Assembly: GCF_000423585.1 (NCBI RefSeq)
Contig: NZ_KE384059.1
Span: 19,140 to 63,273, forward strand
Source of the DNA: Salinimicrobium xinjiangense DSM 19287
GTDB taxonomy: Bacteria > Bacteroidota > Bacteroidia > Flavobacteriales > Flavobacteriaceae
Direction: 5' to 3'
DNA length: 44,134 nt
Positions 1 through 44,134 of this stretch are shown here, in pieces. Position 1 is the stretch's first letter, and every line of letters starts with the position of its first letter. The position numbers were made by a program, and so were the translations under genes. The notes under the pieces were generated by a model. That model did no database searches and was not told where the DNA came from. It worked only from the letters and a program-made list of their open reading frames with translations.

Positions 1-50
1 AATAGTAGGTTTTTGTAGTTGAAAATTTTGCTCTATAATTTTGTTGGTTC

Positions 51-152
51 AAGGCTGAAGGCCTTAAACAATTTAGCCCGGAGCATCGCTCCGGGTTCAG
101 AATACCATGTACTTATTTCAGCCTGAAGGGCTGAGACCTGTTGCGTGCAACA
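51..152. repeat. REP-like palindrome cluster upstream of tig
   Basis: Four short inverted repeats lie close together in the gene-free first 355 bases. They are AAGGC/GCCTT at 51-65, CCCGGAGC-ATC-GCTCCGGG at 77-95, TCAGCC/GGCTGA at 118-134 and TGTTGC-GT-GCAACA at 139-152. Such compact GC-rich palindromes resemble the REP-type elements often seen in Bacteroidota intergenic DNA, and a similar cluster sits at the other end of this window. I see no convincing gene in 1-355; the 71-codon open frame at 141-356 runs through the promoter and shows no recognisable protein features. Confidence 0.6.
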
Positions 153-298
153 AACCCTCCCGAAATAGAATCTCAAATTCAAATCCGGTTCCTAAAACTA
201 AATCTCTCCAAATGGCACCCTTATATCTGCCACTATTTCGGTAAAAAAATCCTAAAATTTCCCGCCGATAATCTATCTCAATTTCAGGTTTTTGAAAC

Positions 299-329
299 TT
301 TGCTTGCTCTCAAAAAAATTGTACTTTTG
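299..329 (+). promoter_or_regulatory. tig promoter (TTTG-N19-TACTTTTG)
   Basis: A -33 element TTTG (299-302) is followed 19 bases later by TACTTTTG (322-329). This fits the Bacteroidota housekeeping consensus TTTG / TAnnTTTG. The tig start codon lies 26 bases beyond the -7 element, so the predicted 5' leader is about 20 nt. Confidence 0.7.
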
Positions 330-340
330 CAGACCAATTT

Positions 341-356
341 TTATAAGCGCTTATAA
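341..356. promoter_or_regulatory. Perfect 16-bp palindrome touching the tig start codon
   Basis: TTATAAGCGCTTATAA is identical to its own reverse complement. Its last base is the A of the tig ATG. It lies downstream of the predicted transcription start, where a dimeric repressor could bind DNA or the mRNA leader could fold. No known regulator is recognised, so the operator role is inference. Confidence 0.35.
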
Positions 357-1669
357 TGAATATCACGAGAGAGAATATTGACGAACTTAATGCAGTGATC
401 AAGGTTGATATAGCCAAAGAAGATTACAGCGGTAAAGTTGAAAAAGTCCTGAAAGATTACCGTAAAAATGCAAATATCCCAGGCTTCCGTAAAGGTCATG
501 TGCCAATGGGAATGGTGAAAAAACAGTATGGAAAAGCTGTTTTGGTAGATGAGGTGAACAAGCTGCTTCAGGATGCTTTGAATAAATATCTTACCGAAGA
601 AAAACTGGATGTTCTCGGAAATCCGCTGCCTAAAGAGCAGGACAATTTCGACTGGGACAGCGAAACCTATACCTTCGAATTTGAACTTGGTCTTTCTCCG
701 CAGTTTGAAGTGAGCCTTGACAATGAAAAACCAATCACTCATTACAAGATCGTCGCGGGTGACGAGATGATCGAGAACCAGGTGAAGACCATTCAGAAGC
801 AATATGGAAAATTAATTTCCAAAGAAACTGCCGAAGAAGGGGACCAGGTAACCGGAACTTTCAAAAATGAAGCTGAAGGGATCGATGCAAAAGCCACCTT
901 GCAGCTTGAAAAAGTGCAAAACAAAGAACCTTTTCTTGGTGCTAAGGCAGGAGATGTGATCAAGGTGAGCACAAAAGGTCTTTTTGCCGATGATCATGAG
1001 CTTATGGAGTACCTTAAGGTAGAGCATGACAAAGCCCATGGTCTTGATGTGGAAGTAGAATTTCATGTTGAAGAGGTGAGCACTCAGGAGCTGGCAGAGC
1101 TTGATCAGGAGCTTTTCGATAAACTCTTCGGAAAAGGGGAGGTGACTTCCGTTACCGAACTTAAAGAAAAGATCAAAGAAGATGCTGCAAAGCAATTCGA
1201 GCAGCAAAGCGATCAGCAACTGCTGAATGATGTTACCGAAATGTTGATCGAAAGTACGCAGTTTGATCTTCCAAAGGAATTTCTTCAGAAGTGGATCCAG
1301 ACTGCAGGAGAAAAAGAACTGACAGCCGAAGAAGCTCGTGAGGAGTACGAAAAGAGTGAAAAAGGATTAAGATTCCAGTTGATAGAAGGAAAACTTGTTC
1401 AGGAGCATAATCTTGAGGTGAAGTTTGAGGATCTTAAGGCTTTTGCCAAAGACAGGATAAGAGAGCAAATGGCACAGTTTGGCCAGATGAATCCCGAAGA
1501 TAAGGAGCTTGATGATATCGCAGCGCGTATACTTTCCCGTCAGGATGAGGTAAAGCGTCTGTCTGAACAATTGATGAATCAAAAGCTTCTAGAGCTCTAC
1601 AAGGAAAAAGTAAATCTGGAAGAGAAAGAAGTAACATACGAAGAATTTGTTAAAGAGGTATATCAATAG
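356..1669 (+). CDS. tig: Trigger factor, ribosome-associated chaperone
   Basis: Trigger factor docks at the ribosomal exit tunnel and shields nascent chains before they fold or pass to other chaperones. The N-terminal ribosome-binding domain shows the signature GFRKGHVP at residues 43-50. A central FKBP-like region follows at roughly 150-240, then a helical, charged C-terminal chaperone domain. The 437 residues match the usual family length. The ATG at 356 follows a good promoter and a short leader. The gene heads the conserved order tig-clpP-clpX but ends in its own terminator at 1699-1732, so clpPX are probably transcribed separately. The palindrome on its start codon is the only odd feature. 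Confidence 0.95.
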   Translation: MNITRENIDELNAVIKVDIAKEDYSGKVEKVLKDYRKNANIPGFRKGHVPMGMVKKQYGKAVLVDEVNKLLQDALNKYLTEEKLDVLGNPLPKEQDNFDWDSETYTFEFELGLSPQFEVSLDNEKPITHYKIVAGDEMIENQVKTIQKQYGKLISKETAEEGDQVTGTFKNEAEGIDAKATLQLEKVQNKEPFLGAKAGDVIKVSTKGLFADDHELMEYLKVEHDKAHGLDVEVEFHVEEVSTQELAELDQELFDKLFGKGEVTSVTELKEKIKEDAAKQFEQQSDQQLLNDVTEMLIESTQFDLPKEFLQKWIQTAGEKELTAEEAREEYEKSEKGLRFQLIEGKLVQEHNLEVKFEDLKAFAKDRIREQMAQFGQMNPEDKELDDIAARILSRQDEVKRLSEQLMNQKLLELYKEKVNLEEKEVTYEEFVKEVYQ

Positions 1670-1698
1670 ATCTTTAATAAATTAATACTTATCTTTAA

Positions 1699-1732
1699 GG
1701 CGTTAGACCAAACCGGGTCTAACGCCTTTTTT
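1699..1732 (+). terminator. Rho-independent terminator after tig
   Basis: GGCGTTAGACC (1699-1709) and GGTCTAACGCC (1716-1726) form an 11-bp perfect stem with a 6-nt loop, followed by six T residues. It separates tig from clpP. Confidence 0.92.
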
Positions 1733-1803
1733 AGCAAATAATACAGGAAGTTTAGTAGTTTAAAACTTTCATTTTATAACAGAAAAAATCACAGAGGAAT
1801 TCA

Positions 1804-2478
1804 ATGGATTACGCAAAAGAATTTGAAAAATATGCTACCCGCCATCATGGGATCAACAGCAACTACTACGACAAGATTATCAGCAGTATGTATCCGCAGG
1901 GAATGACTCCCAACATCATTGAAGAAAGACAGATGAATATTGCAATTTTCGATGTTTTCTCCCGACTAATGATGGATCGTATCATCTTCCTTGGCACCGG
2001 GATTAGTGACCAGGTAGCTAACATCATTCAGGCACAGTTGTTGTTTTTGGAGAGTACAGATTCCTCCAAGGACATTCAGATATATATCAATTCTCCGGGA
2101 GGAAGTGTTTATGCCGGATTGGGAATATATGATACCATGCAGTTCATAAAGCCAGATGTGGCTACAATTTGTACCGGAATGGCGGCTTCAATGGGAGCAG
2201 TTCTTTTATGTGCAGGTGAAAAAGGAAAACGTAGTGGGCTGCCACATTCAAGAGTGATGATCCATCAGCCTCTTGGAGGGGCTCAGGGTCAGGCAAGTGA
2301 TATTGAGATTACTGCAAGAGAGATCCTTATCCTTAAGAAGGAGTTGTATGAGATCATCGCCAAGCATACCGGGCAGTCTTATGAGAAGATCCATGAAGAC
2401 AGCGACAGGGATTATTGGATGAAAGCCCAGAAGGCACTGGAATACGGAATGATAGATGAAATTTTGACAAGGGAGTAA
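1804..2478 (+). CDS. clpP: ATP-dependent Clp protease proteolytic subunit
   Basis: ClpP is the serine peptidase of the ClpXP/ClpAP machines. Two heptameric rings enclose the proteolytic chamber and degrade unfolded or tagged proteins in the cytosol. The catalytic triad is visible as Ser129 (in MAASM), His154 (in MIHQP) and Asp203 (in SDRDYW), with the same spacing as in E. coli ClpP. The chain is 224 residues; the first 30 or so look like a propeptide and N-terminal extension. clpX follows after 57 bases with no terminator between them, so the two are probably co-transcribed. Confidence 0.96.
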
Positions 2479-2535
2479 AAAGCCCTTTTTAAAGAATGTA
2501 GAGAAGCCTTTGCTAAGGCTGCAACAAAAATTTTT

Positions 2536-3768
2536 ATGGCAAAAGAAGAATTAGAATGTTCCTTCTGCGGAAGGAAAAAACCTGAAACCAATCTGCTTAT
2601 TGCAGGACTGGACGCTCATATCTGCGACCGTTGTATTGAGCAGGCACATGGTATCGTTATAGAAGAATCCAAGCAGGATGGTACGGGAGAACTCTCCTCT
2701 GAACTTAAGTTGAGAAAGCCCAAGGCTATTAAATCCTTTTTAGATCAATATGTAATAGGGCAGGAGCATACAAAAAAAGTACTTTCTGTGGCTGTCTACA
2801 ATCACTATAAAAGATTGCTGCAGCCGGTAAGTGAAGATGAGATCGAGATCCAGAAGAGTAACATTATCATGGTAGGGGAAACCGGAACCGGAAAGACCCT
2901 TATGGCCAAGACCATTGCCAAAATGCTTAATGTGCCTCTGGCTATAGTTGACGCGACAGTTTTGACCGAAGCCGGTTATGTAGGGGAAGATGTGGAAAGC
3001 ATCCTTACCCGCCTGCTGCAGGCTGCCGATTATAACCTGGAAAAAGCGCAGCACGGGATCGTCTTTATCGATGAGATCGATAAGATCGCCCGTAAAAGTG
3101 ACAATCCTTCTATTACGCGTGATGTTTCAGGAGAAGGGGTACAGCAGGCTTTGCTTAAGCTCCTTGAAGGAACTACAGTGAACGTACCGCCCAAAGGAGG
3201 TCGAAAGCATCCCGACCAAAAGTTTATTGAAGTAGACACAGAAAATATACTCTTCGTTACCGGTGGAGCTTTCGACGGAATTGAAAGGAACATCAGTAAA
3301 AGGCTTAATATGCAGGCAGTGGGCTTCAGCGCTTCGAAAAGCGACGATGCTATTGAACGCGAAAACCTGCTGAAGTATATTATTCCCAAAGATCTTAAGG
3401 ACTATGGGTTGATTCCGGAGATCATTGGGCGTTTGCCGGTGCTTACGCACATGAATCCGCTGGACAAGAAAACCCTTCGATCCATTTTAACCGAACCCAA
3501 GAACGCCATTATCAAGCAGTATCAAAAATTGTTTGAAATGGATGACATCGATTTCACCATTACAGATGAGGCTTTGGACTTCATAGTAGATAAGGCAATA
3601 GAATACAAATTGGGAGCCCGGGGATTGAGATCCTTGTGTGAAGCGATACTTACCGATGCCATGTTTGAAATGCCCGAAGGTGCAGCCAGTAAATTGGTAG
3701 TTGATAAAGATTACGCCGAAGAGAAACTGGATAAATCCGGGATTAAAAGATTAAAAGCAGTCTCATAA
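2536..3768 (+). CDS. clpX: ATP-dependent Clp protease ATP-binding subunit ClpX
   Basis: ClpX is a hexameric AAA+ unfoldase that recognises substrates and threads them into ClpP. The N-terminal zinc-binding domain has Cys8, Cys11, Cys30 and Cys33. Walker A is GETGTGKT (114-121), the pore loop contains GYVG (147-150) and Walker B is FIDEID (177-182). The ClpP-docking loop carries a VGF tripeptide near residue 261 in place of the more usual IGF. At 410 residues it is full length. It is the last gene of clpP-clpX and is followed by a strong terminator at 3794-3820. Confidence 0.96.
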
Positions 3769-3772
3769 GAGG

Positions 3773-3792
3773 TGTCAAAAATGACATTTTTA
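3773..3792. repeat. TGTCAAAAATGaCATTTTT inverted repeat, copy 1
   Basis: TGTCAAAAATGACATTTTTA lies between the clpX stop and the clpX terminator. Related inverted repeats occur at 12629-12650, 16657-16682 and, inside a larger hairpin, 43832-43856. They are all at gene ends, which suggests a dispersed element rather than chance. Confidence 0.5.
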
Positions 3793-3793
3793 G

Positions 3794-3820
3794 AGCCACG
3801 CTATGAGCGTGGCTTTTTTT
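3794..3820 (+). terminator. Terminator after clpX
   Basis: AGCCACGC / GCGTGGCT forms an 8-bp stem around a TATGA loop and is followed by a run of T residues. Confidence 0.93.
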
Positions 3821-3928
3821 GTTTCGGAGGATTTTCTTCTCCTGCTGGTTTTTTTGAAAATTTTAATACATCACATTATTATAAAATGTAAATTAGTTAG
3901 AATGTAATGTTTTGTAAATCAGTAAAAA

Positions 3929-4369
3929 ATGGAAAAATTAAATCCCTACTTAACTTTTTCCGGCAATTGTGAAGAAGCTTTTAATTTTTATAAATCGGTT
4001 TTTGGAGGGGAGTTCTCTCATGTAAGCCGGTATCGGGATATCCCGTCAGATGAAGGCCTGGAGATTCCGGAGTACAGAATGAATAAGATAAAACACATTG
4101 TCCTTCCGCTGGGGGAAAAATGTTTTTTAATGGGCAGTGACTGTGACGATGGCTGGTGTCCCGAAGTAGTAAAAGGTAACAATGTGTCCCTTGCCATCGA
4201 TGTGGACAGTAAAGAAAAAGCCGATAGGTTTTTTGAAGCCTTGTGCAAAGAAGGTGCTATTACTATGCAGATAGGAGATGTTTTTTGGGGCAGTTACTAC
4301 GGAATGTGTACAGATAAGTACGGGGTTACCTGGATTATCAATTACGAAAAACCCGAAGGGAACAGTTAA
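3929..4369 (+). CDS. VOC-superfamily protein, PhnB-like
   Basis: The 146-residue protein has the layout of PhnB/YjdN-like members of the vicinal-oxygen-chelate (glyoxalase/bleomycin-resistance) fold. It starts with PYLTFSGNCEEAFNFYKSVF, has a basic central segment, and ends in a DKYGVTWIINY strand that is typical of the family. Members of this group often have unknown substrates, so no reaction is assigned. It stands alone between the clpX terminator and a convergent oxidoreductase gene whose stop codon is only 26 bases away. No clear promoter element was found upstream. Confidence 0.75.
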   Translation: MEKLNPYLTFSGNCEEAFNFYKSVFGGEFSHVSRYRDIPSDEGLEIPEYRMNKIKHIVLPLGEKCFLMGSDCDDGWCPEVVKGNNVSLAIDVDSKEKADRFFEALCKEGAITMQIGDVFWGSYYGMCTDKYGVTWIINYEKPEGNS

Positions 4370-4395
4370 ATAAAGAAGCTAAAAAACACTGGAGT

Positions 4396-5529
4396 TTATA
4401 ACTTCACCCACACATTTCCCTGTTTGTTGGACTCTAATACTTTTTCAATAAAGTTCATGCCTCTTAGGCCGTCCTTGATTGTTGGGAATTCTGCAGGATC
4501 GTAACCTTCTTTATTTATCGCTTTTGCCACACCATGGTATATGTTTCCCATAGAATCGAATATTCCTTCTGGATGACCGGGAGGCAGCTTTGTGCCACTT
4601 AATGAAAGTTCACCGTTATAGGCATGGCCGGGTTTTAAAGTTTTTAATGGTTCCCCGTCCTGTAGCAAATACAGGTAATTAGGGTTTTCCTGTTCCCATT
4701 TTAAACCAGCCTTTTCACCATAAATACTCACCCTAAAGTTATTTTCTTCCCCTGTTGCAATTTGGCTGGATCTAATAACGCCTTTTACATATTCCGAAAA
4801 TCTTAAAAGTACAGTTCCATCCACATCCATTTCATTATCCCCGTAGAGGTAATTTAGATCTGCCAGAATTTCTTTTACTTCCAGGTTGGTGGTATATTCA
4901 ATCATGTTATAGGCATGACTGCCAATATCCCCAATACAGCAACTTTTTCCTGAAATTTCAGGATCCAGACGCCAGGTTTTGGCTCTTTTTTCCGGATCAT
5001 GAATTATTGGATTGATCCATCCCTGGTAATATTGCACATCTACTTTTTGAACTTTACCTATGTCTCCCCTTAAGATCATCTCTCTCATTTGTCGCACCAT
5101 AGGATAACCTGTGTAGGTATATGTAACAGCAAAAACGATCCTTGATCTCCGTACGCTCTCCTCAAGGATTTGCGCCTCCTCATAGGTAGTGGTTAAGGGT
5201 TTCTCACATATTACATGAAATTTATTGTCAACCAGTTTTTTAGCCATTGAAAAATGCAGGTAATTTGGTGTGAGAACACAAATTGCCTGCATCTTTTCTT
5301 CATCTGGAAGAGATAATTCTCCGGCTATGAGGCTGTCAAGATCTTTATAAACTCTTTCCGAAGGGATCCCCGTTTCTTCAGCGTATTGAAGACTTTTTTG
5401 AATTTCAGTATTAAAAACTCCTCCTACTACTTCATACTTACTGTGCATTCCAGAGGCCACTCTATGGAGGATGCCAATCAATGAATCTTTTCCGCCTCCA
5501 ATTATCCCGAGTTTAATATTATTACTCAT
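4396..5529 (-). CDS. Gfo/Idh/MocA-family oxidoreductase (cytosolic)
   Basis: This is an NAD(P)-dependent sugar or polyol dehydrogenase of the Gfo/Idh/MocA family. The N-terminal Rossmann motif is GIIGGG, and the EKP motif (VICEKPLTT) supplies the usual catalytic lysine; the C-terminal alpha/beta domain follows. I chose the ATG at 5529 because the upstream alternative is a TTG at 5559 that adds ten residues before the Rossmann fold. That gives 377 residues with no signal peptide, so it should act in the cytosol, unlike the Tat-type paralogue at 9138. It follows the lipoprotein isomerase gene after about 60 bases and is probably co-transcribed with it. The substrate is unknown; a keto-sugar is likely from context. 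Confidence 0.85.
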   Translation of the reverse strand: MSNNIKLGIIGGGKDSLIGILHRVASGMHSKYEVVGGVFNTEIQKSLQYAEETGIPSERVYKDLDSLIAGELSLPDEEKMQAICVLTPNYLHFSMAKKLVDNKFHVICEKPLTTTYEEAQILEESVRRSRIVFAVTYTYTGYPMVRQMREMILRGDIGKVQKVDVQYYQGWINPIIHDPEKRAKTWRLDPEISGKSCCIGDIGSHAYNMIEYTTNLEVKEILADLNYLYGDNEMDVDGTVLLRFSEYVKGVIRSSQIATGEENNFRVSIYGEKAGLKWEQENPNYLYLLQDGEPLKTLKPGHAYNGELSLSGTKLPPGHPEGIFDSMGNIYHGVAKAINKEGYDPAEFPTIKDGLRGMNFIEKVLESNKQGNVWVKL

Positions 5530-5589
5530 GCTTGAGAACTGAATTTTATTACCCTTCAAAAAAGGGATTTTTTAATACTGTTTTACTGT

Positions 5590-6576
5590 TTAGTCCTGCA
5601 GCTTTTTTCCCTCGCGGATTAGTAAGTCCCGGGTGGCTATAATTCCTTCTTCTGAAGAAAGTCGGTTGCCTTCATATTCAACTCCAATAAAGCCTGTATA
5701 ACCTGCATCTTTTACGATTCTTAATATCCTGGAAAAGTCCAGGGTAGTTTCTTCACCGGTTTCTTCATTAAAATCATATGATTTTGCACTTACAGCCTTG
5801 GCATATTCCATCATTTCTTCAATCCCCTGATAAACAGGGTAGTTATCTACGCAAGAACCCGCCTCGCGCTTAATGCAAAAATTCCCAAAGTCGGGTAAAG
5901 TGCCGCAGTTTTCCATATTTACCTGCTCAATAACTTCGACCAGTAGTTTGGCATTAGAGGACAGTCCGCCATGATTTTCCACAATTACATTTATATTTTT
6001 TTGTGCGGCATATTCAGAAAGTTCAGAAAGACCGGCACTGGCATTTTGCTTCCACTCCTCCGGATCGTCACTTCCAAATAAGTTAACCCTAATGGAGTGC
6101 GCACCTAAGAATTCGGCAGCATCCACCCATTTCTTATGATTGTCAACCGCCTGTCTTCTCGCAGCCTGATCACCGGTAGCAAGATCACCTTCTCCATCTA
6201 CCATGATAAGGACATTTTCTACACCAAATTCTTCGCTTTTGGATTTTAAAGTGTCCAAAACCGCTTGAAGTGCAGCTTCAGGATCTTCAGCATCTTTAAA
6301 TAAAGGGGTGTAAAATTGATTGACATATTCAATTCCGTCGAATCCCAACTCGTGGGCTTTTTGGGCAAAATCCATTGGATCCAGTTCGCCTGCAAAAATG
6401 GGCTTGTTCAGGGACCACTGGGCGAGGGAAAGTTTGAAGAACAGATCTTCCTGTATTTCTTCATTTGCAGCAATGATTTTCTCTTCTTGTTTATTGTCAT
6501 TCTTACATGAAGTTAGCGTAAAGACAAAAACCAGCAACAGGAATAACTGGCGAGAGCAATGTGAAATTATTTTCAT
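5590..6576 (-). CDS. Lipoprotein sugar isomerase/epimerase, TIM barrel
   Basis: The protein belongs to the xylose-isomerase-like/AP-endonuclease-2 TIM-barrel family of sugar isomerases and epimerases. An N-terminal signal peptide ends in the lipobox LTSC with Cys24, so it should be a lipoprotein in the periplasm. Likely metal ligands lie in ENHGG, LPDFGNF and GVEYEG, the usual Glu/Asp/His/Glu pattern of the family. Length is 328 residues. It is divergent from the GMC dehydrogenase gene and upstream of a cytosolic Gfo/Idh/MocA gene. The cluster suggests it rearranges or epimerises a keto-sugar formed by the dehydrogenase. The exact substrate cannot be read from sequence. Confidence 0.8.
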   Translation of the reverse strand: MKIISHCSRQLFLLLVFVFTLTSCKNDNKQEEKIIAANEEIQEDLFFKLSLAQWSLNKPIFAGELDPMDFAQKAHELGFDGIEYVNQFYTPLFKDAEDPEAALQAVLDTLKSKSEEFGVENVLIMVDGEGDLATGDQAARRQAVDNHKKWVDAAEFLGAHSIRVNLFGSDDPEEWKQNASAGLSELSEYAAQKNINVIVENHGGLSSNAKLLVEVIEQVNMENCGTLPDFGNFCIKREAGSCVDNYPVYQGIEEMMEYAKAVSAKSYDFNEETGEETTLDFSRILRIVKDAGYTGFIGVEYEGNRLSSEEGIIATRDLLIREGKKLQD

Positions 6577-6590
6577 AATTTATTTGTTAA

Positions 6591-6606
6591 GGATTTCAGA
6601 AAATCC
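6591..6606. promoter_or_regulatory. Inverted repeat in the divergent sugar-cluster promoter region
   Basis: GGATTT-CAGA-AAATCC lies 15 bases upstream of the isomerase start codon, inside the 130-bp region that must drive both arms of the sugar cluster. It could be an operator, but no regulator gene is adjacent, and it may be chance in AT-rich DNA. Confidence 0.25.
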
Positions 6607-6706
6607 TAATTTAAACCAATTATTCTACAATGAATACGGAATAGTTAAAAAAAATACAAGAGCAAGTAGCTCAACTGATTTATATGCCTGTAAAATCTAA
6701 AAGTAA

Positions 6707-8401
6707 ATGAAGATTTACGAGAACAATATCTTTGATGCTATTGTTGTGGGCACAGGCATAAGTGGCGGGTGGGCCGCCAAAGAATTATGTGAAAAAGGTT
6801 TTAAAACCCTGGTACTTGAAAGAGGACCAATGGTCAAACACATAGAGGATTATCCTACAATGAACGATGATCCCTGGACCTATAAATTTAAAGGCCAAAT
6901 CACCCGGGAGCAGGCAAAAAGGCAGGAAAAACAATCGAGAACAGGTTATGCTACCAACGAAGCCAGTAAGCATTGGTTTGTTGATGATCTAAAGCACCCT
7001 TACAACGAGACTAAAAGATTTGACTGGATACGCGGTTATCACGTAGGTGGTCGCTCCATCATGTGGGGACGTCACAGTTACAGACTTAGTGATCTTGATT
7101 TTGAAGCTAATAAAAAGGAAGGAATAGGCGTGGACTGGCCTGTAAGATATAAGGATATCGCTCCCTGGTATGATTATGTAGAATCTTTTATTGGTGTAAG
7201 TGGAGAAAATTTAGGTTTATCTCAGTTGCCAGATGGCCAATATCTTCCTGCCATGGAACTCAATTGCATGGAAGATCACCTAAAAAAGAGCATGTTTGAA
7301 AACTTCGGAAGGGTCCTAACCACCGGAAGAGTTGCAAATCTTACCGGAAGTAAGACTTTTGAAGGTCGCTCTCCCTGCCAGTACAGAAACCGTTGCATTC
7401 GGGGATGTGCTTATGGCGCATATTTTAGTAGTAATTCCTCTACTTTACCTGCTGCCGAACGTACCGGAAATATGACCCTTCGGCCTAATTCTATCGTTCA
7501 TGAGGTTGTATATGACCACGAATCCGGGAAAGCTACCGGTGTAAAAGTGATCGATGCTGAATCCAAAGAAGAAATAGAATATAAGGCAGAAGTGATTTTT
7601 TTATGTGCATCGGCAATTGCTTCTACAGCTATCCTGATGCAATCCAGATCAGATCGCTTTCCCGATGGTATGGGTAACGACAGTGGCGAATTGGGATGTA
7701 ACATCATGGATCACCATTTTAAGGCAGGAGCTTCAGGAAAACATGAAGGTTTTAAGGATAAATATTATAAGGGAAGGAAACCTAACGGAATTTACGTTCC
7801 GCGATTCCGGAATCTTAATGATAGTGACAAAATGCCTTTTCTTCGGGGTTATGGCTACCAGGGAGCAGCTGTTAGAGGAGACTGGACAAAGAGCGTTGCC
7901 GAAATAGGTTTTGGGGAAGAATTAAAAGAAGCGCTTTTACAACCTGGAGATTGGACAATGGGCTTAACCGGATTTGGTGAAACCTTACCCTATCATGAGA
8001 ATAAAATGACCCTCAACTATGAGAAACCAGATGATTGGGGACTTCCAACAATAAATTTTGATGCAGAATTCAAAGAAAATGAATTGGAAATGAGAAAAGA
8101 TATGGTGGAGCAGGCAGTTCTAATGCTTGAAAAAGCCGGTTTTAATGATATTGTTCCTGTAGACAGATTGGGCGCTCCCGGGTTGGGAATACATGAAATG
8201 GGTACTGCAAGAATGGGAAGAGATCCGAAGACCTCGGTTTTAAATGGAAATAATCAGATCCATGCTGTTCCAAATGTATATGTTACAGATGGTTCATTCA
8301 TGACTTCTTCAGCCTGTCAAAATCCATCGCTTACGTACATGGCCATGACCGCAAGGGCAGTTGATCATGCTTCAAAGAATTTTAATAGCTCTAATACCTG
8401 A
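6707..8401 (+). CDS. GMC-family FAD sugar dehydrogenase with a 3Fe-4S motif
   Basis: This is the large catalytic subunit of a membrane-linked glucose/gluconate/glycoside dehydrogenase. The FAD-binding motif GTGISGG is near residue 16. The GMC signature GGRSIMWG lies near residue 117. The active-site pair is His496 (IHEMGTARMG) and Asn539 (QNPSLTYM). Cys224, Cys230 and Cys234 form C-x5-C-x3-C, the pattern that holds the [3Fe-4S] cluster in FAD-glucose dehydrogenase. The 564 residues begin directly with the Rossmann strand and have no signal peptide, so export probably depends on the Tat signal of the small subunit encoded 4 bases downstream. No cytochrome c subunit is present here. Confidence 0.9.
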   Translation: MKIYENNIFDAIVVGTGISGGWAAKELCEKGFKTLVLERGPMVKHIEDYPTMNDDPWTYKFKGQITREQAKRQEKQSRTGYATNEASKHWFVDDLKHPYNETKRFDWIRGYHVGGRSIMWGRHSYRLSDLDFEANKKEGIGVDWPVRYKDIAPWYDYVESFIGVSGENLGLSQLPDGQYLPAMELNCMEDHLKKSMFENFGRVLTTGRVANLTGSKTFEGRSPCQYRNRCIRGCAYGAYFSSNSSTLPAAERTGNMTLRPNSIVHEVVYDHESGKATGVKVIDAESKEEIEYKAEVIFLCASAIASTAILMQSRSDRFPDGMGNDSGELGCNIMDHHFKAGASGKHEGFKDKYYKGRKPNGIYVPRFRNLNDSDKMPFLRGYGYQGAAVRGDWTKSVAEIGFGEELKEALLQPGDWTMGLTGFGETLPYHENKMTLNYEKPDDWGLPTINFDAEFKENELEMRKDMVEQAVLMLEKAGFNDIVPVDRLGAPGLGIHEMGTARMGRDPKTSVLNGNNQIHAVPNVYVTDGSFMTSSACQNPSLTYMAMTARAVDHASKNFNSSNT

Positions 8402-8405
8402 TTTG

Positions 8406-9050
8406 ATGAAGAGGAGACAGCTTTTAAAGAATTTAGGTTTGGGAGCAGGATTTCTTGTAGTAGGGCCTTCTGCTTTCAGCCTGCTTCAAAGTTGTAAAAA
8501 TTCTATTCAACCTGGTTGGGAGCCGGTTTTTCTCAGTGCATCAAACGGGGCAGTACTGGAAAAGGTCCTGAACATAATCCTGCCCTCGACAGAAACTCCC
8601 GGAGCGGCTGATTTAAATCTGGCTCAATTTGTCGATTCCTATATGGAGGAAGTGGCTACAGAAGAACAACAGGATGTGCTTAAGAAAGGAGCTGAAGATT
8701 TTAAAGCTGCTTTTACAAAGACCTTTAAGAAGGATATTAGTGAAGCAACGGCAAAAGATTACGAAGAGATCCTCACCCGGCTTTTTAGGGTCATTCCGGA
8801 AAGGTCCCGGGAAGATCTAAAAAGAACAACTGAAAGACAGGATCCTTTGGATAAGGATCCCACAGAAAGAACAGATTTTGAACAGAGTGCAACAGCTTTT
8901 CTTCACACTGTAAGGGAATTGGGAATATGGGGATGGAAGAACAGTAAAGAAATTGGAGAAGAAGAACTCTGGTATGATCCTGTTCCTGGAATATATATTC
9001 CATGTGATGACGTGGAAAAATTAGGGAATGGAAGAGCCATGTCCCTGTAA
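8406..9050 (+). CDS. Gluconate 2-dehydrogenase subunit 3-like, Tat lipoprotein
   Basis: This is the small (gamma) subunit partner of the GMC dehydrogenase. I chose the ATG at 8406 over an upstream TTG at 8361 because it places KRRQLLK at residues 2-8, a Tat-type twin-arginine motif. A hydrophobic stretch follows and then a lipobox-like LLQSC, so the complex may be lipid-anchored. The remainder is helical and acidic, as in the gluconate 2-dehydrogenase subunit 3 family. Length is 214 residues. It starts 4 bases after the GMC stop codon, which argues for translational coupling and 1:1 assembly before export. Confidence 0.82.
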   Translation: MKRRQLLKNLGLGAGFLVVGPSAFSLLQSCKNSIQPGWEPVFLSASNGAVLEKVLNIILPSTETPGAADLNLAQFVDSYMEEVATEEQQDVLKKGAEDFKAAFTKTFKKDISEATAKDYEEILTRLFRVIPERSREDLKRTTERQDPLDKDPTERTDFEQSATAFLHTVRELGIWGWKNSKEIGEEELWYDPVPGIYIPCDDVEKLGNGRAMSL

Positions 9051-9137
9051 AAATGAAAATATTTTTTACGAAGGGATTCCGGCAGGAAGAACTTTTTTTA
9101 AATCAACTCTAAAATTCAATTAACCAACCTTGTCACC

Positions 9138-10613
9138 ATGGAAAAAAATCATTCAGGAAAGAACAGTATCTCGAGGAGAAAGTTTATTACAAACACAGCT
9201 ATTGCAGCTGCAGGCTTTACTATTGTTCCCAGACATGTTCTGGGAGGAGTTGGTTTTACAGCACCAAGTGATACCTTAAATATTGCAGGTATAGGAGTTG
9301 GTGGTATGGGTCGCTCTAATTTAAATAACATTACCGGAAAGAATGTTGTAGCCATGGCCGATGTTGACTGGAAGTACGCCGCAAAAGCATTTGCAGATTA
9401 TCCCAAGGCAAAACGGTATTATGATTACCGCAAAATGTTAGATGAAATGGGCAAAGATATAGATGCAGTTGTGATTTCAACGCCAGATCATACCCACGCC
9501 ATCACTGCTGCAGACAGTATGAAGATGGGAAAACATGTGTTTCTTCAAAAACCGCTTACCCATTCTATTTATGAATCCAGATATCTTACCCGGCTTGCAA
9601 AAGAAACCGGAGTAGCCACTCAAATGGGTAACCAGGGCCATTCAGGAGAAGGAACCCGACTGTTCGCAGAGTGGATTCAAAACGGTGAAATAGGAGATCC
9701 TATCGAGGCGCACTGCTGGACCAATAGGCCAATATGGCCACAAGGGCTTGAGAGACCGGTTGAACAGCCACCAGTGCCCGAAACCCTTGACTGGGATCTA
9801 TTCATAGGACCTGCAGAATACAGGCCTTATCATCCTGCCTATACCCCGTGGAACTGGAGAGCATGGTGGGATTTTGGAACCGGAGCCTTAGGGGACATGG
9901 GTTGTCATATCATAGATCCCGTTTATTTTGCACTTAATCTAGGTCATCCAACTGCTTTTGAAGGAAGTTCTTCCCAATTGAATACAGAAAGTGCTCCTAT
10001 AGCTGAAAAAGTGACCTACTACTTCCCCGAAAAGAACCTTGAAAAAATTAAAATGCCGGAGCTTAAAATGACCTGGTATGATGGCGGCTTAATGCCCGAT
10101 CGCCCTGAAGGTATCGAACCCGGAAAGATAATGGGTGACGGTGGTGGAGGAGCTATGGTCGTGGGGACAAAAGGAACCATTATTTGTAGTACCTATGGCC
10201 GAGATCCTTATATTATAGGAAGAGAAAATGATCCTCCGGTGGTTAAAAAAACTATTCCGCGTGTAGAAACCAATCATGAAATGGATTGGGTGAGAGCCTG
10301 TAAGGAATCTAAAGAAAACCGCGTTGAAGCCAGTTCGCATTTTGGTTATTCAGGTCCTTTTAATGAAGTTGTGGTAATGGGAAATCTGGCTGTGCGTCTT
10401 CAGGACCTTAAGAAAAAGCTCGAATGGGATGGAGAAAATATGAGAATCAAAAATATCGGAGAAAACGAAGAAATACGTGTCGTAACTTCAGATAAATTTA
10501 CAGTAGTAGACGGGGATCCAAAATTTGATACTCAGTATGCTACCATTAATGCTCAAAAAGCCGCAGAAGAATACATCAGGCATAACTATAGAGAAGGCTG
10601 GAAACTGTCCTGA
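9138..10613 (+). CDS. Tat-exported Gfo/Idh/MocA oxidoreductase
   Basis: A Gfo/Idh/MocA-family protein preceded by a Tat signal: SRRKFI with Arg13-Arg14, then an alanine-rich hydrophobic stretch. The Rossmann motif is GIGVGGMG, and the family EKP motif appears as QKP (VFLQKPLTHS), keeping the catalytic lysine. At 491 residues it is the longer secreted type, similar to glucose-fructose oxidoreductase-like proteins that are exported folded with bound nucleotide. It lies 87 bases after the small dehydrogenase subunit and 41 bases before the DUF1080 gene, so it is probably part of one operon. A role in periplasmic keto-sugar turnover is inferred from context. Confidence 0.85.
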   Translation: MEKNHSGKNSISRRKFITNTAIAAAGFTIVPRHVLGGVGFTAPSDTLNIAGIGVGGMGRSNLNNITGKNVVAMADVDWKYAAKAFADYPKAKRYYDYRKMLDEMGKDIDAVVISTPDHTHAITAADSMKMGKHVFLQKPLTHSIYESRYLTRLAKETGVATQMGNQGHSGEGTRLFAEWIQNGEIGDPIEAHCWTNRPIWPQGLERPVEQPPVPETLDWDLFIGPAEYRPYHPAYTPWNWRAWWDFGTGALGDMGCHIIDPVYFALNLGHPTAFEGSSSQLNTESAPIAEKVTYYFPEKNLEKIKMPELKMTWYDGGLMPDRPEGIEPGKIMGDGGGGAMVVGTKGTIICSTYGRDPYIIGRENDPPVVKKTIPRVETNHEMDWVRACKESKENRVEASSHFGYSGPFNEVVVMGNLAVRLQDLKKKLEWDGENMRIKNIGENEEIRVVTSDKFTVVDGDPKFDTQYATINAQKAAEEYIRHNYREGWKLS

Positions 10614-10654
10614 AAGATTACTTTATGAAATAATAATTTAACCAATAAATCAAA

Positions 10655-11485
10655 ATGAAAACAAATATGGTCTTAACCAAAATAAACACAGGGATTTTTT
10701 CTCTTTCCTTTTTCGCCTTATTACTGCTCACGGGCTGTGGCGAATCAAAAGAAAAATCTGAAAGTGATCAAAATCTTGAAAATACAGAAGTTACTATGCA
10801 AGAAGAAACACGCGAAAATGCACTGTCCCAAAAAGAGAAAGAGGAAGGGTGGGAGCTGTTATTTGATGGCGAATCCACCGAAGGTTGGAGAGGCTATAAC
10901 AAAGACTCTTTTCCTTCTCAGGGCTGGGTTATTGAAGATGGAGCCCTAAAAGTAGTGGGTTCTGGTGCCGGAGAGGCGGGGAATGGTGGTGACATTATTT
11001 ATGATGAGGAATTTAAAGATTTTGAGTTATCCCTGGAATGGAAAGTTTCAGAAGGAGGGAATAGCGGGATCTTTTATCTGGCAGAAGAGGTTGAAGGGGA
11101 GCCTATTTATACCTCTGCCCCCGAAATGCAGATCCTCGACAACGAGCGTCATCCCGATGCACGCCTAGGTAAAGATGGAAACCGGCAGGCCGGCTCTTTG
11201 TATGATCTCATCCCTGCAGACCCTCAAAATGCCAAACCGGCCGGGGAGTGGAACACCGCTTCTATTTTGGTGTACCGTGGAACTGTGGTGCATAATCAAA
11301 ATGGAGAAAATGTCCTGGAATACCATTTATGGACAGATCAATGGGAAGAGATGGTGAAAAACAGCAAATTTAAAGACTGGGAAAATTTCCTTAATGCCGG
11401 TGGGGAGGACAGGAAAGGGTTTATCGGGCTTCAGGATCATGGCGATGATGTATGGTTCAGAAATATTAAGATCAAGAGACTTTAA
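10655..11485 (+). CDS. DUF1080 / 3-keto-disaccharide hydrolase lipoprotein
   Basis: The mature domain (about residues 52-276) matches the DUF1080 family, now named 3-keto-disaccharide hydrolase. Typical elements are WELLFDGES near its start, NSGIFYL in the middle and GFIGLQDHGDDVWFRNI at its end, a concanavalin-like beta-sandwich. The signal peptide ends in LTGC with Cys28, so it is a lipoprotein. An acidic, low-complexity linker (about 30-52) joins anchor and domain. Next to a GMC dehydrogenase it probably cleaves oxidised (3-keto) glycosides in the periplasm. It is the last gene of the rightward arm; no strong terminator was seen before 11565. Confidence 0.85.
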   Translation: MKTNMVLTKINTGIFSLSFFALLLLTGCGESKEKSESDQNLENTEVTMQEETRENALSQKEKEEGWELLFDGESTEGWRGYNKDSFPSQGWVIEDGALKVVGSGAGEAGNGGDIIYDEEFKDFELSLEWKVSEGGNSGIFYLAEEVEGEPIYTSAPEMQILDNERHPDARLGKDGNRQAGSLYDLIPADPQNAKPAGEWNTASILVYRGTVVHNQNGENVLEYHLWTDQWEEMVKNSKFKDWENFLNAGGEDRKGFIGLQDHGDDVWFRNIKIKRL

Positions 11486-11564
11486 TTAATCTAAGGCTGT
11501 TACTGCGGAGTAGCCAAACAGGCTGTTATTTGAATCATACTAAACCTGATAAAGATACCTTAAT

Positions 11565-12020
11565 ATGGATAAGCTTGTTATAAAAACTGCACTCCAAATA
11601 GCAAAACCAATAGTTGAGGTTTTTGAGGCCATAGTCGACCCTGAAAAAATGTCCGGATATTTTATTTCTGAAAGCTCCGGAAGGATGGAGGAGGGAAAGA
11701 CCCTGCAGTGGGCATTTACCGAATTCCCCGGTAGCTTTCCGGTAAAGATCTTAAAAGTAAAAGCTCCCGAAAATGTCATTTTTGAATGGGAAGGATCCGA
11801 AGGTAAAACCCTGGAGGTGAATATCTCCCTTGAGGAGCTTAATGGATCTCAAACCCTCGTGCGGGTGACAGAAGTCGGCATGGAAGCAAATGACGCCGGT
11901 ATAACCTGGTTAAAACAGAACACCGAAGGCTGGGCCAACTTCCTTGCCTGTCTCAAAGCCTATATGGAATATGGGATCAATCTCCGCAAAGGAGGATTTG
12001 ACTATATGAGAAATAAATGA
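11565..12020 (+). CDS. SRPBCC / AHSA1-like protein
   Basis: The 151-residue protein starts with KTALQIAKPIVEVFEAIVDP, the opening helix pattern of the START-like SRPBCC superfamily (AHSA1 branch), and ends with the long C-terminal helix GWANFLACLKAYMEYG that is typical of it. These small proteins form a hydrophobic ligand cavity; the ligand is unknown here. It has no signal peptide. It is followed 22 bases later by a DinB-family gene in the same direction, so the two are probably co-transcribed. Confidence 0.8.
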   Translation: MDKLVIKTALQIAKPIVEVFEAIVDPEKMSGYFISESSGRMEEGKTLQWAFTEFPGSFPVKILKVKAPENVIFEWEGSEGKTLEVNISLEELNGSQTLVRVTEVGMEANDAGITWLKQNTEGWANFLACLKAYMEYGINLRKGGFDYMRNK

Positions 12021-12042
12021 TTTTCACTTTCACCTTTGGAGT

Positions 12043-12612
12043 ATGAAGATATCATCTGCAGAAGTAATTAACGATCTTATAGAACGCACCGAGGCAAACC
12101 TTAGATCTGCCCGGGAGTTAAACAAAAGATCTGCCCATGAACTAAATCACCGGCCGGCACCGGATTCCTGGAGCCCATTGGAATGTATTGAACACCTCAA
12201 TTATTACGGGGATTATTATGTTCCTGAAATAGAAGCCCGTATCGACTCTTCTCCCCATCCCGCCGAAGAAACCTTTAAAAGCGGCTTTTTAGGTAATTAT
12301 TTCGCGAAGAGTATGCTGCCAAAGGAGAATTTAAAAAAAATGAAAACATTAAAAGCTTCCAATCCTCTGGGAAAGAAACTGAGTAAGGAAGTAATTGATC
12401 ATTTTATAAAACATCAGCAGAAATTGCTCGAGCTTCTTAAAAAGGCAAAAGGAGTAAGTCTTACCCGCACTAAAACGGGAATAAGCATCTCTAAATACCT
12501 GAAGCTGCGGTTAGGGGACACCTTCAGAGTGGTAGTTTATCACAACCAAAGACATCTGCTCCAGGCAAGACGGGCTATGGAGAATGTTGCCACTCCTGCA
12601 ACCGACGCCTGA
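12043..12612 (+). CDS. DinB-family putative metal-dependent protein
   Basis: This is a four-helix-bundle protein of the DinB/YfiT-like superfamily, 189 residues. The three histidines expected for the metal site are visible: His51 in CIEHLNYY, and His167 and His171 in VVYHNQRHLLQ near the C-terminus. Relatives act in thiol-dependent reactions (bacillithiol or mycothiol transferases) or have unknown roles, so no substrate is assigned. It lies just downstream of the SRPBCC gene and converges on groEL, with an inverted repeat and a bidirectional terminator between them. Confidence 0.82.
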   Translation: MKISSAEVINDLIERTEANLRSARELNKRSAHELNHRPAPDSWSPLECIEHLNYYGDYYVPEIEARIDSSPHPAEETFKSGFLGNYFAKSMLPKENLKKMKTLKASNPLGKKLSKEVIDHFIKHQQKLLELLKKAKGVSLTRTKTGISISKYLKLRLGDTFRVVVYHNQRHLLQARRAMENVATPATDA

Positions 12613-12655
12613 GTCTAAAAAAAAAGCCTCAAAAATGCCATTTTTGACACTCAGG
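12608..12655. repeat. Inverted repeat with TCAAAAATGgCATTTTTGACAC core, copy 2
   Basis: Outer arms CCTGAGT (12608-12614) and ACTCAGG (12649-12655) enclose a core at 12629-12650 that on the minus strand reads GTGTCAAAAATGGCATTTTT and then GA. The dinB stop codon lies inside the left outer arm. The core matches the elements at 3773, 16657 and 43832. Confidence 0.5.
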
Positions 12656-12714
12656 ATTTACAGCTTAATATTTGATTATCCCTCATTACATTTTTATTCC
12701 AGAAGTTCAAAAAC

Positions 12715-12746
12715 AAAAAACCCGCTTCAGCAATGAAGCGGGTTTT
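12715..12746. terminator. Bidirectional terminator between dinB-like gene and groEL
   Basis: AAAACCCGCTTC / GAAGCGGGTTTT gives a 12-bp stem with a 6-nt loop. An A-run on the left serves the leftward groEL transcript and a T-rich right side serves the rightward one. Confidence 0.9.
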
Positions 12747-12758
12747 ATTTCAAAAAGA

Positions 12759-12793
12759 GTCTAGACTCTAGATTCTAATTTCCAGTCTCTTAA
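12759..12793. repeat. 7-bp-period tract, NTCTAGA family
   Basis: Five successive 7-base units read GTCTAGA, CTCTAGA, TTCTAAT, TTCCAGT and CTCTTAA. They fill the gap between the terminator and the groEL stop codon. Other intergenic tracts in the window share the 7-bp period with different unit sequences. Confidence 0.55.
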
Positions 12794-12797
12794 AATG

Positions 12798-14471
<1,674 letters not shown>

Positions 14472-14542
14472 TTAGATGTTTTCTGAAAATAATAAGGTGA
14501 AAAACCGCCGGGGAGTATATTAGCGGCTATAACCATAGCTTG

Positions 14543-14818
14543 TTATACTATGGCAAGAATATCATCCTCTCTCATGATAAGGTAATCCTTACCTTCCAGT
14601 TTGAGTTCGGTACCTGCATATTTTCCGTACAGCACACTGTCACCAACCTTAACTGTCATGTCGTGATCTTTTTTACCGCCACCTACGGCTACTACGGTAC
14701 CCTTTTGAGGCTTTTCTTTTGCGGTTTCCGGAATGTAAATACCTGATGCAGTCTGAGTTTCGGCTGCGGCAGGCTCAACAAGTACTCTGTCTGAAAGAGG
14801 TTTAATGTTTAGTGCCAT
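14543..14818 (-). CDS. groES: Co-chaperonin GroES
   Basis: GroES is the 10-kDa lid of the GroEL chamber. The 91 residues show the family opening ([12 protein letters not shown]), the mobile loop around [19 protein letters not shown], and the closing [13 protein letters not shown]. The gene is first in groES-groEL and reads leftward. The 144 bases between it and secG hold the secG terminator and must contain its own promoter. Confidence 0.97.
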
Positions 14819-14868
14819 TTTTCTAATGTATTTTAGTTAATGAATTCTTTGTTTGAATTGCCTTAAAG

Positions 14869-14886
14869 ACGAAAATTGTGCCACTT
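14869..14886 (-). promoter_or_regulatory. Weak sigma-54-like candidate upstream of groES
   Basis: On the minus strand the sequence reads GTGGCACAATTTTCG about 55 bases before groES. The TGGCAC half matches the -24 box of sigma-54 promoters, but the -12 part (TTCG rather than TTGC) does not fit well. No TAnnTTTG element was found here. I record it as a candidate only because a sigma-54 activator lies in the same neighbourhood. Confidence 0.22.
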
Positions 14887-14906
14887 GAAAAAGGCTGACA
14901 AAAGCC

Positions 14907-14942
14907 AAAAAAAAAATGCCAGCTTGTCATAAGCCGGCATTT
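14907..14942 (-). terminator. Terminator after secG
   Basis: On the minus strand AATGCCGGC and GCTGGCATT pair (one G-U) around a 9-nt loop and are followed by a long U-run, seen on the plus strand as ten A residues at 14907-14916. It ends the lptE-TPR-secG transcript before groES. Confidence 0.9.
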
Positions 14943-14962
14943 TATATAATGTTGTGTATCGT

Positions 14963-15295
14963 TTACTCCTCAGGATTCTGTACAGGAGGTTGAACTGGAG
15001 CAGGGACGTTTGTTTCCACTTCCGGTTCGCTACCCATGATCTTCGATTCTCCAACGCTGTTTCCATCCATGATGGTCACATTGGAAAGCAGGATAAGCAC
15101 TAATAGTAAAGTAGCCAGGGTCCAGGTACTCTTATCAAGAAAGTCTGAAGTCTTTTGTACTCCACCTATCTGGGTTGCGCCTCCGCCAAAAGAGGAGGAA
15201 AGTCCACCGCCTTTAGGGTTTTGAACCATAATAACTACTACGAGCAAAAATGCTACTATAATGATTAATGCTAAAAAAATTGTAAACGTGCTCAT
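14963..15295 (-). CDS. secG: Preprotein translocase subunit SecG
   Basis: SecG is the small accessory subunit of the SecYEG channel in the inner membrane. The 110-residue protein has two hydrophobic segments, about residues 4-24 and 58-75, joined by the conserved loop with QNPKGGGLSSSFGGG. A proline-rich tail after residue 85 is typical of longer Bacteroidota forms. The gene starts 3 bases after the TPR gene stop codon, so the two are translated from one transcript, and it ends at a clear terminator. Confidence 0.94.
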   Translation of the reverse strand: MSTFTIFLALIIIVAFLLVVVIMVQNPKGGGLSSSFGGGATQIGGVQKTSDFLDKSTWTLATLLLVLILLSNVTIMDGNSVGESKIMGSEPEVETNVPAPVQPPVQNPEE

Positions 15296-15298
15296 TCT

Positions 15299-16144
15299 CT
15301 AACTGTTATTGTCTTGTAATTTTTCGATCGCCCGAATTTGGTCCGCAAAGAAACCACTTTTTTCCGGATTTTTCAAAATTAAAATTTTATATGCCTGTAT
15401 TGCTTTTTTATAGTTTTTCTGCTCCAGGTAAACTCTCGCTAAAGTCTCTGTCATCAAGGCTTCGGGTGCTGCCAAATGTTCTTCGGCAAGATTGGCCTTT
15501 TTGGCAGATTTTGACGGAGTGATACGCGGATTCTTGTTTATGAATTCTTCTATCAATTCGAATTTCCTGTTCTTGGCTTCCTCTTCGGCAGGACTTAAGT
15601 TTTTTCTCTTTACAGGCTTGGCCGAGGCCAGTTTAAGCCATTCTGAAAAAGAATGATTTTCATTCCTGTCAAACAACAAAGGTTTTCCAATCTCCAGTTC
15701 GTTTTCTTCTGCCGAAGTTTTTCTTTCCTCCCGCTTTCCGAAGAGCTCGGGATCAAAAACCTGCTCAGATTCCCTGACCTTCATTTTTAAAGCCTGGTCC
15801 AGGGTAAGGTTCTCATCTTCCTTCCCGGCTTCTTTAGGATCGGACACCTCGATATTTTTCTGGTACTGCTCCTGTCTTTTGATCGTATCGGCGATCTGGT
15901 TCTGGTTGAATTCTTCTGAAGTAATAAAATCAAACAGCACCCCGCGGTCCGCAGTATGCGCGGCCGTCATTTTTAACTCCTTGTTGTAGTGGAGGCTGTT
16001 GGCATTTTTAAGGCCTTTAAGTCTTACGGCGCGTGCCGCCTGGAAATAAGGATGTTCACGCAAAACCTCATGCAGCGCCCTGGTCTGCTCAAAATTAATG
16101 GCAGCCGGGTTTTGAAGTAATGTTATGAGTTCCTCCTGTTTCAT
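15299..16144 (-). CDS. TPR-type protein of unknown function
   Basis: The 281-residue protein has no signal peptide and should be cytosolic. The first 85 residues are helical, with ALHEVLREHPYFQAARAVRL as a recognisable block. A charged, low-complexity middle follows. At about 228-262 there is a TPR-like pair of helices (TETLARVYLEQKNYKKAIQA). The start codon overlaps the lptE stop by one base (TAATG) and the stop lies 3 bases before secG, so it is tightly coupled to outer-membrane and secretion genes. A specific role is not known to me. Confidence 0.75.
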   Translation of the reverse strand: MKQEELITLLQNPAAINFEQTRALHEVLREHPYFQAARAVRLKGLKNANSLHYNKELKMTAAHTADRGVLFDFITSEEFNQNQIADTIKRQEQYQKNIEVSDPKEAGKEDENLTLDQALKMKVRESEQVFDPELFGKREERKTSAEENELEIGKPLLFDRNENHSFSEWLKLASAKPVKRKNLSPAEEEAKNRKFELIEEFINKNPRITPSKSAKKANLAEEHLAAPEALMTETLARVYLEQKNYKKAIQAYKILILKNPEKSGFFADQIRAIEKLQDNNS

Positions 16145-16647
16145 TACCAGTTGGCTAATGTAGCATTGAAAATGTCCTGTGTAATACGGGTGAAAATTTC
16201 CTCGAGTGCGGTAGAAAGGACCGCTCCCTGTAACTGCGCATTTGCAGGATAATCATAATAAAATGAGAATCTGCGATCGAGGTCTTTTTCGGGATCTAAT
16301 GTATTGAAAAATCTTAGTTGTACCACAATGGTCAGACGGTTTTGGGCTGCAGTAGATTCGGCTGTGGCACTCATGGGAGAAACGTAATAATCCACAATTT
16401 CACCTTCGTAAACCAGATCCCCATTGGAATCTGTAAGATTTAGGTTTGTCTGGCTCTGAATAAGATCCTGTAATTGCAGGGTGAATGTTCTGTCAATTCC
16501 GGGTTCTACTATGGCAGCAGCATTCTGAAAATAGTTTACCTGAAAGGTCTCGGCGGCCCCGGTATCGGCCCCCGAAAAAGAATATATTCCGCAGGAAACA
16601 AAACTTAGGCACAGAATTCCGGCGAGCAGCAACGATAGTTTTTTCAT
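16144..16647 (-). CDS. lptE: LptE-like LPS-assembly lipoprotein
   Basis: LptE plugs the LptD barrel and helps place lipopolysaccharide in the outer membrane. I chose the ATG at 16647 because it begins a clean lipoprotein signal (MKKLSLLLAG) ending in the lipobox FVSC with Cys19. The longer frame up to 16686 would put 13 residues ahead of that signal. The mature part starts GIYSFSGAD, a pattern I associate with Bacteroidota LptE, and is a small alpha/beta domain of about 150 residues. It sits in the order sigma-54 activator, lptE, TPR gene, secG. The gene symbol rests on family resemblance and context. Confidence 0.8.
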   Translation of the reverse strand: MKKLSLLLAGILCLSFVSCGIYSFSGADTGAAETFQVNYFQNAAAIVEPGIDRTFTLQLQDLIQSQTNLNLTDSNGDLVYEGEIVDYYVSPMSATAESTAAQNRLTIVVQLRFFNTLDPEKDLDRRFSFYYDYPANAQLQGAVLSTALEEIFTRITQDIFNATLANW

Positions 16648-16656
16648 AAAATAATA

Positions 16657-16682
16657 GGTGTCAAAAAGCCATTTTTTAAAGG
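16657..16682. repeat. GTGTCAAAAAgCCATTTTTT element, copy 3
   Basis: A variant of the recurrent inverted repeat fills the 28-base gap between the sigma-54 activator stop codon and the lptE start. It is less perfect than the copies at 3773, 12629 and 43832. Confidence 0.4.
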
Positions 16683-17932
16683 TCATATTGTTTGATCTTC
16701 CGGTAAAGTGTGCGTTCGCTTATGCCCAGTTCATCGGCTGCGGGTTTGCGCTTTCCGTTATGGCGTTCCAAAGATTTTTTAATAAGTTCGAGTTCCTTAT
16801 CCTGCAGGGAAAGGGTTTCCTCTTCTTCGATTTCTTCAGCAAAATAGTATTTATCCTGTTTATCTGTCGGGTTTTGCTGCTGAATTTGAAGTACTTCCAG
16901 TTGCTCGTCTGTAATTTCCTCCGGGATCACTTCTTCCTCATCATTGTTACCATAGATCTTCTGGATGAGACTTTCATTTTCTTCTCTCACATTCTTATGG
17001 CTGTCATTTTCCATGAGTTCCATAGTGAGCTTCTTAAGGTCGTTAAGGTCGTTTTTCATATCGAAAAGCACCTTATAAAGGATCTCCCGCTCGTTGCTGA
17101 AGTCGCTATCTTTTTTCTTTTCCTCAATAACCGCCGGAAGATTGCTGGCATAGCCGGGAAGATATTCTTTTAATTTCTCTGCGTCTATATTTCTTTCCTG
17201 CTCCAGGACAGAAATTTGCTCGGCAATATTGCGCAACTGTCTTACGTTTCCATTCCAGCGATACTTCTGAAGCAGTGCTACAGCATCATCTTCCAGTCGC
17301 ACGGTGGGCATTTTGTATTTCATCGCAAAATCTGAAGCAAACTTGCGGAACAGTAAATGAATATCATCTTTCCTGTCCCGTAGCGGCGGCAGGTAAATTT
17401 CGACAGTGCTCAAACGGTAATAAAGGTCTTCCCTGAATTTCTCTTTTTTGATGGCCTCCACCATGTTCAGGTTGGTAGCAGCTACAATGCGCACATTCGT
17501 TTTTTGCACTTTGGAAGATCCTACTTTGATAAATTCTCCGTTTTCGAGTACCCGCAACAAACGCACCTGTGTGGTCAAAGGCAGCTCTCCAACTTCATCA
17601 AGGAAAATGGTCCCGCCATCGGCTACTTCAAAATAACCGCTCCGGGTTTGGGTGGCGCCGGTAAAAGCACCTTTTTCATGCCCAAAAAGCTCTGAGTCTA
17701 TTGTGCCTTCGGGAATGGCACCGCAGTTTACTGCTATATATTTTCCGTGCTTCCGGTGAGAAAGCGCATGTATGATCTTTGGTATGCTTTCCTTTCCTAC
17801 CCCGCTTTCTCCGGTCACTAAAACCGAAATATCTGTAGGTGCCACCTGCATGGCTTTTTCAACGGCCCGGTTAAGTTTCTGGTCATTACCAAGAATCCCA
17901 AAACGCTGCTTTATTGCCTGAATACTTTCCAT
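16676..17932 (-). CDS. Sigma-54-dependent transcriptional activator
   Basis: This is a bacterial enhancer-binding protein that uses ATP to open sigma-54 promoters. Walker A is GESGVGKE (41-48), the sigma-54 contact loop is GAFTGA (88-93) and Walker B is TIFLDEVGE (108-116). A Fis-type helix-turn-helix ends the protein (PAADELGISERTLYRKIKQY). There is no receiver, GAF or PAS domain before the AAA+ module, which starts near residue 15. Instead a long acidic segment (about 285-370) separates the AAA+ and DNA-binding parts. The start codon is 1 base from a GC-rich hairpin element in the gap to miaB. Targets are unknown. Confidence 0.9.
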   Translation of the reverse strand: MESIQAIKQRFGILGNDQKLNRAVEKAMQVAPTDISVLVTGESGVGKESIPKIIHALSHRKHGKYIAVNCGAIPEGTIDSELFGHEKGAFTGATQTRSGYFEVADGGTIFLDEVGELPLTTQVRLLRVLENGEFIKVGSSKVQKTNVRIVAATNLNMVEAIKKEKFREDLYYRLSTVEIYLPPLRDRKDDIHLLFRKFASDFAMKYKMPTVRLEDDAVALLQKYRWNGNVRQLRNIAEQISVLEQERNIDAEKLKEYLPGYASNLPAVIEEKKKDSDFSNEREILYKVLFDMKNDLNDLKKLTMELMENDSHKNVREENESLIQKIYGNNDEEEVIPEEITDEQLEVLQIQQQNPTDKQDKYYFAEEIEEEETLSLQDKELELIKKSLERHNGKRKPAADELGISERTLYRKIKQYDL

Positions 17933-18112
17933 AGCCCCCTAGCCCCCGAAGGGGGAATTAAATTTGTTTCTGAACTGATATCTTTTATTGCTCTTCATTC
18001 TGAGAACCTGTTTTTTATTATTTCAAATTCCGATAAACAAGCACCAAATTCCAATATGGAACGGCCTACTGAGCACCTCCAAACCATACTCCCCCTTCGG
18101 GGGCCGGGGGGC
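17933..18112. repeat. Inverted pair of CCCCC-hairpin REP-like elements filling the miaB gap
   Basis: AGCCCCCTAGCCCCCGAAGG, continuing as GGG, occupies 17933-17955, and an inverted, slightly diverged copy occupies about 18091-18112. Each contains a 5-bp CCCCC/GGGGG stem with a 3-nt loop. Between them, at 18024-18054, is a 7-bp-period tract in which CAA-type cores end exactly every 7 bases (18026, 18033, 18040, 18047, 18054). One copy abuts the start codon of the sigma-54 activator and the other supplies the TAG stop codon of miaB. I see no gene in the gap. Confidence 0.7.
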
Positions 18113-19551
18113 TACTCACTTAACCCAACCGCTTCTCCTATCAAAGTAGCGCTGGTGCAGTCGTTTATCTTTACGTTTACAAAGTCCCCAACTTTATACT
18201 GCTCCTTCGGAAATACAGCAACAGTATTTTGCGTGGTTCTTCCGCTCCAGTGGAGGTCAGATTTTTTGGATTCCTTTTCGATCAGTACCTCCACTGTTTT
18301 TCCAACAAACTGTTGAGTGCGGTAGTGACTGTGCTTTTGCTGCAGGTTCACTATTTCTGTCAACCTTCTTTTTTTCACTTCCTCGGGCACGTCATCTTCA
18401 AGCTTTCTTGCAGCCATTGTCCCCGGCCTTTCTGAATAGGCGAACATGAATCCGAAATCATATTTTACATACTCCATCAATGACAGGGTATCCTGGTGAT
18501 CTTCTTCTGTTTCAGTAGGGAAACCGGTGATCATGTCCTGAGAAATAGCACAATCGGGCATCAACCTTCTAATATTGTCTATCAATTCAAAATATTCTTC
18601 CCGTGTGTGAAGACGGTTCATGGCCTTCAGTATCCTGTCGCTTCCGCTTTGTACCGGCAGGTGAATGTATTTACAGATGTTCGGGTACTTTGCCATGGCT
18701 TCGATCACATCTAAAGTCATATCCTGCGGATTTGAAGTAGAGAAGCGAATTCTCATTTTAGGATGGGCTTCAGCAACCATTCTTAAAAGCGCTGCGAAGT
18801 TTGTCGCGGTGGCTTTCTGCATTTCCGAAGCATTTTTGAAATCCTTTTTAAGTCCGCCGCCATACCATAAGTAGCTGTCCACATTCTGTCCCAAAAGTGT
18901 GATTTCCTTAAAGCCTTTTTCCGCCAGGTCATTCACTTCTTCCATTATGCTCTGTGGGTCACGACTACGTTCTCTACCGCGGGTAAAAGGGACCACGCAA
19001 AAAGTACACATATTGTCGCAACCACGGGTGATAGAAACAAAAGCCGATACCCCGTTGCTCTGAAGACGTACGGGAGAAATATCACCGTAAGTTTCATCTT
19101 TGGAAAGAATTACATTCACGGCATTTCTTCCTTCTTCTACTTCGTTGATGAGGTTAGGAAGATCCTTGTAGGCATCGGGTCCCACCACGAGGTCCACGAT
19201 CTTTTCCTCTTCCAGGAACTGGGCTTTTAAACGCTCGGCCATACAGCCGAGCACGCCAACCTTCATCCCCGGATTGATCTTCTTAACTGCATTATATTTT
19301 TCCAGCCTTTTTCTTATCGTTTGTTCCGCTTTGTCGCGAATGGAACAGGTGTTAATAAGAACCAGGTCTGCTTCCTCCAGACTTTGAGTGGTATCAAAAC
19401 CTTCTTTGGCAAGAATGGAAGCCACGATCTCACTGTCGCTAAAGTTCATCTGGCAGCCATAGCTCTCGATCATCAGCTTTTTTCCGTTTCCGGCCTTAGG
19501 CTGCATCACCAGTGCATTTCCCTGTTGTTTTTCGTCTATAATCTTCTCCAT
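18112..19551 (-). CDS. miaB: tRNA-2-methylthio-N6-dimethylallyladenosine synthase
   Basis: MiaB is a radical-SAM methylthiotransferase that adds the 2-methylthio group to i6A37 of tRNAs reading UNN codons. The N-terminal domain has the three cluster cysteines Cys33 (YGCQMN), Cys69 (NTCS) and Cys103 (LGCMAE). The radical-SAM motif is Cys178-x3-Cys182-x2-Cys185 ([10 protein letters not shown]). A C-terminal TRAM domain covers about the last 65 residues. The 479 residues are slightly longer than average because of an N-terminal extension. It has a good promoter and its stop codon falls inside a REP-like element. Confidence 0.95.
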
Positions 19552-19585
19552 AATTCAAAAAAGTACCAATTGGTAATTGAACGCG

Positions 19586-19617
19586 CAAAGATACGTTTTT
19601 AGTTGGGATGTGACAAA
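19586..19617 (-). promoter_or_regulatory. miaB promoter (TTTG-N20-TATCTTTG)
   Basis: On the minus strand TTTG (19617-19614) is followed after 20 bases by TATCTTTG (19593-19586). The ATG is 34 bases further on. Both elements match the Bacteroidota consensus. Confidence 0.65.
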
Positions 19618-19700
19618 GTGACAGGAGGAAATATTCGAAATTACCAGGAGCTCCAAAAACTCATTTCTCAAAATAAAAAAGCCATATTTAAAAATTCCTA

Positions 19701-19708
19701 TACTTTTG
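19701..19708 (+). promoter_or_regulatory. -7 element of the topA promoter
   Basis: TACTTTTG followed by CA, 19 bases before the topA ATG. No clear TTG was found at the expected -33 distance. Confidence 0.5.
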
Positions 19709-19727
19709 CAGAACTAAAAAAGATACT

Positions 19728-22271
19728 ATGGCAAAGAATTTAGTGATCGTAGAGTCCCCCGCAAAGGCAAAGACCATCGAAAAATTCCTGGGCAAGGATT
19801 ACACCGTGGCCTCGAGTTTTGGTCATATTGCCGACTTACCCACCAAAGAACTTGGTGTGGACACTGAGGGTGATTTTACTCCTAAATATATAGTGTCAAA
19901 AGATAAGCGGGAAGTGGTGAAAAAGCTGAAGGATCTCGCTAAAAAAGCAGATATGGTTTGGCTGGCAAGTGATGAGGACCGGGAGGGAGAAGCAATTGCC
20001 TGGCACCTGGCCGAAGAGCTGGACCTGGACAAGAACAAAACCAAAAGGATTGTGTTTCATGAGATCACGAAATCTGCAATTCTTAAGGCTATTGAAAATC
20101 CCCGCGGAATAAATTATAACCTTGTAAACGCCCAGCAGGCCCGAAGAGTTCTCGATCGTTTGGTGGGATATGAACTTTCGCCTGTGCTCTGGAGAAAAGT
20201 GAAAGGCGGACTATCGGCCGGGAGAGTACAATCTGTTTCGGTACGGCTGATCGTTGAGCGGGAGCGGGAAATTCAGAATTTTAAAGCAGAAGCTTCTTTT
20301 AGGATAGATGCCGAATTTACCAATGAAGAAGGTAAATCCTTTAAGGCAAAACTTCCGAAGAACTTTGACACCAAAGCTGAAGCTGAACAATTCCTTTCAG
20401 ATAATCTGCGAGCGAATTTCAAAGTAGCAGACCTTACTACTAAACCGGCTAAGAAATCTCCGGCGCCACCGTTTACTACTTCGACACTACAACAGGAAGC
20501 CGCAAGAAAACTTTATTTCTCGGTAAGTAAGACCATGACCATGGCCCAACGTCTTTATGAGGCGGGACATATTACTTATATGAGAACAGATAGCGTAAAT
20601 CTTTCTGAAGATGCGCGCAAGGGAGCCAAAAAGGAGATTTTAGATGCCTACGGCGAAAAGTACAGCAAAACCCGTCAGTTTAAAGGAAAAACTAAAGGCG
20701 CGCAGGAGGCTCACGAAGCCATAAGGCCCACAAATTTTGCTGCTCACAGCGTAAGGGCAGATCGCGACGAACAGCGATTGTATGAGTTGATCTGGAAGCG
20801 AGCTATCGCATCTCAAATGAGTGAAGCCGAACTGGAGCGCACGAATGTGAAAATTGAAGCCGATAAGCACGATAAGCAGTTCACTGCAAACGGAGAGGTG
20901 CTTAAGTTTGACGGTTTTCTAAAAGTTTACCTGGAAGGTAGGGACGAAGAAGACGAAGAATTGCAGGAACAGGAAGGAATGCTCCCGGCACTTCGTAATA
21001 ATGAGAAACTCAAAAATAATTACATAACAGCGGCCGAAAGATTTACGCGTCCGCCTTACCGCTATACTGAAGCTTCTCTTGTGAAGAAACTGGAAGAACT
21101 GGGAATTGGTCGTCCATCAACATACGCGCCTACTATTTCTACCATTCAAAACAGAAACTACATTGAAAAAGGTTCTGTGGAAGGTACAGAGCGTGATTAT
21201 GTGCAGCTGACACTTAAGGGAGAGAAGATAAACGAGAAGAAGCTTACCGAAACTGTGGGCAGCGACAAAGGGAAATTAGTGCCTACAGACGTTGGGATGG
21301 TGGTAAATGACTTTCTTGTCAACCATTTTTCGGGCATTTTGGATTACAATTTCACTGCGAAAGTAGAGCAGGATTTCGATGAGATAGCCGAAGGCAATGA
21401 GGAGTGGACAAAAATGATGAGGAATTTTTACAATGATTTCCATCCGCATGTTAAAGATGTTGCCGAAAATGCCGACAGGGAAGTAGGGGAACGTATCCTT
21501 GGGAAAGACCCTGCTACCGGAAAACCTGTAAGTGTACGGTTAGGAAAGTTTGGTCCTATGGTGCAAATGGGATCTGTGGAGGATGAGGAAAAACCTAAAT
21601 TCGCAAGTCTTTCGCCTGATCAAACACTGGATTCGGTCACTTTTGAAGAGGCAATGGAGTTGTTCAAGCTTCCTAAGGAACTTGGAGAATATGAGGGAGA
21701 GACCGTGGAAGTTAACAATGGCCGCTTTGGACCTTACGTTCGCTACGGAAAGAAATTTGTTTCTCTTGAAAAGGGGGAAGACCCTATAGAAGTTACCATG
21801 GAGAGAGCTCTGGAACTTATTAAAGAGAAGGAAAAAGCCGATGCACCTATCTATGAATACGAAGGACTTCCGGTGCAAAAGGGAGTTGGTCGTTTTGGGC
21901 CTTTCCTTAAGTGGAATGACATGTTCATCAATGTGAACAAGAAGTATGATTTTGATAATCTTTCCGCAGAAGATATTGAGGAGCTGATTGAAGATAAAGT
22001 AAAAAAGGAACGCGAGAAAGTGATCCACAACTGGGAAGAGGAAGGAATACGGGTTGAAAAGGCCAGGTGGGGACGCTCCAATATTATAAAAGGTAAAACC
22101 AAGATTGAATTACCAAAAACGGTAGATGCTGCCAAACTGAGTCTTGAAGAGGTGAAGGATATTATCGAGAAAAAAGCACCAAAGAAGAAAACAGCTAAAA
22201 AATCTACAGGTAAGAAGAAAACCACTACCAAGAAAACAACCCGGAAAAAAACCACAGCCAAAAAGAATTAA
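19728..22271 (+). CDS. topA: DNA topoisomerase I
   Basis: TopA is the type IA enzyme that relaxes negative supercoils. The Toprim domain starts at residue 3 (NLVIVESPAKAKTIEKFLG) and has the acidic cluster DEDRE at 82-86. The active-site tyrosine is Tyr284 in HITYMRTDS. The C-terminal part carries three short repeats of the type KFGPMVQMG, RFGPYVRYG and RFGPFLKWN in place of zinc fingers. It ends in a lysine/threonine-rich tail of about 30 residues that probably contacts DNA. Length is 847. The arginase-like gene follows only 3 bases after its stop, so the two share a transcript. Confidence 0.96.
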   Translation: MAKNLVIVESPAKAKTIEKFLGKDYTVASSFGHIADLPTKELGVDTEGDFTPKYIVSKDKREVVKKLKDLAKKADMVWLASDEDREGEAIAWHLAEELDLDKNKTKRIVFHEITKSAILKAIENPRGINYNLVNAQQARRVLDRLVGYELSPVLWRKVKGGLSAGRVQSVSVRLIVEREREIQNFKAEASFRIDAEFTNEEGKSFKAKLPKNFDTKAEAEQFLSDNLRANFKVADLTTKPAKKSPAPPFTTSTLQQEAARKLYFSVSKTMTMAQRLYEAGHITYMRTDSVNLSEDARKGAKKEILDAYGEKYSKTRQFKGKTKGAQEAHEAIRPTNFAAHSVRADRDEQRLYELIWKRAIASQMSEAELERTNVKIEADKHDKQFTANGEVLKFDGFLKVYLEGRDEEDEELQEQEGMLPALRNNEKLKNNYITAAERFTRPPYRYTEASLVKKLEELGIGRPSTYAPTISTIQNRNYIEKGSVEGTERDYVQLTLKGEKINEKKLTETVGSDKGKLVPTDVGMVVNDFLVNHFSGILDYNFTAKVEQDFDEIAEGNEEWTKMMRNFYNDFHPHVKDVAENADREVGERILGKDPATGKPVSVRLGKFGPMVQMGSVEDEEKPKFASLSPDQTLDSVTFEEAMELFKLPKELGEYEGETVEVNNGRFGPYVRYGKKFVSLEKGEDPIEVTMERALELIKEKEKADAPIYEYEGLPVQKGVGRFGPFLKWNDMFINVNKKYDFDNLSAEDIEELIEDKVKKEREKVIHNWEEEGIRVEKARWGRSNIIKGKTKIELPKTVDAAKLSLEEVKDIIEKKAPKKKTAKKSTGKKKTTTKKTTRKKTTAKKN

Positions 22272-22274
22272 CCA

Positions 22275-23429
22275 ATGGAACTGGATTTTTTTACACCGGT
22301 TAATGAGGATCTCCTTGCCGAAACCGGGAATAAACTTGCTTCCTCCCTGCGCCTGCACCTGGCAGATAAGGCCTTTCCCGACCTGGAAGGGGTGAAAATC
22401 GCCATTTTTGGAGTGCTGGAGGACAGGCTGGATGAAGACAGGAGTGGAGAACCTTTTAATTTCGACGGCATTAGAAAAGAATTCTATAATCTTTTTGCCG
22501 GAAACTGGCACCTTAGAATGGCCGACCTGGGAGATATCCAAAAAGGAGAAAGTGTAGAAGACACTTTTTTCGCAGTGCAATCTGCGGTGTCTGAATGTCT
22601 TAAAAAGGGAATTATACCGGTTATTCTTGGTGGCAGTCAGGACCTGCTTTATGCACAATATCGGGCTTACGACGGAGTGGAAAGTATGGTGAATCTTGTC
22701 AATATAGATTCTCAATTTGACCTGGGTGATGCCGACAAGCCTATAAGCAATAAGTCATATGTGGGAAGGATTGTAGTGACCAAGCCTTACAATCTCTTTA
22801 ATTACTCCAGTCTCGGGTATCAGACTTATTTTAATTCCCAGGATGAGATCGAATTGATGGAAAGACTGTTTTTTGATGCTTACAGACTTGGGGAGGTAAC
22901 TGGAGAAATTGCTGTTGTAGAGCCTGTCATGAGAGATGCGAACCTGGTGGGGATAGACTTGGGAGCAGTAAGCGGAGGGGCTTTGGGTAATTACAGATTA
23001 AGATCGCCCAATGGGTTTGACGGAAAAGAGATCTGCGCCCTGGCGAGATATGCGGGAATTAGCGATAAAGTGTCCTCCTTCGGAATTTTTGAATATGCTT
23101 CTGACTATAATTTTCCTTCGGCTCATATGCTGATCGCCCAAATGATGTGGTATTTTATAGAAGGAGTGAATTTTAGAAAGAATGAAAATACTATTTCCGC
23201 AAAAAAAGAGTTTATAAGATATCAGGTTCCTATTGATGATGAGGTACTTGTTTTTTATAAGAGTCCGGTGAGCGGTCGCTGGTGGATAGAAATACCCTTT
23301 ATTTCACCCGCAAATAATAAATTGAAAAGACATTCGTTATTACCTTGCACGCAAGGAGATTATCTGGATGCCTGTAATCAAATTATTCCCGAAAGGTGGT
23401 ATAAAACAAAGAGGAAGAACGAAATTTAA
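22275..23429 (+). CDS. Arginase-fold (formimidoylglutamase-like) protein, metal site degenerate
   Basis: The fold resembles the ureohydrolase family (arginase, agmatinase, formimidoylglutamase), and homologues in related genomes are commonly named that way. The metal-binding motifs appear changed. The GGDHS position reads GGSQD (119-123), the DAHxD position reads DSQFD (145-149), and the SxDxD position reads GIDLG (226-230). Both metal-binding histidines would be glutamines and one aspartate a glycine. The 384 residues exceed the usual 310-330, with an extended C-terminal region. It sits 3 bases after topA and 114 bases before gldK. A non-catalytic or altered function is inferred. Confidence 0.7.
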   Translation: MELDFFTPVNEDLLAETGNKLASSLRLHLADKAFPDLEGVKIAIFGVLEDRLDEDRSGEPFNFDGIRKEFYNLFAGNWHLRMADLGDIQKGESVEDTFFAVQSAVSECLKKGIIPVILGGSQDLLYAQYRAYDGVESMVNLVNIDSQFDLGDADKPISNKSYVGRIVVTKPYNLFNYSSLGYQTYFNSQDEIELMERLFFDAYRLGEVTGEIAVVEPVMRDANLVGIDLGAVSGGALGNYRLRSPNGFDGKEICALARYAGISDKVSSFGIFEYASDYNFPSAHMLIAQMMWYFIEGVNFRKNENTISAKKEFIRYQVPIDDEVLVFYKSPVSGRWWIEIPFISPANNKLKRHSLLPCTQGDYLDACNQIIPERWYKTKRKNEI

Positions 23430-23526
23430 CTTTTTATAAACATCTGTAGCTCCCTGCATTTTACCTAAATAAATTGTTTATTAGAAAATAAATAAATAGG
23501 TTTACTGCCTTGAAGCTATTATGTCC

Positions 23527-23534
23527 TAACTTTG
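23527..23534 (+). promoter_or_regulatory. -7 element upstream of gldK
   Basis: TAACTTTG ends only 9 bases before the gldK ATG at 23544. The predicted leader would be about 3-5 nt. A TTG lies 14 bases upstream, shorter than the usual spacing, so the assignment is uncertain. Confidence 0.4.
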
Positions 23535-23543
23535 AGAGATATT

Positions 23544-24899
23544 ATGAGGAAACTTTTTTTGCTTATTGCTGTAATTTCTGTTTTGGCCTCTTGTGGCCGC
23601 GGTGATCAGGGGCAATTGGTAGGCGCGCAGGGGAAAAAATGGCATCCCGAAAAGCCTTTGGGAATGACTTTAATTCCTGGCGGGGCTTTTATCATGGGTA
23701 AAAGTGATGATGATATCGCTGCATTGAACAATGCACCTCCAAAAACTGTGACCGTCCGTTCTTTTTACATGGACGAGACCGAAATCACCAATGCTGAATA
23801 CCGACAATTTGTAAATTGGGTGAAGGATTCCGTTACACGGATGAAGTTGGCCATTTTTGCTGAAGAGATCGGCGAAACTCCCGGTACAGGAGGAATCGGG
23901 GAATTTGCTTTTGCCGATACGGATGAGGCAGATATGACGCCTTACGAAAAGTACATGTACGATAATTACTATAGCCTGGGTGGTTATGAAGGCAGAAAGA
24001 TCAACAAAAGAGTAGATATCATCTGGGATACCAGAGATTATCCCGATGAGTATTATGCCGAAGTAATGGATACTCTTTATATTCCAATTGAGGAGGCATA
24101 CAACGGGCAACGTTCCTTTGATGTTAATCACCTTAAATTCAGATATACCTGGATGGACGTGGGGCAAGCCGCAAGAGCTGAACCCGGCCGTCGTGCTGAT
24201 TTTATAAAAACTGAAGAAATAAAGATCTATCCTGATACCACCGTGTGGATCAAGGATTTTAATTATTCCTATAACGAGCCTATGCACAATGACTACTTCT
24301 GGCATGATGCATATGGCGATTATCCTGTGGTGGGCGTAAACTGGAAGCAGGCACGTGCCTTTGCTCAGTGGAGAACACTTTATCACAATGCTTACCGCAA
24401 GGAAAGAGGAAAACACAATGTCAACTCATACAGGCTTCCAACCGAAGCTGAATGGGAATATGCTGCCCGTGGTGGTCTTGAGTCTGCAAGTTACCCGTGG
24501 GGTGGACCTTATACCAAAAATGACCGCGGATGTTTTATGGCGAACTTTAAGCCTCTGAGAGGGGACTATGCGGCAGACCAGGCTCTTTACACTGTAGAAG
24601 CCAAATCTTACGAACCCAATGATTATGGCCTGTACAATATGGCAGGTAATGTGTCTGAATGGGTATTCTCGTCTTATGATCCCGCTTCCTATGAATATTC
24701 TTCCTCTATGAACCCTTCTGTAAATGATGAGGATAACATGAGAAAAGTGGTACGTGGAGGATCATGGAAAGATGTTGCTTATTTCCTTCAGGTGAGTTCA
24801 CGAGATTATGAATATGCCGATTCGGCCAGAAGCTATATTGGCTTTAGAACTGTACAGGATTATCTAGGTACAGATCTTACCCTTAATCAGAGAAGATAA
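23544..24899 (+). CDS. gldK: Gliding motility / T9SS lipoprotein GldK
   Basis: GldK (PorK in Porphyromonas) is an outer-membrane lipoprotein that forms a periplasmic ring with GldN in the type IX secretion system. I chose ATG 23544 over a TTG at 23532; it gives the signal MRKLFLLIAVISVLASC with Cys17 as lipid anchor. The body is a formylglycine-generating-enzyme-like (SUMF1) fold: GMTLIPGGAFIMG near the start, MDETEITNAEYRQFV, RLPTEAEWEYAARGG, and GNVSEWV with RGGSW near the end. Length is 451 residues. It is first in gldK-gldL-gldM-gldN. Confidence 0.95.
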   Translation: MRKLFLLIAVISVLASCGRGDQGQLVGAQGKKWHPEKPLGMTLIPGGAFIMGKSDDDIAALNNAPPKTVTVRSFYMDETEITNAEYRQFVNWVKDSVTRMKLAIFAEEIGETPGTGGIGEFAFADTDEADMTPYEKYMYDNYYSLGGYEGRKINKRVDIIWDTRDYPDEYYAEVMDTLYIPIEEAYNGQRSFDVNHLKFRYTWMDVGQAARAEPGRRADFIKTEEIKIYPDTTVWIKDFNYSYNEPMHNDYFWHDAYGDYPVVGVNWKQARAFAQWRTLYHNAYRKERGKHNVNSYRLPTEAEWEYAARGGLESASYPWGGPYTKNDRGCFMANFKPLRGDYAADQALYTVEAKSYEPNDYGLYNMAGNVSEWVFSSYDPASYEYSSSMNPSVNDEDNMRKVVRGGSWKDVAYFLQVSSRDYEYADSARSYIGFRTVQDYLGTDLTLNQRR

Positions 24900-24956
24900 A
24901 AAATCCCTATTTTTCACAACAACCTATAACAAAAAAGAACCTAATTTTTATTTATT

Positions 24957-25601
24957 ATGGCACAATCAAAGTCAAGTAAGAAGCTAATGAACATGACGTA
25001 CGGTCTAGGTGCGTCTGTGGTTATCCTTGGAGCACTTTTTAAAATCATGCACTGGCCTTTTGGAAACCTGATGCTTATCATTGGTCTTATCGTTGAAGCA
25101 ATTGTATTTGCTGTTTCAGCATTTGAACCTGTAGATGATGAAGTTGACTGGTCACTCGTATATCCCGAGCTAGCCGGGGGTCAACCTGCTGCAAGAAATG
25201 ATCAGGCTTTGATCAGTGAGCAGGAAACAGAAGGAATGCTTTCTAAAAAACTTGACGATATTCTTCGTGAGGCAAAAATTGACGCTAACCTTATGGGTAG
25301 CCTGGGAGAAAGTATCAGGAACTTTGAAGGTGCTGCAAAAAACCTTTCTCCAACAGTAGAAGCTATGAATTCTCAGAAGAAATACAGTGAGGAAATGAGT
25401 CTTGCTGCAAACCAGCTGGAATCTTTGAATAGCATCTATAAAGTTCAGGTGGAATCTGCTGCCCGACAAACAGAAATAAATGAAGCTGTTGCAGAGAATG
25501 CCGGCAGACTTAATGATCAAATGGAATCTCTGGCTTCCAACCTTTCTTCGCTGAACCATGTTTACGGAGGAATGTTGTCTGCTATGCATGTTAAGGCTTA
25601 A
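24957..25601 (+). CDS. gldL: Gliding motility / T9SS motor protein GldL
   Basis: GldL forms the inner-membrane pentamer that, with the GldM dimer, converts proton flow into motion for gliding and T9SS. Two membrane segments are seen at about residues 17-30 and 36-55. Charged residues inside them, Lys29 and His32 in the first hairpin and Glu47 in the second, are the kind of residues expected in a proton path. A long cytoplasmic helical tail (about 85-214) follows. Length is 214 residues. It lies 57 bases after gldK and 52 bases before gldM. Confidence 0.95.
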   Translation: MAQSKSSKKLMNMTYGLGASVVILGALFKIMHWPFGNLMLIIGLIVEAIVFAVSAFEPVDDEVDWSLVYPELAGGQPAARNDQALISEQETEGMLSKKLDDILREAKIDANLMGSLGESIRNFEGAAKNLSPTVEAMNSQKKYSEEMSLAANQLESLNSIYKVQVESAARQTEINEAVAENAGRLNDQMESLASNLSSLNHVYGGMLSAMHVKA

Positions 25602-25653
25602 GGCTGTTGCAATAGCAAAATAAGTATTATAGAAAATAATTTAAAAATATAGA

Positions 25654-27198
25654 ATGGCGTCTGGAAAACAAACACCAAGACAGAAGATGATTAACCTGAT
25701 GTATCTGGTTTTCATCGCGATGATGGCTCTTAACATGTCGAAAGAAGTACTTACTGCTTTTGGTATGATCAATGAGAGTCTCGCCGAATCAAACGCTTCT
25801 GTTACTGAAAGGAATCTTGCGGCAATAGGGGGGCTTGCCACTAAGGCAGAAGAGCAACCGGCTAAATATGCCCCTTTAAAGGAAAAGGCAGATAGAATAC
25901 ATGAGCTAACGACCGAATTCACTACTTATCTCGAGAATCTTAAGGAAAAAGCTTTAGAGGATAAAGAAGCAGATGAACGAAAAAATTACGAGGCAATGGA
26001 CCAGTCTGCAAAGCTGGATGAATATCTTTTCTCAAGTGGGCAACCAAGTGAAGCCGGAAAGGAATTTCTTGCCGAGATCGAGAAATACAGAGAAGGAGTT
26101 GCAAATGTATTGGGAGATGAGTTCTCTCAAATCGCAGCTGAGGTTAGAAGGGAATTTAGCACAGAACCTGTTGTTGACGGTGAAGGTGTAAAACGCCCCT
26201 GGCTGGCTTACAATTTCGAAGGTTTTCCTTTGATCGCTTCGGTTACCAAGCTTACCCAGATGCAGGGAGATGCAAAGTCTGCCGAGAACGATGCACTTTC
26301 TGCAATGCTTTCGGGGCAGTTACAGAGTGAAGTATCCCTAACAAATTATGAAGCTATCGTTATTCCATCGAAAACAGCTTTCTTTAGTGGAGAGAATTTT
26401 ACAGGTAGTGTGGTATTAGGACGTGTGGATAAAACGCTACAATTTGATAAGGTTGTAATTAACGGGAGAGAAGTTAGCAGCACTGAAGCAGGACAGGTTA
26501 AGCTTAATTTTCCTGCCGGTAACGTGGGAGAAAATGAGATAACAGGGCAACTTCAATTTAAAGAAGGAGACTCTTTGGTAACCATTCCGGTTAAAAGTTC
26601 CTACAGTGTAATTCCAAAGCCAAATTCAGCAGTGATATCTGCCGATAAGATGAACGTGGTATATCGTGGGGTTGCAAATCCAATGACCATTTCTATTCCT
26701 GGAGTAGGAAACGTTTCAGCAAACGCCCCGGGTCTGAGACCTGCAGGTGGTGCCGGTAACTACATCATGGATGTTACTACGCTACAGGCAAGAGAGGTGA
26801 CCATTAATGTGAGCGGACAACTTCCGGGAGGAGACAAGGTAAGCGATAGCAAGACCTTTAGAGTAAGAGATATTCCCAGACCGGTTGGAACCGTGAGAGG
26901 GGAAGACGGTACAGTTAGAATGCAACGTGGAACTCTGGAAATTGCCACCATTGGCGCTTCTCTTCCGGATTTCGAATTTGAAGTTGATCTAAGAGTTACC
27001 GGATTTAAATTCCGTGTGGCGGGTCAACCCACTGTACAAGTAAGAGGTCAACAGCTTGATGCTAATGCAAAAAGAGCTCTAAACCGTGCAGGTAGGGGTG
27101 AAAGCGTTCAAATTTTTGACGTGGAAGCACAACTTGTTGGTAATACCGGTTATAAACTGAAACAGGTTTCCCCGGTGTTTGTAGAGTTAACGAATTAA
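25654..27198 (+). CDS. gldM: Gliding motility / T9SS motor protein GldM
   Basis: GldM is the rotor-like inner-membrane protein with a long periplasmic arm that reaches the GldKN ring. One membrane helix lies near the N-terminus (about 13-33, MINLMYLVFIAMMALNM), preceded by a short basic segment. A helical domain (about 60-220) and several Ig-like beta domains follow to residue 514. The sequence is typical of the family in length and layout. It is translated from the same operon as gldL and is 12 bases ahead of gldN. Confidence 0.95.
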   Translation: MASGKQTPRQKMINLMYLVFIAMMALNMSKEVLTAFGMINESLAESNASVTERNLAAIGGLATKAEEQPAKYAPLKEKADRIHELTTEFTTYLENLKEKALEDKEADERKNYEAMDQSAKLDEYLFSSGQPSEAGKEFLAEIEKYREGVANVLGDEFSQIAAEVRREFSTEPVVDGEGVKRPWLAYNFEGFPLIASVTKLTQMQGDAKSAENDALSAMLSGQLQSEVSLTNYEAIVIPSKTAFFSGENFTGSVVLGRVDKTLQFDKVVINGREVSSTEAGQVKLNFPAGNVGENEITGQLQFKEGDSLVTIPVKSSYSVIPKPNSAVISADKMNVVYRGVANPMTISIPGVGNVSANAPGLRPAGGAGNYIMDVTTLQAREVTINVSGQLPGGDKVSDSKTFRVRDIPRPVGTVRGEDGTVRMQRGTLEIATIGASLPDFEFEVDLRVTGFKFRVAGQPTVQVRGQQLDANAKRALNRAGRGESVQIFDVEAQLVGNTGYKLKQVSPVFVELTN

Positions 27199-27210
27199 AA
27201 AAAATATAAT

Positions 27211-28104
27211 ATGAACTGGAACCGATTTATAGTTGGAATATGCGGAATGCTCATTTCGGTAACATCTTTTGGCCAAAGTAATTTACTGAATGCAAAGACT
27301 CCAGACGATATAGGTGGTCCTACCGTTGCCGAAAAGAAGTACGGAAAGAATAAGCCTCTGGAATATGGTTATGTGGACGACAGAGATGTATTGTGGGCAA
27401 AAACTACCTGGGAAGTAATTGATCTTGATGAAAGGGTTAATTTTCCCCTCTACTATCCTATAGATACCAATCAGATAGGTGGTTCCAGGAGATCTTTGTA
27501 TGATGTGCTGGTCGCGGGGATTAGAAGCGGGAAGATCAAAAATATCTATGCCGACTCCTACTTCAACGATAAGATCACACTAAAGGATATTTCAGCAGCA
27601 CTTTCAAAAGTGGATACAACAGATCTTGGTATTGAGCAATACAATGCAGGGGAAGAAATAGATCAGCAGTACATCAGCCGTAGAGATCTTTCTTCTGCAG
27701 ATATTCAGGAATATCATATTCGTGGATACTGGTATTTCGATAAGCGCCAGGCCGAATTGAAGTACAGGTTGCTGGGGATTGCCCCTGTGGCCCCCGATGT
27801 TAACTTTATCGATGAAGGAGGAGCTGATGCCCTGGTAGAACTTTTCTGGGTATGGTTTCCGGGAGCAAGAGAAATTCTCAATGAGTCCTATGCCTTTAAT
27901 CCTGAGAACACTTCAAATCCTGTATCCTTTGATCACCTGCTCAATGCTAGACGATTTAACGCTACAATTTATGCCGAAGATAACGTACAGGGAGACCGAC
28001 AGGTTAACGATTATATAAGTAATAATGCTTTTATGCAATTACTCGAGTCTGAACGTATTAAAGAACAAATCCGAAACTTTGAACAGGATATGTGGAATTA
28101 TTAA
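27211..28104 (+). CDS. gldN: Gliding motility / T9SS periplasmic protein GldN
   Basis: GldN (PorN) is the soluble periplasmic partner of GldK in the T9SS ring. An N-terminal signal peptide ends near SFGQ at residue 22. The mature part contains the family segments DVLWAKTTWEVIDLDERVN, PLYYP and GYWYFDKRQ, with NDYISNNAFMQLLESERIK close to the C-terminus. Length is 297 residues. It closes gldKLMN and is followed 25 bases later by a strong terminator. Confidence 0.95.
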   Translation: MNWNRFIVGICGMLISVTSFGQSNLLNAKTPDDIGGPTVAEKKYGKNKPLEYGYVDDRDVLWAKTTWEVIDLDERVNFPLYYPIDTNQIGGSRRSLYDVLVAGIRSGKIKNIYADSYFNDKITLKDISAALSKVDTTDLGIEQYNAGEEIDQQYISRRDLSSADIQEYHIRGYWYFDKRQAELKYRLLGIAPVAPDVNFIDEGGADALVELFWVWFPGAREILNESYAFNPENTSNPVSFDHLLNARRFNATIYAEDNVQGDRQVNDYISNNAFMQLLESERIKEQIRNFEQDMWNY

Positions 28105-28128
28105 TCCGCATCTTCTCAATAATATAAA

Positions 28129-28157
28129 GCGCCTTTCTTCTGAAAGGCGTTTTTTTT
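28129..28157 (+). terminator. Terminator after gldN
   Basis: CGCCTTTC-TTCT-GAAAGGCG (28130-28149) is followed by eight T residues. It ends the gldKLMN transcript. Confidence 0.93.
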
Positions 28158-28162
28158 ATTTT

Positions 28163-28170
28163 TAATTTTG
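28163..28170 (+). promoter_or_regulatory. -7 element directly in front of the FAD oxidoreductase gene
   Basis: TAATTTTG, followed by CAGC and then the ATG at 28175. If it works, transcription would start on or next to the start codon. No -33 TTG is evident at the expected distance; that region overlaps the gldN terminator. Confidence 0.4.
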
Positions 28171-28174
28171 CAGC

Positions 28175-29233
28175 ATGAAAGATTATATCATCGTGGGGGC
28201 AGGTCTTGCGGGAAGCTGCCTTGCCTACAGACTTGAAAAAAGCGGAAAATCCTTTGTTCTTTATGATGACGGGAGCCAGGAGGCATCCAAAGTGGCCGGC
28301 GGGTTTATGAATCCGGTCATCCTGAAGCGTTTTACTCTTGCCTGGAAAGCCGATGAGCAGTTGGAGAAGGCATACAGCTTCTATGGAGATATGGAGGATC
28401 ATTTAGGAAAGAAATTCCTTGGACCTCTTGAAGTCTACCGAAGATTTTCTTCGGCTGAAGAACAAAATAACTGGTTTGCAGCTGCCGATAAGCCCCGGCT
28501 GGCGCCTTACCTCGATACAAAATTAGTCTCTGGAGTAAACAAGCATATTCCGGGAAAATATTCCTTTGGAAAAGTCCTTGGCACCTCACGTATTGATCCG
28601 CGCTATCTTCTGGACAGTTATTCTGCACATCTTCAGGAAAAAAAGTGCTTAAAAAATGACACTTTTGAATATTACGAAATGCATATCCTGGATGCGGGCG
28701 TAGAATATAAAGGAATACGTGCCAAAAAAGTCATTTTTTGTGAAGGTTTCGGACTGCTGAATAATCCATTTTTCAATTATCTGCCGCTGAGGGGGAACAA
28801 AGGAGAATACATTATCATTAAAGCCCCGGGACTCGATCTTGAAGTAGGTGTGAAATCTTCCATTTTTATCTTTCCGGCAGGTGGAGATCATTATGCGGTT
28901 GGAGCTACGTACAGCAATACCGATAAAACCCCAGGACCTACAAAAGCAGCACGTGAAGAGCTGGTAGAGAAGCTCAGAGATCTCATTACAGTAGACTTTG
29001 AGGTAATTGACCAGGTAGCAGGCTTAAGGCCCTCCACGATCGACAGAAGACCGCTGGTGGGCAGGCATCCTGAGCATCTAAATTTATATACCTGTAATGG
29101 CTTCGGAAGCCGCGGTATCTTACTGGCACCCACTATATCTGAACAGCTCCTGGATTTCATAGAAAAGGATACACCTCTGGATCCCGAAACAGATATTTCC
29201 CGGTTTACTAAAAAATGGTATAATAAAAATTAA
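28175..29233 (+). CDS. FAD-dependent oxidoreductase (DAO-type)
   Basis: The 352-residue protein starts with the dinucleotide-binding motif IIVGAGLAGSCLAYRLEKSG and belongs to the glycine/D-amino-acid oxidase (DAO) family. The C-terminal GLRPSTIDRRPLVGRHPE with CNGFGSRGILLAP is the second FAD-contact region of that family. There is no signal peptide. The substrate is unknown. It lies just after the gldKLMN terminator and its stop codon overlaps that of the convergent DUF983 gene by 4 bases. Confidence 0.82.
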   Translation: MKDYIIVGAGLAGSCLAYRLEKSGKSFVLYDDGSQEASKVAGGFMNPVILKRFTLAWKADEQLEKAYSFYGDMEDHLGKKFLGPLEVYRRFSSAEEQNNWFAAADKPRLAPYLDTKLVSGVNKHIPGKYSFGKVLGTSRIDPRYLLDSYSAHLQEKKCLKNDTFEYYEMHILDAGVEYKGIRAKKVIFCEGFGLLNNPFFNYLPLRGNKGEYIIIKAPGLDLEVGVKSSIFIFPAGGDHYAVGATYSNTDKTPGPTKAAREELVEKLRDLITVDFEVIDQVAGLRPSTIDRRPLVGRHPEHLNLYTCNGFGSRGILLAPTISEQLLDFIEKDTPLDPETDISRFTKKWYNKN

Positions 29234-29616
29234 CCTTTTGCCTTTTTCCCATCATAGCTGAAGAAAAAATTCACCCAGATATTCCTGCTCCACCTCACTA
29301 TTACAGGAAGAAATACAATCAGGGTAAGAACGATGGCGATAAAGGTGCTTAACAGCGAAAGTTTAAAGATCCACCAGGATATGACAAATGCAGCAGTGGC
29401 GAAGGCAATACCCACGGCATAGCTCACATACATGGCACCGAAAAAGAAGGAAGGTTCCATCTTATATTTGGTGCCGCAATTGGAACATCTCTCATGCATA
29501 TCAAACAAACGGGAAATATGGTAAGGATTTGGGTCTTTATACATGCTTTCCTCCTGGCATACAGGACAGGTTCCTGTAAATATGCTGTAGAGTTTATTGC
29601 CCTTTAAAGATTTCAT
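29230..29616 (-). CDS. DUF983 membrane protein with zinc ribbon
   Basis: The 128-residue protein has an N-terminal pair of CxxC motifs, Cys18-x2-Cys21 (CPVC) and Cys42-x2-Cys45 (CSNC), forming a probable zinc ribbon on the cytosolic side. Two membrane segments follow at about 60-82 and 88-108. This matches the DUF983 family, whose function is not established. It diverges from the ABC-F gene; 55 bases separate the two start codons and must hold both promoters. Its 3' end overlaps the FAD oxidoreductase gene. Confidence 0.8.
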   Translation of the reverse strand: MKSLKGNKLYSIFTGTCPVCQEESMYKDPNPYHISRLFDMHERCSNCGTKYKMEPSFFFGAMYVSYAVGIAFATAAFVISWWIFKLSLLSTFIAIVLTLIVFLPVIVRWSRNIWVNFFFSYDGKKAKG

Positions 29617-29644
29617 TGGGTTTTTTTAGCCACGTAAATTTAAG

Positions 29645-29652
29645 CATCTTTG
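29645..29652 (+). promoter_or_regulatory. Possible -7 element for the ABC-F gene
   Basis: CATCTTTG followed by CA is one mismatch from TAnnTTTG, 19 bases before the ATG at 29672. A T-run rather than TTTG lies at the -33 distance. Confidence 0.35.
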
Positions 29653-29671
29653 CAAAAATTTTGAAAGAAAA

Positions 29672-31579
29672 ATGTTGAACATTCACAACTTGTCGGTTTC
29701 CTTTGGAGGAGAATATTTATTTGAAGAGATCACCTTTAGGCTCGGTGCCGGTGACAGGGTAGGATTGATTGGGAAGAATGGAGCCGGTAAGTCTACCATG
29801 CTCAAGATCCTGGCCGGGGAAATGGAACCCGATTCTGGCCAGATAGCTGCAGACAAAGACCTTAAAATAGGTTTTCTAAAGCAGGATATAGATTTTATAG
29901 AAGGAAGAACGGTACTGGAAGAATCTTATCAGGCTTTTGAAGAAATTAAACGTCTCGAAGGTAAATTAGAGGAAATAAACCATCAGCTGGCTGAACGTAC
30001 AGATTATGAAAGTGATGAATACCACCAGTTAATGGTTGATCTTAATGATGTTCAGCATCAATACGAGATCCACGGAGGATATAATTATCAGGGGGAGACA
30101 GAACGTATCCTACAGGGACTCGGGTTTCAGCGCGAAGATTTCAATAAACTTACAGATACCTTCTCCGGGGGATGGAGAATGAGGATCGAACTGGCAAAAC
30201 TGCTCCTTCAGCAAAATGATATCCTGCTGCTCGATGAGCCTACAAACCACCTCGATATCGAATCGATTATCTGGCTGGAAGGTTTTTTAAACAATTATCC
30301 CGGGGCTGTGGTCATCGTTTCTCACGATAAAATGTTTCTCGATAATGTGACTAACCGTACCATAGAGATTTCTCTGGGTAGAATATATGATTTCAATAAG
30401 CCTTACTCAAAGTATCTGGTCCTGCGGCAGGAGTTAAGAGAGCAGCAGCTGGCTTCACAAAAGAACCAGGAAAAACAGATACAGCAGACAGAGAAACTTA
30501 TTGAGAAATTCCGCGCCAAAGCTTCCAAAGCCAGCATGGCCCAGTCACTTATTAAGAAGCTGGACAAAATAGACAGGATCGAAGTGGATGAGGACGATAA
30601 TTCGGTAATGAATCTCAAATTTCCTGTGTCTGTTGTACCTGGGAAAGTGGTAATTGAGGCACATCATATCTCAAAAAGTTATGGAAATAAAACGGTACTA
30701 AAAGATATTGATCTTCTTATTGAACGTGATTCCAAGACCGCCTTTGTAGGTCAGAACGGTCAGGGGAAATCGACCCTAGCCAAGATCATTGTGGGCGAAC
30801 TTGATTATAAAGGTGAACTTAAGCTGGGGCATAATGTGCAAATTGGATATTTCGCCCAGAATCAGGCAGAATATCTGGATGGCTCCAAAACAGTTCTGGA
30901 TACCATGATAGATGCTGCTAACGAAAAGAACCGGGCCAAGGTAAGGGACATATTAGGTTCCTTTCTTTTTAGAGGAGATGAAGTTGAGAAGTATGTCCGG
31001 GTACTGTCGGGAGGGGAGAGAAACAGGCTGGCGCTGGCAAAAATGCTGTTGGAGCCTTTTAATGTGCTGGTAATGGATGAGCCTACGAACCACCTGGACA
31101 TTAAATCGAAGAATGTGCTTAAAGATGCTTTGAAAAGCTTTGAGGGTACTTTGATCCTCGTGTCGCACGACAGAGATTTTCTGCAGGGACTTACCAATAA
31201 AGTTTATGAATTCAAAGATCACAGGATCAAGCAATATCTGGGAGATATAGATTACTACCTGGACCAGCGCAAATTGGCCGATATGCGGGAAGTGGAGAAA
31301 AGAGATGTCGAAAAACAAGCGCCTAAGGAGAGCAATAAGGAATCGTATGAGAATCAGAAAAGACTGAAATCTCTAAATAATAAACTGAGCAACATAGAAA
31401 GTAAGATCTCTAAACTGGAAAAAGAGATCAGGGAGAAGGATTTAGAACTTGCTTCTAATTATGAACAAAGCGTGGCACAAAAGGATTTCCTAAACAAGTA
31501 CCAGGAAAAGAAGAAGGAGTTGGAAAAACTTTTGAAAGACTGGGAAGAGGTGCAGTTGACAATCGAAGAAAAACAATAA
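29672..31579 (+). CDS. ABC-F family ATPase
   Basis: This soluble protein carries two ABC ATPase domains and no membrane part. The first domain has Walker A GKNGAGKST (about 37-45) and LDEPTNHLD. The second has Walker A GQNGQGKST, the signature LSGGERNRLALAKML and MDEPTNHLD. The linker between them and a coiled-coil C-terminus (about 545-635) are rich in Lys and Glu. ABC-F proteins of this kind (Uup or EttA/YdiF-like) act on ribosomes during translation; which member this is cannot be decided here. A CPXCG gene begins 1 base after its stop. Confidence 0.9.
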   Translation: MLNIHNLSVSFGGEYLFEEITFRLGAGDRVGLIGKNGAGKSTMLKILAGEMEPDSGQIAADKDLKIGFLKQDIDFIEGRTVLEESYQAFEEIKRLEGKLEEINHQLAERTDYESDEYHQLMVDLNDVQHQYEIHGGYNYQGETERILQGLGFQREDFNKLTDTFSGGWRMRIELAKLLLQQNDILLLDEPTNHLDIESIIWLEGFLNNYPGAVVIVSHDKMFLDNVTNRTIEISLGRIYDFNKPYSKYLVLRQELREQQLASQKNQEKQIQQTEKLIEKFRAKASKASMAQSLIKKLDKIDRIEVDEDDNSVMNLKFPVSVVPGKVVIEAHHISKSYGNKTVLKDIDLLIERDSKTAFVGQNGQGKSTLAKIIVGELDYKGELKLGHNVQIGYFAQNQAEYLDGSKTVLDTMIDAANEKNRAKVRDILGSFLFRGDEVEKYVRVLSGGERNRLALAKMLLEPFNVLVMDEPTNHLDIKSKNVLKDALKSFEGTLILVSHDRDFLQGLTNKVYEFKDHRIKQYLGDIDYYLDQRKLADMREVEKRDVEKQAPKESNKESYENQKRLKSLNNKLSNIESKISKLEKEIREKDLELASNYEQSVAQKDFLNKYQEKKKELEKLLKDWEEVQLTIEEKQ

Positions 31580-31580
31580 C

Positions 31581-31763
31581 ATGTTTGAGCATTTCTTCAT
31601 ATGCCCGTATTGTACAGAAGAGATCTCGATGTTAATCGATCCCTCCCTTAAAAAGCAGGAGTATATAGAGGATTGTGAAGTCTGTTGTAATCCTATAGAA
31701 ATTACAGCTCATTTTGAGAATAATGATCTGATTTTCTTTGAAGCATCAGATATTGATCAATAA
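31581..31763 (+). CDS. CPXCG-motif small cysteine-rich protein
   Basis: A 60-residue protein with Cys8-x2-Cys11 (CPYC) and Cys32-x2-Cys35 (CEVC), plus Cys36; it is probably a zinc ribbon. This matches the CPXCG-motif cysteine-rich family of unknown function. The ATG lies 1 base after the ABC-F stop codon, so it is translationally coupled to it. A role in translation is possible only by association. Confidence 0.8.
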   Translation: MFEHFFICPYCTEEISMLIDPSLKKQEYIEDCEVCCNPIEITAHFENNDLIFFEASDIDQ

Positions 31764-31841
31764 TATTCTCATTTATTCAGAATCATCTTAAGGTTCCAAT
31801 ACTTTTTATAACTTGTGGGATAACAATTTCACTATAAATTA

Positions 31842-32195
31842 ATGGAAAAGTCTTTTGAATTCGCCGAAAACGTAATTGGTTTTATGGTCCATGAGGAAAT
31901 AGACCGGGAGAAAATGAAGGATATACTTTCAGAAATTGAGGAGCGAATCAAAGTGGTAACTCCTGTTTGTATATATATTGAAGATGAAACAGATGAAGGC
32001 ATTTCCATGGGCGGATTCTTAAAGGCAGTGGAATTCCATTTTTCCCATTCAAATGATCTTGACAAACTTGCAGTGGTAAGTAATAGTAAAATGTTGAAAA
32101 ACGCTATGGAACTTAAGGATCTTGTGGTGCCTGCAAATGTGAAATCTTTTGAGAAGGGCGAGCGAATGCAGGCAATGAATTGGCTAATGGAATAA
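31842..32195 (+). CDS. SpoIIAA-like (STAS-type) protein
   Basis: The 117-residue protein opens with a strand-helix pattern (VIGFMVHEEIDREKM), then a strand VCIYIED and later LAVVSNSKML. This resembles SpoIIAA-like/STAS proteins of the DUF3478 type. Members are small alpha/beta proteins, sometimes lipid- or membrane-associated, and no reaction is known. It has no signal peptide and lies 78 bases after the CPXCG gene, directly before the tRNA promoter. Confidence 0.65.
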   Translation: MEKSFEFAENVIGFMVHEEIDREKMKDILSEIEERIKVVTPVCIYIEDETDEGISMGGFLKAVEFHFSHSNDLDKLAVVSNSKMLKNAMELKDLVVPANVKSFEKGERMQAMNWLME

Positions 32196-32207
32196 TTATT
32201 AAAAAGC

Positions 32208-32238
32208 TTTGGAGAATTAAAATTTGAATGTATATTTG
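32208..32238 (+). promoter_or_regulatory. tRNA-fMet promoter (TTTG-N19-TATATTTG)
   Basis: TTTG at 32208-32211 and TATATTTG at 32231-32238 match both Bacteroidota promoter elements with ideal 19-bp spacing. The tRNA begins 12 bases later, so the transcript needs only a short 5' trim. Confidence 0.75.
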
Positions 32239-32249
32239 CAGTCCAATAT

Positions 32250-32322
<73 letters not shown>

Positions 32323-32330
32323 CTAAGAAA

Positions 32331-32357
32331 AAACCACCTTCAAAAGAGGTGGTTTTT
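32331..32357 (+). terminator. Terminator after tRNA-fMet
   Basis: AAACCACCT-TCAAAAG-AGGTGGTTT followed by T residues. It makes the tRNA a single-gene transcript. Confidence 0.9.
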
Positions 32358-32398
32358 TTATTTGTATTGATTGTGAGCAACCCTGAAACTGCTGTTTG

Positions 32399-32416
32399 GG
32401 TTCGAGTCTTCTTCCG
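32399..32416 (+). repeat. Partial repeat of the tRNA-fMet 3' arm
   Basis: GGTTCGAGTCTTCTTCCG resembles the T-loop and 3' acceptor strand of the tRNA at 32301-32318; ten bases (GGTTCGAGTC) are identical before it diverges. It lies 98 bases downstream and cannot fold as a tRNA. Such fragments are often left by elements that integrate at tRNA 3' ends, but no integrase is present. The remainder of 32359-32529 shows no gene. Confidence 0.4.
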
Positions 32417-32529
32417 TCAACCAATGGTAAGCTCCCTCCTGTTACCAAATGATCATGGATATCATCTACAACAAAATTTTATTTAAATTAGTGACCTTCA
32501 GTCTTTTGATAATTTATTTAGATATTTAA

Positions 32530-34053
32530 ATGGCGGCTTATTTTAAGAGATGTATTATAGACAGAAGTAAGCTTTACTGTTCAGTGCTCTTACTTGTATA
32601 TCCGTTTTGGTGGTCCTGCAGTAACAGACATGTCCAAACAATCAATAAATTCCAGAATGAACTCAATATTATAAGCGATTCCCTTCAAGCCTGGACTGAC
32701 AGTCATTCGCCTGTTGGGGTAGAGGTGCTAATATTGAAGGACCAAAAGGAATTATTGCACAAAGCATATGGATGGAAAGATTTTGAAAACAAAGTTCCAC
32801 TTCAAACTAACTCTGTTTTTCGTGTTGCATCAATGACTAAACCCTTAACGGCAACGGGAATTCTTATTCTTAAACAAAGAGGACAGCTTAAGATTGATGA
32901 TAAGATTTCGAAGTATTTACCCAATTTCATGTCTATATCAGGGGATTCTCTTTCTATTGAACATCTACTGCGCCATTCCTCGGGCTATGGTGAATTGCAA
33001 GTTTGGAAAGATTATGGAGAAGAGCTGCGCCTTTTTAATGGTCTTGAGAGTGTTGTTAATGTTTTGTCCCAATATGAACCTGCAATGCCTGTCGGTACTG
33101 AGGAATATAGTTCTTTGAATACCATTCTTTTGAGTGCCATTCTTGAAAAAGTCTCAGGTATGCCGGCTGAACGTTTTATAAAGGAAAATATATTGTCACC
33201 CTTGAAGATGACCAATACTTATCTTCTGGAAGAACCAGGAACCGATTGGTTTAACAAGATTCCCAGAACATATGGGGTGCATGATGGAGAACCTGAAGTC
33301 TACTGGATTCCTGGGCAGCATCCATCAATGTATCCATTCTTTAGAGGAGCTACTGGAGCTGCCACCACTGTAACAGATTACGCCAGATTCTTACAGATGT
33401 GGCTGAACAAGGGAAAATTAGATGGTAAAAGGGTTCTTGAGGAATCAACGGTTGAAGAAGCTCTGAACAACAATGGTAAATCTATTGGTCTGCATTGGTT
33501 TGTTCCAGTATCTCCTGATGAGAGCGATGTTTTTGGACATGCTGGATGGTACGGGACTTGCGGGGCTGCTTATCAAAAAGATAATGCCATCGCATTATAC
33601 TTCACCCAGACATATAACAATCCAAAAATATCCGAATTTTATGAGTTGTTAAGCTACTCTGGAATTCTTGAGCATAAGGGACCTTATGACATCCAAAAGG
33701 AGTTGCCAAATCTTCCAGAACAGCCCAATTCCGAATTTCTTGAAGCCTATGAGGGAACCTACAGAGCTGTTACGAGTGATGGTCTCGAATGGGTTGCCGA
33801 TATTGTAATGACAGAGGGGCATCTTGAAGCCAATATTAGAAGCGAAGTTGATTCATGGATTGACAAGTTGGTGTTTGTTAAACCTGATACTTTTGCGCCA
33901 GGTTTTATTAAGGGCTCCACTGCACTTGCAGTCGCACCAAAAGTCTTTTATCAGTTTAAAGGTGTAGGTAGTTTTGAGGTCACTGTCTTAGGTAATCCTG
34001 AATTTTCATTCAAAACAATTAATTCCTCACCTGCGGCTCACTCCGAAGATTAA
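32530..34053 (+). CDS. Serine hydrolase, beta-lactamase family, lipoprotein
   Basis: A class-C/penicillin-binding-like serine hydrolase of 507 residues. The nucleophile motif SxxK is SMTK (Ser101, Lys104). The YxN position reads YSS (Tyr193-Ser195) and the KTG position reads HAG (337-339), as in esterase or D-aminopeptidase-like branches rather than true beta-lactamases. The N-terminus has a basic region, a hydrophobic stretch and a lipobox-like FWWSC with Cys30, so it is probably a lipoprotein. A C-terminal domain of about 120 residues follows the catalytic part. The gene stands alone between a tRNA and a terminator. The substrate is unknown. Confidence 0.82.
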   Translation: MAAYFKRCIIDRSKLYCSVLLLVYPFWWSCSNRHVQTINKFQNELNIISDSLQAWTDSHSPVGVEVLILKDQKELLHKAYGWKDFENKVPLQTNSVFRVASMTKPLTATGILILKQRGQLKIDDKISKYLPNFMSISGDSLSIEHLLRHSSGYGELQVWKDYGEELRLFNGLESVVNVLSQYEPAMPVGTEEYSSLNTILLSAILEKVSGMPAERFIKENILSPLKMTNTYLLEEPGTDWFNKIPRTYGVHDGEPEVYWIPGQHPSMYPFFRGATGAATTVTDYARFLQMWLNKGKLDGKRVLEESTVEEALNNNGKSIGLHWFVPVSPDESDVFGHAGWYGTCGAAYQKDNAIALYFTQTYNNPKISEFYELLSYSGILEHKGPYDIQKELPNLPEQPNSEFLEAYEGTYRAVTSDGLEWVADIVMTEGHLEANIRSEVDSWIDKLVFVKPDTFAPGFIKGSTALAVAPKVFYQFKGVGSFEVTVLGNPEFSFKTINSSPAAHSED

Positions 34054-34196
34054 CTTTTTTTGAAGTCTATAAAAAAAGAGAAAAAAATGAAAACTCGGTT
34101 ACTTTATCATCCTGTTGAGCATAATTAGGTAGAGAAAATATTATAGTTGCGCCATTGCTACTAAATCTTGGAAAAACTGGTCCGATATTTCAATTT

Positions 34197-34208
34197 TTCC
34201 CACTACTA
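34197..34208 (+). repeat. Near repeat of the tRNA-fMet 3' end
   Basis: TTCCCACTACTA matches TTCCCGCTACTA at 32314-32325, the end of tRNA-fMet, in 11 of 12 bases. The two copies lie 1,883 bases apart and bracket the serine hydrolase gene. The rest of 34054-34495, a gene-free stretch of 442 bases, holds only the terminator at 34213-34240 and nothing else I can support. Confidence 0.3.
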
Positions 34209-34212
34209 GCAA

Positions 34213-34240
34213 GCCCTTCAGAAATGAAGGGCGTTTTTTT
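34213..34240 (+). terminator. Terminator downstream of the serine hydrolase region
   Basis: GCCCTTCA-GAAA-TGAAGGGC followed by G and seven T residues. It lies about 160 bases after the hydrolase stop codon. Confidence 0.9.
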
Positions 34241-34495
34241 GCTTGGTATTTCTTATGCTACACAGAGGCGGTGAACACCACTCTTCCATAGTCTTAAAAA
34301 CAGGCAGCGCTACAAATAAGCTCCCTTCGGATTAGGTTTTTTAAATTTTAAAATTCCTGAGATTGTGATCTTAAATTTCCCTGGGCGCACCGAATTATCT
34401 GTAGGTTTTCGGATTTCTTTGCTATAAATGCCGGATCCTATTCGTAGGAATTCTCTGGGTTTTTGTACCTTCTAGGGGAACAAAAAACAACAGGA

Positions 34496-34822
34496 ATGAG
34501 CAATTTTGAAATTAAAAAAGACAAAGCAGACGAATTTCGTTTTAACTTAAAAGCCGGTAATGGTCAAATCATTTTAAGCAGTGAAGGCTATAAAGCCAAA
34601 CCTTCCTGCATGAACGGAATAGAATCTGTACGCACCAATTCCCAATCAGATGAAAGATTTGAAAGGAAACAGACTTCCAGCGGGCATAAATTTAACTTGA
34701 AATCCACAAATGGGCAGGTAGTTGGTACCAGTGAAATTTATACCACTACAGCTGCAATGGAAAATGGTATTTCTTCTGTAAAAAAGAATGCTCCGGCTGC
34801 CACTGTTGATGATCAGTCATAA
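34496..34822 (+). CDS. YegP-like (DUF1508) protein
   Basis: The protein has two copies of the DUF1508 repeat. The first spans about residues 4-48 (FRFNLKAGNGQIILSSEGY) and the second about 60-103 (HKFNLKSTNGQVVGTSEIY). This is the layout of E. coli YegP, whose function is unknown. I chose the ATG at 34496 rather than a TTG at 34463 because it begins just before the first repeat, giving 108 residues. No signal peptide is present. A terminator follows. Confidence 0.85.
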   Translation: MSNFEIKKDKADEFRFNLKAGNGQIILSSEGYKAKPSCMNGIESVRTNSQSDERFERKQTSSGHKFNLKSTNGQVVGTSEIYTTTAAMENGISSVKKNAPAATVDDQS

Positions 34823-34851
34823 AGGAAATTTATTGAATTTTCATTAATATC

Positions 34852-34883
34852 GAGCCCTTCTAGAAATGACGGGCTTGTTTTTT
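34852..34883 (+). terminator. Terminator after the YegP-like gene
   Basis: AGCCC / GGGCT closes around TTCTAGAAATGAC, followed by TTGTTTTTT. It resembles the terminator at 34213 but with a weaker stem. Confidence 0.7.
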
Positions 34884-34998
34884 GGTATTTCTGAGGCAGC
34901 TCATAATTCGCAGCGGCGAACGCAGTTTCTCTCTGTCACAATATATAAGCCTCAGCTTCAGACGCTTAACCTGGAGTGATTTAAGACGGCTCCTGTTT

Positions 34999-35664
34999 TT
35001 AATTTGTGGAAGGGAAGATGGAATTCAATTCTAAATCGGGATATGTTATACTCTTTCCTTTATATAAATTGATCCTACCCTCTTCATCTGTGGGGAAGTC
35101 GGGATCGATATGCTTATCTATGATTACAGAATTTTCATTTGTTATGATCCAGAAAGAGCTGTATTTGTCACCTGTTTGTTTCTTTAACCAGATATATTGA
35201 AACCATTTTTTCCTATTCGTTTCGAATAGGAGTTGTATTGCCAGCTCGTTTTCACTAAGAGAAATGGGAAAGGCTGATGGATTATGAGGTTTTAAAGTAC
35301 CCAGATCTGTTGAGATTTCATCCACGGAGAAATTCAAATGCTCCAGCTCTGAAAAATTCGGCACCAACTTCCTCCTAAGGCTCAGGTTCTTGATAGGATC
35401 TTTACCATTCAGGGTTATAAGCACCATGGCTGTTGCCTCCTGAGGCTTAGAAAAAACATTTGCCTGCGGATAACTGTATACTCCCCGTGACTTCAGCTCT
35501 TCTGAAAGTTGTTCATTTTTTATTTGAAGGATCCTTATCTCTTCAAGATTATCCTGCAATTGATCTTCTGCTGTCATACTGCCTTTTTTCATGCCCAAAA
35601 GAAAGGTGATGCTGGTTAAACCCAGCAGAATTATCGCCCATATAATATCAGAATTGATCTTCAT
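34999..35664 (-). CDS. Membrane-anchored protein of unknown function
   Basis: I do not recognise this 221-residue protein. One membrane segment at about residues 7-25 (IIWAIILLGLTSITFLLG) is followed by an acidic, coiled-coil-like stretch (about 30-62) with many Glu, Gln and Leu residues, then a beta-rich globular part that contains three tryptophans (KKWFQYIWLKK and SSFWIITNE). The arrangement suggests an inner-membrane protein with a soluble domain on one side. It stands alone and faces leftward. No neighbour gives a clue to its role. Confidence 0.65.
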   Translation of the reverse strand: MKINSDIIWAIILLGLTSITFLLGMKKGSMTAEDQLQDNLEEIRILQIKNEQLSEELKSRGVYSYPQANVFSKPQEATAMVLITLNGKDPIKNLSLRRKLVPNFSELEHLNFSVDEISTDLGTLKPHNPSAFPISLSENELAIQLLFETNRKKWFQYIWLKKQTGDKYSSFWIITNENSVIIDKHIDPDFPTDEEGRINLYKGKSITYPDLELNSIFPSTN

Positions 35665-35899
35665 TTTTAAAGTAAGAAATTATTTACAATATATAATTTT
35701 AATTTTCAGCGAAAAACTTTTGTTTAGCCTTTGCGGAGGCCAATTCCTTTGAAAACCGGCTGTTCCCAATAGCGGGTTTGCTATTAGGCTTTTGATCCAT
35801 GCCGGCTAACAAGGGCAGAGAAACCTTATTTTCTACTGTAAATTGCTAAATGAGTTAAGAAGATCTTAAAAAATGTTAATCAACTCTAAAGCAATGTTT

Positions 35900-35907
35900 T
35901 ACATTTG
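35900..35907 (+). promoter_or_regulatory. -7 element before a small membrane protein gene
   Basis: TACATTTG followed by CA. The predicted start lies near 35912, which supports the ATG at 35933 as the first usable start codon. The region 35665-35899 holds small inverted repeats (GCCT/AGGC near 35730, AATAGC/GCTATT at about 35770-35787) and no gene. Confidence 0.5.
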
Positions 35908-35932
35908 CAGAGCTATGTTTAAAGGAAATGAG

Positions 35933-36073
35933 ATGAACTTTGAAAGACAGATCCAGAAGGAGTGCCGTGTTTATAATAAATTCCTGGTTATTTTTATCAT
36001 TTTTATATCACTCGTACTGGGACTTTTTGTTGTCTGGTTACAAACAAATTATGATTTTTTTAGCACCTTATGA
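35933..36073 (+). CDS. Small single-pass membrane protein (46 aa)
   Basis: I do not recognise this protein. From the ATG at 35933 it has a charged N-terminal 16 residues (MNFERQIQKECRVYNK), one strong membrane helix (FLVIFIIFISLVLGLFVVWL) and a short polar tail. A TAnnTTTG element 26 bases upstream supports expression and this start. A second tiny membrane protein follows in the same direction, and a hairpin lies between them. Small proteins of this type often modify a larger membrane complex, but the partner is unknown. Confidence 0.5.
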   Translation: MNFERQIQKECRVYNKFLVIFIIFISLVLGLFVVWLQTNYDFFSTL

Positions 36074-36106
36074 TCCTGATTGGGCGGAAAATGTAAGTAT
36101 CGGGAC

Positions 36107-36128
36107 CTGATGCTATCATTGGCATCAG
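36107..36128 (+). other. Hairpin between the two small membrane protein genes
   Basis: CTGATGC-TATCATTG-GCATCAG forms a 7-bp stem with an 8-nt loop. It is not followed by a T-run, so a processing site, attenuator or operator is more likely than a strong terminator. Confidence 0.4.
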
Positions 36129-36156
36129 ATTTGCATATTTAGCTTCAAAAAAGCTT

Positions 36157-36279
36157 ATGTCAAAGCAGGAAATTTTTAAAGCATTGAACAATTCTACTCT
36201 CAGGTTAATTGTTATTTTCTTTTTTGCGGCGATAGCAGGAGTAGTGCTTATCCTGTCTCTTGCGAAATTCTTATTGTAA
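36157..36279 (+). CDS. Small single-pass membrane protein (40 aa)
   Basis: A 40-residue open frame: a polar N-terminus (MSKQEIFKALNNSTLRL) followed by one membrane helix (IVIFFFAAIAGVVLILSLAKF) that runs almost to the end. Its layout mirrors the 46-residue protein just upstream. The stop codon is directly next to the stop of the convergent carbonic anhydrase gene. A CAGATTTG near 36125 could serve as a weak -7 element. The product is not recognised; it is reported because helix, start and position all look gene-like. Confidence 0.45.
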   Translation: MSKQEIFKALNNSTLRLIVIFFFAAIAGVVLILSLAKFLL

Positions 36280-36792
36280 TTACCTGTTAAACCAGCTGCT
36301 GTACATGACGTAATTTCCGGCAGTTTTCTTCATATTCGCAATCTGCTCTTCCGAAACCTTTTTTACTTTCCTGGCCGGAATTCCGGCATATAAATATCCC
36401 GCTTCACAAATAGTCTTTTCCAGAACTACTGCACCTGCAGCAATTATACATCCCTCTTTTACTATAGCATGATCCATTACTATGGCTCCCATTCCAATTA
36501 GTACATTATCTTCTACAGTACAACCGTGAACAATAGCCCTGTGACCTATAGAAACATAGTTTCCAATGTTAGTAGCTGCTTTTTCATACGTACAGTGAAT
36601 TACCGCCCCGTCCTGAATATTGGTTCTGTTCCCTATTTTAATGGAATTTACGTCTCCTCTTATCACGGCTGTAAACCAAACAGAGCATTCATCTCCCATT
36701 TCAACGTCTCCCGTGACTGTTGCGTTGGCTGCTAAAAAACAATCTTTTCCAAAAATTGGTTTTTTATCCTTTACCGGTAAAATCAGTGCCAT
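36280..36792 (-). CDS. Gamma carbonic anhydrase-like hexapeptide protein
   Basis: The 170-residue protein is a left-handed beta-helix of hexapeptide repeats from the gamma carbonic anhydrase family (YrdA/PaaY-like). The three zinc-binding histidines are present with the right spacing: His66 (VIHCTY), His84 (IGHRA) and His89 (IVHGC). Members form trimers with the metal at subunit interfaces. Many YrdA-type proteins show little or no carbonic anhydrase activity, so the reaction remains open. It is a single gene whose stop abuts the 40-residue membrane protein. Confidence 0.88.
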   Translation of the reverse strand: MALILPVKDKKPIFGKDCFLAANATVTGDVEMGDECSVWFTAVIRGDVNSIKIGNRTNIQDGAVIHCTYEKAATNIGNYVSIGHRAIVHGCTVEDNVLIGMGAIVMDHAIVKEGCIIAAGAVVLEKTICEAGYLYAGIPARKVKKVSEEQIANMKKTAGNYVMYSSWFNR

Positions 36793-37010
36793 AATTTTAT
36801 TTTTGATGCATGTAAAATTACGGAAATCCTACCTCTCAAAAAGGGCTTTTAAGACGCTATTCTTTTGTTTAATGATCCTTTTTTCTGCTCTCTGTTTTAT
36901 CCTGAAAAATTGTTTCAACTATCTTTGTTTGACTGGGATAAATTATCAATATACAAGTCCTTGATTGACATTGGAAAAATATGTATCTTCTGTAGCCTGA
37001 AATTGGAACT

Positions 37011-37634
37011 ATGGAAAAAATAACAGAAAGAAAATATAATGTAATACTGCATCTCCCTGTCAAGATCGAATACAAGGTTATAGAGACCTATCTTCAAAAG
37101 AAGTTTCTGGGAAAGATCCTGAGTAAAGGAAAAGCCAATGGGGAAACTTCAGACCATGCCCGTATCCAAAAGATCAATCTGACGAGGAGTCCGTTGGATG
37201 AATTTGATCTGGCCGTGCAACTGCAGTTAAAATTGCTTACAAGTCTTTTTAAAAACCGCGAAATAAAGATGGTGGTGCATCTCTCCCTTGATTTTAAAGA
37301 AGCCCAACAGGAAGTGCTCATTCCCCGCTACAGGCTGGACGGGGAAAACAGCGGCTGGTTCACTAATACTCTGGTAGAGACACTGGTGAATAATTTCATG
37401 TATTCGAAACTGAAGGAAAAGATGAAATTTGATATCAGCCCGATTATTGCTAATAAACTGGAAAAATTAAATACTGAACTTGGTGGGGGTAAGGAAATGG
37501 CCGAAGGGATCAATATTACAGGAAAGATTGATCAATTTCGCGTTCAGGAAGTAATACCCGGTCAGCTTAACCTGTTGGTTACAGTCAGGATCCTTGGGAA
37601 TAACGTACTCAACATTAGGAAGATCGATCTCTAA
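37011..37634 (+). CDS. Unknown protein, possibly DUF4403-like
   Basis: The 207-residue protein is mixed alpha/beta without a signal peptide. It begins YNVILHLPVKIEYKVIETYL and ends GQLNLLVTVRILGNNVLNI. The opening resembles the repeat of DUF4403 proteins, which have a lipid-binding-like fold, but the match is only an impression. Basic patches occur throughout. It converges on the His-heptad lipoprotein gene and the two share a hairpin terminator. Without a profile search no function is proposed. Confidence 0.55.
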   Translation: MEKITERKYNVILHLPVKIEYKVIETYLQKKFLGKILSKGKANGETSDHARIQKINLTRSPLDEFDLAVQLQLKLLTSLFKNREIKMVVHLSLDFKEAQQEVLIPRYRLDGENSGWFTNTLVETLVNNFMYSKLKEKMKFDISPIIANKLEKLNTELGGGKEMAEGINITGKIDQFRVQEVIPGQLNLLVTVRILGNNVLNIRKIDL

Positions 37635-37638
37635 AATA

Positions 37639-37672
37639 AGAAACCCATGGTCCGGTTGGGCCATGGGTTTCT
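37639..37672. terminator. Bidirectional hairpin between convergent genes
   Basis: AGAAACCCATGG / CCATGGGTTTCT is a perfect 12-bp stem; inner TCC/GGG pairs extend it around a GGTT loop. There is no long T-run on either side. Confidence 0.75.
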
Positions 37673-37698
37673 GTTAACTTTAAATCTCCTGATGTATT

Positions 37699-38205
37699 TT
37701 AGGAACCGGTAGGTTGATTCTCCCGGTTACTATCAATAAGATTCTTTCGGATCTCATCGTGCTCATCTCTCATTTTTTCGTGATCACTTCTCATTGTTTC
37801 ATGATCAGACATCATCTCATCGTGGTGTTCTCTCATCTTTGTGATCTGGGCTTTCATTTCATCACTGGAAAGCTGTCCGAAATTCTGTTTCAGTTCTTTA
37901 TGGCCTTCCATCATTTTCTTATGTCCGGCACGCATGGCTTCGTGATTTTTAAGAATGGCTTCATGCTCTGCCATACTTTCAAGTAGCGTGGAATCTTCCA
38001 GCTGGGCGCCCTCCAACTGCTGCTTTAACTCGTTATGAGTCTGAAGCATTTCCTGATGAATATTTTCGAATTCAGTAGCTACACTTTCAATACTATCATT
38101 TTCAGTCATGAGATCATCAAACTCTCTGGAAAGATTCTCTTTTTCATTATCTCCACAGGAAGCCATAAGTGCCATGGAGAAAATTAAGATCATAAATTTT
38201 TTCAT
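37699..38205 (-). CDS. Coiled-coil lipoprotein with histidines at 7-residue spacing
   Basis: I do not recognise this 168-residue lipoprotein. The signal MKKFMILIFSMALMASC gives Cys17. The mature part is a long acidic helix. Histidines occur exactly every 7 residues in three blocks: 50-57; 81-88-95-102; and 128-135-142-149. In every heptad the residue three after His is Met, Leu or Ile (53, 60, 84, 91, 98, 105, 131, 138, 145, 152). Each heptad thus has His at position a and a hydrophobic residue at d. The histidines would line one face of a coiled coil, suggesting metal or proton binding. A TAATTTTG lies upstream on the minus strand (38242-38235). Confidence 0.7.
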   Translation of the reverse strand: MKKFMILIFSMALMASCGDNEKENLSREFDDLMTENDSIESVATEFENIHQEMLQTHNELKQQLEGAQLEDSTLLESMAEHEAILKNHEAMRAGHKKMMEGHKELKQNFGQLSSDEMKAQITKMREHHDEMMSDHETMRSDHEKMRDEHDEIRKNLIDSNRENQPTGS

Positions 38206-38328
38206 TATTAGTTGGTTTTGAAGGTTATTACTTCCAAAATTACAAAAGAGAAGGTGTAGTTATTATAATTCTCTGTTAAAAGGACTCCGGCCAAATTCAC
38301 TATAGATGGTCTTATGTATATTAATTAT

Positions 38329-38556
38329 CCACTGATCAATAGCACCCAATCAAACAAAATGTCCTTGTATGTCTGCCAATTTCTGTTCACTGATCACTGA
38401 TCACTAGATGGAAAATACAATTTGGGCTTACAATGACCCCCAGGTCTACCACCAATTCGCCCCTCTAGGGCTGGCAAAGGCAGAACTCGAAATTCGTAAC
38501 TTTAAAATCTTATTTCTAATATCCTGTTCACCGACCACTGAACACTGACCACTAAA
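38329..38556. repeat. 7-bp-period tracts, CACTGAN family
   Basis: Within the gene-free 38206-38585 there are two perfect 7-bp arrays. The first is CACTGAT, CACTGAT, CACTAGA at 38388-38408. The second is CACCGAC, CACTGAA, CACTGAC, CACTAAA at 38529-38556. A related single unit, CACTGAT, lies at 38330-38336. Both arrays are preceded by CTGTT. The second ends 6 bases before the era -7 element. GCCCCTCTAGGGCTGG near 38460 matches the GCCCCTCCGGGGCTGG element at 44085. No gene is seen here. Confidence 0.7.
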
Positions 38557-38561
38557 ATTGG

Positions 38562-38569
38562 TATCTTTG
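38562..38569 (+). promoter_or_regulatory. -7 element of the era promoter
   Basis: TATCTTTG followed by CA, 16 bases before the era ATG. The -33 region falls inside the CACTGAN repeat array and shows no TTG. Confidence 0.5.
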
Positions 38570-38585
38570 CACAAAAAAGGAGAAT

Positions 38586-39476
38586 ATGGCACATAAAGCA
38601 GGTTTTGTAAATATCATCGGGAACCCTAATGTGGGCAAATCCACCTTAATGAATGCCTTTGTGGGAGAAAAGTTGAGTATAATAACTTCCAAGGCTCAGA
38701 CTACCAGGCATCGCATTCTTGGAATTGTGAACGGAGAGGATTTTCAGGTGATCCTTAGTGACACTCCCGGGATCATAAAACCGGCCTATCAGCTTCAGGA
38801 GTCAATGATGGATTTTGTAAAATCTGCCTTTGAAGATGCAGATGTATTGGTCTACATGGTTGAGATAGGAGAAAAGGAACTTAAGGATGAATCCTTCTTC
38901 AATAAGATCATACATTCAGAAATTCCTGTTTTACTGCTTTTAAACAAGATCGATAAATCTAATCAGGAGCAATTGGAAGAACAGGTGCAGCTATGGCAGC
39001 AAAAGGTCCCGAATGCCGAGATCTTTCCCGTTTCGGCTTTAGAAGGATTTAATGTGCCCCAGGTGTTCAACAGAATTGTAGAACTGCTGCCAGATTCCCC
39101 ACCTTTCTATCCTAAAGATACACTTACAGATAAGCCGGAACGCTTTTTCGTGAATGAGATCATCAGGGAAAAAATACTTATCCACTATAAAAAGGAAATT
39201 CCGTACAGTGTTGAAATTGATACAGAGGAATTTTTTGAAGAAGAGGAGATCATTCGAATGCGCAGTGTGATCATGGTGGAAAGAGAAACCCAAAAAGGGA
39301 TCATTATTGGTCATAAAGGTGCGGCTTTAAAGAGAGTAGGAGTAGAGGCCCGTAAGGATCTTGAAAAGTTTTTCGGAAAGCAGGTGCATCTTGAGCTCTA
39401 TGTGAAAGTTAACAAGAACTGGCGGAGTGATTCCAAACAGCTACGCAGGTTTGGTTATTCCGGAGACAAAAAATAA
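38586..39476 (+). CDS. era: GTPase Era
   Basis: Era is a GTPase that binds 16S rRNA and the 30S subunit during assembly. The G1 motif is GNPNVGKS (about 12-19), G3 is DTPG and G4 is NKID. The C-terminal KH domain contains the RNA-binding segment GIIIGHKGAALKRVG (about 237-251). The 296 residues are typical. An AGGAG precedes the start codon by a few bases, which is unusual in this window. der follows after 151 bases with its own -7 element, so the two related GTPases are neighbours but probably have separate promoters. Confidence 0.95.
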   Translation: MAHKAGFVNIIGNPNVGKSTLMNAFVGEKLSIITSKAQTTRHRILGIVNGEDFQVILSDTPGIIKPAYQLQESMMDFVKSAFEDADVLVYMVEIGEKELKDESFFNKIIHSEIPVLLLLNKIDKSNQEQLEEQVQLWQQKVPNAEIFPVSALEGFNVPQVFNRIVELLPDSPPFYPKDTLTDKPERFFVNEIIREKILIHYKKEIPYSVEIDTEEFFEEEEIIRMRSVIMVERETQKGIIIGHKGAALKRVGVEARKDLEKFFGKQVHLELYVKVNKNWRSDSKQLRRFGYSGDKK

Positions 39477-39594
39477 GGTCCTCCAATTCCTTAGGGCGGC
39501 TGTTTTAATTTCTCCAATAAATTTCAGAACTTTTATCTCTGTTATTCCTGAAAATTAGGTTGGTATAAGTACAGGTCAATTGTTTTAAATCACC

Positions 39595-39602
39595 TAATTT
39601 TG
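39595..39602 (+). promoter_or_regulatory. -7 element of the der promoter
   Basis: TAATTTTG followed by CA, 25 bases before the ATG at 39628. Candidate -33 TTG sites are at the wrong spacing. Confidence 0.5.
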
Positions 39603-39627
39603 CAGCCTTATTTAAGAGATCATCATT

Positions 39628-40932
39628 ATGAGCAGTATTGTAGCCATTGTAGGTAGACCAAACGTTGGTAAATCCACATTTTTTAACCGGTTAATTCAGC
39701 GTCGGGAAGCCATTGTGGACTCAGTAAGCGGAGTTACCCGTGACCGTCACTATGGAAAAACCGACTGGAATGGACGCAATTTTTCTGTTATTGATACCGG
39801 GGGATATGTCTTGGGTAGTGATGATGTTTTTGAAGCTGAAATCGACAAACAGGTGGAATTGGCTATAGCAGAGGCCGACGCGATTATCTTTATGGTCGAT
39901 GTGGAAACAGGAGTGACTCCTATGGATGAAGATGTGGCTCAGTTGCTTCGGAAGGTGAACAAACCCGTTTTTCTTGCCATTAATAAAGTGGATAATTCCA
40001 AGAGACTGGAAAATGCAGTTGAATTCTACTCCCTTGGATTAGGAGAATATTATCCAATTGCAAGTACCAGCGGAAGCGGTACTGGAGAACTTCTTGATGC
40101 ACTGGTAGAGGCACTACCTGAAGATACACGTGAAGAAGAGGCCGAGTTACCACGTTTCGCCGTTGTAGGACGCCCCAATGCCGGAAAATCATCTTTTATT
40201 AACTCACTTATTGGAGAAGATCGTTATATAGTGACCGATGTTGCCGGAACTACCCGCGATGCGATTGATACCCGCTATAATAGATTTGGATTTGAATTCA
40301 ACCTTGTGGATACCGCCGGTATCCGCAGAAAATCCAAAGTGAAAGAAGATCTGGAATTCTATTCGGTGATGCGCTCAGTACGTGCCATTGAACACTGTGA
40401 TGTGTGCTTAATTGTTATGGATGCAACCCGCGGCTTTGACGGACAGGTGCAGAATATTTTCTGGCTGGCACAGCGAAACCGCAAAGGGATTGTGATCCTC
40501 GTGAACAAGTGGGACCTTTTAGAGAAGGAGACTAATACCATGAAGGAATATGAGGCTAACATCCGTCGTGAAATGGAACCATTTACCGATGTACCTATTG
40601 TGTTCATGTCTGTCCTTACTAAACAAAGAATATTCAAAGCCATTGAAACTGCAGTTGAAGTTTACAAGAACCGCAGCAAAAAGATCAAGACCAGCGAATT
40701 GAATGAAGTGATGCTGCCCATCATCGAATCATATCCACCGCCTGCCTATAAAGGGAAATATGTGAAGATCAAATTCTGTATGCAGCTGCCCACACCGCAG
40801 CCGCAATTTGCTTTTTTCTGTAATCTCCCCCAATACGTGAAAGATCCTTATAAGCGATTTTTGGAAAACAAGTTAAGGGAGAAGTTTGATTTCTCGGGAG
40901 TGCCTGTTTCAGTATACTTTAGAAAAAAATAA
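39628..40932 (+). CDS. der: GTPase Der (EngA)
   Basis: Der is a double-GTPase needed for 50S subunit assembly. The first G domain has GRPNVGKS (8-15), DTGG and NKVD. The second has GRPNAGKS (about 182-189), DTAG and NKWD. A C-terminal KH-like domain ends the protein ([10 protein letters not shown]). The 434 residues match the family. A stable terminator follows before the TonB receptor gene. Confidence 0.96.
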
Positions 40933-40969
40933 AATTTTCTGTAACCATTCGGGTTTTTTAAAGTCTAAC

Positions 40970-41007
40970 AAATGCTGTTACAATATAAGTAGCAGCATTT
41001 TATTTTT
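40970..41007 (+). terminator. Terminator after der
   Basis: AAATGCTGTTAC and GTAGCAGCATTT pair over 12 bp (one G-U) around an AATATAA loop, followed by TATTTTTT. Confidence 0.85.
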
Positions 41008-41024
41008 TAAAGACCTCCCGATTA

Positions 41025-43802
41025 ATGAAAAATTTTTTATTTCTAAGCCTGTTTCTAATATCTACAGGAGCAGCAGCACAGCAATTTTCTATTTCAGGCA
41101 AAGTGGTAGATTCAGAGACGCAGGAACCTCTGGAATCGGCCACCTTATTTGTTGAAAAGCTGCAGGACAGCAGCCTTGTTTCCTATACTATTTCGAATAA
41201 AACCGGAGACTTCGTAATTGAAGGTTCTCAAAAAGTGGATACGCTACGGCTGGTGAGTACCTTTAACGGTTATAGCACTCTTTCCCGGATCATCATTCTG
41301 GAGCAGCCAAGAATTGCACTTGGAACCCTTGAAATGGAAGTGGCAAATAATATGCTGGGAGAGGTTACCGTAATTTCTGAAAGAGCTCCCGTTACCGTGA
41401 AGCAGGACACTTTAGAATTCAATGCTGCTTCTTTCAATACCCGTCAGGATGCTAATCTTGAAGACGTAATGAAGAAACTGCCGGGGGTGGAAGTAGATGC
41501 CCAGGGGAATATTACTGTCAATGGAAAACCTGTATCCCGTATTCTTGTCAACGGAAAGGAATTCTTCGGAAATGATCCAAAGATTGCTACCAAAAACCTT
41601 CCGAAGGAAATTATCGATAAGATCCAGGTAGTTGACACCAAAACAAAATCTGAAGAATTTACCGGAAAGGCAGGAAATCCCGATGACAAGACCATCAATG
41701 TTACCATTAAGGATGACAAGAATAAAGGCTATTTCGCACGTTTTACTGCCGGTGGCGGAACAGATGATCGGTACGAACTGAGTGGGATAGCAAATTACTT
41801 CAAGGACAAATTAAGGCTCAGCGTACTGGCCAGTTCGAATAACATCAACAGCGCCGGCTTTAGTATGGATGAGGTTTTTGATATGATGCGCGGCCGTTCC
41901 CGGAGCATGATGATAAGAAGCAATGGAACCTTTGCAGTCAACGGAATGAATTTTGGAAGCGATCAGGGAATTACAAAGAGTGAAACAGCCGGTTTTAATT
42001 TCACCAACGATTGGGATAAAAAATATGAACTCACCGGCGATTATTTCTACGGAAGAAATGACACAGAAACAGCGAGTATAGTAGAGCGGGAAACTTTTCT
42101 GCCTAACAGGTCTTTCTTTACCAACACCATTTCTGAAGGTAATATCGTAAATGAAAGTCATCGCGCAAATGCTGCTTTTGAAGTAAAGATCGACAGCATG
42201 ACCCAGGTTGCAATTCGTCCATCAATAAATGTAAACGACGGATTCTCCTATAGAACAAGTTCTTCAGAAAGATTGGACAATAACCGGGAACTGATTACCA
42301 CTACCGAGGACAGGGAGGATATTTACAGCTCTAACCTTAATAACAGGATAAGCCTTATCAGGAAATTCGGAAATAGGGGAGCTTATCTTGAAGCTTCATT
42401 TGAAAACAGCAATGAGCTGCAGGAAAGAGAAAACTTTTTCTTTTCTGAATTCTTCGATACCGAAGGAGATGTACTCCTGGAGACCAGGATCCAGGATCAA
42501 TTCATTGAAGAGGAAAACACAAAAGATGAATATAAGGCAGGAATAACCCAGCGCTCTGTTCTGGCCGAAAAACTTTTTCTTGATCTCTCTTATGATGTAA
42601 GCACACAAAACCAGAACAACACGCGAAGTGTATTCGAGCTCGATGAGGATACCAATGAATACAATGTTTTTAATGATCTGCTCTCAAATGACTTTGAGGT
42701 AAAGAGCTGGAAACATATTCCTAATGTTGGTCTTAACTATGAAGGCAAAAAATGGAGAGTAGGTTTTGATGTCGGGCTTCTCAATACTTCTCTAAAAACA
42801 CAGAACTTTCTTGCCGATGCAGGTTTTGAAAACAATTACAACAACCTTTTTATCAATTCCAATGTTCGATACGAAATAAAACGTGGGCAGTCGGTTTATG
42901 CATATTACCGTAACGACACAGATATTCCTTCCATAAGGGAACTTCAGCCGGTGCCGAACCTTACGAATCCGCTGAACATCATTATTGGAAATCCTGAACT
43001 GGATCCCACTTTCACACACCGGTTTAATTTAGGGTACCAGAATTTCGATTTCGCCACCCGTAGTGGGATGAGCATATATGCTTCGGCCACAATATATGAA
43101 GATCAGGTGGTGCCTTATAGTATTACAAATGAAGATCTTGTGACCACAACAACCTTCCGTAACCTCGACGGCGGACTAACAAGTTACGCGGGCGTGTCTT
43201 ACAGTAAACGTTTTAAGAAAGAGGAGCGGGAATTGAGCTATAGATTGGGAGTTTTCGGAAATTATAACCGGCAAATAGGATTCACCAACGCTGTTCGATA
43301 CAATGCAGACAGATTTGGCTTTAATCCTTCCCTAAGGCTTGGTTACAATTATGCCGATAAGGTAGAGATAAATCCAAGATACGAGCTTAGTCACAATATC
43401 GCGAAGTATGATATTAGCAACAGGCGGGAAGAAGAATACACCAATCATACCTTTGCTCTTGAAGCAACCACCTACTGGCCCAAAAATGTAGTTTTTGGGA
43501 ATGATATTTCTTTTGTCTCCTATGGAAAAGTAGCTCCGGGTTTTGATCCCACTTCTCTCCTGTGGAACATGAGTCTTGGCTATAAATTTCTGAATGACAA
43601 CGCTACTGTAAAGGCAAAGGTTTACGATTTGCTGAATGAGAATGTGAGTACCAGGAGAACAACAGGAGAGGATTTTGTTCAGGACACCCAGGAATTGATC
43701 CTGGAGCAGTATTTCATGCTAAGTTTTACGTATAAAATAAGCAGATTTGGAGGAAAAGACCCCAACAGGGGAAGAGGACGCGGCGGATTTATGGTGTTTT
43801 AG
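41025..43802 (+). CDS. TonB-dependent receptor-type outer-membrane protein
   Basis: A 925-residue outer-membrane protein. The signal peptide ends near GAAAQQ (about residue 19). A CarboxypepD_reg-like domain (about 20-105, ISGKVVDSETQEPLESATL) is followed by a plug domain (about 115-230) with the segment LPGVEVDAQGNITVNGKPV. The remainder is a beta-barrel of repeated amphipathic strands to the C-terminal end. The tail NRGRGRGGFMVF ends in phenylalanine, as is common for outer-membrane barrels. No SusD-like partner is present, so it is not a SusCD pair. The ligand is unknown. Confidence 0.85.
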   Translation: MKNFLFLSLFLISTGAAAQQFSISGKVVDSETQEPLESATLFVEKLQDSSLVSYTISNKTGDFVIEGSQKVDTLRLVSTFNGYSTLSRIIILEQPRIALGTLEMEVANNMLGEVTVISERAPVTVKQDTLEFNAASFNTRQDANLEDVMKKLPGVEVDAQGNITVNGKPVSRILVNGKEFFGNDPKIATKNLPKEIIDKIQVVDTKTKSEEFTGKAGNPDDKTINVTIKDDKNKGYFARFTAGGGTDDRYELSGIANYFKDKLRLSVLASSNNINSAGFSMDEVFDMMRGRSRSMMIRSNGTFAVNGMNFGSDQGITKSETAGFNFTNDWDKKYELTGDYFYGRNDTETASIVERETFLPNRSFFTNTISEGNIVNESHRANAAFEVKIDSMTQVAIRPSINVNDGFSYRTSSSERLDNNRELITTTEDREDIYSSNLNNRISLIRKFGNRGAYLEASFENSNELQERENFFFSEFFDTEGDVLLETRIQDQFIEEENTKDEYKAGITQRSVLAEKLFLDLSYDVSTQNQNNTRSVFELDEDTNEYNVFNDLLSNDFEVKSWKHIPNVGLNYEGKKWRVGFDVGLLNTSLKTQNFLADAGFENNYNNLFINSNVRYEIKRGQSVYAYYRNDTDIPSIRELQPVPNLTNPLNIIIGNPELDPTFTHRFNLGYQNFDFATRSGMSIYASATIYEDQVVPYSITNEDLVTTTTFRNLDGGLTSYAGVSYSKRFKKEERELSYRLGVFGNYNRQIGFTNAVRYNADRFGFNPSLRLGYNYADKVEINPRYELSHNIAKYDISNRREEEYTNHTFALEATTYWPKNVVFGNDISFVSYGKVAPGFDPTSLLWNMSLGYKFLNDNATVKAKVYDLLNENVSTRRTTGEDFVQDTQELILEQYFMLSFTYKISRFGGKDPNRGRGRGGFMVF

Positions 43803-43820
43803 ACCCCGATTATATTAGCC

Positions 43821-43868
43821 AAAAACAATGCCTGTCAAAAATAGCATTTTTGACAGGCATTGTTTTTT
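43821..43868 (+). terminator. Perfect 22-bp hairpin terminator after the TonB receptor gene
   Basis: Bases 43821-43842 and 43846-43867 are exact reverse complements with a 3-base AGC loop, and the right side ends in a T-run. The inner part, TGTCAAAAATAGCATTTTTG continuing as ACA, is the recurrent inverted repeat of this window (copy 4), here built into a longer stem. Confidence 0.9.
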
Positions 43869-43870
43869 AG

Positions 43871-44134
43871 TATTGAGATGTTAGAATTGAGTATTGAGAT
43901 TTTTAATCAGAATTAGTATGTATAATGCTGGCGCGGATTTGCAATCCGTGCCGGGGCAAAATTGGAATTGGTGATTGTGATTTGGAATTTTGAATTCCGC
44001 GTTAAAACGCGCGGCTACCGATTGAAATTTGGTACTTGTGATTTGGAATTTGATTTTCCCGCGTTAAAACGCGGGGCTACTGTCGCCCCTCCGGGGCTGG
44101 TCTATAATTGGAATTTGCGGTTTAATTTTTCCCC
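43871..44134. repeat. Dense repeat block: 7-bp arrays and REP-like palindromes
   Basis: This gene-free end holds several elements. 43871-43912: 7-base units TATTGAG, ATGTTAG, AATTGAG, TATTGAG, ATTTTTA, ATCAGAA. 43930-43952: palindrome GGCGCGGATT-TGC-AATCCGTGCC. 43962-43995 and 44022-44056: TTGGAA-type units; in the second tract TTG cores sit at 44022, 44029, 44036, 44043 and 44050, exactly 7 apart. 43999-44010 and 44058-44075: two copies of a GCGTT-AA-AACGC palindrome. 44085-44097: GCCCC-TCC-GGGGC. The block TTGTGATTTGGAATTT recurs at 43975 and 44036, a 61-bp repeat. From 44108 another TTGGAA-type tract runs off the window. Confidence 0.75.

Follow-up and report, generated by a model that had tools for sequence, protein, structure and literature searches.

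The window analyzed here, a stretch of 44,134 nucleotides from Salinimicrobium xinjiangense DSM 19287 (NZ_KE384059.1, positions 19,140 to 63,273), is the right-hand part, up to its end, of a 63-kb contig. Several of its gene-free regions contain tandem heptamers of different sequence, and these tracts are listed in Table 1 together with the genes and other features next to them. Era is our reading of the pair of domains, MMR_HSR1 and KH_2, detected in the predicted GTPase. The outer-membrane protein is 80% identical to a protein of S. nanhaiense, the closest among the named genomes returned. The TATCTTTG box we take to be promoter-like from general knowledge of Bacteroidetes promoters. None of the tracts has an Rfam match at gathering score, the sole match in the window being a tRNA (32250-32322).

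Table 1. Heptamer tracts of the window and the features adjacent to them
Feature	Coordinates	Strand	Basis and remarks
Heptamer array, TCTAGAN type (NTCTAGA tract of the original prediction)	12754..12789	-	lag-7 block; 8 nt past groEL stop codon
groEL, array in its 3' flank	12798..14435	-	Pfam Cpn60_TCP1, E 1.8e-81
TTGGAAT/TTGGTGC-type tract, marginal	18024..18054	-	lag-7 score; without dense block
CAGTGNT-family array (CACTGAN on +), divergent intergenic region upstream of putative Era-type GTPase gene	38376..38410	-	lag-7 block
CAGTGNT-family array directly upstream of TATCTTTG promoter-like box	38524..38557	-	lag-7 block, ortholog set
Putative Era-type GTPase gene, downstream of both CAGTGNT arrays	38586..39476	+	Pfam MMR_HSR1 and KH_2
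Outer-membrane beta-barrel protein gene, ends before the final tracts	41025..43802	+	Pfam OMP_b-brl_3, E 1.4e-33
Perfect 22-bp hairpin with T-run at its end, terminator-like	43821..43867	+	inverted repeat I1
ATTGAGT-type degenerate heptamers with indels	43869..43912	+	TRF, period 7 over 43869-43898
TTGGAAT/TTGGTNN-type heptamers	43961..44134	+	TRF, inverted repeats, lag-7 score

Eight tracts of the window had been singled out in the original prediction as sharing a 7-bp period. We compared the lag-7 identity of each with that of 500 dinucleotide shuffles; the resulting figures overstate the significance because the tracts were picked by eye. Five of them score strongly, namely 12759-12793 (identity 0.61, reached by 1 of the 500 shuffles), 38388-38408 (0.79, 1 shuffle), 38529-38556 (0.76, none), 43962-44056 (0.48, none) and its sub-part 44022-44056 (0.61, 1 shuffle). 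The score of 43871-43912 is moderate (0.51, 10 shuffles), and those of 18024-18054 (0.50, 22 shuffles) and 44108-44134 (0.45, 26 shuffles) are marginal. The TTG core indeed recurs exactly at 44022, 44029, 44036, 44043 and 44050. The period cannot be called strict, however, given that the units are degenerate, that TRF needs indels to align 43869-43898, and that 43961-44080 is primarily a 62-bp unit present in two copies at 85%, with a palindrome and the 7-bp sub-period inside it. The palindrome, CCGCGTTAAAACGCG, lies at 43997-44011 and 44060-44074, alongside the heptamers. Another palindrome, GGCGCGGATTTGCAATCCGTGCC, occupies 43930-43952; three near-identical copies of it follow the orthologous gene in locus L031 (after 12766), with a partial copy in L033, and it resembles a dispersed element of the REP type. 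The palindromes located between 43930 and 44075 may be comparable to those of RAYT/REP elements. The final tract is cut at 44134 because the window stops there with the contig. Beyond the final tracts, and past the end of the window, the same minus-strand gene end is preceded by ACTGATC in L033, by CAACTGA/ACACTGC in L031 and by ACTACAG in L032.

Since the arrays are short and rare, we counted the bases covered by dense blocks, defined as 16 or more matches in 21 positions at a given lag. Across 62,198 noncoding bases from 623 kb of the S. xinjiangense genome, dense lag-7 blocks cover 1239 bases, compared with 23 in shuffled sequence (mean of five) and with at most 74 at any of the comparison lags 4-6 and 8-13. 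This comparison decisively bears out the predicted genome-wide excess of lag 7 over shuffles. Lag 14 yields 1096 bases, as expected from the same arrays, and lag 15 yields 343. A 15-bp tandem unit (CCATTCTCCAATTAA) around 5500-5560 of L100 may account for part of the lag-15 signal. The arrays are mainly intergenic: lag-7 blocks amount to 624 bp in 35,226 noncoding bases vs 213 bp in 364,495 bases called coding on the basis of ORFs. Spacing was also controlled with nine cores, each repeated three times at spacings of 5 to 12, and seven of the nine peak at spacing 7. AGTG, GGTT, TTGG and CAAT occur 9, 9, 13 and 24 times at this spacing and at most twice at any other; the CAGTG triple is found 4 times vs none, the GTT triple 42 times vs 3-14, and the AGT triple 32 times vs 1-4. 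The remaining two, TTAG (2 vs 0-1) and TGAG (1 vs 0-1), are too rare to discriminate.

The original prediction had proposed autocorrelation of all intergenic sequence as the check. In the window alone, this measure gives no lag-7 peak (z 0.8), with lag 14 at z 3.1 and lags 2 and 3 likewise; in 400 kb of sampled genome it gives a weak one (z 3.7), lower than lags 3 (6.3) and 12 (4.3). Whole-sequence autocorrelation is too diluted to serve as the test, and period 7 appears in it weakly. Such weakness would fit an accident of chance or composition, but the dense-block count and the spacing control refute this explanation, to which we assign practically no credence. The period-7 tracts are real and are part of a genome-wide feature of this flavobacterium, and tandem units of exactly 7 nt occur in it beyond chance.

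The 112 arrays of the S. xinjiangense genome reduce to 59 consensus heptamers, 22 of which are mutually at least two changes apart, and ten at least three, over rotation and strand. The units are not unrelated in the strict sense in which they had been described: a network of single substitutions joins 53 of the 59, whereas in letter-permuted sets (n = 40) the mean is 27.5 and the maximum 44. Furthermore, families succeed each other in register inside one tract, for example, AAGCACC and AAATTCC. In L098 (18778-20000), about six heptamer families lie close together in one intergenic stretch, parts of which repeat at about 300 bp. Altogether, 159 of 205 arrays could be assigned to 14 families. 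Among the 11 families with at least five loci, the columns differ in variability (chi-square p < 0.05) in ten, the exception being TTAGAAG. At most loci of the CAGTGNT, CAATNAN and NGTTNNN families, variation is confined mostly to certain columns. In the 147 CAGTGNT units, the sixth column departs from the consensus in 47% of cases and is polymorphic at 26 of 30 loci, compared with 5% non-consensus in the third column. A core shared by every family was also sought. Array-level EM scored above controls with permuted columns, but once each family was given a single count the advantage was no longer clear, the comparison of trinucleotides included; no such core is claimed because z is 2.55 and the highest of 60 controls exceeds the observed score.

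Because genes were called as longest ORFs, their starts are uncertain and their stops more reliable. Arrays occupy 16 of 113 convergent intergenic regions, compared with 3 of 160 divergent ones (p 1e-4); for the two codirectional classes the counts are 21 of 240 and 14 of 222. The arrays lie within 25 bp of a stop codon in 39% of cases compared with 21% under random placement (p 0.008), with no excess within 25 bp of starts (24% in both). An examination of 669 genes gave 62 arrays beginning in the interval from -20 to +30 relative to a stop codon, 36 of them between -9 and 0. In 57 stop-abutting arrays, agreement with the array's own phase is on average 0.24-0.29 in coding DNA farther upstream, 0.32 at -7 to -4 and 0.42 in the stop codon itself; it rises to 0.58 over the seven bases that follow and to 0.70-0.73 thereafter. 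The stop codon is TAG in 25 of the 57 array-abutting genes vs 188 of 787 others (p 0.001). A NAG(T/A)...T profile is common to the 82 stop-class arrays in their sense orientation and exceeds what permutation of columns produces (z 4.2, reached by 0 of 60 controls). Stops in all three frames occur within 35 bp in 34% of the arrays vs 17% of shuffles. Provision of such stops was set aside as a function because stop triplets show no strand preference (335 sense and 323 antisense, compared with 296 in shuffled arrays).

Location beside terminators, proposed originally as a shared property of the tracts, is not a rule: a hairpin followed by a T-run is present at 14 of 75 array genes vs 175 of 597 others, that is, without enrichment. 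Nor is there a sign that the arrays alter gene ends, the C-termini of array genes being no more variable (24% of 29 pairs) than those of other genes (21% of 244).

Dense lag-7 blocks also occur in congeners. In the two that were sampled more deeply, they cover 934 of 52,505 bp (G010, 31 when shuffled) and 1033 of 39,745 bp (G007, 6 when shuffled); in G008 they cover 172 of 7,999 bases and in G003 32 of 6,210. They were detected in 3 of 11 more distant genera, and we do not claim restriction to the genus because these samples are thin (20-40 kb each). Three consecutive CAGTGNT units are present in 8 of the 10 genomes of the genus searched, the one analyzed here included, with none in G002 and G004, and in 14 of 296 genomes across the phylum. 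The reversed control pattern was found in 4 of the 296, so heptamers of other units exist elsewhere too. In a genome of another genus of the family (L205, near the middle), a CAGTGNT array lies, apparently in frame, within a reading frame that by eye is glycosyltransferase-like. L208, from a genome of a different family within the phylum, has near its middle a CAGTGGT arm followed by a CCACTAT/CCACTAG arm, a converging layout outside the order. The core of the original prediction, a single period for many unit sequences located in gene-free DNA next to gene ends, therefore holds both genome-wide and in related species.

We compared 273 pairs of orthologous stops for which both genomes provided 50 bp or more of downstream sequence. 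Both members have an array in 15 pairs, S. xinjiangense alone in 13 and the relative alone in 8, and 237 pairs lack arrays (odds ratio 34, p 7e-12). Between the members of the 15 array-bearing pairs, consensus units are 1.8 of 7 bases apart, compared with 3.1 in random pairs. Array sites thus persist between species while their units change, a turnover that is seen between species, each represented by one genome. For instance, a heptamer array follows groEL in all five sampled species, with TCTAGA-type units in S. xinjiangense and G007, GAGTATT/GAGATTT in G008 and TTAGATT-type units in G010 and G003. The site of the array at 38524..38557 is occupied by other units in G007 and L031 and is empty in G010, G003 and G008. 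Persistent sites and fixed cores in register might mean that the arrays are bound by a DNA-binding protein, such as an insulator or a nucleoid protein, whose footprint repeats every 7 bp or 14 bp. We consider this very improbable, however, because the cores are many and different, with none common to all families beyond the control, and because arrays are rare between divergent genes.

The arrays are polar. When oriented by their G-richer strand, arrays within 15 bp of a gene boundary point outward from the gene at stops in 27 of 31 cases in S. xinjiangense (14 of 16 when motif-chosen stretches are left out), 12 of 13 in G010 and 9 of 12 in G007. At starts the numbers are small, with 5 of 7, 3 of 4 and 5 of 6 outward, respectively, and beyond 15 bp from a boundary the arrays have no clear overall polarity (18/18 and 21/35, p 0.28). 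Counts pooled over S. xinjiangense and its congeners include orthologous arrays; the polarity counts above are given per genome. By family, with the strands named by the analyst before orientation was tallied, the family-assigned arrays at stops are 60 sense and 5 antisense, and those near starts 22 antisense and 4 sense, with 24 further boundary arrays outside the families. Orienting the arrays solely by G/C imbalance gives a concordant picture (nearest-left 50 plus and 28 minus; nearest-right 24 plus and 65 minus). Across codirectional regions, with the CAAT family left out, the first third holds 25 plus and 10 minus arrays, the middle third 9 and 12, and the last third 5 and 15. The skew of non-array DNA, by class and half of the region, is at most 0.06.

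The preference of each family for one strand at stops, together with the onset of the arrays at the stop codon, the fixed core with free positions, the profile common to the stop-class arrays and the presence of an array after groEL in every species sampled, is what would be expected of selected RNA elements in 3' UTRs. Each 7-nt unit would then bind one domain of an RNA-binding protein and affect mRNA stability or termination, or else the arrays would supply stops in all frames, which they contain in excess. Against this interpretation, the same families tend to the opposite orientation near starts and in the last third of codirectional regions, so that transcription sense alone does not explain the polarity, even if the start-side evidence is small. 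Moreover, the units differ between orthologs, just 89 of 1642 genes have an array (including stretches chosen by motif), terminators are not enriched and stop triplets are as frequent on one strand as on the other. On balance, we regard selected RNA elements as unlikely.

The reversal between the two sides of an intergenic region could instead arise if the array arms were 3'-end extensions made at intergenic DNA breaks and subsequently joined, such that a G-rich arm leaves each gene and the two converge in the middle of the region, like fused telomeres. The outward polarity at both stops and starts would follow directly, and converging arms are indeed observed (for example, L095 9525-9754, a 71-bp region in G007, and L200); among consecutive arrays in codirectional regions, plus-minus order occurs eight times and minus-plus order twice. 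The GGGAATC repeats of Xanthomonas (Rehm et al. 2015, PMC4692102), as far as they are described in the parts of the source compared, form 70 and 75 convergent pairs and lie nearer to the neighboring ORF on their 5' side (28 vs 160 nt), which we interpret as the same polarity. Conversely, neighboring units share variants, as in copying within an array, the C-termini of array genes are no more variable than others, reverse transcriptases of the PF00078 type do not track the arrays, and the polarity is unclear away from boundaries and rests on small numbers at starts. Break extension therefore appears improbable to us. Bolder still, and in our judgment quite doubtful, is the idea that polar 3'-end extension in 7-nt steps repeatedly remodels the intergenic DNA of this genus, each step realigning on a short core and copying the rest loosely, with G-rich arms meeting in the middle of the region as at fused telomeres. 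If that were true, the same polarity in Xanthomonas would make polar 7-nt extension a general bacterial process that sets the preference for 7 nt.

The original prediction also proposed a common mechanism, and a single period over many units, genome-wide and in relatives, does point to a shared process. We favor, with moderate confidence, the reading that these arrays are heptameric repeats that belong with the long simple sequence repeats and that arise and are renewed through duplication in 7-nt steps. The variable columns of 36 arrays from six families were compared with order-shuffles made to pass the same detection rule. Immediate neighbors match at 0.744 vs 0.715 in shuffles (reached by 1 of 300), units two apart at 0.712 vs 0.674 (0 of 300) and units three apart at 0.680 vs 0.657 (35 of 300). 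This excess at one and two units, fading at three, is the trace expected of duplication of one or two units. A decay with distance seen earlier in long arrays was discarded as biased by selection on lag 7; arrays chosen on lag 21 show unit identities of 0.741, 0.749 and 0.752 at one, two and three units, with little dependence on distance.

A template system of the reverse-transcriptase or telomerase-like kind was considered and rejected, within the PF00078 type that the search covered, since the presence of PF00078 does not follow the arrays. No PF00078 match was found in congeners G002, G006, G007 and G008, although G007 and G008 carry arrays, and G004 has four matches without a CAGTGNT triple. 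The templated polymerase activity suggested originally is thus not indicated in this form. The variants shared by neighboring units, and the lack of correspondence between PF00078 and the arrays, make copying in steps of 7 nt the most plausible account. Slipped-strand or template-switch synthesis with a preferred step of 7 nt would duplicate units, the source presumably being a polymerase that copies with this step. The arrays would then spread through unconstrained DNA until they reach a sequence that is needed, namely, the stop codon on one side and the promoter and leader on the other, and their polarity may reflect extension of a 3' end away from the gene. No dedicated gene for array formation would be expected. 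Outward strand polarity and units with a fixed core are not predicted by simple slippage.

Several tandem heptamers in one genome are a feature of the STRR heptamers of filamentous cyanobacteria, to which the present arrays are likened by description rather than by sequence; one literature passage mentions a case in Calothrix with three heptamers. Contrary to the initial impression that there is no described system of this kind, heptamer excess and heptamer arrays are in print for Bacteroidetes, Beggiatoaceae, Xanthomonas and Nostoc, as the parts of two papers compared here indicate (PMC4679880, PMC4692102). According to these papers, Mrazek (2007) noted that 7 is the most abundant unit length of long repeats in most of the genomes in that study, and proposed a 7-nt polymerase interaction. 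Tandem heptamers beyond expectation, the hallmark of LSSR7 as reported there, are also what we find; by comparison with LSSR7 as the citing papers describe them, the units here are degenerate, many families coexist in one genome, and the start at the stop codon and the polarity have been measured. Unit duplication with a 7-nt step has already been proposed for bacterial heptamers, and our preferred interpretation is that in this genome it acts on many unit families simultaneously.

That long repeats in bacteria favor 7-nt units was noted in 2007 and is left unexplained in the parts of PMC4679880 and PMC4692102 compared. Many unit families under one period, with preferred starts and polarity, separate the period from any particular sequence and provide testable rules; the start at the stop codon and the polarity narrow down why bacteria favor seven-base repeats. 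If the polarity holds across phyla, its cause would more likely lie in DNA synthesis than in a function of one motif. The open-licence literature searched, as far as it was accessible in part, yielded no description of many families, of the stop-codon start or of the polarity in this group.

Among the closest described repeats are those of MacGregor (2015, PMC4679880), who, in the parts compared, reports TAACTGA direct repeats in Beggiatoaceae and also in five Bacteroidetes including Gramella forsetii, as well as TAACTGA arrays along with other heptamers in regions of G. forsetii and A. sublithincola. Like the present arrays, these are intergenic heptamers at gene edges; unlike them, they represent one named unit, found in the main genome for the most part immediately before start codons, and neither unit families nor stop codons nor polarity are surveyed in those parts of the source. 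The arrays of S. xinjiangense, being enriched near stops and not near starts, do not show this placement upstream of starts. An exact TAACTGA pair is absent from 816,646 bases of the genome on both strands, and TAACTGA, up to rotation and strand, is one of the 59 consensus units of the degenerate arrays.

Rehm et al. (2015, PMC4692102) describe, in the parts compared, the GGGAATC repeats of Xanthomonas and the GGGGA(C/T)T repeats of Nostoc. The former are degenerate heptamers with fixed and free columns, mostly intergenic and seldom between divergent genes, and most of them lie between the same genes in two species while varying in length and sequence. These rules are much the same as those found here, but for one unit. 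The convergent pairs and the nearness to the 5' neighboring gene have their counterpart in the outward polarity and the plus-minus excess of our arrays; the unit differs, and no exact GGGAATC pair occurs in the same 816,646 bases. In that source, each genome has one G-rich, quadruplex-capable unit type, whereas here the units are many and 5 of the 59 consensus heptamers contain GGG or CCC. ATG, on either strand, is rare among these consensus heptamers (3% of the 59, compared with 22% in permuted units).
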